Positions 1-64,000 of a DNA stretch of 64,000 nucleotides are shown here, one piece after another; position 1 is the first letter of the stretch; the number at the start of each line of letters is the position of its first letter. Location: positions 6,284,850 through 6,348,849 of the forward strand of contig NZ_JACBZA010000001.1 in NCBI RefSeq assembly GCF_013408535.1. Direction: 5' to 3'. The translations under genes were made by a program, and so were the position numbers. This stretch comes from Actinopolymorpha cephalotaxi (lineage in GTDB: Bacteria; Actinomycetota; Actinomycetes; Propionibacteriales; Actinopolymorphaceae). The notes beneath the pieces are model-generated. The model did not search any database and was not told the DNA's origin. It was given only the letters and a program-made list of their open reading frames with translations.

Positions 1-737
1 ACCCCACACACCAGCAGGGAGAACGACGCGAACCCCGCAAACTCGCACCCGCTGAAATCCGCGTCCCCGGCCAGCGTCGCGGAGTGCAAGGCGAGCTTGC
101 CGAACCTCCGTCCGGCGGGTGCGAAGGCCTCCAGCCACGCACCGGTCAGGTCGAGGTCGAAGGACGGGCCGGGAGCGCCGGTCGCCGGCAGCAGGTCGAT
201 GACGAGTCGCTGAGCGGTCAGCCGTACCTGCCGTTCATGTCGCTTCTGCCGCCCGTCCTCACCGACCGTCTCCGGCTCAGGGTCAACGCCGACGCCGTGC
301 CAGGGGCGCCGCAGGTAGGCGCACAGGACGTCCAGCACCGTCTGGGTGTATTCGGGGCGGCTTCGGGCGAGACCCGCGAGTACGTGCAGCGCACCCACCC
401 GCACCTGGTCGGCCTCACCACCGAGAAGCTCGACCGCCTTCGCGAAGCGCTCGTCACTCACCCGTTCCCGGTCGCGTTCGTCCTGCAGGAGCGCGAGTTC
501 GAAGCGTTCACGTTCGGTCTCCTGCCGGTGCTCCTCCACCTGCCGGCGCCGGTCGTTCAGCCACAGCGCGTAGAGCGCGATGACCGAGCCGGCCGCCACC
601 CCACCGGTGCGCAGCGCGTCGGCACGAGTGGCCGTCGCATCGGTGAGCAGCCAGCCGCTGATCGCCAGCAGCAACACGACCGCCAGCACGAACGTCCACA
701 GCAGCGGCGACCTCCACCACGGGCGAGGATCAGTCAC
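1..737 (-). CDS. Pentapeptide-repeat membrane protein, partial
   Basis: The gene runs off the left edge; about 245 codons are visible. Starting at the GTG at 737, the protein has a hydrophobic helix near residues 13-31, a second near 45-60, then a charged, probably coiled-coil stretch rich in E, R and Q (about 62-100). Next comes the typical linker of this family (SDERFAKAVELLGG, then VRVGALHVLAGLAR). The visible end begins pentapeptide-like repeats (ADFSGCEFAG). This two-TM plus pentapeptide layout is common in actinobacteria and its function is unknown. A TAGATT hexamer lies 7 nt upstream of the GTG and there is no Shine-Dalgarno sequence, so the gene is probably leaderless. Confidence 0.8.
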   Translation of the reverse strand, partial: MTDPRPWWRSPLLWTFVLAVVLLLAISGWLLTDATATRADALRTGGVAAGSVIALYALWLNDRRRQVEEHRQETERERFELALLQDERDRERVSDERFAKAVELLGGEADQVRVGALHVLAGLARSRPEYTQTVLDVLCAYLRRPWHGVGVDPEPETVGEDGRQKRHERQVRLTAQRLVIDLLPATGAPGPSFDLDLTGAWLEAFAPAGRRFGKLALHSATLAGDADFSGCEFAGFASFSLLVCG

Positions 738-905
738 GACCCGGAATCTATCGGAGCGGGCACGGGATCGGACATGCCGACGCAGGCGCGGAACGGCCGT
801 CCAGGTCAGGTCACCGCGCTCGACACCACTCTTCATGATCTTTAGGTTGCGACGGGGCCGAGTCGCCGGTGACCGGCCCCATCAAACCGAGGGGATCGCA
901 AATCC

Positions 906-2978
906 ATGGTGTCTCGTCGTCGCTTCCTCACGCTGTCCGGTGGCCTCGCCGGTGCCGCCGCCTTCACCCCGTGGGTGGGTACGGCCACCGCCGGCGCCGC
1001 GCCGATCAGCGCCCAGTCCGCGTCGGCCGCGCTGACAGCGCCGATCGCGCTGACAGCCGCGGATGCGGCGAAGAACCCCGGTCTCGCCTGGCCCGCCGGT
1101 CAGGTGCTGCCGACGTTCCCGCAGCCGGAGCACCTCGACGTCGCCGACGTCCGGAAGCTGTCCGGCGACGACCAGGCGCTCCTCAACACGCTGCAGGGCA
1201 TCGTCAATCGCGTACGACCCCGGGTGTACTTCCTCGTCGACGACAGCAGCGACGCGGCCTGGCTCGCAACCCTCGGCCTGCCGACGACGAAACACGACGA
1301 CCCGATGAGCCTGGTCGCGGCCTATCGCTCGGAGATAAGCGGCGCCGTCGTCTACGACCGCGACGCCCCGGACTCCGTCAACGTCGCCACCACCCTGGCC
1401 GGGCTGAAGAACGCCGTCATCGCGAGCCCCGAACAGGTGGAGAAGTACGACCTGACGATCGTGGAGGACCTGCGCGGCCGGTTCACCGACGACCCGCTGG
1501 CGACCTACCGCTGGCAGCTGGAGCACCTGTGGCCTCAGTGCACCCACCGGCTGCTCACCGGCGTACCCCCGACCCGGACGGCCGCGGTGCCGGGCGTGAA
1601 GTGGACCGAACTCGCCCGCGAGACGAACCCCGTGCGCGACAACTCCAACCGCAAGGTCTACGAACTCGACCTCTCACCGGTGCTCGGCGGTGAGGGCGTC
1701 TACCTGCGCTTCCAGGACGCGTTCGGCAACGACGGCTGGGGGCCGTCGGTCCAGCACGTGACGATCCTCGCCGACGGCAAGCAGATCGCCGACTTCGACA
1801 CCGCGACGGACGCGGAGACGCCATACATCTTCGACGCGGACGGGTCCGCGGTCGCCGACGGGCACCGCTTCTGCGACGGTGGCTCGTACTGGATCTACCG
1901 CTTCGCGCCGCCCGCCGGCACGACCACGCTGACCGCCAAGGTCGACATGTGGAACCAGTACCTCGTCACAGCCACCGACCAGGCGCCGACGCGCGTCGAG
2001 GTGTTCCCGAACCTGCGCGACTACATCGTCGGTACGAAGGCGATGGTGGCCTGGCTGCCACCCGATGGCGCCACCGGTGATCTGCTGGGCGAGATCTTCG
2101 GCAAGGTGGAGCCGACCACGCCGTACCTCGGCTGGTTCAACGGCGCGGTGGCCGGCGAGCACGGCGGGGTCGGGATCGCCTCCGAGCACGGCATCGAGGT
2201 GCTCGCCGCCGACTTCTACCAGAACGGCACGGTGTTCTCCGGTGCCCGCGCGACGATCCGCCCCACCCCGCCGCGGCGCAACACCCCGCGGCTGAGGAAG
2301 AAGATCTACGTGTCGTTCACCGTCGGCGAGGGCGACAACATCCAGTACTGCCAGCACCGGATGCGCGACATCTGGGACAACGGCGACCGTGGAACCGTTC
2401 CCACGAACTGGACGATCGACCCGCTGCTGGCCGACGTCGGCCCGGCGATCTACGCGTACTACCAGCGCACGGCGACCGGCAACGACCTGCTGATCGCCGG
2501 CCCGTCCGGCGCGGGCTACACCTACCCGTCGCTGTGGCCGGCGGACAAGCTGGACTACTTCACGAAGATGACCGGCCGGTACATGCGCGCCACCGGGCTG
2601 AACGTCATATCCCTGTTCAACCTCGTCGACGGTCCACCGGCTCCGCCCGACGAGCGAGTGGGTGCGTCCTACCACGAATACACCCCGGCGCTCGGTCTCA
2701 TCCTGGGCTGGGAACACGGCAACCAGATCACCACGCCCGGCGGGATTCCGGTGGTCGGCGACTTCGCGCGGTTCGCCGACGTCGCCGACTATCACCAGGG
2801 GCTCTACGACCACGTGGCCGACTGGGACGGTGACAAGCCCCGCTTCGTGGCAGCGGCCATCCAGGCCTGGAACTGGACGCCAACGCAGATCGTGAGCCTC
2901 GCGAACTCCCTCGACGACCGCTTCGAGATCGTCCGCGGCGACGCGTTCTTCGACCTGCTGCGGCGAACCCTCGACTGA
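906..2978 (+). CDS. Tat-exported GxGYxYP family putative glycoside hydrolase
   Basis: A 690-residue protein with a twin-arginine signal at the N-terminus (SRRRFLTLSGGLAGAAAF) and an Ala-rich region where cleavage is likely. The C-terminal half contains GAGYTYPSLWP, the signature that names the GxGYxYP domain, a family proposed to be glycoside hydrolases. An N-terminal companion domain precedes it (LNTLQGIVNRVRPRVYFL). The middle (about residues 230-350) resembles a beta-sandwich insert. The substrate is unknown. The sulfatase and binding lipoprotein next door suggest a role in polysaccharide use outside the cell. A weak GAGGGG lies 11 nt before the ATG. Confidence 0.8.
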   Translation: MVSRRRFLTLSGGLAGAAAFTPWVGTATAGAAPISAQSASAALTAPIALTAADAAKNPGLAWPAGQVLPTFPQPEHLDVADVRKLSGDDQALLNTLQGIVNRVRPRVYFLVDDSSDAAWLATLGLPTTKHDDPMSLVAAYRSEISGAVVYDRDAPDSVNVATTLAGLKNAVIASPEQVEKYDLTIVEDLRGRFTDDPLATYRWQLEHLWPQCTHRLLTGVPPTRTAAVPGVKWTELARETNPVRDNSNRKVYELDLSPVLGGEGVYLRFQDAFGNDGWGPSVQHVTILADGKQIADFDTATDAETPYIFDADGSAVADGHRFCDGGSYWIYRFAPPAGTTTLTAKVDMWNQYLVTATDQAPTRVEVFPNLRDYIVGTKAMVAWLPPDGATGDLLGEIFGKVEPTTPYLGWFNGAVAGEHGGVGIASEHGIEVLAADFYQNGTVFSGARATIRPTPPRRNTPRLRKKIYVSFTVGEGDNIQYCQHRMRDIWDNGDRGTVPTNWTIDPLLADVGPAIYAYYQRTATGNDLLIAGPSGAGYTYPSLWPADKLDYFTKMTGRYMRATGLNVISLFNLVDGPPAPPDERVGASYHEYTPALGLILGWEHGNQITTPGGIPVVGDFARFADVADYHQGLYDHVADWDGDKPRFVAAAIQAWNWTPTQIVSLANSLDDRFEIVRGDAFFDLLRRTLD

Positions 2979-3027
2979 CGACTCCCGGGACGAGAAGCCC
3001 GCTGGCGCAGCCGCGGAAGAGATGCGT

Positions 3028-3198
3028 TCACGGTCTGCGTCGCGCTGCGTCGATGGCCTCGACGATCCCGCGGTCGCGGCGTGACTCGGCCATGATCTCC
3101 CTGTATCGCGCGGAGAAATCACCTTCGAAGCCGGCCATGCCCACCCACGGGAACCGCTCACGAAGTGCGTCCAGGTCGACAGGTGGCTCCTCTGACAT
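3028..3198 (-). CDS. Small hypothetical protein
   Basis: A 56-residue acidic then basic protein (starts MSEEPPVDLDALRERFPWVG) with no family I recognise. The ATG at 3198 is chosen because a TACGGT -10-like hexamer sits exactly 6 nt upstream and no ribosome site is present, the leaderless layout seen repeatedly in this window. The composition (balanced D, E, R, F, W) is unlike the Arg/Ala-rich false frames nearby. It ends 49 bp from the stop of the convergent GxGYxYP gene. Confidence 0.5.
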   Translation of the reverse strand: MSEEPPVDLDALRERFPWVGMAGFEGDFSARYREIMAESRRDRGIVEAIDAARRRP

Positions 3199-3279
3199 GG
3201 CAGCACCGTAGCCGACCACCCCGCATTGCGATCGATCCGAGAGCGGCGAGTGGCCACTCGGACGACGCGCCGGAATATC

Positions 3280-4713
3280 TCAGAAGGGTGGCAGGTCGGC
3301 GGGGTCGAGGACGGCCATCGGGTAGCCGCGCTGGTACTCCGGCGGCAGCGGGGCGAGCCGGGCGCGGAACTCCTCGATCCGGTCCGCGACCAGACCCTTC
3401 GCCACCAGGTCGCGCTCGGGATATGCGCCCAGGTCGTCGATGCTGGCGAGGAAGCGTTCCAGCTCAGCGGCCATCCGGGCGCGTACGTCGGCGTGGTCCG
3501 GATCATCCGCCAGGTTGTGCACGCACTCGGGATCGGTGCGTACGTCGTACAACTCCTCGGCGGGCTTGGCCGCAGACATGAAGATCGCTGCCGATCCGTG
3601 CAACTCCCCGGCCGCGTTGAGCCGCCGAAGCTCCTGCATCGTCGGCATGTTCTCCATGTAAACGTTGCGTTGACAGTACGGGATCTGCGGGAAGAAGTTG
3701 CGCACGTAGTGGAACCGCCGATCGCGGACGACCCGAACCAGGTCGAACGACTCGTCCATCCGGTCGCGAGCGGCGAACACGTGCTCGCGCGGCGGGGCTT
3801 CGGCGGCGCCGAGGAACGCCGAGCCGTCATAGTGGGCAGGGATCGCCGCGCCCGCGATCGAGCAGAACGTCGGCGCGAGATCGACCCAGGACACCAGCCG
3901 GTCGCTGACACTGCCGGGCTCGATGACGCCGGGCCAGCTGACCAGCAGCGGCATGTGGATGCCCGCGGTGTAGGGCCAGCGTTTCTCCCGCGGCAGGCCA
4001 CGCCCGTGGTCGGCGAGGAACACCACGACGGTGTTGCCGGCCTGCCCGGAAACGTCGAGTGCGTCGAGGATCTGCCCGACCTGCCGGTCGAGTTCGGCGA
4101 TGTTGTCGGCGTGCCGGGCGATGTCACCGCGTACGACGGGGGTGTCCGGGAGGTACGACGGCACCGGCACTCCGTCCGGGTCGGTGACGCGCGGCGGGCG
4201 GGGCCTGTTCGGATCCCAGTGCTCCAGGCCCTCGCGGTGAGCGTACTCGCCCACGTCCGGCCACATGGACGACTCGTGCGTGATCGCGAGGTTGACGTAG
4301 GCGAACCACGGCCGGTCCGGCATGGCATTCGTGCGCAGCCGGTCGACCCACGGTTCGTCGTCGTCGCGCCAGCCGCTCGTCGGCTCGAAGTTGAAGTCCA
4401 GCTTGGTCGGCCAGCTCACGTGGTAGCCCGCGTCGCGCAACTCGTGGGTGAACAACCGCGGCGGGTGCAGCAGCGTGGACCGCATCTGGTGGGTGCCGAG
4501 CTTCATCGGGTACTGCCCGGTCACCATCGTCGACCGGGACGGGGCGCAGACCGGATAGGTGGAGTACGCCTCGTCGTACCGGCATCCGCGCGCGGCCAGC
4601 CGGTCGAGGTTCGGCGTACGCACGTAGTCGTCGCCGTAGCAGCCGGCGATCCGGCCGATGTCCTCTCCCACGATCAGCACGATGTTCGGCTGGTTGTTCG
4701 GCCGGTCGGACAC
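3280..4713 (-). CDS. Sulfatase (alkaline phosphatase superfamily)
   Basis: A 477-residue arylsulfatase-type enzyme. The N-terminus has the metal-binding start NIVLIVGEDIGR. YPVCAPSRSTMVTGQYP holds the C-x-P-S-R motif in which Cys becomes formylglycine. VVFLADHGRGLPREKRW is the second metal-site segment (usually DHG). It most resembles heparan N-sulfatase-like or choline-sulfatase-like members. No signal peptide is obvious, so it may act in the cytoplasm on imported sugar sulfates. The start is GTG, with GAGGTGA about 6 nt upstream. A sulfotransferase lies 5 kb away, but there is no evidence that they act together. Confidence 0.88.
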   Translation of the reverse strand: MSDRPNNQPNIVLIVGEDIGRIAGCYGDDYVRTPNLDRLAARGCRYDEAYSTYPVCAPSRSTMVTGQYPMKLGTHQMRSTLLHPPRLFTHELRDAGYHVSWPTKLDFNFEPTSGWRDDDEPWVDRLRTNAMPDRPWFAYVNLAITHESSMWPDVGEYAHREGLEHWDPNRPRPPRVTDPDGVPVPSYLPDTPVVRGDIARHADNIAELDRQVGQILDALDVSGQAGNTVVVFLADHGRGLPREKRWPYTAGIHMPLLVSWPGVIEPGSVSDRLVSWVDLAPTFCSIAGAAIPAHYDGSAFLGAAEAPPREHVFAARDRMDESFDLVRVVRDRRFHYVRNFFPQIPYCQRNVYMENMPTMQELRRLNAAGELHGSAAIFMSAAKPAEELYDVRTDPECVHNLADDPDHADVRARMAAELERFLASIDDLGAYPERDLVAKGLVADRIEEFRARLAPLPPEYQRGYPMAVLDPADLPPF

Positions 4714-4885
4714 GCGCGATCACCTCATCTCCGAAGGCGATCCTACGGTCCACGTCGCGCGACGGGCTTTCGAAGAGGAAGGGCGTGGCCGGATGGTGCC
4801 AGCGGATGTGCGGCATCGCCGATGTCGTTGACTGTTCGCGACTCGCACAACTACGTTGCGTTTCCTACCTCGCGAAGGGTCGACC

Positions 4886-7003
4886 GTGGACACATTCGAT
4901 GAGCGCAGCGGAAACCTCGGCAGGCGCCGGTTCCTGGTCGGCACGGCAGTCGCCGCGGTGACCACGACGATCGCCGCCTGCTCCAAGTCCTCGACGAACG
5001 CCGGGGGAAAGCCCGCGCCGAAGTCCACGGCCGCCAACCGCAAGGGCTCCCCGGCGAAGCCGCTGGCGGCGCCGAAGCAGTTGCGCGAGGCGCCGGCACT
5101 CGCCAAGCGGGTGAAGGCCGGCGAGCTGCCACCGGTCGGAAAGCGCGTTCCCGGACGTCCCTACGTCGTTCCGCACCGCTGGCTGCAGACCGGAAAGTAC
5201 GGCGGAACGCTGCGCATGCCGGCCTCGGCGTCCACGACGTTCTCCCCGACCACCCTGCTGTACGGGCACGCACCGCTGCGCTGGCTCAACGACTCCCAGG
5301 ACCTCGGCCCCGGCCTGGTGGAGTCCTGGGAGTCCAACGACGACGCGTCCCAGTGGACGCTGCACCTGCGCAAGGGTGTGCGCTGGTCCGACGGTGCGCC
5401 GCTGACGTCCGCGGACGCGATCTACTGGTGGAAGGACCTCGTTTCGAACGGCGACTACCCGGCCGAGTCGCCGGACAGTGGGCGTTCCAGCAAGGGAAAC
5501 CCGATGAAGCTGTCGGCGCCGGACGCGTACACCCTCGTCATGGACTTCGACGCGCCGAGTCCCGTCGTCATCTTCCAGTTGGCGCGGTACGTCCAGTGGG
5601 ACGTGTGGTTCCAGCCCAAGCACTATCTCAAGCAGTTCCACGCCACCTACAACTCCAAGGTGGGCGAGGACTGGGCGAACCAGCATGCCGAGAAGATGAA
5701 CTACGCGCAGAACCCCGACTGCCCGACCCTGACCGGGTGGAAGCTGCGTTCCTACCGGGAAGGCATACGTGTCACCTGGGAACGCAACCCCTACTACTGG
5801 TGTGTCGACACCGAGGGCAACCAGCTTCCGTACATCGACGTCCTCAGCATGCCGTTGTTCCAGGACCCGCAGGTCGGCAAGCTCCAGGTGCAGAACGGCC
5901 AGGCGGACTACGCCGGCACGTGGGGTGCGTCGGTGCCGCTCGGCCTCGCCGACGTGAGCGGGCTGAAGCGGTCCGCGGCGAAGAGCAAGACCCGCGTTCT
6001 GTTGTGGAACACCGGAACCGGCGGCACACCGGCGTTCTTCTTCAACCACGACTACCAGAACGAGGCGATGCGGAAGCTGATCCGCACACCGGAGTTTCGC
6101 CAGGCCCTCTCGCTGGCGCACAACCGCGCGGACGTACGCAAGACGCTGTACTTCAACACCGGGGAGATCACCACCGGGACGCACAGTCCGGGGGCGATCG
6201 AATACCACACCGCGCCCGACGGGCCGAAGATGTACAAGGCCTGGAAGGACAGTTACGCGGCCTACGACCCGCAGAAGGCCAAGCAGATGCTGGACAAGCT
6301 CGGCGTGGTCGACTCCGACGGTGACGGGCAGCGCAACCTGCCCAACGGCGAGAAGTTGTCCATCGTCATCAGCTACTCCGCCGACAGCACCGAGGAAAGC
6401 GTCACGTACAACCAGATGCTCAAGCGCGACTGGGAGAAGATCGGGGTCGCGGTCAAGCTCGACCCCCGGCCGCCGACGGTGTTCGGGGAACAGTGGGAGC
6501 GCGGCGAGCTGATGTCGCAGGGCGGCTGGGGACTCACCACCCTGCACGACCACCTCGTTCTGTACTACTGGTTCTGCTCGACCGAGCCCAGCGTGTGGGC
6601 GCCGTTGCAGGCCCAGTGGTGGAAGGTGCGGGGTACGCCGGCCGAAAACGCCGAGGCCGACGTCAGCCCGTGGAAGCGCACGCCTCCCCGCATCGCACCG
6701 GACAAGGGCGGGCCGGTCGACCGGCTGTGGCAGGGGCTGGCCAAGGCGCTGGCGGAGCCGGAAGCCCTGCAGCGTACGAAAACCGTGTGGGACATGATCA
6801 GGATCCACGTGGAGGAAGGCCCGTTCTTCCAGTGTTCGGTGGCCAACTTCCCGACGCCGCTCGTCGTGCACCAGGACCTGCGCAACGTGCCCAGCCAGGA
6901 CGAACTCGCCTTCGGTGGCCTGGCCAACACGTGGTCCCATCCGACGCCCGCCGTCTACGACCCGGAGGCGTACTACTGGGACAACCCTTCCGAGCACACC
7001 TGA
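4886..7003 (+). CDS. Family-5 ABC transporter substrate-binding lipoprotein (Tat)
   Basis: A 705-residue extracellular solute-binding protein of the DppA/OppA type. The N-terminus carries GRRRFLVGTAVAAV and a lipobox-like IAAC, so it is probably a Tat-exported lipoprotein. The domain body shows the family hallmarks (WTLHLRKGVRWSDGAPLTSAD near residue 170, then FRQALSLAHNRADV). The GTG at 4886 is chosen because GAAGGG precedes it by 6 nt; a TTG 30 nt upstream is an alternative. No permease or ATPase gene is adjacent. It starts 172 bp from the divergent sulfatase. Family-5 proteins bind peptides but also oligosaccharides, and the neighbours favour sugars. Confidence 0.88.
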   Translation: MDTFDERSGNLGRRRFLVGTAVAAVTTTIAACSKSSTNAGGKPAPKSTAANRKGSPAKPLAAPKQLREAPALAKRVKAGELPPVGKRVPGRPYVVPHRWLQTGKYGGTLRMPASASTTFSPTTLLYGHAPLRWLNDSQDLGPGLVESWESNDDASQWTLHLRKGVRWSDGAPLTSADAIYWWKDLVSNGDYPAESPDSGRSSKGNPMKLSAPDAYTLVMDFDAPSPVVIFQLARYVQWDVWFQPKHYLKQFHATYNSKVGEDWANQHAEKMNYAQNPDCPTLTGWKLRSYREGIRVTWERNPYYWCVDTEGNQLPYIDVLSMPLFQDPQVGKLQVQNGQADYAGTWGASVPLGLADVSGLKRSAAKSKTRVLLWNTGTGGTPAFFFNHDYQNEAMRKLIRTPEFRQALSLAHNRADVRKTLYFNTGEITTGTHSPGAIEYHTAPDGPKMYKAWKDSYAAYDPQKAKQMLDKLGVVDSDGDGQRNLPNGEKLSIVISYSADSTEESVTYNQMLKRDWEKIGVAVKLDPRPPTVFGEQWERGELMSQGGWGLTTLHDHLVLYYWFCSTEPSVWAPLQAQWWKVRGTPAENAEADVSPWKRTPPRIAPDKGGPVDRLWQGLAKALAEPEALQRTKTVWDMIRIHVEEGPFFQCSVANFPTPLVVHQDLRNVPSQDELAFGGLANTWSHPTPAVYDPEAYYWDNPSEHT

Positions 7004-7065
7004 GCCACGGCCGGAAGCGCTAGCGTTACACAGGACATCGCCAGGGGGCTGAGGAGCGGAGACCG

Positions 7066-8316
7066 ATGAGTCACGTCGCGATGACGGGGATGCCTGCCTC
7101 CGGGCACGTCAACCCCACCCTGCCGTTGGTGCGAGAACTCGTCGACCGGGGTGTCGACGTCACGTACTACTCCACCGCCGAGTTCGCCGACGCGGTGGAG
7201 CGGGCCGGTGCGAAGTTCCGGGCCTATCCGGACGGTGCGATCAGCTCGCGCGACATCGCGGCCGCCACCCAGTCGGGCAGTTCGGTCCGGGTGGTCGGAA
7301 GGGTGCTGGAGGCGACGCTGACGCTGGTGCCGTTCCTGCGGGAGGAGTTCGCGCGGGAACGCCCGGACGCGGTGGCCTACGACTCCAACGCCCTGTGGGG
7401 GCGGGTGACCGCCGCCGGCCTCGGCCTGCCGACGATCTCCTTCATGACGACCATGGTGCTCGGCCCGGCGGACTTCAAGGGCCTCACCGCCCGGGAGTGG
7501 GCCCACACCCTGCGGCTGACGCTGCTCGACTTCCCTCAGACGGTCCGCGTACGGCGCCGGGTGCTGCGGCGGTTCGGCACCGACGTCGTCCCGAGTACGC
7601 CGATGCTGCCGATGTTCGGCGACCTGACGTTGTTCGCGATCCCGCGCGAGATCCAGCCGGACAACGCCCGCCCGGACGAGCGCTGCCACTTCCTCGGCCC
7701 CACCGTCAGCGCCGGCGGCACTGTCAACAGCGGCTTGCGTGGCGCGGAGGTGGACGCCGAACTCGCCGCACACCTGGACGGTCCCGACCCCGTGGTCCTG
7801 GTCTCGCTGGGCACGCTGCACGCCGGCACCGGTGAGTTCTTCCGTACGTGCTTCAAGGCGCTCGCCGACCTGCCCGCGCGGGTCGTCCTGGCGGTCGGCC
7901 ACTCCACCGACCCCACCGAACTCGGCTCGCCGCCCGCCAACACGCTGGTCCGTGGAACCGTTCCCCAGTTGGAGATTCTGCGCAGGGCAGCCGTCTTCGT
8001 CACCCACGGCGGGATGAACAGCGCACTGGAGGCCCTGGCGTACGGCGTGCCGCTGGTCGTCGTCCCGCAGCAGGTCGAACAGCTCATCATCGGCCGGACC
8101 ATCGCCGAGCGCGGTGCCGCCGTGGTGCTGCGGCAGCACCTGTCCCACCGGCCCGTCCCGGCCGGTGAGCTCCGCACGGCCGTCGACCGCATGCTGACCG
8201 ACTCCTCCGCGCGTGACCGTGCCCGGGCGCTCGGTGCCGGCTTCGGCTCCGGTGGCAGGGCGGCGGCCGGCGCCGACCTCGTCGAGGAGTTCCTGCGCCG
8301 CAACGGGGCACACTGA
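7066..8316 (+). CDS. GT1 family glycosyltransferase (macrolide glycosyltransferase-like)
   Basis: A 416-residue GT-B enzyme. The N-terminal start MPASGHVNPTLPLVRELVDRG is the acceptor-domain hallmark with its catalytic-type His. The C-terminal nucleotide-sugar motif appears as THGGMNSALEALAYGVPLVVVP. VSLGTLHAG is the interdomain segment. The closest named families are OleD/MGT-type transferases, which glycosylate macrolides or other small molecules with UDP-sugars. GAGGAG lies 9 nt before the ATG. It follows the binding lipoprotein by 62 bp on the same strand, though a functional link is not evident. Confidence 0.88.
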   Translation: MSHVAMTGMPASGHVNPTLPLVRELVDRGVDVTYYSTAEFADAVERAGAKFRAYPDGAISSRDIAAATQSGSSVRVVGRVLEATLTLVPFLREEFARERPDAVAYDSNALWGRVTAAGLGLPTISFMTTMVLGPADFKGLTAREWAHTLRLTLLDFPQTVRVRRRVLRRFGTDVVPSTPMLPMFGDLTLFAIPREIQPDNARPDERCHFLGPTVSAGGTVNSGLRGAEVDAELAAHLDGPDPVVLVSLGTLHAGTGEFFRTCFKALADLPARVVLAVGHSTDPTELGSPPANTLVRGTVPQLEILRRAAVFVTHGGMNSALEALAYGVPLVVVPQQVEQLIIGRTIAERGAAVVLRQHLSHRPVPAGELRTAVDRMLTDSSARDRARALGAGFGSGGRAAAGADLVEEFLRRNGAH

Positions 8317-8375
8317 TACCGGCATGAGGGAAGCGGACGACCCGGTTCGTGGCCACCAGCTGAGGTGACGCCCGG

Positions 8376-9851
8376 TCAGGAGTCGCGTCGGCTGATCCGG
8401 CGGATCCGCCGCCGCACTGCCGGGCCGAGGCGGACCATCAGCCGCTTCTCGATCCCCTTCGTCCGGCGCTCCAGGGCGGTCAGCTGCTTTCGGGCCGCCG
8501 CGAGTTCCGCGCGGACCGCGGCGAGCTGCTTCTCGGCCTCGGCCTCCCGGCGTTCGGCGGCGGTCAGGCGGCCGCGCAGCTTCCTGTCGTTGTCCCGGGC
8601 TCTGGTGTCGGTGGCCGTGGTCAGCTCCCGCAGCCGGCTGACGCGGTAGCGCAGGTTGCCGTCGTCGCCTCCGTCCCAGACCGAGAGGGACGCGGGCAGG
8701 TCGAGGGCGGCGAGCTCGGTGTCGAAGGCGGTGCCCCGGTCGCCGTGGGTGTAGGTGTTGCGCAGGCCGTTGCGGTCGAGGAACGCGGCGACCCGGTCGA
8801 AGCGTTCGGCGTGTCCCTTGATCATCGCGGAGAAGTCGGCCTGCTCGTACAGCTCGCGTGGGTCGGTCTCGGCGGGCAGCCCCGCCAGCGGGCGGTACGG
8901 AAGGTCGAAGTACCGGCACAGCTCCAGAGTCCGCGAGTCGTGGGTGAGGACGACCGCGGGCGTGCCGGCCAGCAGCGCGGCGACGTTGCCGTGGATCCGG
9001 GTCCCGAACGCGAAGTCGTACTCGCGGAGCTCCCGGATCCAGGTCGCCGGGTCCAGCGGCAGGCGCATCTTGTTCTCGCGTAGCAGACGGTGGGTGAGGT
9101 GCCGGGGAAAGTCGTCGGAGATGCCCGACTCCGGCGTCGTGTCGCCCCACAGCAGCAGCTCGCCGTCGACCGTGTTCTGCGCGTAGTAGGTCAGCTGGGG
9201 ATAGCGCTCCCAGGCGTGCCGGACGATGCCCTCCACGTCGCCCACCGGGATGGCGTCGGGGGAGAGGTTGATCGCGACCCGCGAATCCGGGCCGACCTCG
9301 GTGGCCCGGATCTCGGGGAACGTGTCGCCGTAGAGGAACATCGACGGGCAGCCGATGATCTCCACGTCCGCGAAACCCAGCGACTTCAGGTAACGCGCGG
9401 TCAGCTCGCCGCGTACCCCGATCGAGGCGGAGCGGTCCAGGACAGCCGAGGCGAACCGGCGTACGGAATCGTTCATCGAGCCGAGCGAGCCGGTGTCGTA
9501 GTCCTCGCCGACCTGCGCCCCGACGCCGACCACGACCACCGGGATGGTGAGCTGCTCGATCAGCCTGGTCAGCCGGTCCAGCGAGGCGTGGAAGGTGAGG
9601 CGGAAGGCGTTGGCGAGGGGGACGACGAAGACGTCGTAGCGCTCGTTGATCTCGGCGGCCCGCTCGGGGGAGATGTCGGTACGGATGCCGTTGGACGTCA
9701 CCGTGGTGTCCGGCACCGCGAGCATCTTGTGCACCGAATCGCTGAACAGCAGATTGCCGGTGTTGGTGCCGATCAGGTCCTGGTGCAGGAACTCGGCCGC
9801 GGTGGCGACACGGTGCGGGCTCTTGCCCGAGCGGATCAGGATGTGTTTCAC
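8376..9851 (-). CDS. Polysaccharide pyruvyl transferase family protein
   Basis: About 491 residues. The N-terminal two thirds match the pyruvyl transferase fold (CsaB/WcaK-like): VVVVGVGAQ, DSVRRFASAVLDRSASIGVRGELTARYL and IIGCPSMFLYG. The last 90 residues are a charged coiled coil (RDNDRKLRGRL through ALERRTKG). The family adds ketal pyruvate to surface polysaccharides. I place the start at GTG 9851 (VKHILIRSGK), where AGGA lies 6 nt upstream; an in-frame ATG at 9908 would add 19 low-complexity residues. The gene is divergent from a sulfotransferase 205 bp away, which suggests a surface-glycan context. Confidence 0.85.
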   Translation of the reverse strand: MKHILIRSGKSPHRVATAAEFLHQDLIGTNTGNLLFSDSVHKMLAVPDTTVTSNGIRTDISPERAAEINERYDVFVVPLANAFRLTFHASLDRLTRLIEQLTIPVVVVGVGAQVGEDYDTGSLGSMNDSVRRFASAVLDRSASIGVRGELTARYLKSLGFADVEIIGCPSMFLYGDTFPEIRATEVGPDSRVAINLSPDAIPVGDVEGIVRHAWERYPQLTYYAQNTVDGELLLWGDTTPESGISDDFPRHLTHRLLRENKMRLPLDPATWIRELREYDFAFGTRIHGNVAALLAGTPAVVLTHDSRTLELCRYFDLPYRPLAGLPAETDPRELYEQADFSAMIKGHAERFDRVAAFLDRNGLRNTYTHGDRGTAFDTELAALDLPASLSVWDGGDDGNLRYRVSRLRELTTATDTRARDNDRKLRGRLTAAERREAEAEKQLAAVRAELAAARKQLTALERRTKGIEKRLMVRLGPAVRRRIRRISRRDS

Positions 9852-10056
9852 GTCAGGTCCTGGGCGTGAAGTGGACACGGGTGTCCGGGCGGCTGTGGTC
9901 TGGGTCACGGCTCGCGCCGAGTGGCCTATGGTGCCGCCCCCGCACCCGTAGGTCCAGCGGCCCGACCGGGAGGAGCCGGGGTGGGAACCCGCTGGATGGG
10001 GAGGATCCGGGTCGGCAACCGGGTTCTACGAGGCCCAGGCGGGAGAGACGGGAGAG

Positions 10057-10896
10057 ATGGGCAGCAGCTTTCTGCGTACGGCCGCGACCGCCGCGGTCCC
10101 CGGTCTGGGCCGGCTCGTCCGGCACCGGGACCTGTTGCTCCGCCGGACCGAACTGCTGCAGGCCGAGCTCGACCGGCTGACCCTGCACCTCGACGCGCTT
10201 CGGAGCGGTGCGGCCGGTGCCGTACCGCCCCTGCCCGACCCGGACGGCGGGACCGAGCTGCGGTACCTGTTCGTCGTGACGTACGGCCGATCCGGGTCGA
10301 CTCTGTTGATGTCGCTGCTGGACGGCACAGCGGGGTACTGCATCCGCGGGGAGAACGGCGGGGTCCTGCACCGGCTGTTCGAGTACCACTCGGCCGCTCT
10401 GGACGCGCGCGTGCAGTGGGCCGGTGACGAGCCGCTGACGTCGCGTCACCCGTGGTACGGGATCGACGAGTATCCGCCCGCGCTCGCCGTCGCCCGGATG
10501 CGGCAGTTGGTGACCGAGACGCTGCTTCGCCCCGGGCCCGGGACCCGCGTCGCCGGATTCAAGGAGATCCGCTGGTGGCAGTCCCCTCCGGAGGAGTACC
10601 TCGGGTTCGTCGAGACGCTCTTCCCCGGCGCGCGGTTCATCCTGAACACCCGCAACCTCGTCGACGTCGCGCGCAGCAGGTGGAACAACCACGCGCCGAA
10701 CGCCCTGGCCGACCTCGCCCTTCTCGAGGGGCGGCTGCGGGAGGCGGTGGACACGCGAGGCGAGCGCGGCTACCACGTGCACTTCGACGACTACGTCGAG
10801 GATCCCTCGGTGCTGCGGGGGTTGTTCGACTGGCTGGGTGAGGAGTACGACGAGGAGCGGGTGGCCGCCACGCTGGCCGTCCGGCACTCGTTCTGA
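10057..10896 (+). CDS. Sulfotransferase family protein
   Basis: A 279-residue PAPS-dependent sulfotransferase-like enzyme. TYGRSGSTLLMSLL (about residues 77-90) is the 5'-phosphosulfate-binding loop. FILNTRNLVDVARSRW corresponds to the 3'-phosphate-binding region (usually R-x6-S). The first 60 residues are a Leu-rich helix that could be a coiled coil. GGGAGAG immediately precedes the ATG. The family sulfates glycans, lipids or small molecules; the acceptor cannot be read from the sequence. Confidence 0.85.
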   Translation: MGSSFLRTAATAAVPGLGRLVRHRDLLLRRTELLQAELDRLTLHLDALRSGAAGAVPPLPDPDGGTELRYLFVVTYGRSGSTLLMSLLDGTAGYCIRGENGGVLHRLFEYHSAALDARVQWAGDEPLTSRHPWYGIDEYPPALAVARMRQLVTETLLRPGPGTRVAGFKEIRWWQSPPEEYLGFVETLFPGARFILNTRNLVDVARSRWNNHAPNALADLALLEGRLREAVDTRGERGYHVHFDDYVEDPSVLRGLFDWLGEEYDEERVAATLAVRHSF

Positions 10897-11211
10897 CCCG
10901 TCCGCATTGTCCGTCCGCATTGTCCGTCCGCCTGGTCCGTCCACCGGCCCGGAAGCGGCCGCGGTGGGCACCGAGGCGCCCGCCGACCGTGGACCGTAGG
11001 GTCTGCATCCGTGGGCGCGCCGCCCCGGCCGGCGGAGGGCCTTCCTTCGCGGACACGGTGCGTGGCGGCCAGCCGACGTTGCGGTGACAATGCCGCGCGG
11101 GTCAGGTTGACTCGACGGTAACTCGCCGGGTCTGAAACCCTGTGCCGTGATGGCGGGGGCCTGTCGGGGTTCGGCGCCGTGAAGCGCAGGCGGAGTGTGG
11201 GAGGCCGGTCG
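10897..11211. repeat. Intergenic gap with tandem 13-bp repeats
   Basis: This 315-bp gap between the sulfotransferase and the carboxylase holds three head-to-tail 13-bp units at 10900-10938 (GTCCGCATTGTCC twice, then GTCCGCCTGGTCC). They begin 4 bp after the sulfotransferase stop codon. The remainder shows no convincing gene. A promoter for the large carboxylase presumably lies in the right-hand half, but no clear -35/-10 pair stands out. Confidence 0.6.
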
Positions 11212-14200
11212 GTGTTCAGGCGGATCGCAATCGTGAACCGCGGCGAGGCCGCGATGCGGCTGATCAACGCCGTACGCGAGCTCAACGCCGAGGGTGGCGA
11301 GCCGATCGAGACGGTGGCGCTCTACACCGACGTCGAGCGGACCGCGACGTTCGTACGCCAGGCAGACCTCGCCTACTCGCTGGGTCCGGCGTCCGCACGG
11401 CCCTACGTCGACCACGCGGTCCTCGAACGCGCCCTCCGTGACACCGGGGCCGACGCCGCGTGGGTGGGCTGGGGCTTCGTCGCGGAGCACCCGGCGTTCG
11501 CCGAGCTCTGCGAACGCCTCGGCGTCACCTTCATCGGGCCGACGCCGGAGGCGATGCGCCGGCTCGGCGACAAGATCGCCTCCAAGCTGGTGGCCGAGGA
11601 GGTCGGCGTTCCGGTCTCCCGGTGGAGCGGCGGCCCGGTCGAGACGCTGGACGCCGCCCTCGAGGCGGCGGACCGGATCGGCTACCCGCTGATGCTCAAG
11701 GCGGCCGCCGGCGGTGGTGGCCGGGGCATCCGGGTGATCATGTCCGGCGAGGACCTCAAGCAGGCGTACGACCGGACCCGCGACGAGGCCGAGCGCTCGT
11801 TCGGCAGTGGTGTGGTCTACCTCGAGCAGTTGGTGACCGGCGCGCGGCACGTCGAGGTGCAGGTGATCGCCGACGGTCAGGGCACCGCCTGGGCGCTCGG
11901 GGTGCGCGACTGTTCGGTGCAGCGCCGCAACCAGAAGGTGATCGAGGAGTCCGCCTCGCCGGTGCTGTCCGCGGAGCGGGCCGACCAGATCAAGGGCGCG
12001 GCGGAGCGGCTCGCGCTGGCGGTCGGCTACCGCGGCGCCGGGACGGTCGAGTTCCTCTACCGCCCGCAGGACGAGCTGCTGTCGTTCCTGGAGGTCAACA
12101 CCCGGCTGCAGGTGGAGCACCCGGTCACCGAGCTGACCACCGACCTGGACCTGGTGAAGGCCCAGATCCGGATCGCCGCCGGCGGCAGGCTCGAGGGCGA
12201 GCGGCCGGCCGAGACGGGGCACGCGATCGAGGCGCGGCTGAACGCCGAGGACCCCGACCGTGACTTCGCGCCGTCGCCGGGCCGGATCGCGCTGCTCGAC
12301 CTGCCGGCCGGTCCCGGCGTACGCGTGGACACCGGTTTCAGCGCCGGCGACACCATCCCGGCCGAGTTCGACTCGATGATCGCCAAGATCATCGCCTACG
12401 GACGGACTCGCGAGGAGGCGCTGGCGCGGCTGCGCCGGGCGGTGGGCGCCACCACGGTGGTCATCGAGGGCGGCGTCAGCAACAAGGGCTTCATCCTCGC
12501 GCTGCTGGACCAGCCGGAGGTGATCGACGGCAGCGCGGACACCGCCTGGATCGACCGCGTACGCGGGCAGGGCCGGCTGGTCTCGCACCGCCACTCCGGC
12601 GTCGGGTTGGTCGCGGCGGCGATCGAGGGGTACGAGGAGGCCAAGCAGGTCGAGCTCCGGCGGCTGCTGGAGACCGCGCACGGCGGCCGTCCGCAGGTGC
12701 AGCACGAGGTCGGCCGGGCGATCGACCTGGAGCTGCGCGGCGTCGCCTACCGCGTCACCGTCGCGCAGATCGGCCCGCACCGGTTCCGGGTCGGCGTCGG
12801 CAACGGCGACGAGCAGCACGTCGTCTACGGCGAGCTGGAGCGGTCCGGCACCTACGGCGCCCGGCTGACCGTGGACGGGCGGACGTTCCGGCTGGTCATC
12901 GCCACCCACGGCCCGGTGCACCTGGTCGAGGTGAACGGCGTCACCCACCGGGTCAGCCGGGGCGAGGGCGGGGTGCTGCGCTCACCGGCGCCGGCCCTGG
13001 TCGTCGCGACGCCGGTGGCGCCGGGCGCCGAGGTGGAGGCGGGCGCACCGGTGCTGGTGCTGGAGAGCATGAAGATGGAGACGGTGCTGTACGCGCCGTT
13101 CCGGGCCACCGTGCGGGAGCTCCTGGTCTCCGCCGGAAGCCAGGTCGAGACCAGTGCCCCGCTGATCCGGCTGGAGCCGGTCGCCGACGGCGCGTCGGCG
13201 GGGGCGGAGGGTGCACCGGCGGGCCTGCCGGGCGCCGCGGTGCCGGCCGTCGACCTGGACCTGCCCGAGGAGACCGTACGAAAGTCCGCCGGGGAACGCG
13301 CCGAACGCGGCTTGGCCGACCTGCGCAGCATGCTGCTCGGCTACGACGTGGACGCCCGGGACGAGGGCCAGATGCTGGCCGGCTACCTGACCGCCAGGGC
13401 AGAGCTCGCGGCGGCCGGGCAGGCGCCGATGTCGGCGGAGATCGAGCTGCTGCAGGTGTTCGCCGACTTCGCCGAGCTGAGCCGCAACCGGCCGGTGGGC
13501 GAGGAGGTCAGCACCGAGCACCGGGTGCACAGCCCCCGCGAGCACTTCCACACGTACCTCCAGAGTCTCGACCCCGAGCGCGGCGGCCTGCCGGAGGAGT
13601 TCCGCGCCCGGCTGGCCCGGGTGCTCGGGCACTACGGCGTGACCGACCTGGAGCGCAGCCCCGAGCTGGACGAGGCGGTGTTCCGCGTCTTCCTCGCCCA
13701 GCAGCGGTCGAGGCTGGACGTGCTGCTGGTCACGGCACTGCTGCAGGCGTGGAGCACCGAGCCGCTTCCGGCGGCCCCGCTGGACGCCCGCGTGCACGAC
13801 GTACTGGAACGCCTCGTGCTCGCCACCCAGCTGCGTTTCCCGGTCGTCGGCGACCTGGCCCGGAGCGTGCGGTTCCGCTGGTTCGACCAGCCGCTGGTGG
13901 ACGAGGAGCGGGCCGAGGTGGTGGCCGGGGTGGGCGCCGAGGTCGACTCGCTCGCGGCCGACCCGGACGCGCCCGACCGGCAGCAGCGGATCGAGGCGCT
14001 GGCGGCCATCCCCGAGCAGATCGTCGGGTTCCTCGTCCAGCGGCTGGAGCGCGGCTGGGCCGAGTGGGAGCCGATGCTCGAGGTGCTGATCCGCCGGCAC
14101 TACCGCGAGTACGAGCTGCACGGGCTGAGCGAGCTGGCCGTGGAGGGGCGACCGTTCGCGTCGGCCGACTACTCGCTGGACGACCGGCCCACCCACCTGG

Positions 14201-16746
14201 TCAGCACGGTCGGCACGGTCGCCGAACTCGCCGACCCCGATGGCGCTCTGGTCCGGGCCCTCACCGCCCAGGTCGTCGCCCGGCCCGCCGGGCACGAGGC
14301 GGTGGTCGACCTCTACCTGTTCGGGCCGGAGACCCCGGAGGTGCAGCAGGAGGCGGCGGACGCGTTGCGCGAGCTGGTCGCCGCGCTGCCGCTGGGTCGT
14401 GGCGTACGCCGGATCACCCTCGCTGTCGCCCGTGGTGGCGAGAAGGCGGTGGAGTACTTCACGTACCGTCCGGCCGGCGCCTCCGTCGTCGAGGACGACA
14501 ACGTGCGCGGTGTGCACCCCATGGTGGGCCGGCGGCTGAACCTCTGGCGGCTGCGTGACTTCCGGATAAACCGCCTGGAAGCGCCCGAGGGCGTGCTGCT
14601 CTACCACTGCGTGGCGCGGAACAACGACGCCGACCAGCGGCTGGTCGCGATGGCCCAGGTGCGCCAGTTCGCCGTCGTACGCGACGAGAACGGCCAGGTG
14701 ACGTCGCTGCCGCACGTGGAGCGGGCGATCTCGAACTGCCTGGAGGCGATCCGCCGGGACCGCAGCGCACGGGGTACGGCCGGCGCCCGCCTGGACATGA
14801 ACCACGTCTGGGTGCACATCTGGCCGGTCGTCGACGTGCAGGTCGAGGAGCTGACCGCGCTGCAGCGCAACATCGCGCCGCTCACGGTCGGCGCGGGCAT
14901 CGAGGAGGTGCTGGCGCAGGGACGGGTCGAGCGCCCGGACGGCACAGTCGCGCCGGTGACGGCACGGTTCTTCTACCAGCCGGGCTCCGGGGTGGTCACC
15001 TCCGTGGAGGAGCGGACCACCGAGCGGCTCGAACCGCTCGACGACTACGCCCAGAAGGTCCTGCGTTCCCGCCGCCGCAACACCGTCTACCCGTACGAGC
15101 TGACCGACATGGTGGCCGGCCCCGGCGGCTCGGGGGTGGAGTACGACCTGGACGACGCAGGCGTCCTCATGCCGGTCGACCGGCCGCGCGGCCTGAACAA
15201 GGCGGCGATCATCGTCGGGGTGATCAGCACGCCGACGGCGCGCTGCCCCGAGGGCGTCACCCGGGTGGTGCTCAGCGGCGACCCGACCAAGGCGCTCGGT
15301 GCCCTGGCCGAGGCCGAGTGCATGCGGATCATCGCCGCGCTCGACCTGGCCGAGCGGATGGGGGTGCCGATCGAGTGGTACGCGCTGTCGGCCGGTGCGC
15401 GCATCTCGATGGACTCCGGCACCGAGAACATGGACTGGATCGCGGCGGCGCTGAAGCGGATCGTCGAGTTCACCCAGGCGGGCGGTGAGATCAACGTCGT
15501 CGTGGCCGGCATCAACGTCGGTGCCCAGCCGTACTGGAACGCCGAGGCGACGATGCTGATGCACACCAAGGGCATCCTGGTGATGACGCCGGACAGCGCG
15601 ATGGTGCTCACCGGCAAGCAGTCGCTGGACTTCTCCGGCGGGGTGTCCGCGGAGGACAACTACGGCATCGGCGGCTACGACCGGGTGATGGGCCCGAACG
15701 GCCAGGCGCAGTACTGGGCGCCGGACCTGAAGAGCGCCCGCGACGTGCTGATGTCGCACTACGACCACACCTACGTCGTCCCGGGCGAGTCCGGGCCGAG
15801 GCGGTCGCACACGTCCGACCCGGTGGACCGGGACGTCACGACGTATCCGCACGACGCGCCGGGCAGCGACTTCCGTACGGTCGGCGACATCTTCTCCTCG
15901 GAAACCAACCCCGGCCGCAAGAAGCCGTTCGACATTCGTACGGTGATGCGCGCGGTGGCCGACCTGGACCACCCGGTGCTCGAACGCTGGGCCGGGATGG
16001 CCGACGCCGACACCGCCGTGGTGCAGGACGCCCGGCTCGGCGGGTACCCCGTCTGTCTGCTCGGGATCGAGTCGAAGTCCGTGCCCCGCAGGGGATTCCC
16101 GCCCACCGACGGACCGGACACCTACACCTCGGGCACGCTGTTCCCGCGGTCGTCGAAGAAGGTGGCCAGGGCGATCAACGCGGCCAGCGGGAACCGTCCG
16201 CTGGTGGTGCTGGCGAACCTGTCCGGCTTCGACGGGTCACCGGACTCGATGCGCAACCTGCAGTTGGAGTACGGCGCGGAGATCGGCCGGGCGGTCGTCA
16301 ACTTCGACGGTCCGATCGTGTTCGCGGTGATCTCGCGCTACCACGGCGGGGCGTTCGTGGTGTTCTCCAAGGCGCTGAACCCGAACCTCACCGTGCTGGC
16401 GGTGGAGGGCTCGTTCGCGTCGGTGCTCGGTGGTGCGCCCGCCGCCGCGGTGGTGTTCGCGGCGGAGGTCGACGCTCGTACGGCGGCCGACTCCCGGGTG
16501 TCGGGCCTGGCCGCGCGGGTGTCCGCGGCGGTCGGCGCCGAACGCGCCGCGCTGGCGACGGAACTGGCGGAGGTACGCACCGCCGTCCGGGCCGAGAAGC
16601 TGGGCGAGGTCGCGGCCGGGTTCGACCGGGTGCACAGCATCCAGCGGGCCGTCGAGGTCGGCTCGGTCGACGCGGTGATCGGCGCGACCGAGCTGCGGCC
16701 CCGGCTGATCGAGGCCATCGAACGCGGCCTCGGCACCTCGAGCTGA
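11212..16746 (+). CDS. Single-chain acyl-CoA carboxylase (biotin carboxylase-BCCP-carboxyltransferase)
   Basis: A 1,844-residue fusion carrying every step of ATP-dependent acyl-CoA carboxylation. Residues 1-450 are biotin carboxylase (MFRRIAIVNRGEAAMR; Gly-rich KAAAGGGGRGIR; FLEVNTRLQVEHPVTE). Residues about 580-660 are the biotin carrier, with the biotin-acceptor Lys at 621 in ESMKMET. A long central region follows, then a carboxyltransferase from about 1,250 to the end (SAGARISMDSGTENMDW; FSGGVSAEDNYGIGGYDR). The order matches eukaryotic acetyl-CoA carboxylase rather than the split AccA/B/C/D subunits usual in bacteria. GTG 11212 is preferred because GGGAGG lies 7 nt upstream; GTG 11179 is an alternative. 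Whether the substrate is acetyl- or propionyl-CoA is not clear. Confidence 0.88.
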   Translation: MFRRIAIVNRGEAAMRLINAVRELNAEGGEPIETVALYTDVERTATFVRQADLAYSLGPASARPYVDHAVLERALRDTGADAAWVGWGFVAEHPAFAELCERLGVTFIGPTPEAMRRLGDKIASKLVAEEVGVPVSRWSGGPVETLDAALEAADRIGYPLMLKAAAGGGGRGIRVIMSGEDLKQAYDRTRDEAERSFGSGVVYLEQLVTGARHVEVQVIADGQGTAWALGVRDCSVQRRNQKVIEESASPVLSAERADQIKGAAERLALAVGYRGAGTVEFLYRPQDELLSFLEVNTRLQVEHPVTELTTDLDLVKAQIRIAAGGRLEGERPAETGHAIEARLNAEDPDRDFAPSPGRIALLDLPAGPGVRVDTGFSAGDTIPAEFDSMIAKIIAYGRTREEALARLRRAVGATTVVIEGGVSNKGFILALLDQPEVIDGSADTAWIDRVRGQGRLVSHRHSGVGLVAAAIEGYEEAKQVELRRLLETAHGGRPQVQHEVGRAIDLELRGVAYRVTVAQIGPHRFRVGVGNGDEQHVVYGELERSGTYGARLTVDGRTFRLVIATHGPVHLVEVNGVTHRVSRGEGGVLRSPAPALVVATPVAPGAEVEAGAPVLVLESMKMETVLYAPFRATVRELLVSAGSQVETSAPLIRLEPVADGASAGAEGAPAGLPGAAVPAVDLDLPEETVRKSAGERAERGLADLRSMLLGYDVDARDEGQMLAGYLTARAELAAAGQAPMSAEIELLQVFADFAELSRNRPVGEEVSTEHRVHSPREHFHTYLQSLDPERGGLPEEFRARLARVLGHYGVTDLERSPELDEAVFRVFLAQQRSRLDVLLVTALLQAWSTEPLPAAPLDARVHDVLERLVLATQLRFPVVGDLARSVRFRWFDQPLVDEERAEVVAGVGAEVDSLAADPDAPDRQQRIEALAAIPEQIVGFLVQRLERGWAEWEPMLEVLIRRHYREYELHGLSELAVEGRPFASADYSLDDRPTHLVSTVGTVAELADPDGALVRALTAQVVARPAGHEAVVDLYLFGPETPEVQQEAADALRELVAALPLGRGVRRITLAVARGGEKAVEYFTYRPAGASVVEDDNVRGVHPMVGRRLNLWRLRDFRINRLEAPEGVLLYHCVARNNDADQRLVAMAQVRQFAVVRDENGQVTSLPHVERAISNCLEAIRRDRSARGTAGARLDMNHVWVHIWPVVDVQVEELTALQRNIAPLTVGAGIEEVLAQGRVERPDGTVAPVTARFFYQPGSGVVTSVEERTTERLEPLDDYAQKVLRSRRRNTVYPYELTDMVAGPGGSGVEYDLDDAGVLMPVDRPRGLNKAAIIVGVISTPTARCPEGVTRVVLSGDPTKALGALAEAECMRIIAALDLAERMGVPIEWYALSAGARISMDSGTENMDWIAAALKRIVEFTQAGGEINVVVAGINVGAQPYWNAEATMLMHTKGILVMTPDSAMVLTGKQSLDFSGGVSAEDNYGIGGYDRVMGPNGQAQYWAPDLKSARDVLMSHYDHTYVVPGESGPRRSHTSDPVDRDVTTYPHDAPGSDFRTVGDIFSSETNPGRKKPFDIRTVMRAVADLDHPVLERWAGMADADTAVVQDARLGGYPVCLLGIESKSVPRRGFPPTDGPDTYTSGTLFPRSSKKVARAINAASGNRPLVVLANLSGFDGSPDSMRNLQLEYGAEIGRAVVNFDGPIVFAVISRYHGGAFVVFSKALNPNLTVLAVEGSFASVLGGAPAAAVVFAAEVDARTAADSRVSGLAARVSAAVGAERAALATELAEVRTAVRAEKLGEVAAGFDRVHSIQRAVEVGSVDAVIGATELRPRLIEAIERGLGTSS

Positions 16747-16751
16747 CCCGC

Positions 16752-16777
16752 CCGGATTCTTCCGCGGAAGAATCCGG
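16752..16777. repeat. Palindromic element, copy 1
   Basis: A perfect 26-bp palindrome with the 20-bp core GATTCTTCCGCGGAAGAATC, flanked by CCG on the left and CGG on the right. It starts 6 bp after the carboxylase stop codon. No T-tract follows. The same core recurs at 16789 and 57547. It may act as a bidirectional hairpin terminator between convergent genes. Confidence 0.75.
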
Positions 16778-16786
16778 CTGAGCCGA

Positions 16787-16810
16787 ACGATTCTTCCGCG
16801 GAAGAATCGT
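16787..16810. repeat. Palindromic element, copy 2
   Basis: A perfect 24-bp palindrome with the same 20-bp core as copy 1 but flanks AC and GT. Its centre is 34 bp from that of copy 1, and it ends 7 bp before the stop of the convergent NTF2-like gene. The flanks differ from copy 1 yet still pair, which suggests selection on the folded stem. Confidence 0.75.
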
Positions 16811-16817
16811 GGCGGCC

Positions 16818-17228
16818 TCAGGCGTCGGCTGGTTGGCTGCGGTTGGCGAGGATGCCGGCGATGTCCTGGTGGTTCAGGTAGACGACGACGCTCCACCCGT
16901 CGCCGGCGCGGCGGAGCAGGTAGGTGGCGTGCAGAGTGAGTGGCTCGGCGTTCGGGTCGCCGAACTCCACGTCCCAGTGCGTCTCCACGAGGACGTGCTG
17001 GTCGTCGAGCGTACGGATGTCGAGATCACGAAGCCGGTTGCCGGACGCGCCGACGGAGCCGAACATCTCGGCCCGCTTGGGAAGGACGGCCCTCAGCTGG
17101 TCGCGGGTCACGACGGTGGCCCTGGCCGGATCGAGGCTGAGGAACTGTTCGTGAAAGAGGTCGGCGCCGCCGATGTCGAACCGCTCGAAGAACTCCCGAA
17201 GTTCCTTGTGCAGGGCAGGCGTGGTCAC
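16818..17228 (-). CDS. NTF2-like (SnoaL/DUF4440-type) protein
   Basis: A 136-residue cone-shaped alpha/beta-fold candidate. It begins with a helix (LHKELREFFERFDIGG) and ends in a strand-rich half (VLVETHWDVEF, LHATYLLRRAGDGWSVVVYLNHQDI), the usual NTF2-like order. The biochemical role is unknown; such proteins are often small-molecule isomerases or binding proteins. GGAGG precedes the GTG start. It is divergent from a MarR gene 105 bp away, whose operator-like site lies between them, so it is the likely MarR target. Confidence 0.75.
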   Translation of the reverse strand: MTTPALHKELREFFERFDIGGADLFHEQFLSLDPARATVVTRDQLRAVLPKRAEMFGSVGASGNRLRDLDIRTLDDQHVLVETHWDVEFGDPNAEPLTLHATYLLRRAGDGWSVVVYLNHQDIAGILANRSQPADA

Positions 17229-17293
17229 TGGTCCTCCGCGTGAACGAGTGCGTGTGCGACGGTCGCCGCCGACTGCCGTACGATAACAGCCGC

Positions 17294-17306
17294 GACAGTA
17301 ACTGTC
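17294..17306. promoter_or_regulatory. Probable MarR operator
   Basis: GACAGTAACTGTC is a 13-bp inverted repeat around a central base, with arms GACAGT and ACTGTC. It sits in the 105-bp gap between the divergent NTF2-like and MarR genes. MarR dimers typically bind such short palindromes and repress both themselves and the neighbour. The assignment rests on position and symmetry only. Confidence 0.5.
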
Positions 17307-17333
17307 ACGACAATCACTATAGGAGCGAGCGTC

Positions 17334-17759
17334 ATGCCCAGCCCCGGAGTCCAGGCAACGGGCCTCATCGTCCGGCTCGCCCGCGAACTACGGACCGCCC
17401 TGGACCAGCGCTTCGCCGCCTTCGGCCTGACGTCGCAGCAGGCCGGCCTCCTCGTCCACGTCTTCACCGGGCAGTCGAGTCCGCGCGCGCTAGCTGACCT
17501 GCTCGGCACGGACACCGCCGGCATCACCCGGCTCGTCGACCGGCTGGAAGCCAAGAAGCTCGTCCGGCGCGTACCCGACCCGGCCGACCGTCGTGCCGTC
17601 GTGGTCGAGCTCACCAGAGCCGGACGTTCGCTGATCCCCAAGCTTCCGCCGGTCTTCGAGGCCGTCGCCGCGGACCTGACCCGGGGCGTCGACCCGGCCG
17701 AGGCCGCCGCTCTTCTCCAGGCGATGCTCGCCAACCTCACCGACCAGGACCCGGACTGA
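17334..17759 (+). CDS. MarR family transcriptional regulator
   Basis: A 141-residue winged-helix regulator. LTSQQAGLLVHVFTG, DLLGTDTAGITRLVDRLEAKKLVRRVPDPADRRAVVVELT is the recognition helix plus wing, with the typical DxRxxxxxLT wing signature in variant form. AGGAG lies 8 nt before the ATG. It probably senses a small aromatic or oxidant ligand and controls the divergent NTF2-like gene and itself; the ligand is unknown. Confidence 0.88.
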   Translation: MPSPGVQATGLIVRLARELRTALDQRFAAFGLTSQQAGLLVHVFTGQSSPRALADLLGTDTAGITRLVDRLEAKKLVRRVPDPADRRAVVVELTRAGRSLIPKLPPVFEAVAADLTRGVDPAEAAALLQAMLANLTDQDPD

Positions 17760-17981
17760 TCTCGGCGGCGGTTGGAGGTCGACCCCGCGCTGTCCGAAGT
17801 GTTGAGCGCAACGGTGGTCAGAGCCCCCGTCGCTCTTCACGCTTCTCGAGTGTGCTCTGTCGGCTGATGCGCGACACGTATCCGCCAGCTGATGTGCGAC
17901 ATCTGGAATGCACTGATCTGCCGATGTGCGGACGTTCGAATCTTGTGGCGGGGTGCAGAGCGTCGGACGTATTCTCCTCGC
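17760..17981. other. Gap with degenerate direct repeats at island edge
   Basis: This 222-bp stretch has no convincing gene. It contains three imperfect copies of a GCTGATGYGCGACA-like unit, at 17863, 17888 and 17921. The second copy includes a small palindrome (GATGTGCGACATC). Such repeats recall decayed insertion-sequence ends, but no transposase remnant is visible. It borders the island of small leaderless genes, and a TATTCT -10 at 17970-17975 serves the next gene. Confidence 0.4.
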
Positions 17982-18224
17982 GTGACTTCGCTATCCGTCC
18001 TGAAGCGTGTCGCAGCGATACTCGCGGCCTATGAGTCGCGGTCGATCGATGCAGACGAACTCCACGGGCGGCTGCTCAAGGCCCTTCACGCAAGCGGATC
18101 CGATGCCACTCTGCTCGACTTGATGAATTCAATTGACGAGGCCTCGGACCTGGGCCGGAACGAACGGGAGGACATCGCTTGGGCGGCGGCTAGGTTCTGG
18201 CGCCGAACAGCCGAGATTCCCTAG
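17982..18224 (+). CDS. Small hypothetical protein (leaderless)
   Basis: An 80-residue mostly helical protein (VTSLSVLKRVAAILAAYESR at the start; SIDEASDLGRNEREDIAWAA near the end). I do not recognise its family. The GTG at 17982 is set by a TATTCT hexamer exactly 6 nt upstream and the absence of a ribosome site. A start 90 nt further upstream is possible but would cross that promoter. It is followed 7 nt after its stop by copy A of the island's repeated motif. Confidence 0.6.
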   Translation: MTSLSVLKRVAAILAAYESRSIDADELHGRLLKALHASGSDATLLDLMNSIDEASDLGRNEREDIAWAAARFWRRTAEIP

Positions 18225-18230
18225 ACGCAC

Positions 18231-18253
18231 TCTCATGCCGCGATCCGCGCGCC
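18231..18253 (+). repeat. Island post-stop motif, copy A
   Basis: CTCATGCCGCGATCCGCGCG with flanking bases, starting 7 nt after the stop codon of the preceding small gene. The same sequence family recurs at 18585, 19195, 20360 and 20670. The distance to the next gene varies, so it does not behave like a promoter. Confidence 0.6.
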
Positions 18254-18306
18254 AACTCTGGTCGATGAGCGGCTGATTGGTCGCAGCGACGTGACAGCAT
18301 CTCGGC

Positions 18307-18573
18307 ATGGCAGACGGGTACGAGACGGGCCGACCAACCGACGAGATTCCGTCGGGCATCAGGACCCGCGATGAGTTCGGCGAGTACCTACTGCGTGTCC
18401 TGGACGACTACCGAGAGACAGGAGCTGCAGAGTGGACGAACAGCACCTTGGAGCACTTCCTCGACGGGCTCGCGGCGTTCGCGTTGGCACGGGTCAACGA
18501 TCAGACAGAGAGGGAAGAGCCCACTTGGCAGTTGTTCGCTGAGAGCATTGCTGCCGCCTCCGGCTACGAGTAG
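18307..18573 (+). CDS. DUF7660-like small protein
   Basis: An 88-residue acidic protein. EFGEYLLRVLDDYRETGAAE WTNSTLEHFLDGLAAF matches what I recall of the DUF7660 pattern, in which a helix is followed by W-x-N-x-x-L-x-x-F-L. No function is established; relatives often lie among immunity-type small genes. A CAGCAT hexamer lies 6 nt before the ATG, consistent with a leaderless transcript. Motif copy B begins 12 nt after the stop. Confidence 0.65.
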   Translation: MADGYETGRPTDEIPSGIRTRDEFGEYLLRVLDDYRETGAAEWTNSTLEHFLDGLAAFALARVNDQTEREEPTWQLFAESIAAASGYE

Positions 18574-18584
18574 CGGGACCGCTC

Positions 18585-18606
18585 GCTCATGCTGCGATCC
18601 GCGGTC
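18585..18606 (+). repeat. Island post-stop motif, copy B
   Basis: GCTCATGCTGCGATCCGCGG and two further bases, 12 nt after the DUF7660-like stop. It differs from copy A by a C-to-T change within the conserved ATGCYGCGATCCGCG block. Confidence 0.6.
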
Positions 18607-18642
18607 ATGCCGATGAGCGGTAATCGGCACTACGCTCGCCGC

Positions 18643-19188
18643 GTGATCCGGGATCTGGTGCGCGACAAGGCCAAGGCCTTGCCCACCGATGCAAATGCAG
18701 CCCACGTGACCGCCCTGCGAGTGTGGCACTGCAACTACTGGTCACTCGCTCCCCTGGAGCAGTACCCCAACCTGCGCACCCTCGTGGTCGCCAGCTACCC
18801 GGACTCAGACGTCCAAGCCCTAGCGGCGCTCGCAGGGTTGGAGTACCTCTCGCTCCTGCATATGCCACACGTGCGGGACCTGGCGCCGCTGGAGGGGCTG
18901 AGGCATCTGCGCACCGTCCGGCTGGCTACGTCACCCGGCTGGGACTCATCGGGGAAGGTGACCGTCGTCGATTCCCTGCAACCACTGGCGAACCTGCCCG
19001 GGTTGAAGCACCTGGAACTGTTTGGGATCCAACCTGCGAGCAGGTCCTTGCAGGAACTGGAGAGCGCACCCGAGCTGGTCAGCCTGCGGGCCTCGAAGTA
19101 CCCCGCAGAGGAGCCCCGGCGCTTCTACATGGCAACCGGCGTGACCGATGCCATTGCCCCGTCCCCTGGCGTTGCTGACTGGAGCTGA
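18643..19188 (+). CDS. Leucine-rich-repeat-like protein (leaderless)
   Basis: 181 residues with repeating LxxLxxL strands: YPNLRTLVVASY, LAGLEYLSLLHMPHV, LRHLRTVRLATS, LPGLKHLELFGIQ. The period is about 22-25 residues, as in bacterial leucine-rich repeats. Such proteins bind other proteins; there is no signal peptide, so it is cytoplasmic. GTG 18643 is chosen because TACGCT lies 6 nt upstream. An in-frame ATG at 18613 would place the start ahead of that promoter. Motif copy C starts 7 nt after the stop. Confidence 0.65.
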   Translation: MIRDLVRDKAKALPTDANAAHVTALRVWHCNYWSLAPLEQYPNLRTLVVASYPDSDVQALAALAGLEYLSLLHMPHVRDLAPLEGLRHLRTVRLATSPGWDSSGKVTVVDSLQPLANLPGLKHLELFGIQPASRSLQELESAPELVSLRASKYPAEEPRRFYMATGVTDAIAPSPGVADWS

Positions 19189-19194
19189 TACCCA

Positions 19195-19217
19195 CTCTGT
19201 GCCGCGATCCGCGCCCG
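19195..19217 (+). repeat. Island post-stop motif, copy C
   Basis: CTCTGTGCCGCGATCCGCGC and flanks, 7 nt after the leucine-rich gene's stop. It shares the 14-bp block TGCCGCGATCCGCG with copy A. Confidence 0.6.
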
Positions 19218-19304
19218 ATCGTGCCGAATTGAGGACGTTGGCCACGGCGGTCGATGCGTACCGATAGTCCGACTGAGTGGCCGCGAGATCGCTACATTGC
19301 TCAC

Positions 19305-19778
19305 GTGCCACCCTGCTTCGACGTCTACGTCTGGGTCCACACGGAGGACCGGCCCGGCGTGCTCGCGCGCTTTATCGACAGCTACGTCGATGGCCATAGT
19401 CCCAGGGAGCCGCGCTTCGGCGCGTTCGTGCGCACGTACGTTCAGGAGGCGCCGAGTCCAGGCGATCAGGAGGGCCTCGTCGATCTCCGCAGACAGCCAC
19501 CACGGGACAGAGGCTTGACCCTGTACCTGGGCGCGAAGCACCACTACGAGGCAATCATCACGATCACGGAGGAAGGGGACCTTGTACTGGGCCTCGGCCT
19601 CGATGACCCCGACAACTCGCCCGAGGTTTGGAAGCGCGGAGCAGCTCTCATGGCTTCCCTGCGTGCCGAGTTCAACGCACACGGCGGAGTGGCGGGAGTC
19701 GAGTTACCGCCTCCCCAATCAGCGTTGGAGTGGGCGGACGAGGCCATGGTGCAGGTTCGGCAGGGAACGAGCCCCTGA
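19305..19778 (+). CDS. Hypothetical protein (leaderless)
   Basis: A 157-residue protein of mixed alpha/beta pattern: FDVYVWVHTEDRPGVLARFI at the start, GLTLYLGAKHHYEAIITI in the middle and ALEWADEAMVQVRQG near the end. I do not recognise the family. Size and style resemble immunity-type proteins. GTG 19305 is supported by TACATT exactly 6 nt upstream. A weakly similar, more diverged version of the island motif (GTCCGCTTCCGCCGCC) follows its stop. Confidence 0.6.
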   Translation: MPPCFDVYVWVHTEDRPGVLARFIDSYVDGHSPREPRFGAFVRTYVQEAPSPGDQEGLVDLRRQPPRDRGLTLYLGAKHHYEAIITITEEGDLVLGLGLDDPDNSPEVWKRGAALMASLRAEFNAHGGVAGVELPPPQSALEWADEAMVQVRQGTSP

Positions 19779-19845
19779 AACGTCCGCTTCCGCCGCCGAT
19801 AGGAAAGTTCAGGCGTCCAGGGTCGCGCCAAACTAGCCTCTGCCC

Positions 19846-20352
19846 ATGAGTGAAGGATTCCGGGTCGAAGGGGTCTGGCGGCCGATTGAATACGCCGAAG
19901 CGTGGGCGGGGTTCGACGCTCGCTTCGACTTCAAGCCGGACTACTACGAACGTGCTGTGCCTGCCATCCGGCTGCCCGACGGCTGTGTTGTGATCGACCT
20001 CGCTCCTGTCTTTGCTCACGAGGGCGCTCGGTTCGCGTCCGGTGAAGCGGCGATCACTGCGGCCGCCCTCCGGAACTTTGTTTGGTTCACCGACGAGGAG
20101 GAGTTGACCGCGCTGGACTGGCAGCACACCCCATACCGCTACTCGCCGGCCGCGCACGCTCTCGCGAACGTCGGATGGCCCGTCCCGGTGTTCCCGAACG
20201 GCGACTACTACGTCCACACCACGTCGGACCTGCGGTGGGGCACGTTCGGACACCCGTGGCAGCAGTCGCTGACCGTCTGGGGTGAAGAGTTGGTGCGCAC
20301 CCTCGGGACTGAACTGTTGACCTGGCTACCACGGCACACGCAGAGCCCATAA
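19846..20352 (+). CDS. DUF2716-like protein (leaderless)
   Basis: A 168-residue protein. AWAGFDARFDFKPDYYERAVPAIRLPDG near the start and FPNGDYYVHTTSDLRWGTFGHPWQQSL near the end match the DUF2716 pattern as I recall it. No activity is known; the family turns up among immunity-type genes of actinobacteria. TAGCCT lies 6 nt before the ATG. Motif copy D starts 8 nt after the stop, and the next gene is convergent. Confidence 0.7.
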   Translation: MSEGFRVEGVWRPIEYAEAWAGFDARFDFKPDYYERAVPAIRLPDGCVVIDLAPVFAHEGARFASGEAAITAAALRNFVWFTDEEELTALDWQHTPYRYSPAAHALANVGWPVPVFPNGDYYVHTTSDLRWGTFGHPWQQSLTVWGEELVRTLGTELLTWLPRHTQSP

Positions 20353-20359
20353 ACGTACG

Positions 20360-20382
20360 GATCTGCCGCATTCCGCGCGCTC
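20360..20382 (+). repeat. Island post-stop motif, copy D
   Basis: ATCTGCCGCATTCCGCGCGC and flanks, 8 nt after the DUF2716-like stop. It runs into the stop codon of the convergent CPCC-like gene. It is more diverged than copies A-C (CATTCC instead of CGATCC). Confidence 0.5.
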
Positions 20383-20629
20383 ACGCGTTGAAGCGCCGTC
20401 GGCCTTCTGCTTCCCATTCAGCGCGGTACTGATCGAACGAAGCAGGAGCCGAAGTCCCCGGGTTGTCGTCATTCCCGAACTCAAAGCCACAGTTGGGGCA
20501 GACCTCATACGAGGGAGACCCCAACGCGACTTCGTACGGGGGTACGAGGTCCACACCGGCCGGCGGCGGCCAGATGGCGTACGGCGGTGCTGTCAGTTCT
20601 CGTGAACCGCAGACCGGGCATTCGATCAC
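20381..20629 (-). CDS. CPCC-like cysteine-rich zinc-ribbon protein
   Basis: An 82-residue protein with two Cys pairs, CPVCG at residues 4-8 and CPNCGFEFGNDD near residue 48. It ends in SFDQYRAEWEAEGRRRF, as in the cysteine-rich CPCC family. It probably binds one zinc ion; function unknown. GTG 20629 (VIECPVCG) is chosen because a CAGGCT hexamer lies 6 nt upstream; an in-frame start at 20671 also exists. Confidence 0.65.
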   Translation of the reverse strand: MIECPVCGSRELTAPPYAIWPPPAGVDLVPPYEVALGSPSYEVCPNCGFEFGNDDNPGTSAPASFDQYRAEWEAEGRRRFNA

Positions 20630-20669
20630 GTGACAAGCCTGCCCCACGTAGCGTCCACGGGACCCACCC

Positions 20670-20692
20670 ACATGCCGCTATCCGCGCTCTCG
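20670..20692 (+). repeat. Island post-stop motif, copy E
   Basis: CACATGCCGCTATCCGCGCT and flanks. This copy lies 41 bp upstream of the CPCC-like start rather than after a stop, yet keeps the same plus-strand orientation as copies A-D. This suggests that the neighbouring gene was inverted or replaced. Confidence 0.5.
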
Positions 20693-20817
20693 CTCTGTCG
20701 CACATCACCCGGCGTACGACCGTCGGGTGTCGGCCACCCAGACGAGTCGGCCCCTGTCTTTGACGCAGTAGATGCTTGACGGAGCTGTGCCAGTACTCGC
20801 TGACGTTTCGCCACGGC

Positions 20818-21444
20818 TCAGGTCGCGACCAATGCATCTCGGAGTCGGCTCGCGAACGCAAGCAACTGGGCGAATGCCTCGAGGTCCTCGGGCGTGACTT
20901 CGCGTCTCGGTTCTTCGCCCAGGCTCTCAAGGGCTGCATCCAGGACGATGCAAGAGGCCCCGTCCGCCCGCGCTCGGGAGTCTCGAAGTGCTGGAGCTGC
21001 CGACAGCTTGGTGAGCGTGACTGCTGACGCGGCGAGCGGCGGCGCTGTAAGTGAGCCCTCTGCTGTCATCTCGTACGTCCAGGCGACGATCTCGCCGTGC
21101 CCCGCCTCCTCGCCGAACCGGCGCGCGGTACGACGGGAGACCTCGGCCGCCGAACGGATGCCCAGGTCGTACTCCAGGCAACCGATCAGCAACGCGAGCC
21201 ATCCGGCGACGATGAGGAGTTCGGTGTGGGCGCGCAGTCCGACCGGTTCGCGGAGGATGCGGCGCAGGTGGCCGAGCCAGTGGAGCGCGTCGGTGCGGAG
21301 GTCGCGGGCGTCGCGGTAGGAGTACTGGCAGCACAGCTCGGTGACGACGCTCTGCAGTGATTCCAGAGTTGCCGGGCCGGCATCGAACGCCCGAAGGCGG
21401 CCGACGAGCTCGGAGGCCCGGCACGGGGTCGGCTCGGTCGTCAT
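20818..21444 (-). CDS. Truncated XRE/TPR-type regulator fragment
   Basis: 208 residues. Residues 10-130 resemble the sensor half of streptomycete-type XRE-TPR regulators (LHWLGHLRRILREPVGLRAH, LIVAGWLALLIGCLEYDLG, RRFGEEAGHGEIVAWTYEMTA). The N-terminal helix-turn-helix expected in a 400-residue protein is absent. The repeats stop abruptly, and the last 75 residues look unrelated. A GAGAAT hexamer lies 6 nt before the ATG, so it may still be expressed. It could be a decayed regulator or a stand-alone sensor domain. Confidence 0.55.
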   Translation of the reverse strand: MTTEPTPCRASELVGRLRAFDAGPATLESLQSVVTELCCQYSYRDARDLRTDALHWLGHLRRILREPVGLRAHTELLIVAGWLALLIGCLEYDLGIRSAAEVSRRTARRFGEEAGHGEIVAWTYEMTAEGSLTAPPLAASAVTLTKLSAAPALRDSRARADGASCIVLDAALESLGEEPRREVTPEDLEAFAQLLAFASRLRDALVAT

Positions 21445-21597
21445 GCCGTCATTCTCGGTGATGTCGATCCCGCCGCTCCTCGTTCGAAGAAGGGGCAGAA
21501 CGCCGATGAGTTCGGGCCGCGGGTGCGGTCAGACTGGGCGTACACCCGAACACCGCGTACATCCACTCTCGCGGCACCACGATCAAGGAGCACTTCG

Positions 21598-22206
21598 ATG
21601 CGGAAGATCACCGCTGGTCTGTTCATCTCGCTGGACGGGGTCATCGAGGACCCGCAGGACTGGCACTTCCCGTACTTCAACGACGAGATGGGCGCCGCCG
21701 TCGACGCCCAGCTCGGCGCCTCCGACACGCTGCTGATCGGCCGGGTGACCTACGACAGCTTCGCCGGCGCGTGGCCGGACCGCGAGGAGGCCGGCGGGGA
21801 GGACGCACCGTTCGCCAAGAAGCTCGGCGACGCGCGCAAGGTCGTCGTGTCCCGGCAGGACCTCGACTTCACCTGGCGCAACTCCGAGGTGCTGAAGGGC
21901 GAGCTGGTCGAGGCCGTCACCGCGCTGAAGAACGAGCCGGGCGGCGACATCGGGATGAGCGGGTCGGTCTCCGTCGTACGCCAACTGCTGGCCGCCGGCC
22001 TCCTCGACGAGCTGCACCTGCTGGTCCACCCGATCGCGGTCCGCAAGGGCGCGCGGCTGTTCGAGGACGCGGACACCCCGCTCCCGCTGCGGCTGCTGTC
22101 GTCGACGACGTTCAGCACGGGCGTACTCCACCTCGTCTACACCAACGACGACTCCGCTCCCGAGGGCACCTACGAGGACGCGAAGACGCAGCTGCCCCAG
22201 GACTGA
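21598..22206 (+). CDS. RibD C-terminal/dihydrofolate-reductase-like oxidoreductase
   Basis: A 202-residue reductase of the YyaP/RibD_C type. MRKITAGLFISLDGVIEDPQ is the family start. LLIGRVTYDSFAGAWP and GDIGMSGSVSVVRQLLAAGLLDELHLLVHPI are the NADPH-site and dimer segments. It probably reduces a pterin- or flavin-like compound; the substrate is not known. AAGGAG lies 7 nt before the ATG. A strong hairpin ends the gene. Confidence 0.85.
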   Translation: MRKITAGLFISLDGVIEDPQDWHFPYFNDEMGAAVDAQLGASDTLLIGRVTYDSFAGAWPDREEAGGEDAPFAKKLGDARKVVVSRQDLDFTWRNSEVLKGELVEAVTALKNEPGGDIGMSGSVSVVRQLLAAGLLDELHLLVHPIAVRKGARLFEDADTPLPLRLLSSTTFSTGVLHLVYTNDDSAPEGTYEDAKTQLPQD

Positions 22207-22222
22207 CGAAGCAGGACCGTGG

Positions 22223-22260
22223 CCGGCCGGGACGTCGAGAAGTACGGACGTCCCGGCCGG
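22223..22260 (+). terminator. Hairpin terminator
   Basis: A perfect 14-bp stem (left arm CCGGCCGGGACGTC at 22223-22236, right arm 22247-22260) with a 10-nt loop, 16 bp after the reductase stop codon. There is no T-run, as usual in GC-rich actinobacteria. Two direct copies of CCCGTGCGCGATCCGGGC follow at 22289 and 22310. Confidence 0.7.
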
Positions 22261-22353
22261 TCGCTGTGCGTACTCCCCGGCATACTCCCGTGCGCGATCC
22301 GGGCAGACTCCCGTGCGCGATCCGGGCCGAAAGTCCCCAATCGGCGACCAAGA

Positions 22354-22373
22354 CTTGATTGATTCAAGAGAAT
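22354..22373 (+). promoter_or_regulatory. furA promoter with probable FurA box
   Basis: CTTGATTGATTCAAG (22354-22368) is an AT-rich inverted repeat (arms CTTGA/TCAAG) that touches a GAGAAT -10 hexamer at 22368-22373, 17 nt upstream of the furA GTG. Actinobacterial FurA is known to repress its own furA-katG promoter through an AT-rich site at this location. Confidence 0.6.
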
Positions 22374-22390
22374 CCGCCAGACTCGGCCAC

Positions 22391-22852
22391 GTGCCGACCC
22401 CCGCGGACTTCGAGCGCATGCTCCGCGACGCCGCCCTCCGGGTGACGCGTCCGCGGGTGGCGGTGCTGTCCGCGGTGCACGACCTTCCGCACGCCGACAC
22501 CGACTCGATCATCGGTGCCGTACGGAAGAACCTCGGCGTCGTCTCCCACCAGGCCGTCTACGACGTACTCCACGCGCTCACCGCCGTGGGCCTGGTGCGC
22601 CGCATCCAGCCGCTCGGCTCGGTGGCGCGATACGAGGCGAGGGTGGGCGACAACCACCACCACATCGTCTGCCGGTCGTGCGGCGCCATCGCCGACGTCG
22701 ACTGCGCGGTGGGCGAGACGCCCTGCCTGACGGCGGCCGACGACTCGGGGTACGAGATCGACGAGGCCGAGGTCATCTACTGGGGCAGATGTCCTGAGTG
22801 TGTGGCGATCAGCAACCAGCAAGGCGACCAGCAAGCAGCCGGCGCAAAGTGA
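22391..22852 (+). CDS. furA: Fur-family peroxide-responsive repressor FurA
   Basis: A 153-residue Fur-family metalloregulator. The winged helix is DFERMLRDAALRVTRPRVAVL through SHQAVYDVLHALTAVGLV. The metal-binding part has the His cluster NHHHIVCRSCG and a second CPEC pair, giving the two CxxC motifs of the structural zinc site. It lies 24 bp upstream of katG, and in actinobacteria this pair forms a peroxide-inducible operon. GTG 22391 gives the usual N-terminus. Confidence 0.9.
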   Translation: MPTPADFERMLRDAALRVTRPRVAVLSAVHDLPHADTDSIIGAVRKNLGVVSHQAVYDVLHALTAVGLVRRIQPLGSVARYEARVGDNHHHIVCRSCGAIADVDCAVGETPCLTAADDSGYEIDEAEVIYWGRCPECVAISNQQGDQQAAGAK

Positions 22853-25066
<2,214 letters not shown>

Positions 25067-25092
25067 TCTCCGACCAGAACAAGGCGTTGCAG

Positions 25093-25134
25093 AGAGGTCC
25101 AGGTCGGCCGGATCATCGGCCGGCCTGGACCTCT
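25093..25134 (+). terminator. katG terminator hairpin
   Basis: An 18-bp stem, with one T opposite G, and a GATCAT loop (arms AGAGGTCCAGG and CCTGGACCTCT closing a CGGCCG/CGGCCG inner stem), 26 bp after katG. It is the strongest simple hairpin in this gap. Confidence 0.75.
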
Positions 25135-25138
25135 GTCG

Positions 25139-25198
25139 TCGTTGAAGTGTGGAGACTTAGGGGGGTTATAGGCCCCGTAAGCCTCCACGCTTCAACGA
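25139..25198. repeat. Long nested hairpin H2
   Basis: A 60-nt almost continuous inverted repeat. Left arm TCGTTGAAGTGTGGAG pairs with CTCCACGCTTCAACGA with one G-T pair, and an inner GGGG/CCCC stem encloses TTATAGG. It lies just 4 bp after the katG terminator, in the convergent gap before the membrane protein gene. The outer arms (GAAGTG/CTTC) resemble hairpins at 25219 and 57362. Confidence 0.7.
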
Positions 25199-25218
25199 AA
25201 ACGATCGGACCGAGCCGC

Positions 25219-25266
25219 AAGCGTGAAGTTTCGTGGGGGTTCTGACCACCCGGAACGTTCACGCTT
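25219..25266. repeat. Nested hairpin H3
   Basis: Outer arms AAGCGTGAA and TTCACGCTT (9 bp) enclose an interrupted stem around GGGGGTTCTGACCACCC. Like H2, H4 and H5 it combines GTGAA/TTCAC outer arms with a G-rich/C-rich inner stem. Confidence 0.55.
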
Positions 25267-25326
25267 CGCTCGCGCGGGCAGGTCACGTCGCGTCGCGGCT
25301 ACCAAGCCGTCGGCCAGCAACATGCC

Positions 25327-26019
25327 TTAGCTGGTGGTCCACAGTGCTCGGGCGGCGGGGACGCTGCCGGCCACGAGCAGCCCGATGGCGACGGCGCCGA
25401 CCGCGACCGGGTTGCCCGGGAGGACGAACATCGCCATCGTCAGTGGGCTGCTGGCGACCATCGCCCAGGCCGCCCATGCCGGAACGACCCTGGCCCGCCG
25501 CAGTGCGATCCCGAGCAGGACGTACGCCGCCAGGTGGCCGACGATGTAGACGATCAGGTACGCGTTCATCAGCGGTCCGTACGCGAACGCGTCGTACAGC
25601 CTGCCGTAGGAAGAGCTGCCGGGCATCCGGGCCATGGCGACCGCGGCGGCGTCGAGCGCGGTCAGGGCCGAGAGCGGGATCCACCCGACGACGCCGGCCA
25701 GCCCGCCGAGGGCGGACAGCCACGGCGTACGCGCCCAGGACAGCCGGGCGAGTCCGACGATGCTCACCGGAAGCAGAAAGCTCGCGGCGAAGAACGCGAT
25801 CAGGTGTGCGGTGTTGGTGGCAGGGTCGGCGGCCAGGTTCGCGGCGACGGTCTGCCCGCCGTCGGTGTGCATCGACGGCGGTGCCAGCAGACCGCCGAGC
25901 CAGAAGCACAGCGGGCCACCGACGACCGACGCCGCGGTGAGTCGGTGGAGCAGGCGCTGTGGACGAGAGGACGTTGAGGTGGCGGCGGTGGTGGCGGTGG
26001 CGGCGAGAGCGAAGGACAT
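25327..26019 (-). CDS. Multi-pass membrane protein of unknown function
   Basis: A 230-residue protein with about six or seven hydrophobic helices, among them LTAASVVGGPLCFWLGGLLA, LIAFFAASFLLPVSIVGLA, AYLIVYIVGHLAAYVLLG and VAVGAVAIGLLVAGSVPA. The first 20 residues are an Ala/Thr-rich cytoplasmic tail. I recognise no catalytic motif; it resembles DUF4386-like membrane proteins in layout only. GGGAGG lies 7 nt before the ATG. It is monocistronic. Confidence 0.75.
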   Translation of the reverse strand: MSFALAATATTAATSTSSRPQRLLHRLTAASVVGGPLCFWLGGLLAPPSMHTDGGQTVAANLAADPATNTAHLIAFFAASFLLPVSIVGLARLSWARTPWLSALGGLAGVVGWIPLSALTALDAAAVAMARMPGSSSYGRLYDAFAYGPLMNAYLIVYIVGHLAAYVLLGIALRRARVVPAWAAWAMVASSPLTMAMFVLPGNPVAVGAVAIGLLVAGSVPAARALWTTS

Positions 26020-26155
26020 GACCGGACCTCCCGAGGTGGAGTTCGACGCGCCATCACCGTACGAACGCCCGCCCGCGGCCGGAAACCTCCGACGGTGGGA
26101 CCTCGGTGTCCCCCCGTGGGGGTACCTGGGCTGCCGGCACCTGGTGGTTCGTTCG

Positions 26156-27622
26156 CTACTGCGCTCCGATCATGATGTCGAGCTGGGTGTAGGAGTGCGG
26201 CGGGAACTCGTACTGCACAAGGCCCGAGCCGGTGCTGGTGTGCTCGGTGACCGTCACCGCGTCGGGCCGGTCGAAGGAGTTGCGGAGGTCCACGTCGTCA
26301 CCGGTGACGACCCGGGCGACCACCCGCCCGGACGGCGCGGCGTCCGCGACCTCCAGCGTCGCCTTGACGGGCTCGTCGAGTGACCGGTTGACGACCGAGA
26401 CCACGACCCGGCTCCGGTCGGAGTCGCGGGTGGCCGCCACGTCCAGCAGTGGGAATGGTCCCAGGTCGGCGATGCGGTGCGCGGCGTCGCGTGCGTCGGT
26501 GTGCTCAACCGTGTCGCAGTCGACGTGTACGTCCAGCGCGACGTCCTGGGTGTGCTCGGCCGCCAGCCGCAGTGGGTGGTAGATCGTCTGCAGGAACAGG
26601 CCGTTCTCGTCGGTGAAGATCGGCGCGATGACGTTGACCATCTGCGCGAGGTTGGCGATCCGCACCGACTGGCACTGTCGTACGAACGCGTTGAGGTACG
26701 TCGCCACCGCGAGCGCGTCCGCCAGGGAGTAGTGCTCGTCCCGGTTGGCGCGGCCGGCGAACCAGACGTTCCACTCGTCGTAGGCCACGTGCACGGGCCG
26801 GTCGACCTGCTGCAGGTGGCGTGCCCGGTCGATCAACGTCTGGCAGGTCCGCAGCGCACGCTCGACCTGGTGGGGTTCGAGCACGTTGGTCCAGTAGTCG
26901 TCGGACCCGGTGTAGATGTGGATGCTGTGGAAGTCGACGTGCTTCACCAGGCCGTCGATGACGATCCGGTCCCACTCCGACCAGCCGTCCTGTCCACAGG
27001 AGACGAGCACGATCTCCGGATCGAGCCGGCGCAGCGCCTTCGCCCAGCGCACGGCCTTCGCGACGTACTCCTCGGCGGACAGGCTGCCGATCTGCCAGTC
27101 GCCCCACATCTCGTTGCCGAGACCCCAGTAGCGGACGGCGTACGGCTCCTCGCGGCCGTTCTGTCTCCGGCGGTCGGCCCAGTAGGTGTCTCCGGAGCCG
27201 TTGCAGTACTCCACCCAGGCGAGGGCCTCGTCGAGCGTGCCGGTCCCCATGTTGAGGCAGAGGTAGGGCTCGGTGCCGAGCTCGCGGCAGTACGTCATGA
27301 ACTCGTCGGTGCCGAAGTGGTTCGGCTCGACGGTGTTCCACGCCAGGTCGGGCCGGCGCGGCCGCTCGCCTCGCGGGCCGATGCCGTCCGCCCAGTGGTA
27401 ACCGCTGACGAAGTTGCCGCCGGGCCAACGCAACAGAGGCATTCGGAGGTCCTTGGCCGCCCCGAGGACGTCACGCCGGAAGCCGTTGCCGTCGGAGAGC
27501 GGTGAACCCTCCTCGTAGATGCCACCGTAGACACAACGTCCGAGATGCTCGACGAAGCCACCGAAGATGCGCCGGTCGACGTTGCCGAGGGTGCGGTCGA
27601 GGTCGATCCTGATCGATGTCAC
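26156..27622 (-). CDS. Alpha-L-arabinofuranosidase, GH51
   Basis: A 488-residue cytoplasmic exo-enzyme that removes arabinofuranosyl residues from arabinan or arabinoxylan oligosaccharides. It starts with the family signature RRIFGGFVEHLGRCVYGGIYE, and LRWPGGNFVSGYHW lines the pocket. YWGLGNEMWGDWQ carries the acid/base Glu, and VAYDEWNVWF the nucleophile Glu. The C-terminal 120 residues form the beta-sandwich usual for GH51. AAAGGAGG lies 5 nt before the GTG start. No transporter is adjacent, so imported oligosaccharides must come through another system. Confidence 0.95.
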   Translation of the reverse strand: MTSIRIDLDRTLGNVDRRIFGGFVEHLGRCVYGGIYEEGSPLSDGNGFRRDVLGAAKDLRMPLLRWPGGNFVSGYHWADGIGPRGERPRRPDLAWNTVEPNHFGTDEFMTYCRELGTEPYLCLNMGTGTLDEALAWVEYCNGSGDTYWADRRRQNGREEPYAVRYWGLGNEMWGDWQIGSLSAEEYVAKAVRWAKALRRLDPEIVLVSCGQDGWSEWDRIVIDGLVKHVDFHSIHIYTGSDDYWTNVLEPHQVERALRTCQTLIDRARHLQQVDRPVHVAYDEWNVWFAGRANRDEHYSLADALAVATYLNAFVRQCQSVRIANLAQMVNVIAPIFTDENGLFLQTIYHPLRLAAEHTQDVALDVHVDCDTVEHTDARDAAHRIADLGPFPLLDVAATRDSDRSRVVVSVVNRSLDEPVKATLEVADAAPSGRVVARVVTGDDVDLRNSFDRPDAVTVTEHTSTGSGLVQYEFPPHSYTQLDIMIGAQ

Positions 27623-27656
27623 CGATCCTCCTTTGGGTGCCGGTGATAGCGCGGAG

Positions 27657-28334
27657 CTATGCGGGGCGAGGGGTGGAGGCGTGCGGTGAAAGCTTAAGCC
27701 AGCGCGGCAATGCCCTGCGTGCGCTGGGATCTCCGCGTACGTCGAGGTCGCCGGAACGCAGCGCCGCGGTCCAGGTGAGGTCTCCGCGCCACACCTGCGT
27801 GAGCGTACGCAGAGAGGTCTCGACGGTGACGAGTACGTCGAAGCCGGGGTCGTGGTCGCAGACGTCCACGCCGTCGGTGGTGATGACCAGCCACCAGTCG
27901 CGGGGCGCGTCGGTGACGTCGGGGAAGCTGAACTTCAGCACTGTCCGGGAGTCCGGGACCGCGTCGTAGGCGAGGTTGCGGTGGATGTCCCACATCAGCA
28001 GGTGCGGGTCGAGGTCGGCGTCGCCGAGTTCGGGGACCCAGCGGATACCCCACCGGCCGAGCGCGTCGATGACGGGTTCGAGCTCCCGGCCCGCCGGGGT
28101 CAGCTCGTAGGTGATCCGGTTGCCGGCCTGGCGGCGTTCGACCACGCCTGCCCTCACCAGGGTGTTCAGCCGCTTGGACAGCAGTGCCGGCGACATCCGG
28201 GGGACGCCGCGCCGCAACGCGTTGAAGTGCCGGCTGCCGGCCACGAGTTCGCGAACGACCAGCAGCGTCCAGCGTTCGTCCAGCAACTCCATGGCCTTGG
28301 CGACGGGGCAGAACTGCCCGTAGCTGGTCGGCAT
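27657..28334 (-). CDS. HxlR family transcriptional regulator with C-terminal sterol-carrier-like domain
   Basis: 225 residues. The winged helix opens with MPTSYGQFCPVAKAMELLDERWTLLVVRE, with the conserved Cys of redox-sensing HxlR members. It continues through FNALRRGVPRMSPALLSKRLNTLVRAGVV. The last 110 residues (RTVLKFSFPDV, TLTQVWRGDLTW) resemble an SCP2-like ligand domain, seen in many actinobacterial HxlR proteins. The ATG at 28334 has AAGGAG upstream. It is divergent from a methyltransferase, with two GTAC-type palindromes between them. Confidence 0.88.
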   Translation of the reverse strand: MPTSYGQFCPVAKAMELLDERWTLLVVRELVAGSRHFNALRRGVPRMSPALLSKRLNTLVRAGVVERRQAGNRITYELTPAGRELEPVIDALGRWGIRWVPELGDADLDPHLLMWDIHRNLAYDAVPDSRTVLKFSFPDVTDAPRDWWLVITTDGVDVCDHDPGFDVLVTVETSLRTLTQVWRGDLTWTAALRSGDLDVRGDPSARRALPRWLKLSPHASTPRPA

Positions 28335-28403
28335 GGCCGTACTCCTTCCGCCGATGCCGTCGAGGGTAGGTGTTGCGAGCCCGCCCTCGGGAGCGCAATG
28401 CCG

Positions 28404-28441
28404 GTACAGAAGTTGTACTGCCCAGGTACAGACCGAGTACT
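28404..28441. promoter_or_regulatory. Twin GTAC palindromes, probable HxlR operators
   Basis: GTACAGAAGTTGTAC (28404-28418) and GTACAGACCGAGTACT (28426-28441) are two similar inverted repeats with starts 22 bp apart, about two helical turns. They lie 70 bp upstream of the hxlR-like ATG and 67 bp upstream of the methyltransferase ATG. HxlR-family proteins are known to bind GTAC-containing palindromes. Confidence 0.6.
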
Positions 28442-28507
28442 GGGGGCGGGCCCGCGCCGGACCGGACGATCGTGTCGACGGCATACCGGCGTACGAAAGG
28501 CACGATC

Positions 28508-29617
28508 ATGAGCATCCCGACCGTCCAGGCAACCGAGCAGACTCCCGGGCAGACTCCCGGGACGACCACCACGCAGCCCACCCTCGCCGAGCAGGCGCCC
28601 GTGCTGTTGTCCAGGATCGCCGGATATGTCGCGCACCGCACGGTGGTGATCGGCCTGCGGGCCGGGCTGCTGAGCGCCGTGGCCGACCGGCCCGGCATCG
28701 GCGCGGACGAACTCGCCGCCGGCCTGGGCCTGGACCCGTTCTACGTCTCGGTGTGGTGCCGGAGCGCGTTCGCGGCCGGGATCCTCGCCCGCAGCGGCGA
28801 CGGCGACGGCGACGGCGGGTTCGAGCTCGAACCCCACCTGGACACCCTGCTCCTCGACACCTCCTCACCCGCCTACCTCGGCGACGTGTTCCTCGTCTGC
28901 GACGCACCGGAGATGTTCGGCCGGTTCGAGGAGAACCTCGCCAGTGGTCGGCGGATGTGGTGGGACGACACGACTCCGGACTGGATCAACGGGGTCGCCG
29001 GTGCCGGCACGCCGTTCTACACCCGGCTGATCCCGGCGGGGTTGGCGCACGTGCCCGGCCTGGCCGAACGGCTCACCGACGGCTGCCGCATCGTCGACAC
29101 CGCGTGCGGGTCCGGTGTGGGACTGGTCCGGCTGGCGGCCACCTACCCGAACTGCACCGTGGTCGGCGTCGACGGTGACCGGCACTCGGTCGAGCTGGCC
29201 CGCGAGCGGATCCGCGCCGCGGGGCTGGAGGACCGCGTCCGGTTGGTGTGCAGTCCGCTGGAGGACATGGTCCTGGACGAGCGGGCCGGGCTGGTGGTCA
29301 ACAACATCTCGATGCACGAGTGCCGGGACGCCGACCTGGTCACCCGAAACGTCGCCGCCGCGCTCGAACCCGGCGGCTGGTTCGTGATCTCGGACTTCCC
29401 GTTCCCGGACTCCGACGCCGGGCTGCGGAGCCCGCCCGGTCAGGTGATGTGTGGCATCCAGTTCTTCGAGGCGCAGATCGACGACCAGCTCGTACCCCGG
29501 TCGACGTACGACGAACTCCTTGCCCGGCACGGTTTCACCCACATCGGTTCGGTGCAGCTGACGCCGATGCACGCGCTCACCTACGGGCAGGTGCCTGCGG
29601 CTGGTTCGGGCGGGTGA
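28508..29617 (+). CDS. SAM-dependent class I methyltransferase
   Basis: A 369-residue enzyme. The N-terminal 100 residues form a dimerisation/winged-helix unit (VIGLRAGLLSAVADRPGIGADELAAGL), as in O-methyltransferases. The SAM site is IVDTACGSGVGLVRLAATYP followed by VVGVDGDRHSVELARERI. The substrate is unknown. AAAGG lies 8 nt before the ATG. Its 3' end overlaps the convergent GH5 gene by 41 bp. It is the likely target of the divergent HxlR regulator. Confidence 0.85.
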   Translation: MSIPTVQATEQTPGQTPGTTTTQPTLAEQAPVLLSRIAGYVAHRTVVIGLRAGLLSAVADRPGIGADELAAGLGLDPFYVSVWCRSAFAAGILARSGDGDGDGGFELEPHLDTLLLDTSSPAYLGDVFLVCDAPEMFGRFEENLASGRRMWWDDTTPDWINGVAGAGTPFYTRLIPAGLAHVPGLAERLTDGCRIVDTACGSGVGLVRLAATYPNCTVVGVDGDRHSVELARERIRAAGLEDRVRLVCSPLEDMVLDERAGLVVNNISMHECRDADLVTRNVAAALEPGGWFVISDFPFPDSDAGLRSPPGQVMCGIQFFEAQIDDQLVPRSTYDELLARHGFTHIGSVQLTPMHALTYGQVPAAGSGG

Positions 29618-30845
29618 GCTGTCGCGCGGCGCCGGCCAGGACCTGGTACGACCTCCACACGTTGGCCGGCGTCGCGTCCGGGTTTGCGGCCACGTCGAAG
29701 TGTTCGCCGTTGTCCGGTGCGAACACGGTCGGCGGGTCGTTCTCCGCCTCGGGGAAGGCCCGGGTCGGCGCCGGCGTGACGCGTCCGACGAGCCGCCAGT
29801 ACAACCAGCCCGCGCAGGAGCTGTCCGCGGCGATCGCCTCCACCCACGAGCGCAGCGCCTCGGGCTGGTCCTCGTGCAGGGAACTGTAGGAGAACTCCTG
29901 CAAAACAATGGGTTTTCCGGCCTGGCGCGCTGTCTCACCGTGCCGGTGGATCAGCTCGACGACCTGGGCGGGAGTGAGGCCGTGGTAGTCCGGATAGGTG
30001 TGCCAGGTGCCGAAGTCGATGGTGGGGATCGCGAGCTCGCGGCCGGGATCGACGAAGCTGGATCGGTCGTAGAAGCCCTCGCCGCCCACGCACACCAGGT
30101 GGTTGGCGTCGATCGACTTCACGTACGCCGACATCCGCGAGATCCAGTCTTCCGACAGCGGCGTGCCGTCGGGTGTCAACCTGGTGTTGTCGGCCTCCGG
30201 CTCGTTCATCAGGTCCCAGGCGAAGACGGCCGGCTCGTCCTTGTAGGCCCGGCTGTTGTAGTCGGGCAGGAACCACCGGCACACCTGCTGGACTCCGCCG
30301 GCCCACTGCCAGAAGTCGATCAGCGCGATGTCGAGCTTGAGGCCGAGCCGCTCGGCCTTCCAGATCACGTAGTCCCAGCGGCCGAGGCCGTTCACTGCGC
30401 TGTCGTTGAATGCCCAGGTGCCGCGACCCGCGTCCCACGACATCAGGTAGGTGCCGTGCATGCCCATGTTCGAGGCGTCGGCGGTGCTCTGCCAGTTCCA
30501 GGTGGACGGCACCGACCCGTCGGGCGACCCGATCACCGAGTGCAGGATGGTCCGTACGACACTCGCGCCGGACCGCTTGGCGGTCTCGAGCACGTCGTCG
30601 ACCTCGGCCCGCGTACCCCAGCCGAGGTAGTGGTTGTTGAAGCCGGCGACGGCGAACGGCCTGCCGTTGTGGGTGAAACGTGTTCCGTCCGTACCGACGA
30701 ACGGGCTCTGCCGGGCGGCGCGCGCCGGCGACGCGCTGCCCAGCAGGGCGGCGGCCGGAACGGCGGCCGAGGCCTTCAACAGGGTGCGTCGGCGGGGGAA
30801 CTCACTCGACGGCCCACGATGCGCTGGAGTCTTCGCTGGAGACAC
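29577..30845 (-). CDS. Tat-secreted GH5 family endo-beta-mannanase-like glycosidase
   Basis: A 422-residue enzyme with a Tat signal (PRRRTLLKASAAVPAAALLG, then SPARA). The (beta/alpha)8 domain begins GRPFAVAGFNNHYLGWGT. AWDLMNEPEAD (about residue 220) carries the acid/base Glu, and IVLQEFSYSS (about 318) the nucleophile Glu. The pattern fits GH5 subfamily 7-type mannan endo-1,4-beta-mannosidases. It acts outside the cell. Its 3' end overlaps the methyltransferase by 41 bp on the opposite strand. Confidence 0.87.
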   Translation of the reverse strand: MSPAKTPAHRGPSSEFPRRRTLLKASAAVPAAALLGSASPARAARQSPFVGTDGTRFTHNGRPFAVAGFNNHYLGWGTRAEVDDVLETAKRSGASVVRTILHSVIGSPDGSVPSTWNWQSTADASNMGMHGTYLMSWDAGRGTWAFNDSAVNGLGRWDYVIWKAERLGLKLDIALIDFWQWAGGVQQVCRWFLPDYNSRAYKDEPAVFAWDLMNEPEADNTRLTPDGTPLSEDWISRMSAYVKSIDANHLVCVGGEGFYDRSSFVDPGRELAIPTIDFGTWHTYPDYHGLTPAQVVELIHRHGETARQAGKPIVLQEFSYSSLHEDQPEALRSWVEAIAADSSCAGWLYWRLVGRVTPAPTRAFPEAENDPPTVFAPDNGEHFDVAANPDATPANVWRSYQVLAGAARQLTRPNQPQAPARR

Positions 30846-30902
30846 AGTCCCACACGGTCCGGTCCGGCACGGATCCCGTCAAGAGTGGGGGCGGCACGTC
30901 GG

Positions 30903-30942
30903 CCGATGGCGGCCGAAGACGTCCGATGGCGGCCGATGGCGG
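30903..30942. repeat. Tandem CCGATGGCGG repeats in divergent promoter region
   Basis: Three copies of CCGATGGCGG at 30903, 30923 and 30933 lie in the 163-bp gap between the divergent GH5 and amidase genes. The last two are directly adjacent. They could be a regulator-binding array or slippage product; no matching regulator lies alongside. Confidence 0.5.
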
Positions 30943-31008
30943 CCGATCCCGACCGGGTGCGCCGAGGCTGCTCGACAAGCGGCCGACGGCTCCGGTAGGT
31001 GGTGCGGA

Positions 31009-32460
31009 ATGACAACGAGCAGCGACGTCGGCGGCGACTTCGAGGGAGACCTGGCCGAGCTGTCCCGCCGGCTGCGGGACGGAACGACCACGTCGGCGAA
31101 GCTCACCGCCGCGGCCCTGGAACGCGTCGAGGCCGCCAACCCGCACCTGAACGCCGTCGTCACCCTGCTCGCCGACGGTGCCATGCGGGACGCCGAGGCC
31201 GCCGACGCGGAACTACAGGCCGGGCACTGGCGGGGCCCGCTGCACGGGATCCCGTTCGGGGTGAAGGACATCTTCGACACCGCCGGAGTCCGGACCACCG
31301 TCGGCTCGGAGTTCTTCCGCGACCGGGTGCCGGACGAGGACGCCGACGTCGTACGCCGGGTCCGCGACGCCGGTGCGGTGGTGATCGGAAAGCTGCACAC
31401 CCACGAGTTCGCGTTCGGGCCGAGCGGGGACGCCTCCTGCTTCGGTCCCGTACGCAATCCGCACGACCCCGGCAGGATGGCCGGCGGGTCCAGCGGCGGC
31501 TCGGCCGTCGCGGTGGCCACCGGCATGTGTGCCGCCGCGCTCGGCAGCGACTCCGGCGGCTCGGTCCGGATCCCGGCGGCGCTGTGCGGCGTGGTGGGGA
31601 TGAAACCGACGTACGGCCGGATCAGCCGGTACGGCGCCTTCCCGCTGTCGTGGACCCTCGACCACATCGGCCCGCTCACCCGGACGGTCGGCGACAACGC
31701 CCGCGTCCTCGGGGTGCTGTGCGGGTACGACGACCGGGACCCGGACTCGCTACGGCGCGACGACGAGGACTTCACCCGCGAGCTGGACTTCGGCGTCCGC
31801 GGGCTCACGGTCGGCGTCCCCGACGGCTACTACTTCGACCACCTCGACCCCGAGGTCGACCGCCTGGTGCGGGCCGCGATCGGCACGCTGGCCGACCTCG
31901 GCGCGACCGTCCGGCCGGTCAGCCTCCCCGGCCTCCCGGGCCTTCCCGATCTCGCCGCGCTCCGGGACGCGCACCGGACCGTCATCAGCGTCGAGGCGTA
32001 CGCGATCCACCGGGAGCGGCTGGACGCGAGCCCGGAACTGTTCGATCCGATCGTGCGGCAGCGGCTGCTCGACGGGAGCGCGATCGAGGGCTGGGAGTAC
32101 GCCGAGGCGCTGCGGCTGCTGGGGGAGTCGCGGCGCACCTTCACCCGGCTCATGGCCGCGGGCGGGGTGAACGGGGTGGACGCCCTGGCCACGCCGAGTG
32201 TCGCGGTCACCGCCCCGCGGCTGGGCCAGGTCGACACCGACGCGGCGGGCGTCGAGGAGACGGTGCGCTGGGCGCTGACCCGGCTTGCCGTACCGACGAA
32301 CGTGACCGGAACCCCCAGCCTGTCCGTACCCTGCGGCCTCTCCCGCGACGGCCTGCCGGTCGGCCTGCAGCTCAGCGGTCCGGCGTGGAGCGAGGCCCGC
32401 CTCTACCGGATCGGACGTGCCCTGGAGACCGGCCTCGGCCGGGCGCCCGGCAGTGGTTGA
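31009..32460 (+). CDS. Amidase signature family amidase (GatA-like)
   Basis: A 483-residue hydrolase with the full Ser-cisSer-Lys triad: Lys86 in GVKDIFDTAG, Ser161/162 in GGSSGGS and Ser185 in GSDSGGSVRIPA. KPTYGRISRYGAFPLSWTLDHIGPLTR is the typical following segment. It resembles GatA and stand-alone amidases; no gatB or gatC is adjacent, so a catabolic amidase is more likely. The ATG at 31009 gives the shortest sensible N-terminus. It ends 30 bp before the GH30 gene. Confidence 0.9.
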   Translation: MTTSSDVGGDFEGDLAELSRRLRDGTTTSAKLTAAALERVEAANPHLNAVVTLLADGAMRDAEAADAELQAGHWRGPLHGIPFGVKDIFDTAGVRTTVGSEFFRDRVPDEDADVVRRVRDAGAVVIGKLHTHEFAFGPSGDASCFGPVRNPHDPGRMAGGSSGGSAVAVATGMCAAALGSDSGGSVRIPAALCGVVGMKPTYGRISRYGAFPLSWTLDHIGPLTRTVGDNARVLGVLCGYDDRDPDSLRRDDEDFTRELDFGVRGLTVGVPDGYYFDHLDPEVDRLVRAAIGTLADLGATVRPVSLPGLPGLPDLAALRDAHRTVISVEAYAIHRERLDASPELFDPIVRQRLLDGSAIEGWEYAEALRLLGESRRTFTRLMAAGGVNGVDALATPSVAVTAPRLGQVDTDAAGVEETVRWALTRLAVPTNVTGTPSLSVPCGLSRDGLPVGLQLSGPAWSEARLYRIGRALETGLGRAPGSG

Positions 32461-32490
32461 TCCTGGGCTACTTGGGGCGACACTGTCCCC

Positions 32491-34512
32491 ATGGTGACCG
32501 TTCGGCCGGACCCGTCGTACCAGCATCCGGCGTTCGAGGGCTGGGGCACCAGCCTGGTCTGGTTCGCCAACGCCACCGGCGACTACCCCGACGAGCTGCG
32601 GGAGACGCTGGTGCGGCTGGTCTTCGGTGAGGACGGGCTCCGCCTCACCATCGCCCGCTACAACATCGGCGGCGGCAACGCGCCCGACGTCCGCGACTAC
32701 CTCCGCCCCGGCGGCGCCGTGCAGGGCTGGTGGCAGGCGCCGGAAGGCACCACCCGCGGGGACGTCGACTGGTGGTCGGCGGACGACCCGGCCGACTGGA
32801 ACGTCGACGCCGACTCCACGCAGCGCTGGTGGGTGGACCGGATCAGGCCGTACGTCACGAAGTGGGAGACGTTCGCCAACTCCCCGCCGTGGTTCATGAC
32901 CCGGTCCGGCTACGTGTCCGGCGGGTTCCTCCCCTGGAACGACCAGCTGAAGGCCACGAGCGTCGACGACTTCGCGCGCTACGTCGTTGGGGTCACCGAG
33001 CGCCTGGAGGCCGCGCACGGCATCAGGGTCGACAGCATCGACCCGTTCAACGAGCCGAACACGAACCACTGGGTCACCATCCTCGGCTTCGACGGGCGGC
33101 CGGTCGGCGTACGCCAGGAGGGCGCCCACCTCGGCCCAGAGCTCCAGCAGCGGGTCGTCCACGCGCTCGCGGACGCCCTGGCCGGCTCGGCCACCGAGGC
33201 CCGGATCGCGGCGATGGACGAGACCAATCCGTCGATCTTCGTACGCAACTGGACGAGCTATCCCGCCGACGTGAAGGCGGCGGTGGGCAGGATGAACGTG
33301 CACACGTACGCCACCGCCCGGCGTACCGCGGTCCGCGACCTGGCCAAGTCCGACGGCAAGCCACTGTGGATGTCGGAGGTCGAAGGCGACTGGGGCCACG
33401 GCCAGGACTTCGAGGACATGGAGCCCGGGCTGGGGCTGGCCCAGCACATCACCGACGACCTGCGGGAGCTCGAACCCTCGGCCTGGGTGTTCTGGCAGCC
33501 GGTCGAGGACTACGACAACATGACGCCCGGCGGCCAGGGAGACCTCGGCGGCAACTGGGGCGAGATCCAGGTGCCGTTCGACTGCACCGGCGAGGACACG
33601 TCGCGGACCTGCCCGGTGCATACCAACCAGAAGTTCAACACCGCCCGCAACTTCACCCACCACATCCGGCCGGGTGACCACCTGGTGAAGGTCGACGACG
33701 CCAACACGGTCGCGGCGATCCGCCCCGGCGCGCACACCATCACCCTCGTGCACACCAACCCGACGCCGGACCCGCGCGACCTGCTGCTCGACCTGTCGAA
33801 GTTCGCCACAGTGGGACCGGGCGCCACCGTCACCGCGATCGTCACCGACCGGTCCGGCGCCCTGCGGGCGAGCGCCCCGGTCCCGGTCGACGGCGTGGAG
33901 ACGAACGTACGGGTGCCGGCGAGGTCGGTCACCACACTGGTCGTGACCGACGTGGCGGGGGTGGCCGAGGACGCGGCCACCTTCCGGGACGGGCACCGCT
34001 ACCGGTTCGTCGGCGTCCAGTGCGGCAGGTCGCTGGCCGTCGATCGGTCGGGACGGGACGGCCTGGTCGTCCGGACCACCGACGTGGCGAGCGACGACCA
34101 ACTGTGGACCGTGACCCGGCTGACCGGCGGCTGGACCAACCGCGAGCACCACCAGCTGCGCGCACACGACGGCCGGCAGGTGGCGGTACGGTCCGGGGCG
34201 CTCGTCCTCGAGCCGGCGCAGGAGACCCCGGACGAGGCGGCACGGTGGTACCTGTCCACGACCGGTGACGGCACCTACACGATGGCGAGTGTCGCCGGGC
34301 CGGGGAACATCGAGGTCACCGGCCAGGCGATGGCCGACGGCTCGGCAGTCGGTGTGTGGCCGCCCAACGCCGGACCCAACCAGCGGTGGCAGGTGACCGA
34401 CGTGACCGACGTGACGGACGCGACGGACGTGCGGAATGTGACGGACGCCGGTGTCGGTCGTACGAACGCCGGTAGCGGCCAGCGACGAGGATTCCCTTCC
34501 GCCACAACGTGA
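32491..34512 (+). CDS. GH30 endo-beta-1,6-galactanase-like protein with ricin-type lectin domain
   Basis: A 673-residue glycosidase. GWGTSLVWFANATGD and RYNIGGGN open the barrel. Glu188 in FNEPN is the predicted acid/base and Glu296 in WMSEVEGDW the nucleophile. Residues about 390-490 form the beta-sandwich side domain of GH30. Residues about 505-645 are a ricin-type trefoil with Q-x-W repeats (DDQLWTV, NQRWQV). A TDVTDVTDATDV tail follows. No signal peptide is visible, which is odd for a lectin-bearing galactanase. The ATG has GACACT 6 nt upstream, so it may be leaderless. Confidence 0.85.
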   Translation: MVTVRPDPSYQHPAFEGWGTSLVWFANATGDYPDELRETLVRLVFGEDGLRLTIARYNIGGGNAPDVRDYLRPGGAVQGWWQAPEGTTRGDVDWWSADDPADWNVDADSTQRWWVDRIRPYVTKWETFANSPPWFMTRSGYVSGGFLPWNDQLKATSVDDFARYVVGVTERLEAAHGIRVDSIDPFNEPNTNHWVTILGFDGRPVGVRQEGAHLGPELQQRVVHALADALAGSATEARIAAMDETNPSIFVRNWTSYPADVKAAVGRMNVHTYATARRTAVRDLAKSDGKPLWMSEVEGDWGHGQDFEDMEPGLGLAQHITDDLRELEPSAWVFWQPVEDYDNMTPGGQGDLGGNWGEIQVPFDCTGEDTSRTCPVHTNQKFNTARNFTHHIRPGDHLVKVDDANTVAAIRPGAHTITLVHTNPTPDPRDLLLDLSKFATVGPGATVTAIVTDRSGALRASAPVPVDGVETNVRVPARSVTTLVVTDVAGVAEDAATFRDGHRYRFVGVQCGRSLAVDRSGRDGLVVRTTDVASDDQLWTVTRLTGGWTNREHHQLRAHDGRQVAVRSGALVLEPAQETPDEAARWYLSTTGDGTYTMASVAGPGNIEVTGQAMADGSAVGVWPPNAGPNQRWQVTDVTDVTDATDVRNVTDAGVGRTNAGSGQRRGFPSATT

Positions 34513-34525
34513 ATACCGTCGGTGC

Positions 34526-35332
34526 ATGGCTGACGCGAACAAGGCGAACCTCACCGCGGAGCAGGTCGACCGCTACCACGAGCAGGGTTTCCTCGCCCTG
34601 GAGTCGTTCATCTCCGCCGACGAGGTGCAGCGGATGCGGGCCATCTACGACCGGCTCTTCGCCGACCGGGCGGGGCGTTCGGCCGGTGACCAGTTCGACC
34701 TCGCCGGTGCGGACGAGGACGACAGCGCGGCCCGGCTGCCGCAGATCCTGAAGCCGTCGCAGTACGCACCGGAGCTTCTGCGCAGCGAGACCGTCGCGCG
34801 GGTGCTGGCCGTCCTCGCGGCACTTCTCGGGCCGACCGCGACGATGGGCGGCGACCACGCCATCAACAAGCCGCCGCGCCACGGTGCGGAGACACCCTGG
34901 CACCAGGACGAGGCGTACTGGGATCCGGCGTACACCTACCGCTCGCTCAGTATCTGGATCCCGCTGCAGGAAGCCACCGTCGACAACGGCTGCATGCAGT
35001 TCGTTCCCGGCTCCCACCGTGGCGAGGTGTTGCCGCACCGCCCGATCGGCGGCGACCCGCGCGTGCACGGGCTGGAGGTGGTGCCCGGAACGATCGACGT
35101 GTCCGCCGCCGTGGCCTGCCCCCTCCCGCCGGGCGGCGCGACCATCCACACCAACCGGACCGTGCACTACGCGTCGGCCAACCACTCCGACGACCACCGG
35201 CGCGCCTACATCGTCGGCGGCGGCACACCACGCGAGCCGGTGGCGGTGCCCAGGGAGTACCCCTGGCGCGCCGGGCAGCAGACGACCGCCCGGGCGCAAC
35301 GTGCCCAGGCCGCGACGCGGACGGAAGGATGA
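34526..35332 (+). CDS. Phytanoyl-CoA dioxygenase family protein
   Basis: A 268-residue Fe(II)/2-oxoglutarate dioxygenase. TPWHQDEAYWDP supplies the His and Asp metal ligands. TVHYASANHSDDHRRAYIVGG supplies the distal His and the Arg that binds 2-oxoglutarate. The substrate is unknown. A TACCGT hexamer lies 6 nt before the ATG, so it likely has its own leaderless promoter 13 bp after the GH30 stop. It overlaps the following binding-protein gene by 4 bp (ATGA), which implies coupled translation. Confidence 0.88.
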   Translation: MADANKANLTAEQVDRYHEQGFLALESFISADEVQRMRAIYDRLFADRAGRSAGDQFDLAGADEDDSAARLPQILKPSQYAPELLRSETVARVLAVLAALLGPTATMGGDHAINKPPRHGAETPWHQDEAYWDPAYTYRSLSIWIPLQEATVDNGCMQFVPGSHRGEVLPHRPIGGDPRVHGLEVVPGTIDVSAAVACPLPPGGATIHTNRTVHYASANHSDDHRRAYIVGGGTPREPVAVPREYPWRAGQQTTARAQRAQAATRTEG

Positions 35333-37176
35333 CGATGCCGGCTCTCCCTGTGCGGGACACGTCGAGAGGGAACCTCTCCCGGCGGCGGCTGCTGGAACTC
35401 GTCGGCCTCGGTGCCGTGGGAACGGCAGCAGCGGCCGGCACGGCTGCCTGCGCCGCCGAGCCACGCGGCCAGGGCGGTGACGGGAAGTCCGGGAAGGCGC
35501 AGGAGTTCCACGGCGCCTGGCCCTACCAGGTGCCGCCGAAGGGCCACTTCAACCTGATGTCGGGCGTCACCGACGCGATCGGGCTGGGCATGTACCTCGA
35601 CCTGATCTTCCTTCCGGGCGGGATGTGGTACTGGAAGGAACAGAAGTGGGAACCCCTGCTGGGGCAGAAGTGGGGGTTCGAGGAGAAGACCAGCACCTTC
35701 TTGTACACGATCAAGGACGGGCTCACCTGGAACGACGGTTCGCCGATCACCAGCCAGGACGTGCTGTCGACCTTCTGGTGCCGGCGGGTGATGCGGCAGT
35801 CGGAGTGGGAGTTCGTGACCAAGCTGGAGGCCGCGGACGAGCGCACCGTGGTGTTCACCATGAACAACCCGTCGACGGTGGTGGAGCGGTACGTCGTGCG
35901 AGCGGCGGTGTTCCCGCACGCGATGTACGGAGGTTTCGCCAAGCGGGCAACGGATCTCTTTTCCGGCGGCGGGAGCCTGGACGACGCGGACGGGAAGAAG
36001 CTCAACGAGGAGTTGCAGGCGTACCGGCCGAAGAACCCGGAGAAGGAGGTGCTCACCAGCGGCCCCTTCCGCTACGACTTCAATAGCATCACCAACGCCC
36101 AGCTCACGCTACGCAAGAACGACAAAGGATGGGGAGCGGACCGGATCAACTTCGACACGATCACGGTCTTCAACGGCGAGACGACCGACGTCACGCCGGT
36201 GGTGCTGGCGAAGAACGTCGACTACGCGACGCACGGCTTCCCGACCGCGACCGAGAAGGAGCTGCTCAGCAAGGGCTTTCGGATCATTCGCCCGCCGACC
36301 TACGCCGGCGGCGGGCTGTTCCTCAACCTGGACAAGCTTCCCGAGTTCCGCGACGTCCGTGCCCGGCAGGGTCTGGCGCACGCGATCGACCGCCGGCTGG
36401 CCGCCGAGGTCGGCGGCGACTCCTACAAGCCCGTACAGCTGATGGCCGGGTTCTCCGACATCCTGGTGCCCCAGTGGCTCTCCGACGCCGACCAGGCACG
36501 GCTGAACCACTACGAGCACGACCAGGACCAGGCGGCGTCGATCCTGACGGCCGCGGGCTGGACCAGGCGCGGAGGGAAATGGCTCACCCCGCAGGGGAAA
36601 CCGGCCACCTACGAGATCAACTATCCCGCTGAGTACTTCGACTACGTGGCCGCGGCGCAGAGCATCACCCGGCAGCTCAAGAAGTTCGGCATCCAGCTCA
36701 ACATGCGGGGTGTGACGTTCACCCAGCAGCCGATCGACCTGGACAAGGGGCGGTTCGAGTTCGCCATGCAGGGCTGGGGTGCGTCCAGTGCGCCGCATCC
36801 GCACTTCTCCTTCGTGGCCGCGTTCTTCACCCACAACATCCCGATCGCCGCCAACCAGGGCGGCAAGGGAATCGCGTTCCCGCTGACCCAGAACACCAAG
36901 GCGTTCGGGAAGGTCGACCTGGAGAAGGTGGTGCACGACGCCGGTGCCGGGCTGGACGAGAAGAAGCAGCGGCAGAACGTTGCGATCGCCGCGCGGGCGT
37001 TCAACGAACTGCTCCCGATCATCCCGATCGAGGAGCGCTACGGGAACAACCCTGCCCTGCAGGGCGTACGCGTGAAGGAGTGGCCTCCGGACAGTGACCC
37101 GATCATGCTGAACGCGCCGTACGCCGACAACTTCACCACCCTGCTGATGTTCAAGGGCAAGCTCCAGCCGGCCTGA
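35329..37176 (+). CDS. Family-5 ABC transporter substrate-binding lipoprotein (Tat)
   Basis: A 615-residue DppA/OppA-type binding protein. LSRRRLLELVGLGAVGTAAA and lipobox TAAC mark a Tat lipoprotein. TFLYTIKDGLTWNDGSPITSQD and VRARQGLAHAIDRRLAAEVG are the usual landmarks. No permease or ATPase genes are present. It is translationally coupled to the PhyH gene, so the dioxygenase may act on what this protein captures. A 13-bp hairpin terminator follows. Confidence 0.87.
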   Translation: MTMPALPVRDTSRGNLSRRRLLELVGLGAVGTAAAAGTAACAAEPRGQGGDGKSGKAQEFHGAWPYQVPPKGHFNLMSGVTDAIGLGMYLDLIFLPGGMWYWKEQKWEPLLGQKWGFEEKTSTFLYTIKDGLTWNDGSPITSQDVLSTFWCRRVMRQSEWEFVTKLEAADERTVVFTMNNPSTVVERYVVRAAVFPHAMYGGFAKRATDLFSGGGSLDDADGKKLNEELQAYRPKNPEKEVLTSGPFRYDFNSITNAQLTLRKNDKGWGADRINFDTITVFNGETTDVTPVVLAKNVDYATHGFPTATEKELLSKGFRIIRPPTYAGGGLFLNLDKLPEFRDVRARQGLAHAIDRRLAAEVGGDSYKPVQLMAGFSDILVPQWLSDADQARLNHYEHDQDQAASILTAAGWTRRGGKWLTPQGKPATYEINYPAEYFDYVAAAQSITRQLKKFGIQLNMRGVTFTQQPIDLDKGRFEFAMQGWGASSAPHPHFSFVAAFFTHNIPIAANQGGKGIAFPLTQNTKAFGKVDLEKVVHDAGAGLDEKKQRQNVAIAARAFNELLPIIPIEERYGNNPALQGVRVKEWPPDSDPIMLNAPYADNFTTLLMFKGKLQPA

Positions 37177-37191
37177 GCACGTCGGGTGTAC

Positions 37192-37225
37192 GGGTCGGGT
37201 GCTCGCACGGGGGAGCACCCGACCC
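37192..37225 (+). terminator. Hairpin terminator
   Basis: A perfect 13-bp stem (GGGTCGGGTGCTC with GAGCACCCGACCC) and an 8-nt loop, 15 bp after the binding-protein stop. No T-run. Confidence 0.75.
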
Positions 37226-37349
37226 CGGGTGGCGCGGGCGCGACGGATCCTGGCGGAGTTAGGCCTCGGCGGGCCGGGACCTCGGTGTGGCTCAACCTCG
37301 TTCTAGGGTGGACGTTTCACACCTGGGCAGGAAGGAAGTTGCCGCGCCG

Positions 37350-38498
37350 ATGATCGAGCCGTTCACGATCGAGATTTCACAGTCGGCCCTGGACGATCTG
37401 CGCCGGCGGCTGGCGCGGACGCGCTGGCCCGAACCCGAACCGGTGGGCGACTGGTCGCAGGGTGTGCCGTTGCGGCAGTTGCAGGAGCTGTGTGCGTACT
37501 GGGCGGACGGCTACGACTGGCGCGCGACGGAACGCCGGCTCAACGCGATCCCGCAGTTCCGCACCGAGATCGACGGTGTGCAGATCCACTTCCTGCACGT
37601 GCGGTCGCCGCGCCCGGACGCGACGCCGCTGGTGCTCACTCACGGCTGGCCGGGCTCGTTCTGCGAGTTCGAGCAGGCGATCGGACCGCTCACCGATCCC
37701 GAGCGGCACGGCGGGGATCCCGCCGACGCCTTCGATGTCGTGGTGCCCTCGCTGCCCGGCTACGCGTTCAGTGGTACGCCGTCCACGACCGCCTGGGGCA
37801 TCCACCGCATCGCCCGCGCCTGGTGTGAGCTGATGACCCGCCTCGGTTACGACCGCTTCGTCGCGGCCGGCAGTGACTGGGGCACCAGCATCTCGACCAG
37901 CATCGCCCTGCAGCGACCGGACCGGCTGCTCGGGCTGCACCTCGTGCCCCCGCTGGCCGCGCCCGACCGCGATGCGCCCGATCTCACCGACGCCGAGCGC
38001 TCGGCCCTGGACGACCTCGACGAGCGCACCCGAACGGGAAGCGGCTACTCCGCGATGCACAGCACCCGGCCGCAGACCGTGGGGTACGGCCTGGTCGACT
38101 CACCGTCCGGCCTGGCCGGGTGGATCGGGGAGAAGCTGTGGCTGTGGGCCGATCGGAGCAGCGGCGGCCTCACTCGTGACCAGATGCTCGACGACCTGAG
38201 CATCTACTGGTTCACCGGTACGGCGGCGTCCTCGGCCCGGCTGTACTGGGAGAGCATCGACGAGGTGGCCCCGTGGTTCACCTCCGCCACCGCCGACACC
38301 ATCGCCGTCCCCACCGGGGCCAGCGTGTTTCCGGCGGAGGCGCCGCGCCCGTCCCGCCGCTGGGCCGAGCGCAGGTTCACCAACATCGTCCACTGGAGCG
38401 AACCGCCGCGCGGTGGGCACTTCGGGGCGTGGGAGCAGCCCGGGCTGTTCGTCGCGGACGTACGTGCCACCGCCCGCGCCCTGCGCCGCACGTCGTGA
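37350..38498 (+). CDS. Epoxide hydrolase (alpha/beta hydrolase with EHN domain)
   Basis: A 382-residue hydrolase. The first 110 residues are the epoxide-hydrolase N-terminal domain (FTIEISQSALDDLRRRLART, WADGYDWRATERRLNAIPQF). LVLTHGWPGSFCEFEQ is the oxyanion segment. AAGSDWGTSISTSIALQ carries the nucleophilic Asp. GGHFGAWEQP near the end carries the catalytic His. It resembles juvenile-hormone-epoxide-hydrolase-like bacterial enzymes; the natural substrate is unknown. A GGAAGGAAG lies upstream of the ATG at 37350. Confidence 0.9.
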   Translation: MIEPFTIEISQSALDDLRRRLARTRWPEPEPVGDWSQGVPLRQLQELCAYWADGYDWRATERRLNAIPQFRTEIDGVQIHFLHVRSPRPDATPLVLTHGWPGSFCEFEQAIGPLTDPERHGGDPADAFDVVVPSLPGYAFSGTPSTTAWGIHRIARAWCELMTRLGYDRFVAAGSDWGTSISTSIALQRPDRLLGLHLVPPLAAPDRDAPDLTDAERSALDDLDERTRTGSGYSAMHSTRPQTVGYGLVDSPSGLAGWIGEKLWLWADRSSGGLTRDQMLDDLSIYWFTGTAASSARLYWESIDEVAPWFTSATADTIAVPTGASVFPAEAPRPSRRWAERRFTNIVHWSEPPRGGHFGAWEQPGLFVADVRATARALRRTS

Positions 38499-38568
38499 GG
38501 GTGTCCGGCGGTCCCGGCCCGGCGCAATCCGGTTGCCTGCCGCACCCGGCTCCCGGCAGGGTGGCCGG

Positions 38569-38994
38569 ATGACTCTCACCATTCAGTGCGTCGTCGTCGA
38601 TTCGGCGGACCCCGGCCGGCTGGCCACCTTCTGGGAGGCGGCCCTCGGCTGGCGGCGTACCCACGACACTCCCAACGAGGTTGCCCTGGAACCCCCCGCC
38701 GGCTCGATCTGGGACTGCGTGGCGCCGGATCTGCTGTTCGTACGGGTGCCGGACGAGAGGGCAGGCAAGAACAGGTTGCACCTCGACCTGCGCCCGGAGG
38801 GCCAGGCCGCCGAGGTGGCACGGCTGGAGTCGCTGGGTGCGTCCCGGGCTGAGGTAGGTCAGGACGCGGATGCCTCGTGGGTGGTGATGACCGACCCGGA
38901 GGGCAACGAGTTCTGCGTCCTCCGGCCTTTCACCGCCGAGCAGAGCGCCGAACTCGCCCGCATCCGCGCCGCCCGCACGTCCGCCGACGATTAG
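38569..38994 (+). CDS. VOC family (glyoxalase-like) protein
   Basis: A 141-residue protein with two beta-alpha-beta-beta-beta halves. IQCVVVDSADPGRLATFWEAALGW starts the first and NRLHLDLRPEGQAAEVARLESLG the second. WVVMTDPEGNEFCVL is the typical closing strand. Members bind metal and act as dioxygenases, glyoxalases or resistance proteins; this one cannot be placed further. It ends 20 bp from the convergent Gfo/Idh/MocA gene. Confidence 0.85.
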   Translation: MTLTIQCVVVDSADPGRLATFWEAALGWRRTHDTPNEVALEPPAGSIWDCVAPDLLFVRVPDERAGKNRLHLDLRPEGQAAEVARLESLGASRAEVGQDADASWVVMTDPEGNEFCVLRPFTAEQSAELARIRAARTSADD

Positions 38995-39014
38995 TGCCGC
39001 AACGACGCTCGGGT

Positions 39015-39983
39015 TCAGTCCCCGCGTAGAGCAGCCTGGGCGAGGATCCGGTCGGCGACGTCCATCGTCTTCACGGCATCCCGGAACGGCGAGCTCGTCA
39101 GCTCCCGTCCGGCCAGCAGCGAGTCGACGAACTCGCGGTTCTTCTGCCGGAACCCGCCGAAAACATGGAGCTCCTCGCTGCCGGCCACCGAGCGGGCGTC
39201 GTACTCCACCGGCTCGATCTCGCCGTCGGCGTACAACTGCGCACCGGTCTCCGGGTCGGCGTCGCAGGCGATGCTCGCAGCGTGCATCTGGACGCGGAAC
39301 ACCCGGCGCCCACTGGCCCAGTTGCACAGCATCACGCCGGTCGCGCCGGTGCTGAAGTGCAGCGTGGCGGTGATCCAGTTGATGTCGGGTACGCCGATCC
39401 GCCCGCAGCGACTCTCGATCCCTTCGACGTCCCCACCGCAGATCCAGCGCAACGTGTCGATGACGTGTACGCCGTCGTCGAGCATCCGGTCGCGCGGTGA
39501 CCAGAACGGCCGCGGGTCGCACTTGTAGAACTCGCACACCGCGTGCACGATCGGCCCGCGTTCCAGGCACGCGTCCCGCAGCTTCGACAGCAGTGGGCTG
39601 GTACGCCGTTGGAAGCTCACCTGGGTGATCGCGCCGTGCTCCTCGGCGAGGGTCGCCAGCATCTGGGCCTGGTGGCGGCTGAGGCCGAGCGGCTTCTCCA
39701 CATAGAGGTTGAGCCCCTGTTGCAGGCACCACACCCAGACGTCGTACATCAGGTGCGGCTGGCCGACCGCGTACACCCCGTCGGGCGCGGTCTCCTCCAC
39801 CATCTGCCGGTAGTCGGCGTAGCGCCCCTCGATCCCGTAGCGGTCCGCGACGCTGTCCAGCCGTTGCCGGTCGAGGTCGCAGGCGCCGACGATGCCGACG
39901 TTCGGGAACGACGCCAGGGAAGGAAGATGCACTCGCTGGGTCATGGCGCCGAGTCCGATCAGCGCCACCTTCGTGTCACTCAT
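39015..39983 (-). CDS. Gfo/Idh/MocA family oxidoreductase
   Basis: A 322-residue NAD(P)-dependent sugar or inositol dehydrogenase. The Rossmann start is VALIGLGAMTQRVHLPSLA. NLYVEKPLGLSRHQA holds the EKP motif with the catalytic-type Lys. DDGVHVIDTLRWICGG carries the His that follows in this family. Divergent from a TIM-barrel isomerase 99 bp away, a common pairing in catabolism of oxidised sugars or inositols. Confidence 0.9.
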   Translation of the reverse strand: MSDTKVALIGLGAMTQRVHLPSLASFPNVGIVGACDLDRQRLDSVADRYGIEGRYADYRQMVEETAPDGVYAVGQPHLMYDVWVWCLQQGLNLYVEKPLGLSRHQAQMLATLAEEHGAITQVSFQRRTSPLLSKLRDACLERGPIVHAVCEFYKCDPRPFWSPRDRMLDDGVHVIDTLRWICGGDVEGIESRCGRIGVPDINWITATLHFSTGATGVMLCNWASGRRVFRVQMHAASIACDADPETGAQLYADGEIEPVEYDARSVAGSEELHVFGGFRQKNREFVDSLLAGRELTSSPFRDAVKTMDVADRILAQAALRGD

Positions 39984-40082
39984 GCCGTGCCTCGCCGCCT
40001 GACTGCCGGGCAGGGACTGGCAGGCCCAGTCCCTGACATGTAAGGGTTTCGGATGGCCATGCCGGCTGGAGGAGACCATCTG

Positions 40083-40907
40083 ATGCGCACAGTGTTGTTC
40101 ACCAAGCTGTTCGGGTCCCGCGGACTGGACGAGATCGGACCCACCGTGGCCGACCTCGGCTTCGACGGCGTCGACCTGCTGATCCGGCCGGGCTTCTCGG
40201 TGACCCCGGACGAGGCGGACCGGTTGCCGCGCGCCGTGGCCGACCTGCGGGCGCTCGGTCTCGACGTGCCGATGGCGACGACCGACCTCACCGACCCGGC
40301 GAACTTCCCCACCGCGAAGGTGTTCGGCGCGTGCGCGGAGGCCGGAGTCGGCCTGATCCGGCTGGGCTACTGGAACTACGACGGGTCCCGTCCGTACGAC
40401 GGCATCCGAGACCAGGCGCGGCGCGACCTCGACGAGCTCGAACGCCTCGCCGCGTCGTACGGCGTCGGTCTGGCGATCCAGTTGCACGGCGGCACGATCC
40501 ACTCCTCCGGAGCGCTCACCCGGGTGCTGCTGGAGGGCCGCGACCCGGCGGCGGTCAGTGCCTACCCCGACCCCGGGAACCAGGTGGTCCAGGACGGCCG
40601 GGAGGACTGGCGGCTGACGTTCGACGTGCTGCGGCCCTGGCTGCGGTGTGTCGGGGTGAAGAACGGCGGCTGGTTCGCGGGCGGCACCCTGGACAGCGGC
40701 GCGCGGGCCTGGCAGTCGGACTGGCTCGGCCTCGCCGACGGCATGGTGCCGTGGCCGGAGATCCTGGACCACCTGCGTACGACCGGATTCGACGGACTGC
40801 TGTCGTTCCACAGCCACTACGAACTGCCGTACGAGCAGGTGCTCGACCAGACCCGCACCGACCTGCGGTTCGTCCGGAGATGTCTGGAACGGGCCGAGGC
40901 GAGCTGA
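40083..40907 (+). CDS. Sugar phosphate isomerase/epimerase family TIM-barrel protein
   Basis: A 274-residue xylose-isomerase-like barrel. VADLGFDGVDLLIRPG, GVGLAIQLHGGTI, PDPGNQVVQDG and FDGLLSFHSHYEL mark the metal-site strands. It probably isomerises or epimerises a keto-sugar made by the divergent dehydrogenase. GGAGGAG lies about 8 nt before the ATG at 40083; an earlier ATG at 40053 would lie ahead of that site and is rejected. Confidence 0.85.
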   Translation: MRTVLFTKLFGSRGLDEIGPTVADLGFDGVDLLIRPGFSVTPDEADRLPRAVADLRALGLDVPMATTDLTDPANFPTAKVFGACAEAGVGLIRLGYWNYDGSRPYDGIRDQARRDLDELERLAASYGVGLAIQLHGGTIHSSGALTRVLLEGRDPAAVSAYPDPGNQVVQDGREDWRLTFDVLRPWLRCVGVKNGGWFAGGTLDSGARAWQSDWLGLADGMVPWPEILDHLRTTGFDGLLSFHSHYELPYEQVLDQTRTDLRFVRRCLERAEAS

Positions 40908-40938
40908 CCGGCGTTCTCCCGGCGGGCGCAACCACCAG

Positions 40939-40984
40939 TTGACGCAACCGTACGGTTGCCATACAGTGGCAACCGTACGGTTGC
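40939..40984 (+). promoter_or_regulatory. Promoter with two ArsR-type operators
   Basis: TTGACG (40939-40944) and TACAGT (40962-40967) are spaced exactly 17 bp. Two copies of the perfect palindrome GCAACCGTACGGTTGC (40944-40959 and 40969-40984) fill the spacer and cover the start region, 25 bp centre to centre. The operon downstream ends in an ArsR-type repressor, the obvious ligand for these sites. Confidence 0.85.
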
Positions 40985-41003
40985 CACTGACTGGAGGTTG
41001 CAC

Positions 41004-41435
41004 ATGAGCTTTCCCGATCACATCGAGCGGACCGTCGAGGTCGCTCACCCGCCGGCCAAGGTGTGGGCGGCCCTCACCACCGCCGAGGGTCTGGGTGCCT
41101 GGTTCGGCAATCAGGCGACGATCGACCTGCGTCCCGGCGGATCGGCGCAGATGACGTGGGACGGCGGACAGAAAGCCGACCTACGGGTAGAGCGGGTGGA
41201 GGAGCCGAAGGTGTTCGGCTATACCTGGCAGATCTCCGGACTTCCCGAGGACGATCCGCGTCGCACCTACGTCGAGTTCACGCTCGAACCCACCGCGGCG
41301 GGCACCCGGCTCACCGTGGTCGAGAGCGGCTTCGCCCAGCTGCCCGACGACGCCTACGACGCGGCGTACAAGGGCAACATCGAGGGCTGGGCGCACGAAC
41401 TGGGCGAACTCGTCGACTACCTCGATGCGGCCTGA
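41004..41435 (+). CDS. SRPBCC (AHSA1-like) domain protein
   Basis: A 143-residue hydrophobic-pocket protein. HIERTVEVAHPPAKVWAALT and the middle strand VFGYTWQISGLPEDD match the AHSA1/START-like family often paired with ArsR regulators. Function unknown; relatives bind lipids or small aromatics. GGAGG lies 6 nt before the ATG. Its last 11 bp overlap the arsR-like start, so the two are translationally coupled under the twin-operator promoter. Confidence 0.88.
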   Translation: MSFPDHIERTVEVAHPPAKVWAALTTAEGLGAWFGNQATIDLRPGGSAQMTWDGGQKADLRVERVEEPKVFGYTWQISGLPEDDPRRTYVEFTLEPTAAGTRLTVVESGFAQLPDDAYDAAYKGNIEGWAHELGELVDYLDAA

Positions 41436-41787
41436 ACCCGCCGACATCGAGGCCACCGCCGAGCAGGTGTTCGTCGCCCTGGCCGACCCGACCCGGCGCG
41501 CCATTCTGGCGGAGCTGGCCTCGGCGGGCCCGGCCACGGGGACGGACCTGGCCGACCGGCTGCCGATCACCAGGCAGGCGATCGCCAAACACCTTGCCCT
41601 GTTGACCGACGCGGGTCTGGTGACCGCCGAGGCGGGCGAACGCCGACGGGTGCGGTACCGCCTGCGTTCCGCGCCGATGCAGGTGGCCCAGCAGTTCCTG
41701 GCCGCCCTGGCCCGCGACTGGGACAGCCCGCTCGACGCCCTGAAGGACCACCTCGACCGAGGAGCCGGAGGACGCGAGGCGAAGTGA
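41425..41787 (+). CDS. ArsR family transcriptional regulator
   Basis: A 120-residue winged-helix repressor: VFVALADPTRRAILAELASAG, DLADRLPITRQAIAKHLALLTDAGLVTAEAGERRRVRYRL. The Cys metal ligands of arsenic-type sensors are absent, so it belongs to the non-metal group linked to SRPBCC genes. It overlaps the preceding gene and is probably autoregulated through the two palindromes upstream. A hairpin follows its stop. Confidence 0.9.
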   Translation: MRPEPADIEATAEQVFVALADPTRRAILAELASAGPATGTDLADRLPITRQAIAKHLALLTDAGLVTAEAGERRRVRYRLRSAPMQVAQQFLAALARDWDSPLDALKDHLDRGAGGREAK

Positions 41788-41806
41788 ACACCGCAGGCCC
41801 GACCGG

Positions 41807-41836
41807 CCGCTGCCGTACGACATCGTGCGGCAGCGG
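41807..41836. terminator. Bidirectional hairpin terminator
   Basis: A 13-bp stem with one G-T pair (CCGCTGCCG...CGGCAGCGG) and an ACAT loop lies between the convergent arsR-like and cupin genes and abuts the cupin stop codon. It probably serves both directions. Confidence 0.75.
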
Positions 41837-42205
41837 TCAGTTCTCGCCGACGACCTGTCGGTCGGGGGAGGAGAACGAGACGACGAACACGGCGGTGTCC
41901 GGGCCGACGTTGCGGGCGTTGTGGGACACGCCCTGCGGGATGCTGATGGTGTCGCCGGCGCTCATCCGTACGGTCTCGTCGTCGAAGCTGTGCTCGATCG
42001 TGCCCCGCAGGACGTGCAGAACCTCGTCGCAGTTGGGGTGGTAGTGCCGGGGATTCTGCTGACCGGGGTCGATGTAACACCGGCCCACGGTCATCGTGGT
42101 GGAGTTGCCGAGCCGGCCGGACACCATCCAGACGAGGCGACCCCAGGGCGTCTGCTCGATCTCGTGGTCGGGGACGTTGGCGAGGGCGGTGGCGACGTCG
42201 GGCAT
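41837..42205 (-). CDS. Cupin domain protein
   Basis: A 122-residue single-domain cupin. RHYHPNCDEVLHVLRGTIEH is motif 1 with its His and Glu metal ligands, and GDTISIPQGVSHNARNVG motif 2 with the last His. It may bind a metal and act as a sugar-modifying or sensing protein. Its ATG overlaps the preceding dehydrogenase stop by one base (TGATG), which implies translational coupling and a shared pathway. Confidence 0.88.
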   Translation of the reverse strand: MPDVATALANVPDHEIEQTPWGRLVWMVSGRLGNSTTMTVGRCYIDPGQQNPRHYHPNCDEVLHVLRGTIEHSFDDETVRMSAGDTISIPQGVSHNARNVGPDTAVFVVSFSSPDRQVVGEN

Positions 42206-43326
42206 CAGGATGCTCCGTTCTCGTTCGGCGACGACGGGCTCAGGGGAAGGGGAAGGTCGACGAAGGCTCCGGCGGGCACGGTCCGGTAGGCCTCGAACAG
42301 CCGCATGACGGCGAGCGAGTCCTCCAGAGTCCCCTTGGTGGGTGGGGTTCCGGACAGAACGCTGTCGCAGAAGTGCAGGATCTCCGGTACGTAACCGAGG
42401 TAGAAGAGGTTCTTGTTGTAGAGCTGGCCCAGCGAGAACTCCGGCTCCCACCGCAGCGGTGCGTGGTCCTCGTCGACGACGTAGGAGGACGAACGGCCGT
42501 AGCCGAGCCGCGCGCCCCTCCGGTAGTAGGTGAGCCGGACGCTGTTGTCCACAACGACGTTGGCGTCCTGCCCGACCACCTCGACCCGCTCGAGCGGACT
42601 GGTCACCGCGCTGCCGGCGGCCAGGTGCAGCGTCCCGATCGCGCCGGAGGCGAAGCGCAGCGACGCCGTGCTGGCGCCGGAGACCGGTTCCCACTGGTAG
42701 CCGAACCCCTGCACGTCGCCCATCAGGTAGTGCAGAACCGCGCCCGGGTGGTAGATGTGGTCCAGGAAACCACGCATCGCCGCCAGGTCGTGGCGTTTCT
42801 CGAACGCGGGAAGGCTTTGCGGGTAGCGAACGCTGATCGAGGTCACCTCGCCGAACTCCGGTGCGGAGATGATCTCCTTCGTACGTTCCATCGCGGGGGT
42901 GAAGATCTTCTTCAGGCCGGTCATCACGAACCTGCCCGCCGCCGCGGACTCCTTCTGCAGTTGGTGAATCTCGGCGACCGACGCGGCAGTGGGCTTCTCC
43001 ATCCAGACGTGGGCGCCGGCCCGCATGCAGTCCAGGGCGAGGTCGGTCGCCTGGACCCGGCCGTCCTCGTCGTACGACGTGACGACGAAGACCGCGGCCG
43101 GCCGTTCACGTTCGAGCAGTTCGCGGTGGTCGGTGTAGGAACGCGGTGCCCCGAACAGCCGGGCGTAGTCCGCCGCTCGTTCACCGTCGAGGTCACACAC
43201 CGCCCGCAGGTCGACCGGCGCGTACTGGAAGGACGGGTAGACGTTGCGGTAGGAGTGGCCGCCGGCTCCGATGAAGGCGATCGGGATCCGTTCGTCGTAC
43301 TCGAACTGGTATGTGATGTGGTCCAC
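42205..43326 (-). CDS. Gfo/Idh/MocA family oxidoreductase
   Basis: A 373-residue NAD(P)-dependent dehydrogenase. IPIAFIGAGGHSYRNVYPSF is the Rossmann start and AHVWMEKPTAASVAEI the EKP motif. GFLDHIYHPGAVLHYLMGD carries the substrate-side His pair. GTG 43326 is the best available start, but an AGGAG lies only 2 nt upstream, so the true start is uncertain. It follows the methyltransferase by 5 bp and is coupled to the cupin. Confidence 0.87.
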   Translation of the reverse strand: MDHITYQFEYDERIPIAFIGAGGHSYRNVYPSFQYAPVDLRAVCDLDGERAADYARLFGAPRSYTDHRELLERERPAAVFVVTSYDEDGRVQATDLALDCMRAGAHVWMEKPTAASVAEIHQLQKESAAAGRFVMTGLKKIFTPAMERTKEIISAPEFGEVTSISVRYPQSLPAFEKRHDLAAMRGFLDHIYHPGAVLHYLMGDVQGFGYQWEPVSGASTASLRFASGAIGTLHLAAGSAVTSPLERVEVVGQDANVVVDNSVRLTYYRRGARLGYGRSSSYVVDEDHAPLRWEPEFSLGQLYNKNLFYLGYVPEILHFCDSVLSGTPPTKGTLEDSLAVMRLFEAYRTVPAGAFVDLPLPLSPSSPNENGAS

Positions 43327-43331
43327 CACTC

Positions 43332-43952
43332 CTACCGTTGCGCACCTCGTGCGCCCGCACCCCGCTTGTAGCCGGAACCGGCCGTCTCGAGTTCGGCGAA
43401 CCATCTGCCGGCCTTCGACACCGACCAGCGCCGGTGAAGACCCGCGGCGGCGCAGATCGCGTCGACCGCGTCGGCACCCACCCAGGCCCACGGAAACCAC
43501 GGCCCGGCGGACCCGGACGCATCCACCAGCCGTACCCGGTCCCGCTGCAGGCCGTACCCCGGCGGATGGGTCTCGACCAGCACGTTGCCGCCGGGTTCGA
43601 GCAGATCGGCGACGCGGCGGAGCAGCGCGGCGGGGTCCCCGCCGATCCCGATGTTCCCGTCCGCGAGCAGTACGTGCCCCCACCGGCGTTCACCCGGCAG
43701 CGGATCGAAGACACTCCGGCACAGGGCGGCCGCGCCCCTCGCGCGGGTCATCGCGACCGCCGTGGGTGAGGTGTCCACTCCGAGGGCGAGCACGCCACGC
43801 GCGGTAAGGCTCGCCGCCATCCTGCCCGGGCCGCACCCGACGTCGAGCGTCGGCCGCGAGCAGGGGTCGAGGAGGGCCGCGTCGCTCGCGCCCGCCGGTG
43901 CGAGCCAGCGGGCAAGGTCCACCGGCTCGCGGGCGCCACCGGATCGCTGCAT
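43332..43952 (-). CDS. SAM-dependent class I methyltransferase
   Basis: A 206-residue enzyme: PTLDVGCGPGRMAASLTARGVLALGVDTS is motif I with the acidic residue after strand 2, and LEPGGNVLVETHPPGYG the post-I segment. The substrate is unknown. The ATG at 43952 is preferred over one 63 nt upstream. It sits between the dehydrogenase/cupin pair, with which it is nearly contiguous, and the surface-glycan block on the other side. Confidence 0.8.
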   Translation of the reverse strand: MQRSGGAREPVDLARWLAPAGASDAALLDPCSRPTLDVGCGPGRMAASLTARGVLALGVDTSPTAVAMTRARGAAALCRSVFDPLPGERRWGHVLLADGNIGIGGDPAALLRRVADLLEPGGNVLVETHPPGYGLQRDRVRLVDASGSAGPWFPWAWVGADAVDAICAAAGLHRRWSVSKAGRWFAELETAGSGYKRGAGARGAQR

Positions 43953-44130
43953 GACGGTTTCGCCAACTGGGGCTCGCGTTCTGGGTCCGCGGTCGCGGAC
44001 GTGATCTGGGTGCACGGCGTCGAAGATAGGGCGGGAACGGCTCGGATCGGCCCGGCCGGCGCATTACCGAACGATGACGTCGCGCCCGGGTCGTGGCCTG
44101 CTCGGACCCCCGGGCGCGATGATGGAGCCC

Positions 44131-44889
44131 ATGGACCAGCGCCAGGACACCAGCGCCCGGCCGAACCCGGATGATTCGCCCGCGCACGCTTCCTGGTGCG
44201 TACTCGTGGTGGACGACGACGTCACGGTACGCGACGTCGTTCGCCGTTATCTGGAACGGGAAGGACAGCGGGTCCTGCTTGCCGGGGACGGCGAGACCGC
44301 GCTGGCGATCATCGCGGAGGAGTCCCCGGACCTGGTGGTGCTCGACCTGATGCTCCCCGGTGCCGACGGGATCGAGGTGTGCACGCGGATCCGGCGGGCG
44401 TCCACGCTGCCGGTGATCATGCTGACCGCACTGGGCGAGGAGCACGACCGGGTGCTCGGCCTGGAGGTCGGCGCCGACGACTACGTGACCAAGCCGTTCA
44501 GCCCGCGAGAGCTCACGTTGCGGGTGCTGTCGGTCCTGCGGCGTACCGAGGCGGCGCGGGCGACTCACCGGCCGCCCGACGTGGACCGGCCCCTCGTCGA
44601 CGGTGACCTCGCGGTCGACCCGGCAGCCCGGCGGGCCGAGCTCGCCGGCCGCGAGATCGCCCTGACCATCCGCGAGTTCGACCTGCTGGTGTTCCTGATG
44701 CGCAACCCGAGTACGGCGTTCACGCGTACGCAGTTGCTGGAACGCGTGTGGGGCTGGAACTTCGGCGACCACTCCACGGTCACGGTGCACGTGCGGCGGC
44801 TGCGGGAGAAGATCGAACCCCTCCCCACCAAGCCCGCCCGGATCGTCACCGTCTGGGGAGTGGGTTACCGCTACGAGCCCCGGGAGTGA
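44131..44889 (+). CDS. OmpR-family response regulator
   Basis: A 252-residue regulator. The receiver domain has [11 protein letters not shown], phospho-acceptor Asp72 in [12 protein letters not shown], Thr in [11 protein letters not shown] and Lys in [11 protein letters not shown]. The C-terminal winged helix is [23 protein letters not shown] to [13 protein letters not shown]. The ATG at 44131 has GGAG upstream; two ATGs lie 9-12 nt earlier. The kinase gene starts 5 nt after the stop. Confidence 0.92.
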
Positions 44890-44894
44890 CTGTC

Positions 44895-45968
44895 ATGCCC
44901 GCATTGACAGCGGCAACAGCCGCCGATCCCGGTTTCCTCACCGAGGTGGTGCACGTCGCGCCGTACGCCGTGGCGTTCTCGCTGCCGGTAGCCCTCCTCG
45001 GATCCCTCGCCCTGCACCTGCTGCGGGGCCGTGGCCTGACCGCCTCCGCGACCGTGCTGGTGCTGACGCCGCTGGCCGCCACGCTGGCCGGGGTGCTCGG
45101 CGTGAGTGGCTTCATGTTCACGCCGATTCTCACCACCACGTTGGTGATCTGCCTGTTGGTCGCGGCGGTGACCGTGCCGTCCGGTCTGCTGCTCGGCCGA
45201 TCCCTTGCCAGGCGCAGCGTCTGGGAACGCGACGCCCGCGCACGTGAGCGCGCCGCCGAGGCCGCCCGCCGCGAACTGGTCGCCTGGGTGAGCCACGACC
45301 TTCGTACGCCACTGGCGGGTATCCGCGCGATGTCGGAGGCGCTTGCCGACGGCGTGGTGTCGCGTCCCGGCGAGGTGCACGAGTACGCCCAGCGGATCAC
45401 CGGCGAGGCGCAGCGGCTGAGCGGCATGGTCGACGACCTCTTCGAACTCTCCCGGATCGCCGCCGGCGCACTGCGGCTCACCCTGTCGGCGGTGGATCTC
45501 GCCGAGGTCGTGGACGAGGCGGTGGCCGCCGAACGTCCGGTCGCCGAGCGGGCGGGAGTCGTCCTCCGGTCACACGCGGCCGGTGGCCCCGCGGTGCTCG
45601 GCAGCTCACCCGAACTCGCCCGCGTCGTACGTAACCTGATCTCCAACGCCGTACGCCACACGCCGTCGGATGGCAGTGTCGTGGTCCAGGTGGGTCACGA
45701 CGACGCGGAGGCCTGGGTCTTCGTCGACGACGGCTGCGGCGGCATCCCGGACGCGGACCTCACCCGGGTCTTCGAGGTGGCGTTCCGGGGCGCCCAGGCT
45801 CGCTCGCCCGAACCCGAGCCGTCCGAGCAGTTCACCGGCCGGCAGGGCGGAAGCGGCCTCGGGCTGGCCATCGCCCGGGGACTGGTCGAGGCGCACCACG
45901 GCCGGATCGAGGCGGCCAACCTCGGGCCGGGCTGCCGGTTCGAGGTGCGCCTGCCGCTGGCGGCCTGA
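44895..45968 (+). CDS. Sensor histidine kinase
   Basis: A 357-residue kinase with two transmembrane helices ([19 protein letters not shown] and [17 protein letters not shown]) and almost no extracellular loop, so it probably senses within or near the membrane. [12 protein letters not shown] carries His134. The ATP site has [11 protein letters not shown] (N box), [12 protein letters not shown] (G1) and [16 protein letters not shown] (G2). GGGAG lies 8 nt before the ATG; a GTG overlapping the regulator stop is an alternative. The partner is the regulator upstream. Confidence 0.9.
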
Positions 45969-45988
45969 GCCGCCGGGATCACCAACCC

Positions 45989-47068
45989 TCAACGGAGCGG
46001 GTCGGTCGCGAACGCGCGGACTCCGTCGGCGAACGAGGTACGGGCCTGAAACCCCAACGTGGCAACGGCTTTCGCAGGGTCGGCGACCACGTGCCGTACG
46101 TCGCCGGGCCGGGCTCCACCGACGATCCTCGGTGCCGGGCCGCCGCAGGCCTCGGCGAGAGTTCCGGCGAGGTCGGCGATGGTGTGCGGCTCACCGGAAC
46201 ACACGTTGACCGCCTCGAACCGGCCCGCGTGGGCGTCCGTGTCGGTGTCCGTGTCCGCCCCCGCCTCGACCGCAAGCGCGTTCGCGAGCGCGACGTCGCG
46301 CACATGCACGAAGTCGCGCCACTGCCGGCCGTCCTCGAGGACGGTGGGCGCCTCGCCCCGCTCGAGTGCGGAGCGGAACATCGCCGCCACACCGGAGTAC
46401 GGCGTGTCGCGGGGCATCCGCGGACCGTAGACGTTGTGGTAGCGCAACGCCCAGACGCTGCCTCCGGACTGGCGGGCCCACGCGGACGCGTAGTTCTCCT
46501 GGGCGAGTTTGGACGCGGCGTAGGTGCTGCGCGGATCCGGTGCGGCGTCCTCCTGCACGAGCCCCGGCGCCAGCGGGGTCCCACAGGCGGGGCATCCCGG
46601 CTCGTACTTCCCGCTGTCAAGGTCGGATTGGCGCCGTGGTCCCGGTCGGGCCGGACCGTGCTCGGGGCAGCGATAGGCACCCTCGCCGTAGATCACCATC
46701 GACGAGGCGAGGACGAGCCGGCGAACTCCGTGTTCGTGCATCGCGGCGAGCAGGCAGGCGGTCGCGTAGTCGTTGTGCTCGGCGTACGCGGGCGCGTCGG
46801 ACGGGTCCACACCGTGGCCGACCATCGCGGCCTGGTGGCAGACGGCGTCGACGCCCGGCAGCACGGAGTCGAGGACGTCGCGGTCCTGGATCCTTGCCCG
46901 GACGACCTGGTGCAGTTCGGCCGCGGAGAGCGGAGCCTGCGCCGCTTCGGCGCCGTGCGCCACGGGTAGGAGGGCGTCGACGACGAGGACGTCGTGTCCG
47001 CGTTCGGTGAGGAGTTCGGCGACGTGGGAGCCGATGAAACCGGCGCCGCCGGTGACCAGGACGCGCAT
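45989..47068 (-). CDS. NAD-dependent nucleotide-sugar epimerase/dehydratase with Cys-rich insert
   Basis: A 359-residue extended SDR enzyme. MRVLVTGGAGFIGSHVAELL binds NAD, and the catalytic Tyr and Lys are in STYAASKLAQE. Between residues about 130 and 165 an insert carries CPEHG and CPACG, a possible zinc site not usual in GalE-type enzymes. A TDTDTDTD run lies near residue 275. A TAGCGT hexamer is 7 nt before the ATG, with no ribosome site. It is divergent from a GT2 gene with a matching promoter. Confidence 0.87.
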   Translation of the reverse strand: MRVLVTGGAGFIGSHVAELLTERGHDVLVVDALLPVAHGAEAAQAPLSAAELHQVVRARIQDRDVLDSVLPGVDAVCHQAAMVGHGVDPSDAPAYAEHNDYATACLLAAMHEHGVRRLVLASSMVIYGEGAYRCPEHGPARPGPRRQSDLDSGKYEPGCPACGTPLAPGLVQEDAAPDPRSTYAASKLAQENYASAWARQSGGSVWALRYHNVYGPRMPRDTPYSGVAAMFRSALERGEAPTVLEDGRQWRDFVHVRDVALANALAVEAGADTDTDTDAHAGRFEAVNVCSGEPHTIADLAGTLAEACGGPAPRIVGGARPGDVRHVVADPAKAVATLGFQARTSFADGVRAFATDPLR

Positions 47069-47074
47069 GCCGAC

Positions 47075-47186
47075 CACGCTAACGGTGATTCGCCGCCGCG
47101 GGTGGTCTCCGGTCGCTCCGCCGGATGCCCGTCACTGTTTCGTAAGCACGCTCGGCCTTCTGGGCCCGGCCGGTCGCTCGTAGCGT
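47075..47186. promoter_or_regulatory. Divergent leaderless promoters
   Basis: TAGCGT occurs on the minus strand at 47075-47080 (7 nt before the epimerase ATG) and on the plus strand at 47181-47186 (7 nt before GTG 47194). Identical -10 hexamers at identical spacing suggest that the two divergent genes are co-expressed as leaderless transcripts. Confidence 0.55.
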
Positions 47187-47193
47187 GGTCGAG

Positions 47194-47862
47194 GTGGTGA
47201 TCGACGTCGTGTTGCCGAGCCTGAACGAGGCCGAGGCCCTGCCCTGGGTGCTCGACCGGATGCCGCCTGGTTTCCGGCCGATCGTGGTCGACAACGGGAG
47301 TACGGACCGGACCGTCGAGGTTGCCCGTGCCCACGGCGCCGAGGTGGTGCGGGAGCCGCAGCGGGGCTTCGGCGCGGCCTGTCACGCGGGCCTGCGGGCC
47401 GCGACCGCGGAAGTGGTGGCCTTTTGCGACGCGGACGGCTCCCTGGATCCCCGCCTCCTGCCCTCGGTGGCCGGTCCGGTGCTGGCCGGTGAAGCCGACC
47501 TCGTACTGGGAAGACGGCGAGCGACCGGCCGGCGTTCCTGGCCGGTGCACGCGCGACTCGGCAACGCGGTGCTGGCCCGGACGTTGCGCCGGCGCACGGG
47601 TGTCCGGGTGCGCGACATCGGGCCGATGCGGGCCGCCTCACGGGAAGCCCTGCTGGCGCTGGGGATCCGGGACCGGCGGTTCGGCTACCCGCTGGAGATG
47701 GTCGTCCGGGCGGCGGAGCAGGGGTGGCGGGTGGTCGAGGTCGACGTGGAGTACCGGCCGCGGGTCGGCGGACGGTCGAAGGTCACCGGAAGCGTGCGTG
47801 GAACGTTCCGTGCCGTCAAGGACATGCGCGCCGTGCTCGGGCAGGTCACCCGTGACCGATGA
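47194..47862 (+). CDS. Glycosyltransferase family 2 protein
   Basis: About 222 residues. VDVVLPSLNEAEALPWVL-type start, VVDNGSTDRTVEVAR (nucleotide site) and FCDADGSLDP (DxD) identify a GT2 fold like polyprenol-phosphate sugar transferases. GGRSKVTGSVRGTFRAVKDM is the usual GT2 C-terminal end. No membrane helix is present. GTG 47194 is chosen for its TAGCGT 7 nt upstream; GTG 47185 is an alternative. It overlaps the next gene by 11 bp. Confidence 0.85.
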   Translation: MVIDVVLPSLNEAEALPWVLDRMPPGFRPIVVDNGSTDRTVEVARAHGAEVVREPQRGFGAACHAGLRAATAEVVAFCDADGSLDPRLLPSVAGPVLAGEADLVLGRRRATGRRSWPVHARLGNAVLARTLRRRTGVRVRDIGPMRAASREALLALGIRDRRFGYPLEMVVRAAEQGWRVVEVDVEYRPRVGGRSKVTGSVRGTFRAVKDMRAVLGQVTRDR

Positions 47863-48484
47863 CCCGAAGGCGTCCGCGGACGTGACGATCGTCGTCCTGG
47901 CGAAGGATCCGCGGCCGGGTCACGTCAAGACCCGGTTGACACCGCCGTGCACACCCGAGCAGGCGTCCCGGCTGGCGGCGGCGGCACTCGCGGACACCCT
48001 GGCGGTGGTGGGGCAGACACCCGCGCGAGGCCGCGTGCTCGCCCTGCGGGGCCGGCCCGGACCGTGGGTGCCGGCGGGTTTCGAGGTCGTGCCGCAGGTG
48101 CAGGGCTCGCTCAACGTGCGGATCGCGGCGGCACTGGCCTCGGTGGACGGCCCGGTACTGCTGGTCGGGATGGACACCCCGCAGCTCACGACGGACCTGC
48201 TGACGTGTGACTTCTCCCGTGCCGACGCCTACCTGGGCGCGGCCGAGGACGGCGGGTTCTGGGCGCTCGGGCTGGCCGACCCCGATCCCGCACCAGTGTT
48301 CGGCGTACCCATGTCCGTCTCCCACACCGGCGCGGTGCTCCGTCAACGGCTCCTTGCGTCCGGTCTGCGGGTCGCCGATCTGCCACCGCTGCGGGATGTG
48401 GACACCTGGGACGACGCCGTCGCGGTGGCCGCGCAGGCTCCGCACACCCGCTTCGCCCACACGATGGCGGGGCTGAACGCGTGA
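47852..48484 (+). CDS. DUF2064 (TIGR04282-type) glycosyltransferase-like protein
   Basis: A 210-residue nucleotidyl/glycosyltransferase-A-like protein: VTIVVLAKDPRPGHVKTRLTP is the family signature. VLLVGMDTPQLTTDLL and AYLGAAEDGGFWALGL are the metal and sugar-site segments. Related proteins are annotated in arsenosugar synthesis, but that function is not supported here. It overlaps both neighbours (11 bp with GT2, and the TGATG junction with the oxidoreductase), so it is part of a tight operon. Confidence 0.85.
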   Translation: MTDDPKASADVTIVVLAKDPRPGHVKTRLTPPCTPEQASRLAAAALADTLAVVGQTPARGRVLALRGRPGPWVPAGFEVVPQVQGSLNVRIAAALASVDGPVLLVGMDTPQLTTDLLTCDFSRADAYLGAAEDGGFWALGLADPDPAPVFGVPMSVSHTGAVLRQRLLASGLRVADLPPLRDVDTWDDAVAVAAQAPHTRFAHTMAGLNA

Positions 48485-49773
48485 TGCCCGATACGACGCG
48501 GACGAACCCGTTCCGGCCGACGTTCTGGCGGAGCCCGCTACGCGGACCGTGGCTGACGTCCGTGCTGGGACTGGTCCTGCTGGTGGGGCTGACCCTCGTG
48601 TTCGTCACCGGACTGTTGTCCTACGACGCGTACAACCCCTGGCTCGGTGGGAAGTTCAACGACCCGACACCGGGCAGGGGGATCCTCGGCTTCTACCTGT
48701 TCGAGTGGCCGACCCGGCCGGTGTGGCTCTATCGGCTGACGCAGGGCGTGCACGTGCTGGTGGGGCTCGCGCTGGTGCCCGTACTCCTGGCGAAGCTGTG
48801 GTCGGTGATCCCGAAGCTGTTCGCGTGGCCGCCGGTCGCCTCGCCCGCCCAGGCGATCGAACGACTCAGCCTGCTCCTCCTCGTCGGCGGTGGCTTCTTC
48901 GAGTTCGCGACCGGCATCGTCAACATCCAGTACTGGTACGTCTTTCCCACCGGCTTCTACGCCGCGCACTTTTACGGCGCCTGGGTGTTCGTGGCTGCTC
49001 TGGTCGTGCACGTGGCGTTCCGCACCCGGATCGTGGTGACCGCGCTGCGGTCCCGCAGCCTCCGCGGTGAACTGCGGACCGGCCTCGCCGACACCCACCC
49101 CGAGCCGCCGGACAGCCACGGCCTGGTGGCGCAGGCGCCGGCTCCGCCGACGATGACCCGGCGCGGCCTGCTCGCGCTGGTAGGCGGCGGCTCGCTGCTG
49201 ATCCTGGCGATGTCGGCCGGGCAGACGATCGGCGGGCCGTTGCGAAGGCTCGCGCTGCTGGCCCCGCGCGGCGGCGTGCAGGGCACGGCGCCCGGCGACT
49301 TCCCGGTGAACAAGACCGCGGCCTACCGCGGCATCACCGTCGCAGAGACGGGCCCGGACTGGCGGCTGCTCCTCGTCGGGCGGCGCACGGTCCGGCTGTC
49401 GCGCGCGGACCTGCTCGCCCTTCCCCAGCACACCGAACGGCTGCCGATCGCCTGCGTGGAAGGGTGGTCGACCGTGCAGGACTGGACCGGCGTACGGCTA
49501 CGTGACCTCGTCGGCCTTGCCGGTCTGAAGGATCCTGGCACACTCGCCGGCGCTCACGTCGAATCGCTGCAGCGCGGCGGCGGGTTCGGCTCGGCGAACC
49601 TCGCGGCGAACCAGCTCCTGGATCCGCGTTCCCTGCTGGCGCTCCGGGTCAACGGCGCCGACCTGTCCCTGGACCACGGCTTCCCGGCCCGCGTCATGGT
49701 CGCGAACGGTCCCGGCGTACACAACACGAAGTGGGTCTCGGCGATGACGTTCCACGGGACCTTCGAGGTGTGA
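48484..49773 (+). CDS. Cytochrome b-type membrane domain fused to molybdopterin (sulfite-oxidase-type) domain
   Basis: A 429-residue fusion. Residues 1-200 hold about four hydrophobic helices (LTSVLGLVLLVGLTLVFVTG; GVHVLVGLALVPVLL) with His residues placed as in di-haem cytochromes b. A fifth helix (GLLALVGGGSLLILAMSAG) leads to residues 260-429, a sulfite-oxidase-like domain. Cys in LPIACVEGWSTVQDW is the predicted molybdenum ligand. HGFPARVMVANGPGVHNTKWV is the family's end signature. It probably passes electrons between the periplasmic substrate and the membrane; the substrate is unknown. Confidence 0.85.
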   Translation: MPDTTRTNPFRPTFWRSPLRGPWLTSVLGLVLLVGLTLVFVTGLLSYDAYNPWLGGKFNDPTPGRGILGFYLFEWPTRPVWLYRLTQGVHVLVGLALVPVLLAKLWSVIPKLFAWPPVASPAQAIERLSLLLLVGGGFFEFATGIVNIQYWYVFPTGFYAAHFYGAWVFVAALVVHVAFRTRIVVTALRSRSLRGELRTGLADTHPEPPDSHGLVAQAPAPPTMTRRGLLALVGGGSLLILAMSAGQTIGGPLRRLALLAPRGGVQGTAPGDFPVNKTAAYRGITVAETGPDWRLLLVGRRTVRLSRADLLALPQHTERLPIACVEGWSTVQDWTGVRLRDLVGLAGLKDPGTLAGAHVESLQRGGGFGSANLAANQLLDPRSLLALRVNGADLSLDHGFPARVMVANGPGVHNTKWVSAMTFHGTFEV

Positions 49774-49777
49774 GGCG

Positions 49778-50299
49778 ATGAGGCGGATCGACCTCCGTGC
49801 ACCGTGGCGCTGGTACGGCGCCGGACCCCTGCACCTGCTGGTGTTGGTGGCCTCCTTCGCGCTCGCCGGCTATGCCGCGATCCGGTTCGTGCCCGCCAAC
49901 CCGGTCGGTGTGGCGGCGTGGTTCGTGGGCGCCGTGGTCTGCCACGACCTCGTACTGCTACCCCTCTACAGCCTGCTCGACCTCGGCGCGGCCGCGGTGC
50001 TCCGACGTCGGCCCGCGGCGTTGCCGTCCCGCTCGTCGGTCAACTACCTGCGGGTGCCGGCCGTCCTGTCCGGGTTGTTGTTTCTCGTGTTCGCTCCGCT
50101 GATCCTGCGGTTGCCACCGGGGTTCGAGTACATCACCGGCCGGCCGGTCACGCCGTACCTCTCGCACTGGCTGCTGGTCACCGCGGCGCTGTTCGCCGGC
50201 TCGGCGGTGCTGCTGGCCTGGCGGGCACGGCCTCGGTCACGAAGAGACCGCGGACTCACCAACTCGTCAGCACCAGATGCTGAACCGCCAGCGCCGTAA
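49778..50299 (+). CDS. Small multi-pass membrane protein
   Basis: A 173-residue protein with four hydrophobic helices (LHLLVLVASFALAGYAAI; VAAWFVGAVVCHDLVLLPLY; AVLSGLLFLVFAPLIL; SHWLLVTAALFAGSAVLLA). It starts 4 bp after the oxidoreductase stop, so it is probably a partner subunit or assembly factor. Its 3' end overlaps the convergent GT-C-like gene by 44 bp. Confidence 0.75.
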   Translation: MRRIDLRAPWRWYGAGPLHLLVLVASFALAGYAAIRFVPANPVGVAAWFVGAVVCHDLVLLPLYSLLDLGAAAVLRRRPAALPSRSSVNYLRVPAVLSGLLFLVFAPLILRLPPGFEYITGRPVTPYLSHWLLVTAALFAGSAVLLAWRARPRSRRDRGLTNSSAPDAEPPAP

Positions 50300-51602
50300 G
50301 CGCCTGCAGGGCGAGCCAGGCGCGGTGCGTACGCACCGGAAGCAGGGCACACGCGGCCACCAGCCACAGCGCGAACGGCAACCAGATCCGCTCCACCTCC
50401 GCCTTGCTGAGCCCGGACAGGGTGCTCGCCAGCACTGCGACCATTACTGCGAGCACCACCGCGCAGGTCCCTGTCTTGGCGCGCGGGAGGCTTCGCGTAC
50501 GAACGGAATGTCCGGCCACCGCCAGCACCCGCCGCAGACCGGCCGGCACCGCCAGGCCCACGCACAGCAGCAGCGCCGCAAGGTCGGCCCACACCCAGTA
50601 GGAGTACGGACGCTCGCCACCCCAGCCCTGGTAGTAGCGCACGACCAGCCGGTCGTACCCCTCCCACCAGAAGAAGCCGGAGGCCGTGAACGCGACGACG
50701 ACCGCCAGCACGCCCACGCCGGCGACCAGCAGCGGGCGCCAGCGCCGGCCAACGGCGAGCACCGCCAGCGCCACCAGGCCGAACACCGCCAGGCCGTACG
50801 AGAGGTACAGGGACAGCCCGAGCACCAGGCCGCCGCCGACGGCCGCGAGCACTCCGGGCACACCGCGAAGCCTGATCGCCGCGGCCAGCAGGGCGATGCC
50901 CCAGGCGGACACGGCCAGGAACATCGCATCAGCCGAGACGCCGATCCACAATGCCGTTGGTCCGAGGACCAGGAAGGGCAGGGCACGCCGGGCCAGGTCC
51001 TCGCCGTCCAGGAAGCGCAGGGTGACCGCGACCGCCACCGGCGCGGTGGAGCCGAGCACCATCACGGTGATCGCGGCCCAGGAGCCACCGGACAGGCCGA
51101 TCCGGTCCAGCAGCACGAAGAAGCCCAGCGTGGCCGGCGGATGACCGGCCACGTGGGTGGTCCAGGAGTTGGGCTGCCCGCCGACGATCCGATCGGCGTA
51201 CGTCCGCAACAGCTCCGGCCACGGCGGCGCGGCCGGGATCTCGCCGAGGTAGTCCTTCGGGAGCCGTTCGGCCAGCCTCGCCCAGCCGTCCACCAGAGCC
51301 AGGCTGAGGATCCACGCCAGCGACGTGGCCCAGGCCGCGGTCAGCGTCCAGCGCCAGCGCAGGCGGCCGGCAAGTGTGGGGCCGTAGCCGATCACGAGGG
51401 CGGCGACGGCACAGGTCAGCGGAGTCGTGGCCGCCACGCGTGGCTGCCAGAAACCGAGCAACGGTGCGGCCGGTGCGTGCAGGGGTACGCCGTGGGCGAG
51501 GAGCACCCGTCCCACCACGATGGCGGCCGCGAGCAGAACGACGCCGGCAGTCACGGCGAGCAGGTCCGCGCCGGTCCCGTCGCGCAGCCGCGAATCATCC
51601 AC
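50256..51602 (-). CDS. Polytopic membrane protein, GT-C glycosyltransferase-like
   Basis: A 448-residue protein with about ten to twelve membrane helices. An early extracytoplasmic loop includes an EIPAAPPWPELL stretch, then THVAGHPPATLGFFVLLDRIGL, which resembles GT-C (GT39/GT87-like) transferases. SKAEVERIWLPFALWLV near the end is another shared feature. It would use polyprenyl-phosphate sugars to modify surface molecules. It is convergent with the operon that supplies GT2 and epimerase enzymes. Confidence 0.75.
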   Translation of the reverse strand: MDDSRLRDGTGADLLAVTAGVVLLAAAIVVGRVLLAHGVPLHAPAAPLLGFWQPRVAATTPLTCAVAALVIGYGPTLAGRLRWRWTLTAAWATSLAWILSLALVDGWARLAERLPKDYLGEIPAAPPWPELLRTYADRIVGGQPNSWTTHVAGHPPATLGFFVLLDRIGLSGGSWAAITVMVLGSTAPVAVAVTLRFLDGEDLARRALPFLVLGPTALWIGVSADAMFLAVSAWGIALLAAAIRLRGVPGVLAAVGGGLVLGLSLYLSYGLAVFGLVALAVLAVGRRWRPLLVAGVGVLAVVVAFTASGFFWWEGYDRLVVRYYQGWGGERPYSYWVWADLAALLLCVGLAVPAGLRRVLAVAGHSVRTRSLPRAKTGTCAVVLAVMVAVLASTLSGLSKAEVERIWLPFALWLVAACALLPVRTHRAWLALQALTALAVQHLVLTSW

Positions 51603-51766
51603 GGGGCAAGGCTACGCGGCCTTCTGGTGGTGTCCGGGCGCGAGTGTCCAGCCGAGGTTGACACGACGCCGGACGACGTGTGCACGTTAGTGTTCGAGGC
51701 TCGACAGACTGGGTGCGACAGGCCGGGCTCGACAGGCAGGGAAGGCCGGAAGGCGGAGGTGGTGGC

Positions 51767-52561
51767 GTGAGCGCCGAACCCGTGGGTGTCATCGGAGGGT
51801 CCGGGAACGACGAGCTCCCGGAGCTGCGGGACGCGAAGAAGCGGCAGATCGCCACCGTGCACGGGACCGTGGAGGTGACGACCGGGACGGTACGCGGGCG
51901 TGCGGTGGTGCACGTGTCCCGGCACGGGCATCGCCACGAGCGGCTGTCCAACCACGTCCAGCACCGGGCGAACATCGCCGCCCTGGTGGAGTGTGGTGCG
52001 ACGGCAGTGATCGGGCTCACCGTCTGCGGAGCCGTCGACCCCGACCTGCGGCCCGGATCACTGGTGGTCTTCGACGACCTGCACTTCCCGTCCAACCGGC
52101 TGCCCGACGGCACACTGTGCACGTGGTACGAATCGGCGGGACATCCGCGGCGCAGCCACTGGGTGTTCGACCGGCCGTTCAGCGAGGACCTCCGGGCGAC
52201 GTTGCTGGCGGCGGCGCCCGAGGCAGGTGTTCCGTTCGCGGGCAGTGGCACGTACGGCCACGTCGACGGGCCGAGGTTCAACACCCGCAGCGAGATCGCG
52301 CAGCTACGGACGGCGGGCGTGGCTGCGGTAAGCCAGACCGGCGGGCCGGAGACGGTGCTGTCGGGTGAGGTCAGGTTGCCGTACGCCCTGCTCGGCTACG
52401 TGACGGACTTCGCCAACGGGGTCGTCGAGGAGCCCGAGCCGGTGGCGGCGCTGCTCGGGCGGATGGCGCACAGCAAGCAGGTGTTCTCCGCCGTCCTCGC
52501 GTCGGCGCTGCCGAACGTGCACCGTCCGGAGCCCTCGGGTGTGATCGTGGAGATGTCCTGA
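51767..52561 (+). CDS. MTAP/purine nucleoside phosphorylase-like protein
   Basis: A 264-residue phosphorylase of the MTAP type. VGVIGGSGNDELPEL is the phosphate loop, HVSRHGHRHERLSNHVQHRANIAAL the phosphate/pentose site, and GTYGHVDGPRFNTRSEI the base-side segment. The usual MT-x-x-PE specificity loop reads SQTGGPETVL, so the preferred nucleoside may differ from methylthioadenosine. GGAGG lies 7 nt before GTG 51767. The stop is 5 bp from the convergent GNAT gene. Confidence 0.85.
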   Translation: MSAEPVGVIGGSGNDELPELRDAKKRQIATVHGTVEVTTGTVRGRAVVHVSRHGHRHERLSNHVQHRANIAALVECGATAVIGLTVCGAVDPDLRPGSLVVFDDLHFPSNRLPDGTLCTWYESAGHPRRSHWVFDRPFSEDLRATLLAAAPEAGVPFAGSGTYGHVDGPRFNTRSEIAQLRTAGVAAVSQTGGPETVLSGEVRLPYALLGYVTDFANGVVEEPEPVAALLGRMAHSKQVFSAVLASALPNVHRPEPSGVIVEMS

Positions 52562-52566
52562 CGGCC

Positions 52567-53049
52567 CTACCCGGTGGTCATGACGTACTCGTCGCCGAGC
52601 TCGCCGTTGCGCCGGAAGCCCAGCCGGGTGTAGAGGCGCTCGGCGTTCCCGTTGGTCCTGTGTACCCGCAGCTCGACGGGTATCTCCCTGCCGCTGGCCT
52701 CCTCCAGCAGCGTGGTGATGATCGCGGTACCGATTCCCCTGCCCTGAAAGGCGGGATGGATCTGGATCCCGCCGATGAAGATCTTCTCGGGCGTACGCAC
52801 GACGCGCAGCCGGCCGACGCCCTCGTCGCCGAGGCGGATCACGTTCGTCGTGCTGTTCTCCACCCGCCCGAGCACCTCGTCCCGGGTGTTGACCCGGTAG
52901 TCGTCGAGCCAGCTCTGTTTCTCTGCGGGCGTCATGTCCGGGTCGTCCGCGACGTACGTGGCGTAGACGATCTGACTGAGGAGTTCCACGTCGTCGAGTG
53001 TCGCGGGCCGCAGTGTCGGCCGCGATGTCTTGGTCGATTCGGTCGTCAT
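52567..53049 (-). CDS. GNAT family N-acetyltransferase
   Basis: A 160-residue acetyltransferase: LRPATLDDVELLSQIVYATY, GGIQIHPAFQGRGIGTAIITTLL (acetyl-CoA loop) and NGNAERLYTRLGFRRNGEL are the family's ordered motifs. The acceptor is unknown. It has no operon partner; the nearest gene on the same strand is the interrupted HNH gene 52 bp upstream. Confidence 0.92.
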   Translation of the reverse strand: MTTESTKTSRPTLRPATLDDVELLSQIVYATYVADDPDMTPAEKQSWLDDYRVNTRDEVLGRVENSTTNVIRLGDEGVGRLRVVRTPEKIFIGGIQIHPAFQGRGIGTAIITTLLEEASGREIPVELRVHRTNGNAERLYTRLGFRRNGELGDEYVMTTG

Positions 53050-53928
53050 GCCTCAACTTCGACCCGGCCCGCCATCCGGTCAACCGATTAACGGTTCGGC
53101 TCAGAACGGTGGCAGGTCGTCGTCAGCTGACCGTGTGCCTGCGGTGGCGGGTGCTGGTTCGTCAACCGGGTCGGTGAGGGCCGGCGCTGTGCCTTTGTAC
53201 TGGCGGCCGAAGGGGTCGGTGAGGGTGTGTTCGCCGGGCCCGGTCTGCTTCAGTTTCCAGTCCCTCTCGGTTTTCGCCTTGTGGTGGCGTGGGCACAGTG
53301 GGGCGATGTTGTCGACGGAGGTTTCTCCGCCGTCGGCGTACTCGGTGTTGTGGTCCAGGTGACAGGTCGCGGCGGGTCTTCGGCAGGTGATCCATACGCA
53401 GCGCTGGTCGCGGGCATGGACGAGCTCTGCCTGCAGTCCGCGCAGGAACCTCGCCGGGATCGGATGCAGGTGCAGTAACCGTCCGGTGACCGGGTGGGTG
53501 ACCCCGACGCTGAAGCGGGCTTCGGGGTTGTCGAGGTGGTTCGCCACGATCCGGCGAGCCACCTCGTTGATGATGGGCCCGACTCCGCCGAGTTCCCCGG
53601 GCTGGGTGGACAGGCCCATCAGGGTGGTCAGCGGCATGTTGAGTTGCACCTTGGCGCGCGTCTTGATCGGACCCCAGCTCGGCTGCGAAGAGGTCCACGG
53701 CGGTGGTGGTGGCGGTGTGGAGTTGTCTGTCGGCGGATCAGGCCGACCCCGCGGATCAGGCGGTTCAGGTGGATCAGGTGGATCGGGCTGTCCCGGCGGC
53801 TCGGCGTTGCGGGCTGCGGCCTGGTGGGCGGCGGCGTGGTGGGCGGCGGTGTCGTGGACCCGGACACCGTTCATCGCGGCCGCACCGCACACACTGCAGC
53901 TGCCGACTAGGGCGTGTCCTGCGGATCT

Positions 53929-54513
53929 TCATCGCAGGAGCAGGATGAGGCAGGCGATGAGGACTTCGGAGCGGTAGTAGGCGGCTCTTTTGGCGTAGCG
54001 GGTGGCCAGGCCGCGGAACTGCTTGAGGCGGTTGAAGCAGCGTTCGACCACGTTGCGGTCCCGGTAGATCTCGGCGTCGAACGCTGGTGGGCGCCCGCCG
54101 GCTTGGCCGCGTTGTTTGCGGCGTTGGATCTGGTCGGCCCGCTCGGGGATGGTGACCTTGATTCGCCTGCGCCGTAAGGCTTTGCGGGTAGAGGGATGGG
54201 AGTAGGCCTTGTCGGCCAGCACTCGCCCGACCTGCACCCGCACCCCGTCAATCCGCAGGTCGGAGATCTCATCCAGCAGCGGCAGCAGTTGAGGGTTGTC
54301 ACCCGCCGGACCCGGGGTGAGGATCACGCTGACCGGCAGCCCGGCGCCGTCGACGGCCAGGTGCAGTTTGCTGGTCAGCCCGCCCCGGGACCTGCCCAGG
54401 GCTTCTCCGGGTATGGCGAGGTCTTCGATCCAGTTCGCGCAGCCCCCTTTTTCCGGGCCCCAGCAGCATGCTGGTGTGCCCGGATGTAGGTGGAGTCCAC
54501 GCTGATCACCCAC
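53929..54513 (-). CDS. IS5-family transposase, ORF B
   Basis: The second frame, open from before 54513, carries the rest of the DDE domain: LTSKLHLAVDGAGLPVSVIL, the second Asp in VLADKAYSHPS and Glu in RNVVERCFNRLKQFRGLATRY. It probably has no start of its own. It would be read by -1 slippage from ORF A at an AAAAAG run (minus strand, about 54447-54452). Confidence 0.85.
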   Translation of the reverse strand: MGDQRGLHLHPGTPACCWGPEKGGCANWIEDLAIPGEALGRSRGGLTSKLHLAVDGAGLPVSVILTPGPAGDNPQLLPLLDEISDLRIDGVRVQVGRVLADKAYSHPSTRKALRRRRIKVTIPERADQIQRRKQRGQAGGRPPAFDAEIYRDRNVVERCFNRLKQFRGLATRYAKRAAYYRSEVLIACLILLLR

Positions 54514-54797
54514 TCGACCTCACCGATCGAGTCGTCCTTGGTGACGACCTCGCTCATCAGCGTGTCCCAGGTGCCGTCCGCGGTCCATTTCCTTAACCGC
54601 TCATGGGCTGTCTTCCATGGCCCGTAGCGTTCTGGCAGGTCACGCCACGGCGCCCCGGTACGCAACTTCCACAAGATGGCGTTGACCACCTGCCGATGGT
54701 CACGCCACCTGCCACCAGGCGTTCCAGCGTCCGGCAACAACGGCTCAATCCGCGCCCACGCCCGGTCAGTAACCTCACCCCGTCCAACCACCCACAC
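54375..54797 (-). CDS. IS5-family transposase, ORF A
   Basis: A 140-residue frame with the helix-turn-helix start EVTDRAWARIEPLLPDAG, then TGAPWRDLPERYGPWKTAHERLRKW and the first catalytic Asp in VISVDSTYIRAHQHAAG. It continues into low-quality sequence after AGARKKG, where the -1 frame takes over. Typical of the IS427-like group, in which ORF A and ORF B are joined by frameshift. Confidence 0.88.
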   Translation of the reverse strand: MWVVGRGEVTDRAWARIEPLLPDAGTPGGRWRDHRQVVNAILWKLRTGAPWRDLPERYGPWKTAHERLRKWTADGTWDTLMSEVVTKDDSIGEVEWVISVDSTYIRAHQHAAGARKKGAARTGSKTSPYPEKPWAGPGAG

Positions 54798-56302
54798 ATC
54801 GTGACCGAACGATCACCGAAGATCCGCAGGACACGCCCTAGCGCCAGAGAACAGTTCCCACATTCACACCAGCTGTCGTGCAGGTCGTGGTCGGGGAACC
54901 GGTGAACGCCACAGTGTCCCTCCCCACCCTGCTCGGTCTCGGCCTCGTTCTCGCTGTGCGCCTGCGCGTTCTCGCTCTCCGGCTGCGTGTCGTCATGGGC
55001 TCGCGGCTCGTCTTGGACCTGCTCGGCGTCGGCCTGCTCCTGGGGAGTCTCGTCTTCTGCGGGCCGCCGCCCGGAGTCGTCCTGCCCAGAGTCGTCCTGC
55101 ACCTCGTCTTGCGCGGCCTGGTCTTGCGCGGCTTGGCCCTGGGCGCCTTCGTCCCGCTCGGCCTGGTCGTGTGGCTCGTCGGCGTGCGTGGGGGCGGAAC
55201 AATCGATGAGGTCGGCGGCGCCGCTGAGCAGGGAGAAGGCGACGTCCGCACGTAGCTGGCTCAGCTTGCGCGGGTCGCCGGCGGACTTCACGGCACGTGC
55301 GATCGCGTCGATGTACCCGTACGCCTCCGCGGCCTGGTCAGCGGACAGGCCTCGGATCGCGAGGTCGGCGACCCCGTCCACGGCGGGCCAGATCGCGACG
55401 TTCCGCCCTGTCCGCGCGGCGCGGTGGCGTTTGCCGGCAGCCTCGGGATCGGCCTTCACGACCTCCGCCTCCACCTTCGCCCGCAACAACCCGCCCCGAA
55501 GTTCCAGCACCTTCGGGAAGATCGCGTCCTCGATCGCATCCCACAGGTCGGGTTTCGCGTCGGTGATCCGGTCCACGATCGCCCGCACGTCGGGCAGCTC
55601 CAGCCCACCGGACGCCAGCGCCGCACGCACACGGGGCAGGCGGGGCAGGGTGAGGGCCAGCGCGAGGTACCAGCTGGTGTGGTAGCCCGACCATCGCAGC
55701 AGCGGTTCGAGGACGGCCTGGGTCATCGGGTCCATCTCGGGACTGCGCTGCGCCGGCTCGTCGGGCATACCGGGTTCGGCGTAGGCGAGTTCGTTCACCT
55801 CCGACAGGCACTCGGCCTCCGCCCAGCCGATCAACCGCCGCCACGCCCTGGCCCGCTCCTCCACCTCGAACCCGTTACACACCCCGCGATCCACCGAAGC
55901 GAGCAACACCGCAAGCCGCGGCCCACCCGGCACATCAGCGAACCCATCCGGCAGCACCCGGCGACGACCCGGGCCCTCGCCCAGGTCGTCGCCGAAGTAT
56001 CCACCGCCGTCGCTCACGCGTTCGAGTCTACCGCACAAGATCGACTCATGTGCACAGGAAACCCTTTACCCACAAGCGGAATCGAAGAAAATACACTTCG
56101 GGTGTGAAGATCGGACTGGTGATTGCCTCTGCGTGGATCGCAAGGTTCCCGCCCCGCCATCGCGCTACCGGGGAGAGGTCGGAGCCCGGCGCCTTGAGGC
56201 ATGTGCCACGCCAAGTTGACCATCGGCGGAGGAGAGAAACAAGACTTGTTCTTCGAGCTCGACCCTGCGCAGACTCGATGCCCGACGATCCTGGGAGAAG
56301 CA

Positions 56303-57238
56303 GTGGACGAGCATCCGTTGGAGTTCACCCTGTCCGAGAATCCCTGGGCTCCGACGAAGGTCGTCGCCGAGATCAACCAGAGGACGGGTGACAAGCTGGA
56401 GTTGACGGGGCTGTCGGACCAGGTCGGCGGCGTGAGCAGCGCGGCCTACGTACGGTGGCCGGACGGGCGAGCAGGTGTCGTCACCCGCCCGACCATCCCG
56501 CTCGCGTACATGCACCTCACTGCCGAGATCCTTCGGATGGTCCGCGCTCATGGCCTGCCCGTTCCACGGTATGACGTGATCCTGCAGTTGGCCGACGGCA
56601 TGGTGACGGTCGTGCAGGAACGCCTTCCCGGCAAGCACGTGACGCGATTCAGTGCAGGCCTGATCGAGGAGATGGTGGCCACGAACGAGAGGTTCGCCGG
56701 GCTGCTGGCCGATCGGCCCGACGTCCCTCCGCCGCCACAGTTCCCCCGGCTCGTCGCGGGCGAGCATCCGTGGGAGGAAACGCTGGGCCGCTACGACGAA
56801 CGAAGCCGGCGGATCCTCGAGCGGTTCCTGGAGATCGACGACGGCGAGCCGTTCGAGATGACCGGCGACGACGTCGTACACACCGACTTCTCGTTCGGCA
56901 ACGTTCTCTTCGACGACCACGGCACGGTGTCCGCCGTCGTGGACTGGAACTTCGGCATCGCCCGCGGTGACCGGCGCTTCGCACTTCTCGACATGCGTGA
57001 CAACCTCGTCATCGAACGGCGTTCCAGCGAAGGCTTTCAGGAGGCCGTCGACCGGCTCGACGAGATCCTCGCCGCGACGCTGGGTGAAGACCTCCTGCGC
57101 ATCTACCGGATCCACCGCAGTGTCCACAGCGTTCACCGTTCGATCAGCAACGGGTTCCGGCCGGAGAAGATCGAGTACGACCTGGAAGCCGCGCAATGTC
57201 GCCTGGACGGAACGACACCGCCACCACACGTCTGGTAG
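56303..57238 (+). CDS. Aminoglycoside phosphotransferase-like (APH) kinase
   Basis: A 311-residue kinase-like protein. VVHTDFSFGNVLFDDHGTVSAVVDWNFGIARGD carries the HxDxxxxN catalytic loop and the DW metal segment of APH/choline-kinase-type enzymes. The N-lobe is LTGLSDQVGGVSSAAYVRWP. GTG 56303 has GGGAGAAG just upstream; an ATG at 56201 would add 34 residues without family resemblance. The substrate is unknown and drug resistance should not be assumed. It ends at the hairpin-rich gap. Confidence 0.75.
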   Translation: MDEHPLEFTLSENPWAPTKVVAEINQRTGDKLELTGLSDQVGGVSSAAYVRWPDGRAGVVTRPTIPLAYMHLTAEILRMVRAHGLPVPRYDVILQLADGMVTVVQERLPGKHVTRFSAGLIEEMVATNERFAGLLADRPDVPPPPQFPRLVAGEHPWEETLGRYDERSRRILERFLEIDDGEPFEMTGDDVVHTDFSFGNVLFDDHGTVSAVVDWNFGIARGDRRFALLDMRDNLVIERRSSEGFQEAVDRLDEILAATLGEDLLRIYRIHRSVHSVHRSISNGFRPEKIEYDLEAAQCRLDGTTPPPHVW

Positions 57239-57361
57239 GGCACAAGAAGCCGAGGTCCAAGCAGGCCGGCGCGTCGCCGCGGCCCGGCGCACAACTACGT
57301 CGACTCGCGGACGACCAGGTGGGGCTGGACGACGACCTGCCGCCGGCGCTCGCCGCTGGAA

Positions 57362-57407
57362 AGTGTGAAGCCCGCAGGTGGTCCTGGCCACCGCGGGCTT
57401 TCACACT
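57362..57407. repeat. Nested hairpin H4
   Basis: A nearly complete 46-nt inverted repeat: AGTGTGAAGCCCGC pairs with GCGGGCTTTCACACT (one bulged T), enclosing GGTGG/CCACC around a TCCTGG loop. Its core GGTGGTCCTGGCCACC is repeated exactly in H5, 75 bp away. Confidence 0.75.
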
Positions 57408-57435
57408 GCGGCCGACCGGACCGGCCGGCCGCGGT

Positions 57436-57481
57436 AGTGCGAAGCTTCCGGGTGGTCCTGGCCACCCGCACTTTTCACACT
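57436..57481. repeat. Nested hairpin H5
   Basis: Same plan as H4: outer AGTGCGAA pairs with TTCACACT (one mismatch), inner GGGTGG pairs with CCACCC, loop TCCTGG identical to H4. The intermediate stem is less regular. The shared core and arms show a common origin. Confidence 0.7.
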
Positions 57482-57543
57482 TCGGTTGCCCGCGGCCCCT
57501 GGGTGTGGTCGAGCCGGCTCGTGCCGGCAGTCCCCTCGGGTCG

Positions 57544-57569
57544 CGTGATTCTTCCGCGGAAGAATCACG
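57544..57569. repeat. Palindromic element, copy 3
   Basis: A perfect 26-bp palindrome with core GATTCTTCCGCGGAAGAATC and flanks CGT and ACG, 22 bp before the stop of the convergent deaminase-like gene. It has the same core as the pair at 16752 and 16787, with different but still complementary flanks. Confidence 0.75.
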
Positions 57570-57591
57570 GGGAACCAGCTTGGCCCGGACC

Positions 57592-58614
57592 TCAGCGCGC
57601 AGCGGACACGGCTGCCGCGTCGATCTCGGCCAGCAGCTCCGCTCTGCGCTGCTCGGTGGTGAAGGCGGCCTCGATCGCGTTACGGGTCAGCCCAAGGAGC
57701 TGGTTGTGGGTGAGGCCGAGCGACGCGGCGGCGGCGTACTCCGCGCCGATCGTCGTACCCACCTGCACCGGATCGTCGGTGGCCAGCGTCACCTTCACTC
57801 CGGCGTCGATGAACCGGACCAGCGGATGTTCCGCCAGCGACTGGACCACACCGAACAGCACGTTGCAGGACAGCGCGCACTCAAGCGTGATGTCCTGGTC
57901 GATCAGGAGGTCGACGAGTGCGGGGTCCTTGATGGCGTGGATGCCGTGCCCGATCCGGGTCAGCCCGGGAGTGGCGGCAGCGGCAGCGATGTTGGCGGTG
58001 GAGAGCTCGCCGGCGTGCGCGGTGATGCCGAGGCCGGCGTCGGCGAAGCGCCCTGCCAGCCGATGTGCGACCGTCCAGTCCGCCTCCGAGTGGTACGGAA
58101 AACACATCAGGTCCACGCCGGCAAGGCCCTCACCCGCCAGGCGTACGCACCCGTCGACCTTGGCGGCCAGCTCGGAAGGCGGCTCCGCACCGGGCATCAC
58201 GATCGCCAGTGGCTCGGCTCGCAGGGCCGGAAAGTCGACCTGCACCTGACGTTCGGCCCGGCGGAAGAGTTCCATGAACCCGTTCCGGAGTACGACGTCC
58301 CCACCGCAGCGCACCTCGATGTAGCTTCCGCCGGAACGTGCGTGCTCGGACAGCACGTCGGCGACGCGCGCGACGAACAGTTCGTCGTCGGCGTCGACCT
58401 CCAGCGGGACCGGGCGCATGGTGCCGACCTGGGCGAGCCGCTCCGGGCCGGGCGGGAACTCCGCCACCAGCCGCCGTCGCCACGCGGCCCAGTCGTACGG
58501 TGGCCTGCCCTCGCGTTGCGCGAGAACCCGGTCGAGGTGCGGCGTGGGTTCCTGGTGCACATGCAGGTCGGCCATCGGGAGGGCAGCTGTGGAGTGCTCA
58601 GGGGAAAGCGCCAT
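57592..58614 (-). CDS. Adenosine deaminase-like amidohydrolase
   Basis: A 340-residue zinc amidohydrolase: the first ligand pair is in ADLHVHQEP, further residues in ITAHAGELS and IGHGIHAIKD, and the last ligand in LATDDPVQVG, in the order of adenosine deaminases. The segment after the first HxH (EPTPHLDRVLAQREG) is unlike the usual DG-x-L, so the substrate may be a related nucleoside or base. The ATG has TAGCGT 6 nt upstream, so it is probably leaderless. Confidence 0.85.
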   Translation of the reverse strand: MALSPEHSTAALPMADLHVHQEPTPHLDRVLAQREGRPPYDWAAWRRRLVAEFPPGPERLAQVGTMRPVPLEVDADDELFVARVADVLSEHARSGGSYIEVRCGGDVVLRNGFMELFRRAERQVQVDFPALRAEPLAIVMPGAEPPSELAAKVDGCVRLAGEGLAGVDLMCFPYHSEADWTVAHRLAGRFADAGLGITAHAGELSTANIAAAAATPGLTRIGHGIHAIKDPALVDLLIDQDITLECALSCNVLFGVVQSLAEHPLVRFIDAGVKVTLATDDPVQVGTTIGAEYAAAASLGLTHNQLLGLTRNAIEAAFTTEQRRAELLAEIDAAAVSAAR

Positions 58615-58830
58615 GCCCGAACGCTAGGAGCGATCAGGTGCGTGTTCCACCTGTAGAACAAGCGTGTCCGCGCCCTGCAGGGCAGGCCTCTCGACCCAGC
58701 AGGGATGGCCGTGACACCACCTACCCGGTTCACCCATCGCTCGCGGCAGATCGCCTTCCGTCGTACCAGGAGTGGGCGGTACGCCTCGATAAGTCCTTGC
58801 CGTACGCCGGACCGGCTGTCAGGGTGGCCG

Positions 58831-59901
58831 GTGTCTCTCCCCCCGGATGCAGCGAAGGCCACGACCGCAGCGACCGCATCGACCACAACGGCCGCGACCG
58901 CCCAGCGCCCGCTCGTACGCGCGACCGGGCTGGTCAAGGAGTTCCGCCGGGCGAAGCGCGGTGCGGGCCGACTCGGCGCACTCCGGGCGTACGTCCGCGG
59001 CGACCACGAGGTGATCCGGGCCGTCGACGACGTGTCGTTCGACATCCACAGTGGTGAGCTGGTCGGCTACCTCGGGCCGAACGGCGCTGGTAAGTCGACC
59101 ACGATCAAGATGCTCACCGGCATCCTCACCCCGACCTCCGGCACCGTGTCCGTCGCGGGCCGTGACCCGTCCCGTGAGCGGAGGGCGAACGCGCTCAACA
59201 TCGGCGTGGTGTTCGGCCAGCGCAGCCAGCTGTGGTGGGACCTGCCGCTGCGGGAGTCGTTCCGCGCGATCCGCGACCTCTACGGCGTACCAACCCGGGA
59301 GGGCGACCGCAGACAGCACGAACTCGTCGAACTGCTCGACATGGACGAGTTCCTCGACGCGCCGGTTCGCCAACTGTCGTTGGGACAACGCATGCGCGGC
59401 GACCTCGCGGCGGCGATGCTCTACCAGCCGCGGCTGCTCTTCCTCGACGAGCCGACCGTCGGGCTGGACGTGGTGGCCAAGGAACGCATCCGGGAGTTCG
59501 TCGCGCAGGTGAACGCCGAACACGGCACGACCGTCGTCCTCACCACCCACGACCTGGAGGACGTGGAACGGCTGTGCCGGCGGATCGTCCTCATCGACCA
59601 CGGAAGGGTGCTGTACGACGGCGCGCTCACCGAGCTGATGGCGCGCTACGGCCCCTACCGCGAGCTGGTCGTCACCCTGGCCGAGTCCGCGGACATCACG
59701 GTCGACGGCGCCGAACAGGTCTCCCGGGAAGGACCGATGGTGACCCTGCGGTTCCGTTCGGACCAGGTGAAGGCGCCGGAGATCATCGCGGCGGTCACGG
59801 CGGCGCACGCGGTCGTCGACCTGTCCGTCGTCGAACCCCGGCTGGAGGCGGTCATCAGCCGGATCTACACACAGCGCGCCCTGCCGCGGAGCGTCGCATG
59901 A
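58831..59901 (+). CDS. ABC transporter ATP-binding protein
   Basis: A 356-residue ATPase. Walker A YLGPNGAGKSTTIKML near residue 85, signature QLSLGQRMRGD, Walker B LLFLDEPTVGLD and switch TTHDLEDVERL are all intact. A C-terminal extension of 110 residues follows, as in ABC-2 systems of the DUF990-type. GTG 58831 is chosen because the preceding 42 codons look non-coding. It overlaps the next gene by 4 bp (ATGA) and heads a three-gene transporter operon. Confidence 0.9.
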   Translation: MSLPPDAAKATTAATASTTTAATAQRPLVRATGLVKEFRRAKRGAGRLGALRAYVRGDHEVIRAVDDVSFDIHSGELVGYLGPNGAGKSTTIKMLTGILTPTSGTVSVAGRDPSRERRANALNIGVVFGQRSQLWWDLPLRESFRAIRDLYGVPTREGDRRQHELVELLDMDEFLDAPVRQLSLGQRMRGDLAAAMLYQPRLLFLDEPTVGLDVVAKERIREFVAQVNAEHGTTVVLTTHDLEDVERLCRRIVLIDHGRVLYDGALTELMARYGPYRELVVTLAESADITVDGAEQVSREGPMVTLRFRSDQVKAPEIIAAVTAAHAVVDLSVVEPRLEAVISRIYTQRALPRSVA

Positions 59902-60743
59902 GCAGCCTGCGACTCGACCCACGTCCTGCCCCACGGCACGGAACGCACTCCCGGCTTCGCGCCGTCTCGAGCCAGGTGCGGATCGGCATGCTCACACCGT
60001 GGGCCTACCGTACGTCGGTCCTGCTCGGCTACCCGGCCATCGCCGTCCAGATCGCGCTCTACAGCGTGGTGTGGCGGGCGATCTACGCCGGTCACGACGG
60101 CACGGTCGCCGGATCGGACGTGCGAACCGCGGTGGGGTACGCCGTCCTGGGCCTCACCGTCTCCGGAGTCCTGAACACCTCGCCGTACCAGTCGATCGCG
60201 TCCCGGGTGCGCGAAGGTCTGATCGGGGTGGACCTGACCCGGCCGATCGGCCTGCTGACCCAGAACCTCGCCTTCCAGACCGGCGCGGTCGTCGCCTCGT
60301 TGCCGACGGTCCTGGTCGGCCTCGGCACCGGCCTGGTCGTGGGCGGGCTCGCGCCGCCGACGAGCGCGGCGGCGGCCGGGTGGTTCGCGGTGAGCCTGCT
60401 GTTCGCGTTCGCCGTCTCGCAGCTGACCACGATGCTGATGGCGCTGACGTCGTTCTGGACGTTGGAGGTGGGCGGCATCAACATGACCTTCTTCGTGGTG
60501 CGGACGTTCATGTCGGGTGCGATCCTGCCGCTGTGGTTCATGCCGGGCTGGCTGCAGGCGGTCGCCGTGGCACTGCCGTTCCAGGCCTCGACGTACACCC
60601 CGCTGGCGATCTACTTCGGCCGTCCACCCGGCGGGGTGCCGATGGCGCTCGGCGTGCAGGCACTGTGGATCGTCGTGCTCGGCGGGCTCTGCTCGTGGGT
60701 GTGGTCACGGGCGCGGCACCGGGTGGTGGTGCAGGGTGGCTGA
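59898..60743 (+). CDS. ABC-2 family transporter permease
   Basis: A 281-residue membrane subunit with about six helices (SVLLGYPAIAVQIALYSVVW; AVVASLPTVLVGLGTGLVVG; GWFAVSLLFAFAVSQLTTML). SRVREGLIGVDLTRPIGLL is the cytoplasmic segment typical of DUF990-like ABC-2 permeases. It forms a heteromeric channel with the next gene and is driven by the ATPase upstream. Export or import of an unknown substrate. Confidence 0.87.
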   Translation: MSSLRLDPRPAPRHGTHSRLRAVSSQVRIGMLTPWAYRTSVLLGYPAIAVQIALYSVVWRAIYAGHDGTVAGSDVRTAVGYAVLGLTVSGVLNTSPYQSIASRVREGLIGVDLTRPIGLLTQNLAFQTGAVVASLPTVLVGLGTGLVVGGLAPPTSAAAAGWFAVSLLFAFAVSQLTTMLMALTSFWTLEVGGINMTFFVVRTFMSGAILPLWFMPGWLQAVAVALPFQASTYTPLAIYFGRPPGGVPMALGVQALWIVVLGGLCSWVWSRARHRVVVQGG

Positions 60744-61596
60744 CCTCACCAGGTCCCCGGCCCGCGCCGCCGAAGCCGGCGAAGCGATCCGGCCGCCTTC
60801 GACGCTGCGGCAGTTCGCCGTCCTGGTCCGGATCGGGCTGAAGGCGGCGACGCAGTACCGCGCGAACTTCGTGCTCACCTCCGTCGGGGCGATCTGCTAC
60901 GAGGCGGTGTCGCTGGCGTTCGTCGGGGTGATCGTGCACGCGTTCGGCAGCATCGGCGGGTGGGGCTTCGTCGAGGTCGCCTTCGTGTACGGCATCCGCT
61001 CCACCGGGCACGCCCTGCACGGCCTGTTGTCCGGGCAGCTGTGGTCGACCGAGAGCGTGGTGCGGCGGGGCGAGTTCGACCGGTACCTGTTGCGGCCGGT
61101 CGACCCGCTGGTCCAGTTGCTGACCCGGCAGTTCCAGGTCACCGCCGTTGGCGACGTGGTGTTCGGGGTCGTCGTGTTGTCGGTGACGGCGGTGGCCGCG
61201 CCGGTGGACTGGACGGCCGGCCGGGTCGCGTTCCTGGTGGCGGCCGTGGTCGGCAGCGCGTTCGTGGAGTCGGCGGTGATGCTGGCGCTGGCCTCGGCGA
61301 CGTTCCGGCTGCTGGACGCCTCCCCGCTGCTGAGCGTGGCCGACCGGGTGTTCGTGACGTTCGGGCCGTATCCGCTGAGTGTGCTGCCGCGGGCGGTCGG
61401 CTACCTGCTGACGTTCGTGCTGCCGTTGGCGTACGCGGCATTCTTCCCGGCCGCGATCCTGCTGGGACGGACCGATGAGCTGTTCGTCCCGACCTGGCTG
61501 GCGCTCGCGTCGCCGGCGGTGGGACTGCTGCTGTACGCCGGTGCGGTCCGGCTCTTCCACCGGCAGATCAGGCACTACTCCAGCCCCGGTCACTGA
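60736..61596 (+). CDS. ABC-2 family transporter permease (DUF990-like)
   Basis: A 286-residue membrane subunit homologous in layout to its neighbour: TQYRANFVLTSVGAICYEAVSLAFVGVI, then VVRRGEFDRYLLRPVDPLVQLL, the DUF990 segment. It starts at GTG 60736, overlapping the previous gene by 8 bp. Two non-identical permeases with one ATPase make a complete transporter without a binding protein, which argues for export. Confidence 0.88.
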   Translation: MADLTRSPARAAEAGEAIRPPSTLRQFAVLVRIGLKAATQYRANFVLTSVGAICYEAVSLAFVGVIVHAFGSIGGWGFVEVAFVYGIRSTGHALHGLLSGQLWSTESVVRRGEFDRYLLRPVDPLVQLLTRQFQVTAVGDVVFGVVVLSVTAVAAPVDWTAGRVAFLVAAVVGSAFVESAVMLALASATFRLLDASPLLSVADRVFVTFGPYPLSVLPRAVGYLLTFVLPLAYAAFFPAAILLGRTDELFVPTWLALASPAVGLLLYAGAVRLFHRQIRHYSSPGH

Positions 61597-61662
61597 GGCG
61601 GGCCTTGGCCGGACACCGAAAAGTCTTGCGCCACGGGGGAGAAGGGGATCTACGATCGGGCA

Positions 61663-64000
61663 ATGCCCGGCTACGAACCACTCTCGCTCGAGTCCGTGTG
61701 CAACGCAGGCGTCGACATCCTCGGCGCTCCGGAGCAGGAACCCCCGCTCGGCAAGGTGACCTTGCGCGGCCTGCCGTTCCTCGTAGGTTCCGAAACCCCC
61801 GCGAAGGACCGCTGCTTCGTGGCGCCCTCGCAGCCGGTGTCGGTCGACATCGGGCGCACGGCCCGGCACGTCATCGTCGCGCACCGGCTGCTGGAGCCCG
61901 GTGGTCCGGCCGGGCACGGCGTCGGCGGACACGTCGCCGACTACGTCTTCCACCTGGCCGGCGGGCGGACCGTCGAGGTGCCGATCCGGGAACGCTTCGA
62001 GATCCAGATCATCGGCCACGCCTGGGGACGCGACCCGTTCCTGGCGGTCAGCGACACCCACGACGCCAACTCGCCCCGGTTCGAGGGCCGCTGGGGGATG
62101 GCCGGCTTCCGGATGACCGAGCACAGCAAGGGCTGGGCGCAGACGTTCTACCTGTGGCAGTGGGAGAACCCCGAGCCGGACACCGTGATCGAACGCCTGG
62201 AGATCGTCCCGCGCGGCCTGCCGTTCCTCGTCGGCGGCGTCACCCTCGGCCACCTCGACGAGCATCCGTTCGTCCGTACGCCGGGACGGCCGGTCCGGCT
62301 GGTGGTCAAGGACTCCGACGTCGCGAAGCGGGACGGCGTACTCGACCTCGACGTCGACCGCGGCGTGGCCACCTACCCGCAGCCGATCCCGACCGGCAAC
62401 GACCGTGCGGGTTTCGGCGCCGGTGACTGGCCGCCGGCCACCAGTCCCGCGCACGCCTCCGTCACCGCCCTCCCGTCGGCCACCCTCACCGTCGGCAGCA
62501 AGGGCGAGGAGCTCGGCCGGGTGCGGTGGGGTGACGTCGAACGCGACGGCCACGCCGAAGCCGACCGGGTGCGGGTCGAGCTCGTCGACCCGGGCCGCAA
62601 CTGGGTGCACGTGAAGGTGCTCGACGACGCGACCGGACGCCCGGTGCCGTGCCGGGTGCACTTCCGTTCCCCGGAAGGGGTTCCGTACCAGCCGCACGGT
62701 CACCACAACCACGTCAACCAGAACATCGGCAGCTGGCACCTCGACGTGGGTGGCGACGTCATCCTCGGCCAGCGCACCTACGCCTACGTCGACGGCACCT
62801 GCCAGGGCTGGCTTCCGCGCGGTGAGGTGGTCGTCGACGTGGCCCGCGGGTTCGAGTACGAACCGTTGCGGGAGACCGTGCGCATCGAGAAGGGCCAGCG
62901 GGAGCTGACGCTGCGGATCCGGCGTACGTCCGACCTGGCGGCGCAGGGCTGGTGGTCCGGCGACTCCCACGTGCACTTCCTGTCCACCGCCGGCGCCCAG
63001 CTCGAACAGCAGGGCGAGGACCTGCGCGTGGTCAATCTCCTGCAGGCCCAGTGGGGCGCGCTGTTCACCAACACCGAGGACTTCACCGGCCGGGTGATCG
63101 GCGCCAACGGTGCGGACGGCAGGGGCGGCGGCGACTATCTCACGTACGTCGGCCAGGAGAACCGCCAGCACGTCCTCGGCCACATGCTGCTGTGGGGGTT
63201 GAAGGAACCCGTCATGCCGTGGTCCAGCGACGGCCCGGACGAGGCGGAGCTGGGCGGCGCCCTGGACGTGACGTTGAGCGACTGGGCCGACCGTACCCAC
63301 GCGCAGGGCGGCACCGTCGTCGCCGCGCACTTCCCCAACCCCAACGGCGAGCCGGCCGTGCTGGTCACCACCGGGCGGGCGGACGCGGTGGAGATGCTCG
63401 CCCACGGCGACGACGCGCTGCTGGAGTACTACCGCTACCTCAACTCCGGTTACCGGATCCCGCTCGTCGGCGGTACGGACAAGATGTCGAGTTCGGTGCC
63501 GGTGGGGCTCTACCGCACCTACGCCCGGCTCGACCCGGACGAGGAGTTCACCTACGAGGGCTGGTGCCGCGCGGTGCGGCAGGGACGGACGTTCCTGTCC
63601 GGCGGCCCGCTGCTCACCTTCTCCGTGGACGGGCGGCAGGCCGGCGACACGGTCGAGCTGTCCGGGCCGGGCACGGTGACCGTCGAGGCCGCGGTGACCA
63701 GCATCTTCCCGCTGCACGGCCTGGAACTCGTCTGCAACGGCGAGGTGGTCGCCTCCGTCGCCGGGCGGGGCGAGCGCGCGCTGAACCTCACCGAGGAGGT
63801 CCGCGTCGACGGCCATTCCTGGCTCGCGCTGCGGGCACTCGGCAGCGACAACCACCTGGACGAGTGGGGCCGCCGGGTGTTCGCGCACACCTCGCCGGTG
63901 TTCGTCGCCTGTGGCGGGCCGTGGGGGATGGCCGACCCGGACGGACTGCACTACATCCGTACGGTCGTGGAGGGCGCCCGCGACTACGTACGCCACACCG
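61663..64000 (+). CDS. CehA/McbA family PHP-type metallohydrolase, partial
   Basis: The gene is cut by the right edge; about 779 codons are visible. The N-terminal 430 residues are strand-rich. The PHP-like metal site begins at GWWSGDSHVHFLST (about residue 430). HFPNPNGEP and LVGGTDKMSSS are later landmarks of the CehA/McbA group, named after a carbaryl hydrolase. The natural substrate is unknown. The ATG at 61663 has TACGAT exactly 6 nt upstream and is probably leaderless. It starts 66 bp after the ABC operon but with its own promoter. Confidence 0.8.
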   Translation, partial: MPGYEPLSLESVCNAGVDILGAPEQEPPLGKVTLRGLPFLVGSETPAKDRCFVAPSQPVSVDIGRTARHVIVAHRLLEPGGPAGHGVGGHVADYVFHLAGGRTVEVPIRERFEIQIIGHAWGRDPFLAVSDTHDANSPRFEGRWGMAGFRMTEHSKGWAQTFYLWQWENPEPDTVIERLEIVPRGLPFLVGGVTLGHLDEHPFVRTPGRPVRLVVKDSDVAKRDGVLDLDVDRGVATYPQPIPTGNDRAGFGAGDWPPATSPAHASVTALPSATLTVGSKGEELGRVRWGDVERDGHAEADRVRVELVDPGRNWVHVKVLDDATGRPVPCRVHFRSPEGVPYQPHGHHNHVNQNIGSWHLDVGGDVILGQRTYAYVDGTCQGWLPRGEVVVDVARGFEYEPLRETVRIEKGQRELTLRIRRTSDLAAQGWWSGDSHVHFLSTAGAQLEQQGEDLRVVNLLQAQWGALFTNTEDFTGRVIGANGADGRGGGDYLTYVGQENRQHVLGHMLLWGLKEPVMPWSSDGPDEAELGGALDVTLSDWADRTHAQGGTVVAAHFPNPNGEPAVLVTTGRADAVEMLAHGDDALLEYYRYLNSGYRIPLVGGTDKMSSSVPVGLYRTYARLDPDEEFTYEGWCRAVRQGRTFLSGGPLLTFSVDGRQAGDTVELSGPGTVTVEAAVTSIFPLHGLELVCNGEVVASVAGRGERALNLTEEVRVDGHSWLALRALGSDNHLDEWGRRVFAHTSPVFVACGGPWGMADPDGLHYIRTVVEGARDYVRHT

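Follow-up and report, generated by a model that had tools for sequence, protein, structure and literature searches.

The window, that is, the whole stretch of 64,000 nucleotides analysed here, lies on a contig of 6,858,585 bases from Actinopolymorpha cephalotaxi. The genes were called with my own codon-usage script and not taken from an annotated record, and some of the divergent cases given below may be miscalled. It was confirmed that the 20-mer GATTCTTCCGCGGAAGAATC, hereafter palindrome C, occurs three times in the window. No further copy was found in the 64 kb at up to three mismatches, and none of 100 dinucleotide shuffles of the window reproduced it. A second motif, a dyad named H that is often doubled (HH), is found in one of the same gaps. 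The features are as follows.

11212..16746, + strand: gene for a biotin carboxylase / carboxyltransferase-like protein, upstream of C copies 1 and 2
16752..16777, no strand: first copy of palindrome C, perfect over 26 bp, with the exact 20-mer at 16755-16774 and the core at 16757-16772
16787..16810, no strand: second copy of palindrome C, perfect over 24 bp, with the exact 20-mer at 16789-16808
16818..17228, - strand: gene converging on C copies 1 and 2, with weak DUF4440/SnoaL-like matches below curated cut-offs
17797..17844, no strand: H dyad standing alone after a MarR-family gene
25145..25266, no strand: HH module without C in a convergent gap (H dyads 25145-25192 and 25219-25266)
56201..57238, + strand: gene for an APH-family phosphotransferase, upstream of HH and C copy 3
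57361..57482, no strand: HH module sharing its gap with C copy 3 (dyads at 57361-57408 and at 57435-57482, starts 74 nt apart)
57544..57569, no strand: third copy of palindrome C, perfect over 26 bp, with the exact 20-mer at 57547-57566
57592..58575, - strand: adenosine deaminase gene, converging on C copy 3

The original prediction held that the flanking bases lengthen the perfect palindromes, that no T-tract follows and that all copies lie between convergent genes, and in the window each of these points was borne out. The 20-mer of copy 1 starts 8 nt past the stop of the upstream gene, that of copy 2 ends 9 nt short of the stop end of the minus-strand gene, and copy 3 is 25 nt short of the stop end of its minus-strand gene. 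Copies 1 and 2 also form one larger inverted repeat at 16.8 kb, with the arms 16748-16774 and 16789-16815. C is present in just two of the 11 convergent gaps of the window. The other nine gaps contain no perfect hairpin of at least 8 bp with a loop of 3-8 nt. Thus, C is not a general gene-end solution of the A. cephalotaxi genome. Elsewhere in the window (40944-40994), two close copies of another perfect palindrome, GCAACCGTACGGTTGC, lie between two plus-strand genes of the xylose-isomerase-like and AHSA1 families; one of them reaches 26 bp, and the pair is operator-like.

Palindrome copies at gene ends and in the genus

The 16-bp core of C is TTCTTCCGCGGAAGAA, which most often stands within GATTCTTCCGCGGAAGAATC. 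The genome-wide search found 62 exact cores and 46 exact 20-mers in A. cephalotaxi, so the family is not confined to the three copies of the window. Together with one core with an ACGG centre, the exact cores make up the 63 C sites analysed below. Twenty-nine of these sites are in convergent gaps, 24 in codirectional gaps, eight in divergent gaps (five distinct ones) and two in genes. Thus, the predicted confinement to convergent gaps does not hold for the genome as a whole, and with eight divergent sites among 63 the copies do not lie mostly in promoter regions either. The predicted placement near gene 3′ ends was supported, since 20 of the 24 codirectional sites are nearer to the end of the upstream gene. 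When distinct gaps were counted, the 42 gaps with C comprised 18 convergent, 19 codirectional and five divergent ones, whereas the 78 gaps of at least 20 bp without C at the same loci comprised 12, 50 and 16, respectively. The excess of convergent gaps (18/42 vs. 12/78) gave a Fisher P of 0.0012 and the shortage of divergent gaps a P of 0.18. Of the 53 convergent or codirectional sites, 29-30 are no farther than 60 nt from a 3′ end and 41 no farther than 120 nt, while 17.7 and 29.6 would be expected from uniform placing in the same gaps; the site L010 2186, which overlaps the final codons of a gene, accounts for the difference between 29 and 30. Where two copies share a convergent gap, each is often near one of the stops; in the window (L040) the distances are 8 and 9 nt, at L038 they are 23 and 32 nt, and at L039 29 and 31 nt.

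None of 47 oriented sites has five or more T residues in the next 10 nt (T 0.147 vs. 0.16), and a canonical intrinsic terminator was rejected for the lack of a U-tract at these sites. The site of an autoregulated regulator was likewise rejected, as no regulator family was found among ten genes beside sites in divergent or upstream position.

Exact 20-mers were found in four of 38 genomes including that of A. cephalotaxi, all four belonging to Actinopolymorpha; in a separate sequence collection, a contig of Actinopolymorpha rutila DSM 18448 has the 20-mer. The relatives of the same genus have 22 (G001), 21 (G004), seven (G002), four (G005) and two (G003) exact cores, and two other genera of the family, with one genome each, have none. 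Copies may be clustered, with up to six cores in a single gap of G001 (L078). Among the perfect palindromes of at least 14 bp in 47 kb of A. cephalotaxi intergenic DNA, a sample biased toward C loci, 59 distinct ones contain C and 13 do not. Spread outside the genus was rejected, since the four actinobacterial 20-mer matches outside Actinopolymorpha are all inside called genes. A gene-end family outside the genus was rejected as well; the four outside genomes searched have one to three cores each, and three cores (L176, L178 and L180) lie outside called genes. A phage origin was not supported, with no exact 20-mer in viral contigs. No description of the element was found in the open-licence literature searched, and the 16-mer core string did not occur in it. 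C looks like a genus-specific family of gene-end marks in Actinopolymorpha that is apparently undescribed.

Of the 27 loci of relatives fetched for exact 20-mers, 23 match an A. cephalotaxi C locus over at least 500 nt, although for two of these, L054 and L075, the match is confined to loci that carry DUF222 or phosphoribosyltransferase genes. No such match was obtained for L059, L063, L067 and L072. Since these loci were chosen by the exact 20-mer, the core identity in them is inflated. In the aligned or mapped orthologues, the core stays near the same gene end, and the remaining DNA of the gap has changed.

Some copies of the core lie inside genes. All eight copies examined (L044, L049, L054, L075, L080, L088, L091 and L095) share one reading frame and encode the peptide (D)SSAEE, in some cases within linker-like regions of DUF222 proteins. 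The probability that this peptide is spelled by the core letters is 2.3e-6 at the codon usage of A. cephalotaxi, and some of the copies are orthologous to each other; the shared frame and peptide may be due to chance. DUF222 (PF02720) is strongly multi-copy, with 44 matches in A. cephalotaxi, 77 in G005, 47 in G004, 42 in G001, 38 in G003, 27 in G007, 25 in G002 and none in G006. DUF222/HNH genes were rejected as the driver of C, since C is found at two A. cephalotaxi DUF222 genes (L023 and L044) against the 44 genome-wide matches, so that the link is not general.

Core letters, flanking complementarity and the fold

In A. cephalotaxi, 70 sequences lie within two mismatches of the core; 62 are exact and eight are changed. 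The exact cores and those within two mismatches number 22 and 39 in G001, 7 and 21 in G002, and 21 and 33 in G004 (17, 14 and 12 changed). No copy was found in G007 at up to two mismatches, and a control search with the reversed core gave zero or one match. Altered cores are thus rare in A. cephalotaxi and commoner in the relatives. Among the matches listed, the readable changes in A. cephalotaxi are one at the centre, the would-be RNA loop (1730359), and one in one arm (2591933); L021 has a further one-arm change, and G004 has three one-arm changes and one at the centre. None of the readable variants listed is compensated, although a T-to-C change in one arm would still allow a G-U pair on one strand.

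The original prediction took the co-varying flanks as the pattern of a selected folded stem. In A. cephalotaxi, the flanks are complementary beyond chance. Positions ±3 pair in 73% of the sites vs. 52% after shuffling and positions ±4 in 54% vs. 33%, values that none of 2000 shuffles reached; positions ±7 also pair above shuffles (8/2000). At least seven extra pairs were found at nine of 46 exact sites (0.74 expected). When these long-stem sites were left out, ±3 still co-varied (0/2000) and ±4 did so weakly (19/2000). In the loci of the relatives, ±3 shows no covariation (358/2000), ±4 co-varies (8/2000), and four of 27 exact sites have long stems (0.37 expected). The folding energy is also in accord with a stem. 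The 40-nt RNA windows with C average -19.2 kcal/mol against -11.9 kcal/mol for other intergenic windows, of which only 3% reach -19.2 kcal/mol.

The comparison between species did not bear the prediction out. In 21 orthologous site pairs, which were matched by hand and use one A. cephalotaxi site twice, there are 33 positions changed on both sides, of which 10 are complementary in each of the two species (null 0.245, P 0.13), and the pairing survives in 10 of 38 A. cephalotaxi pairs with any change. The stem extends by 1 bp at L014 and by 14 bp, the greatest length examined, at the orthologous L073; L018 and L071 extend by 7 and 2 bp, with identical right flanks. L011 and L057 share an extension of at least 12 bp in two species, with one compensated change from A-T to G-C. 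A dependence on the gene end was not found either, as the extension is 3.59 bp at the 29 sites within 60 nt of a gene end and 3.62 bp at the other 34, and the energies are -19.3 and -19.2 kcal/mol near and away from gene ends. In summary, the claim of a selected stem stands as far as the number of copies, the placement at 3′ ends, the flank complementarity within the genome and the RNA stability are concerned, and it is not supported by the pairing between species or by the distance to gene ends.

It is possible, though on balance unlikely, that C acts as RNA, namely as a bidirectional stem-loop without a U-tract at mRNA 3′ ends that serves as an I-shaped terminator or as a trimming stop for Rho-terminated transcripts. 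The gene-end placement and the stability of the C windows fit this explanation, and the flank covariation in A. cephalotaxi and the compensated change at L011/L057 are in its favour, as are near-perfect H hairpins at the gene ends of L029 and L032 in G001 and G002. Such 3′ ends have precedent in Streptomyces clavuligerus, where, according to PMC8269248, 353 of 535 structured 3′ ends are highly structured and lack U. On the other hand, the T-tract is absent, base pairs beyond the core are not maintained from one species to the next, and neither extension nor energy follows the distance to the gene end. The 20-mer by itself gives only -8.6 kcal/mol, and a hairpin requires neither fixed letters nor a self-complementary loop.

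Template-switch mutation (quasipalindrome correction) can create complementarity in palindromes. That it made the flank complementarity here, without selection, comes close to an even chance, and this is compatible with any of the readings of C itself. It would account for long perfect extensions that are present in one species and absent at the orthologue, as in L014/L073 and L018/L071, and that are unrelated to gene-end distance, whereas the shared extension of L011/L057 with its compensated pair is what selection on a stem would give. From these sequence comparisons, I read the fixed letters of the core, more than the fold, as the conserved quantity, with the flanks secondary. Co-varying flanks around a palindrome need not signal a selected fold.

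The HH module

Many segments between paired C copies contain HH, which consists of two 48-bp H dyads. Among 47 listed H units, which include three window copies entered twice, 43 are exactly 48 nt long, though the search pattern allowed 42-62 nt. An ungapped alignment of 40 units gave AAGYGTGAAR-N6-GGKGG-N6-CCNCC-N6-YTTCACRCTT. The repeat distance is 74 nt in 14 of 18 pairs and 73, 73, 75 and 77 nt in the others. Pairing across the dyad is far above that of slid registers but not above shuffles (73.9% vs. 75.0%, 463/500), and an H selected as an RNA stem was rejected on this ground; pairs with a two-sided change are slightly in excess (15 vs. 12.6, 30/500). A symmetric H with little or no covariation is as expected of DNA sites bound by a dimer. 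Judged by its letters, HH has the fixed geometry, the constrained half-sites and the lack of compensation of a putative protein-bound dyad.

A profile of the HH pair, derived mostly from C loci and scored on 92 first-look candidates per genome, gave 67 matches in A. cephalotaxi, merged to 33 places, and matched in five of 38 genomes, all of them Actinopolymorpha. C lies within 350 bp of 23 of the 33 HH places, and HH lies within 350 bp of 36 of the 63 C sites, leaving 27 sites with no HH in that range. At L014, L035, L038 and L039, A. cephalotaxi has the arrangement C-HH-C, while in the relatives the gap is shorter and contains just one C; at L035, G004 has HH and no C. Three HH orthologues between A. 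cephalotaxi and G004 are 0.70-0.78 identical, and in one further orthologue the identity is 81% across 139 nt. The best paralogue is only 0.80 identical, so there is no recent duplicate of HH.

Seven single H units in G001 and G002 (L100, L105, L109, L110, L118, L122 and L123) are near-perfect hairpins with 20-23 of 24 positions paired and have nearly the same letters at different loci. Perhaps they represent a dispersed hairpin family of their own with a relationship to H. At L010, the segment 1936-2185 between two C copies contains, in place of H, two imperfect repeats of another kind. In the window, an imperfect hairpin (25093-25134; 18-bp arms, 94% complementary, 6-nt loop) follows a peroxidase gene and directly precedes the HH at 25145. 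An insertion sequence that encodes a DDE transposase (PF01609) and has the inverted ends CTAGGGCGTGTCCTGCGGATCTT occupies 53904-54841, and a 94% identical copy adjoins HH in G004 (L133). Insertion into C was rejected, since the L133 copy beside HH is flanked by CTAG and not by halves of C.

Interpretation and comparison with known systems

I tentatively favour the reading of C as a boundary at gene ends that is read as DNA sequence, over the RNA stem discussed above and over a repeat without function; it is a possibility that I would not yet call probable. C would mark gene ends and be recognised through its letters. C has the same letters on either strand, so that a single site would serve both genes. 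A dimeric DNA-binding protein would occupy the loop-less palindrome, another protein or complex would occupy HH, and the complexes on C and HH would form a two-way boundary between transcription units, either as a block to read-through or as a topological insulator between converging genes. The flank complementarity would be secondary; it could arise as a side effect of template switching in palindromes, or an RNA stem could contribute modestly.

The reading as a DNA boundary is based on the exactness of 62 of 70 near-copies, on the coincidence of 23 of 27 loci of relatives with A. cephalotaxi C loci, and on the gene-end bias with the excess of convergent gaps. It also draws on flank pairing that is neither kept at orthologues nor related to gene-end distance, and on the fixed 48-nt and 74-nt geometry of HH without an excess of pairing, with C near 23 of 33 HH places. 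Against it count the strong RNA hairpins at C and the flank covariation in A. cephalotaxi, the less uniform cores of the relatives, the 27 of 63 C sites without HH within 350 bp, the derivation of the HH model mostly from C loci and the slight excess of two-sided changes in H. The more specific proposal is a dedicated gene-end boundary system of Actinopolymorpha, in which a sequence-specific protein on C beside the stops and a rigidly spaced nucleoprotein complex on HH between them would, with no need of a U-tract, terminate or insulate transcription from either side. I regard this as doubtful. Bacteria are not known to have such a paired-site system at gene ends.

It is improbable that C, perhaps together with H, belongs to the REP-like dispersed repeats without host function, whose gene-end bias would reflect tolerance and whose exactness would come from recent spread or homogenisation. 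The strong differences in copy number between species (62, 22, 21, 7, 4 and 2), the local clusters of up to six cores in one gap and the more frequent imperfect copies in relatives would fit such a repeat. Its placement would fit as well, as REPs are mostly in unidirectional and convergent gaps according to PMC3733652, whose main text does not name Actinobacteria, and 53 of the 63 C sites are convergent or codirectional. However, the coincidence of 23 of 27 loci indicates that most positions are old, yet 62 of 70 A. cephalotaxi cores are exact, and HH has no recent duplicate. Mobilisation by a RAYT was rejected, as PF01797 has no match in the A. cephalotaxi genome, while the same search was positive in five of 14 genomes as a control. 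Nor was a REP tag (unpaired GTAG or CGTC) found at the stem foot, where the 63 sites have no fixed letters beyond ±3.

Dispersed palindromes such as matS, parS and SlmA sites mark chromosome regions by many short exact sites. C resembles these chromosome-organiser sites in being a many-copy, short, exact palindrome presumably read by a dimer, but it is tied to gene ends. It is not significantly uneven along the chromosome, on which dnaA lies at 6.03 Mb, and a matS-like macrodomain or chromosome-domain site was rejected because the 41 loci show no significant clustering (Kuiper P 0.24). The eight sources with C or HH gave no Rfam match above the gathering score.

Many transcripts of GC-rich actinobacteria end without a U-tract according to PMC8269248, which raises the question of what marks such ends. 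The A. cephalotaxi genome offers identical marks at identifiable gene ends that are naturally present or absent between orthologues of sister species, which makes the question testable, and HH, given the nearly fixed 74-bp geometry, lends itself as bait for the putative DNA-binding protein.

The GTAG- and CGTC-tagged REP/BIME repeats, as described in PMC3733652, are like C short dispersed palindromes outside genes, sometimes clustered and with some copies in genes; C differs from them in being a loop-less exact palindrome and in having a second module of fixed geometry, HH. The gene-end inverted repeats of Escherichia coli are also concentrated after stop codons, but the long ones, in the account given in PMC6060812, mostly belong to intrinsic terminators of varied sequence, whereas C repeats a single exact sequence and has no T-tract. 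The U-lacking 3′ ends and I-shaped terminators of PMC8269248 share with C a stem near gene ends without a U-tract. As presented there, they vary in sequence and have the fold in common, while C has fixed letters and an outer pairing that changes from species to species.
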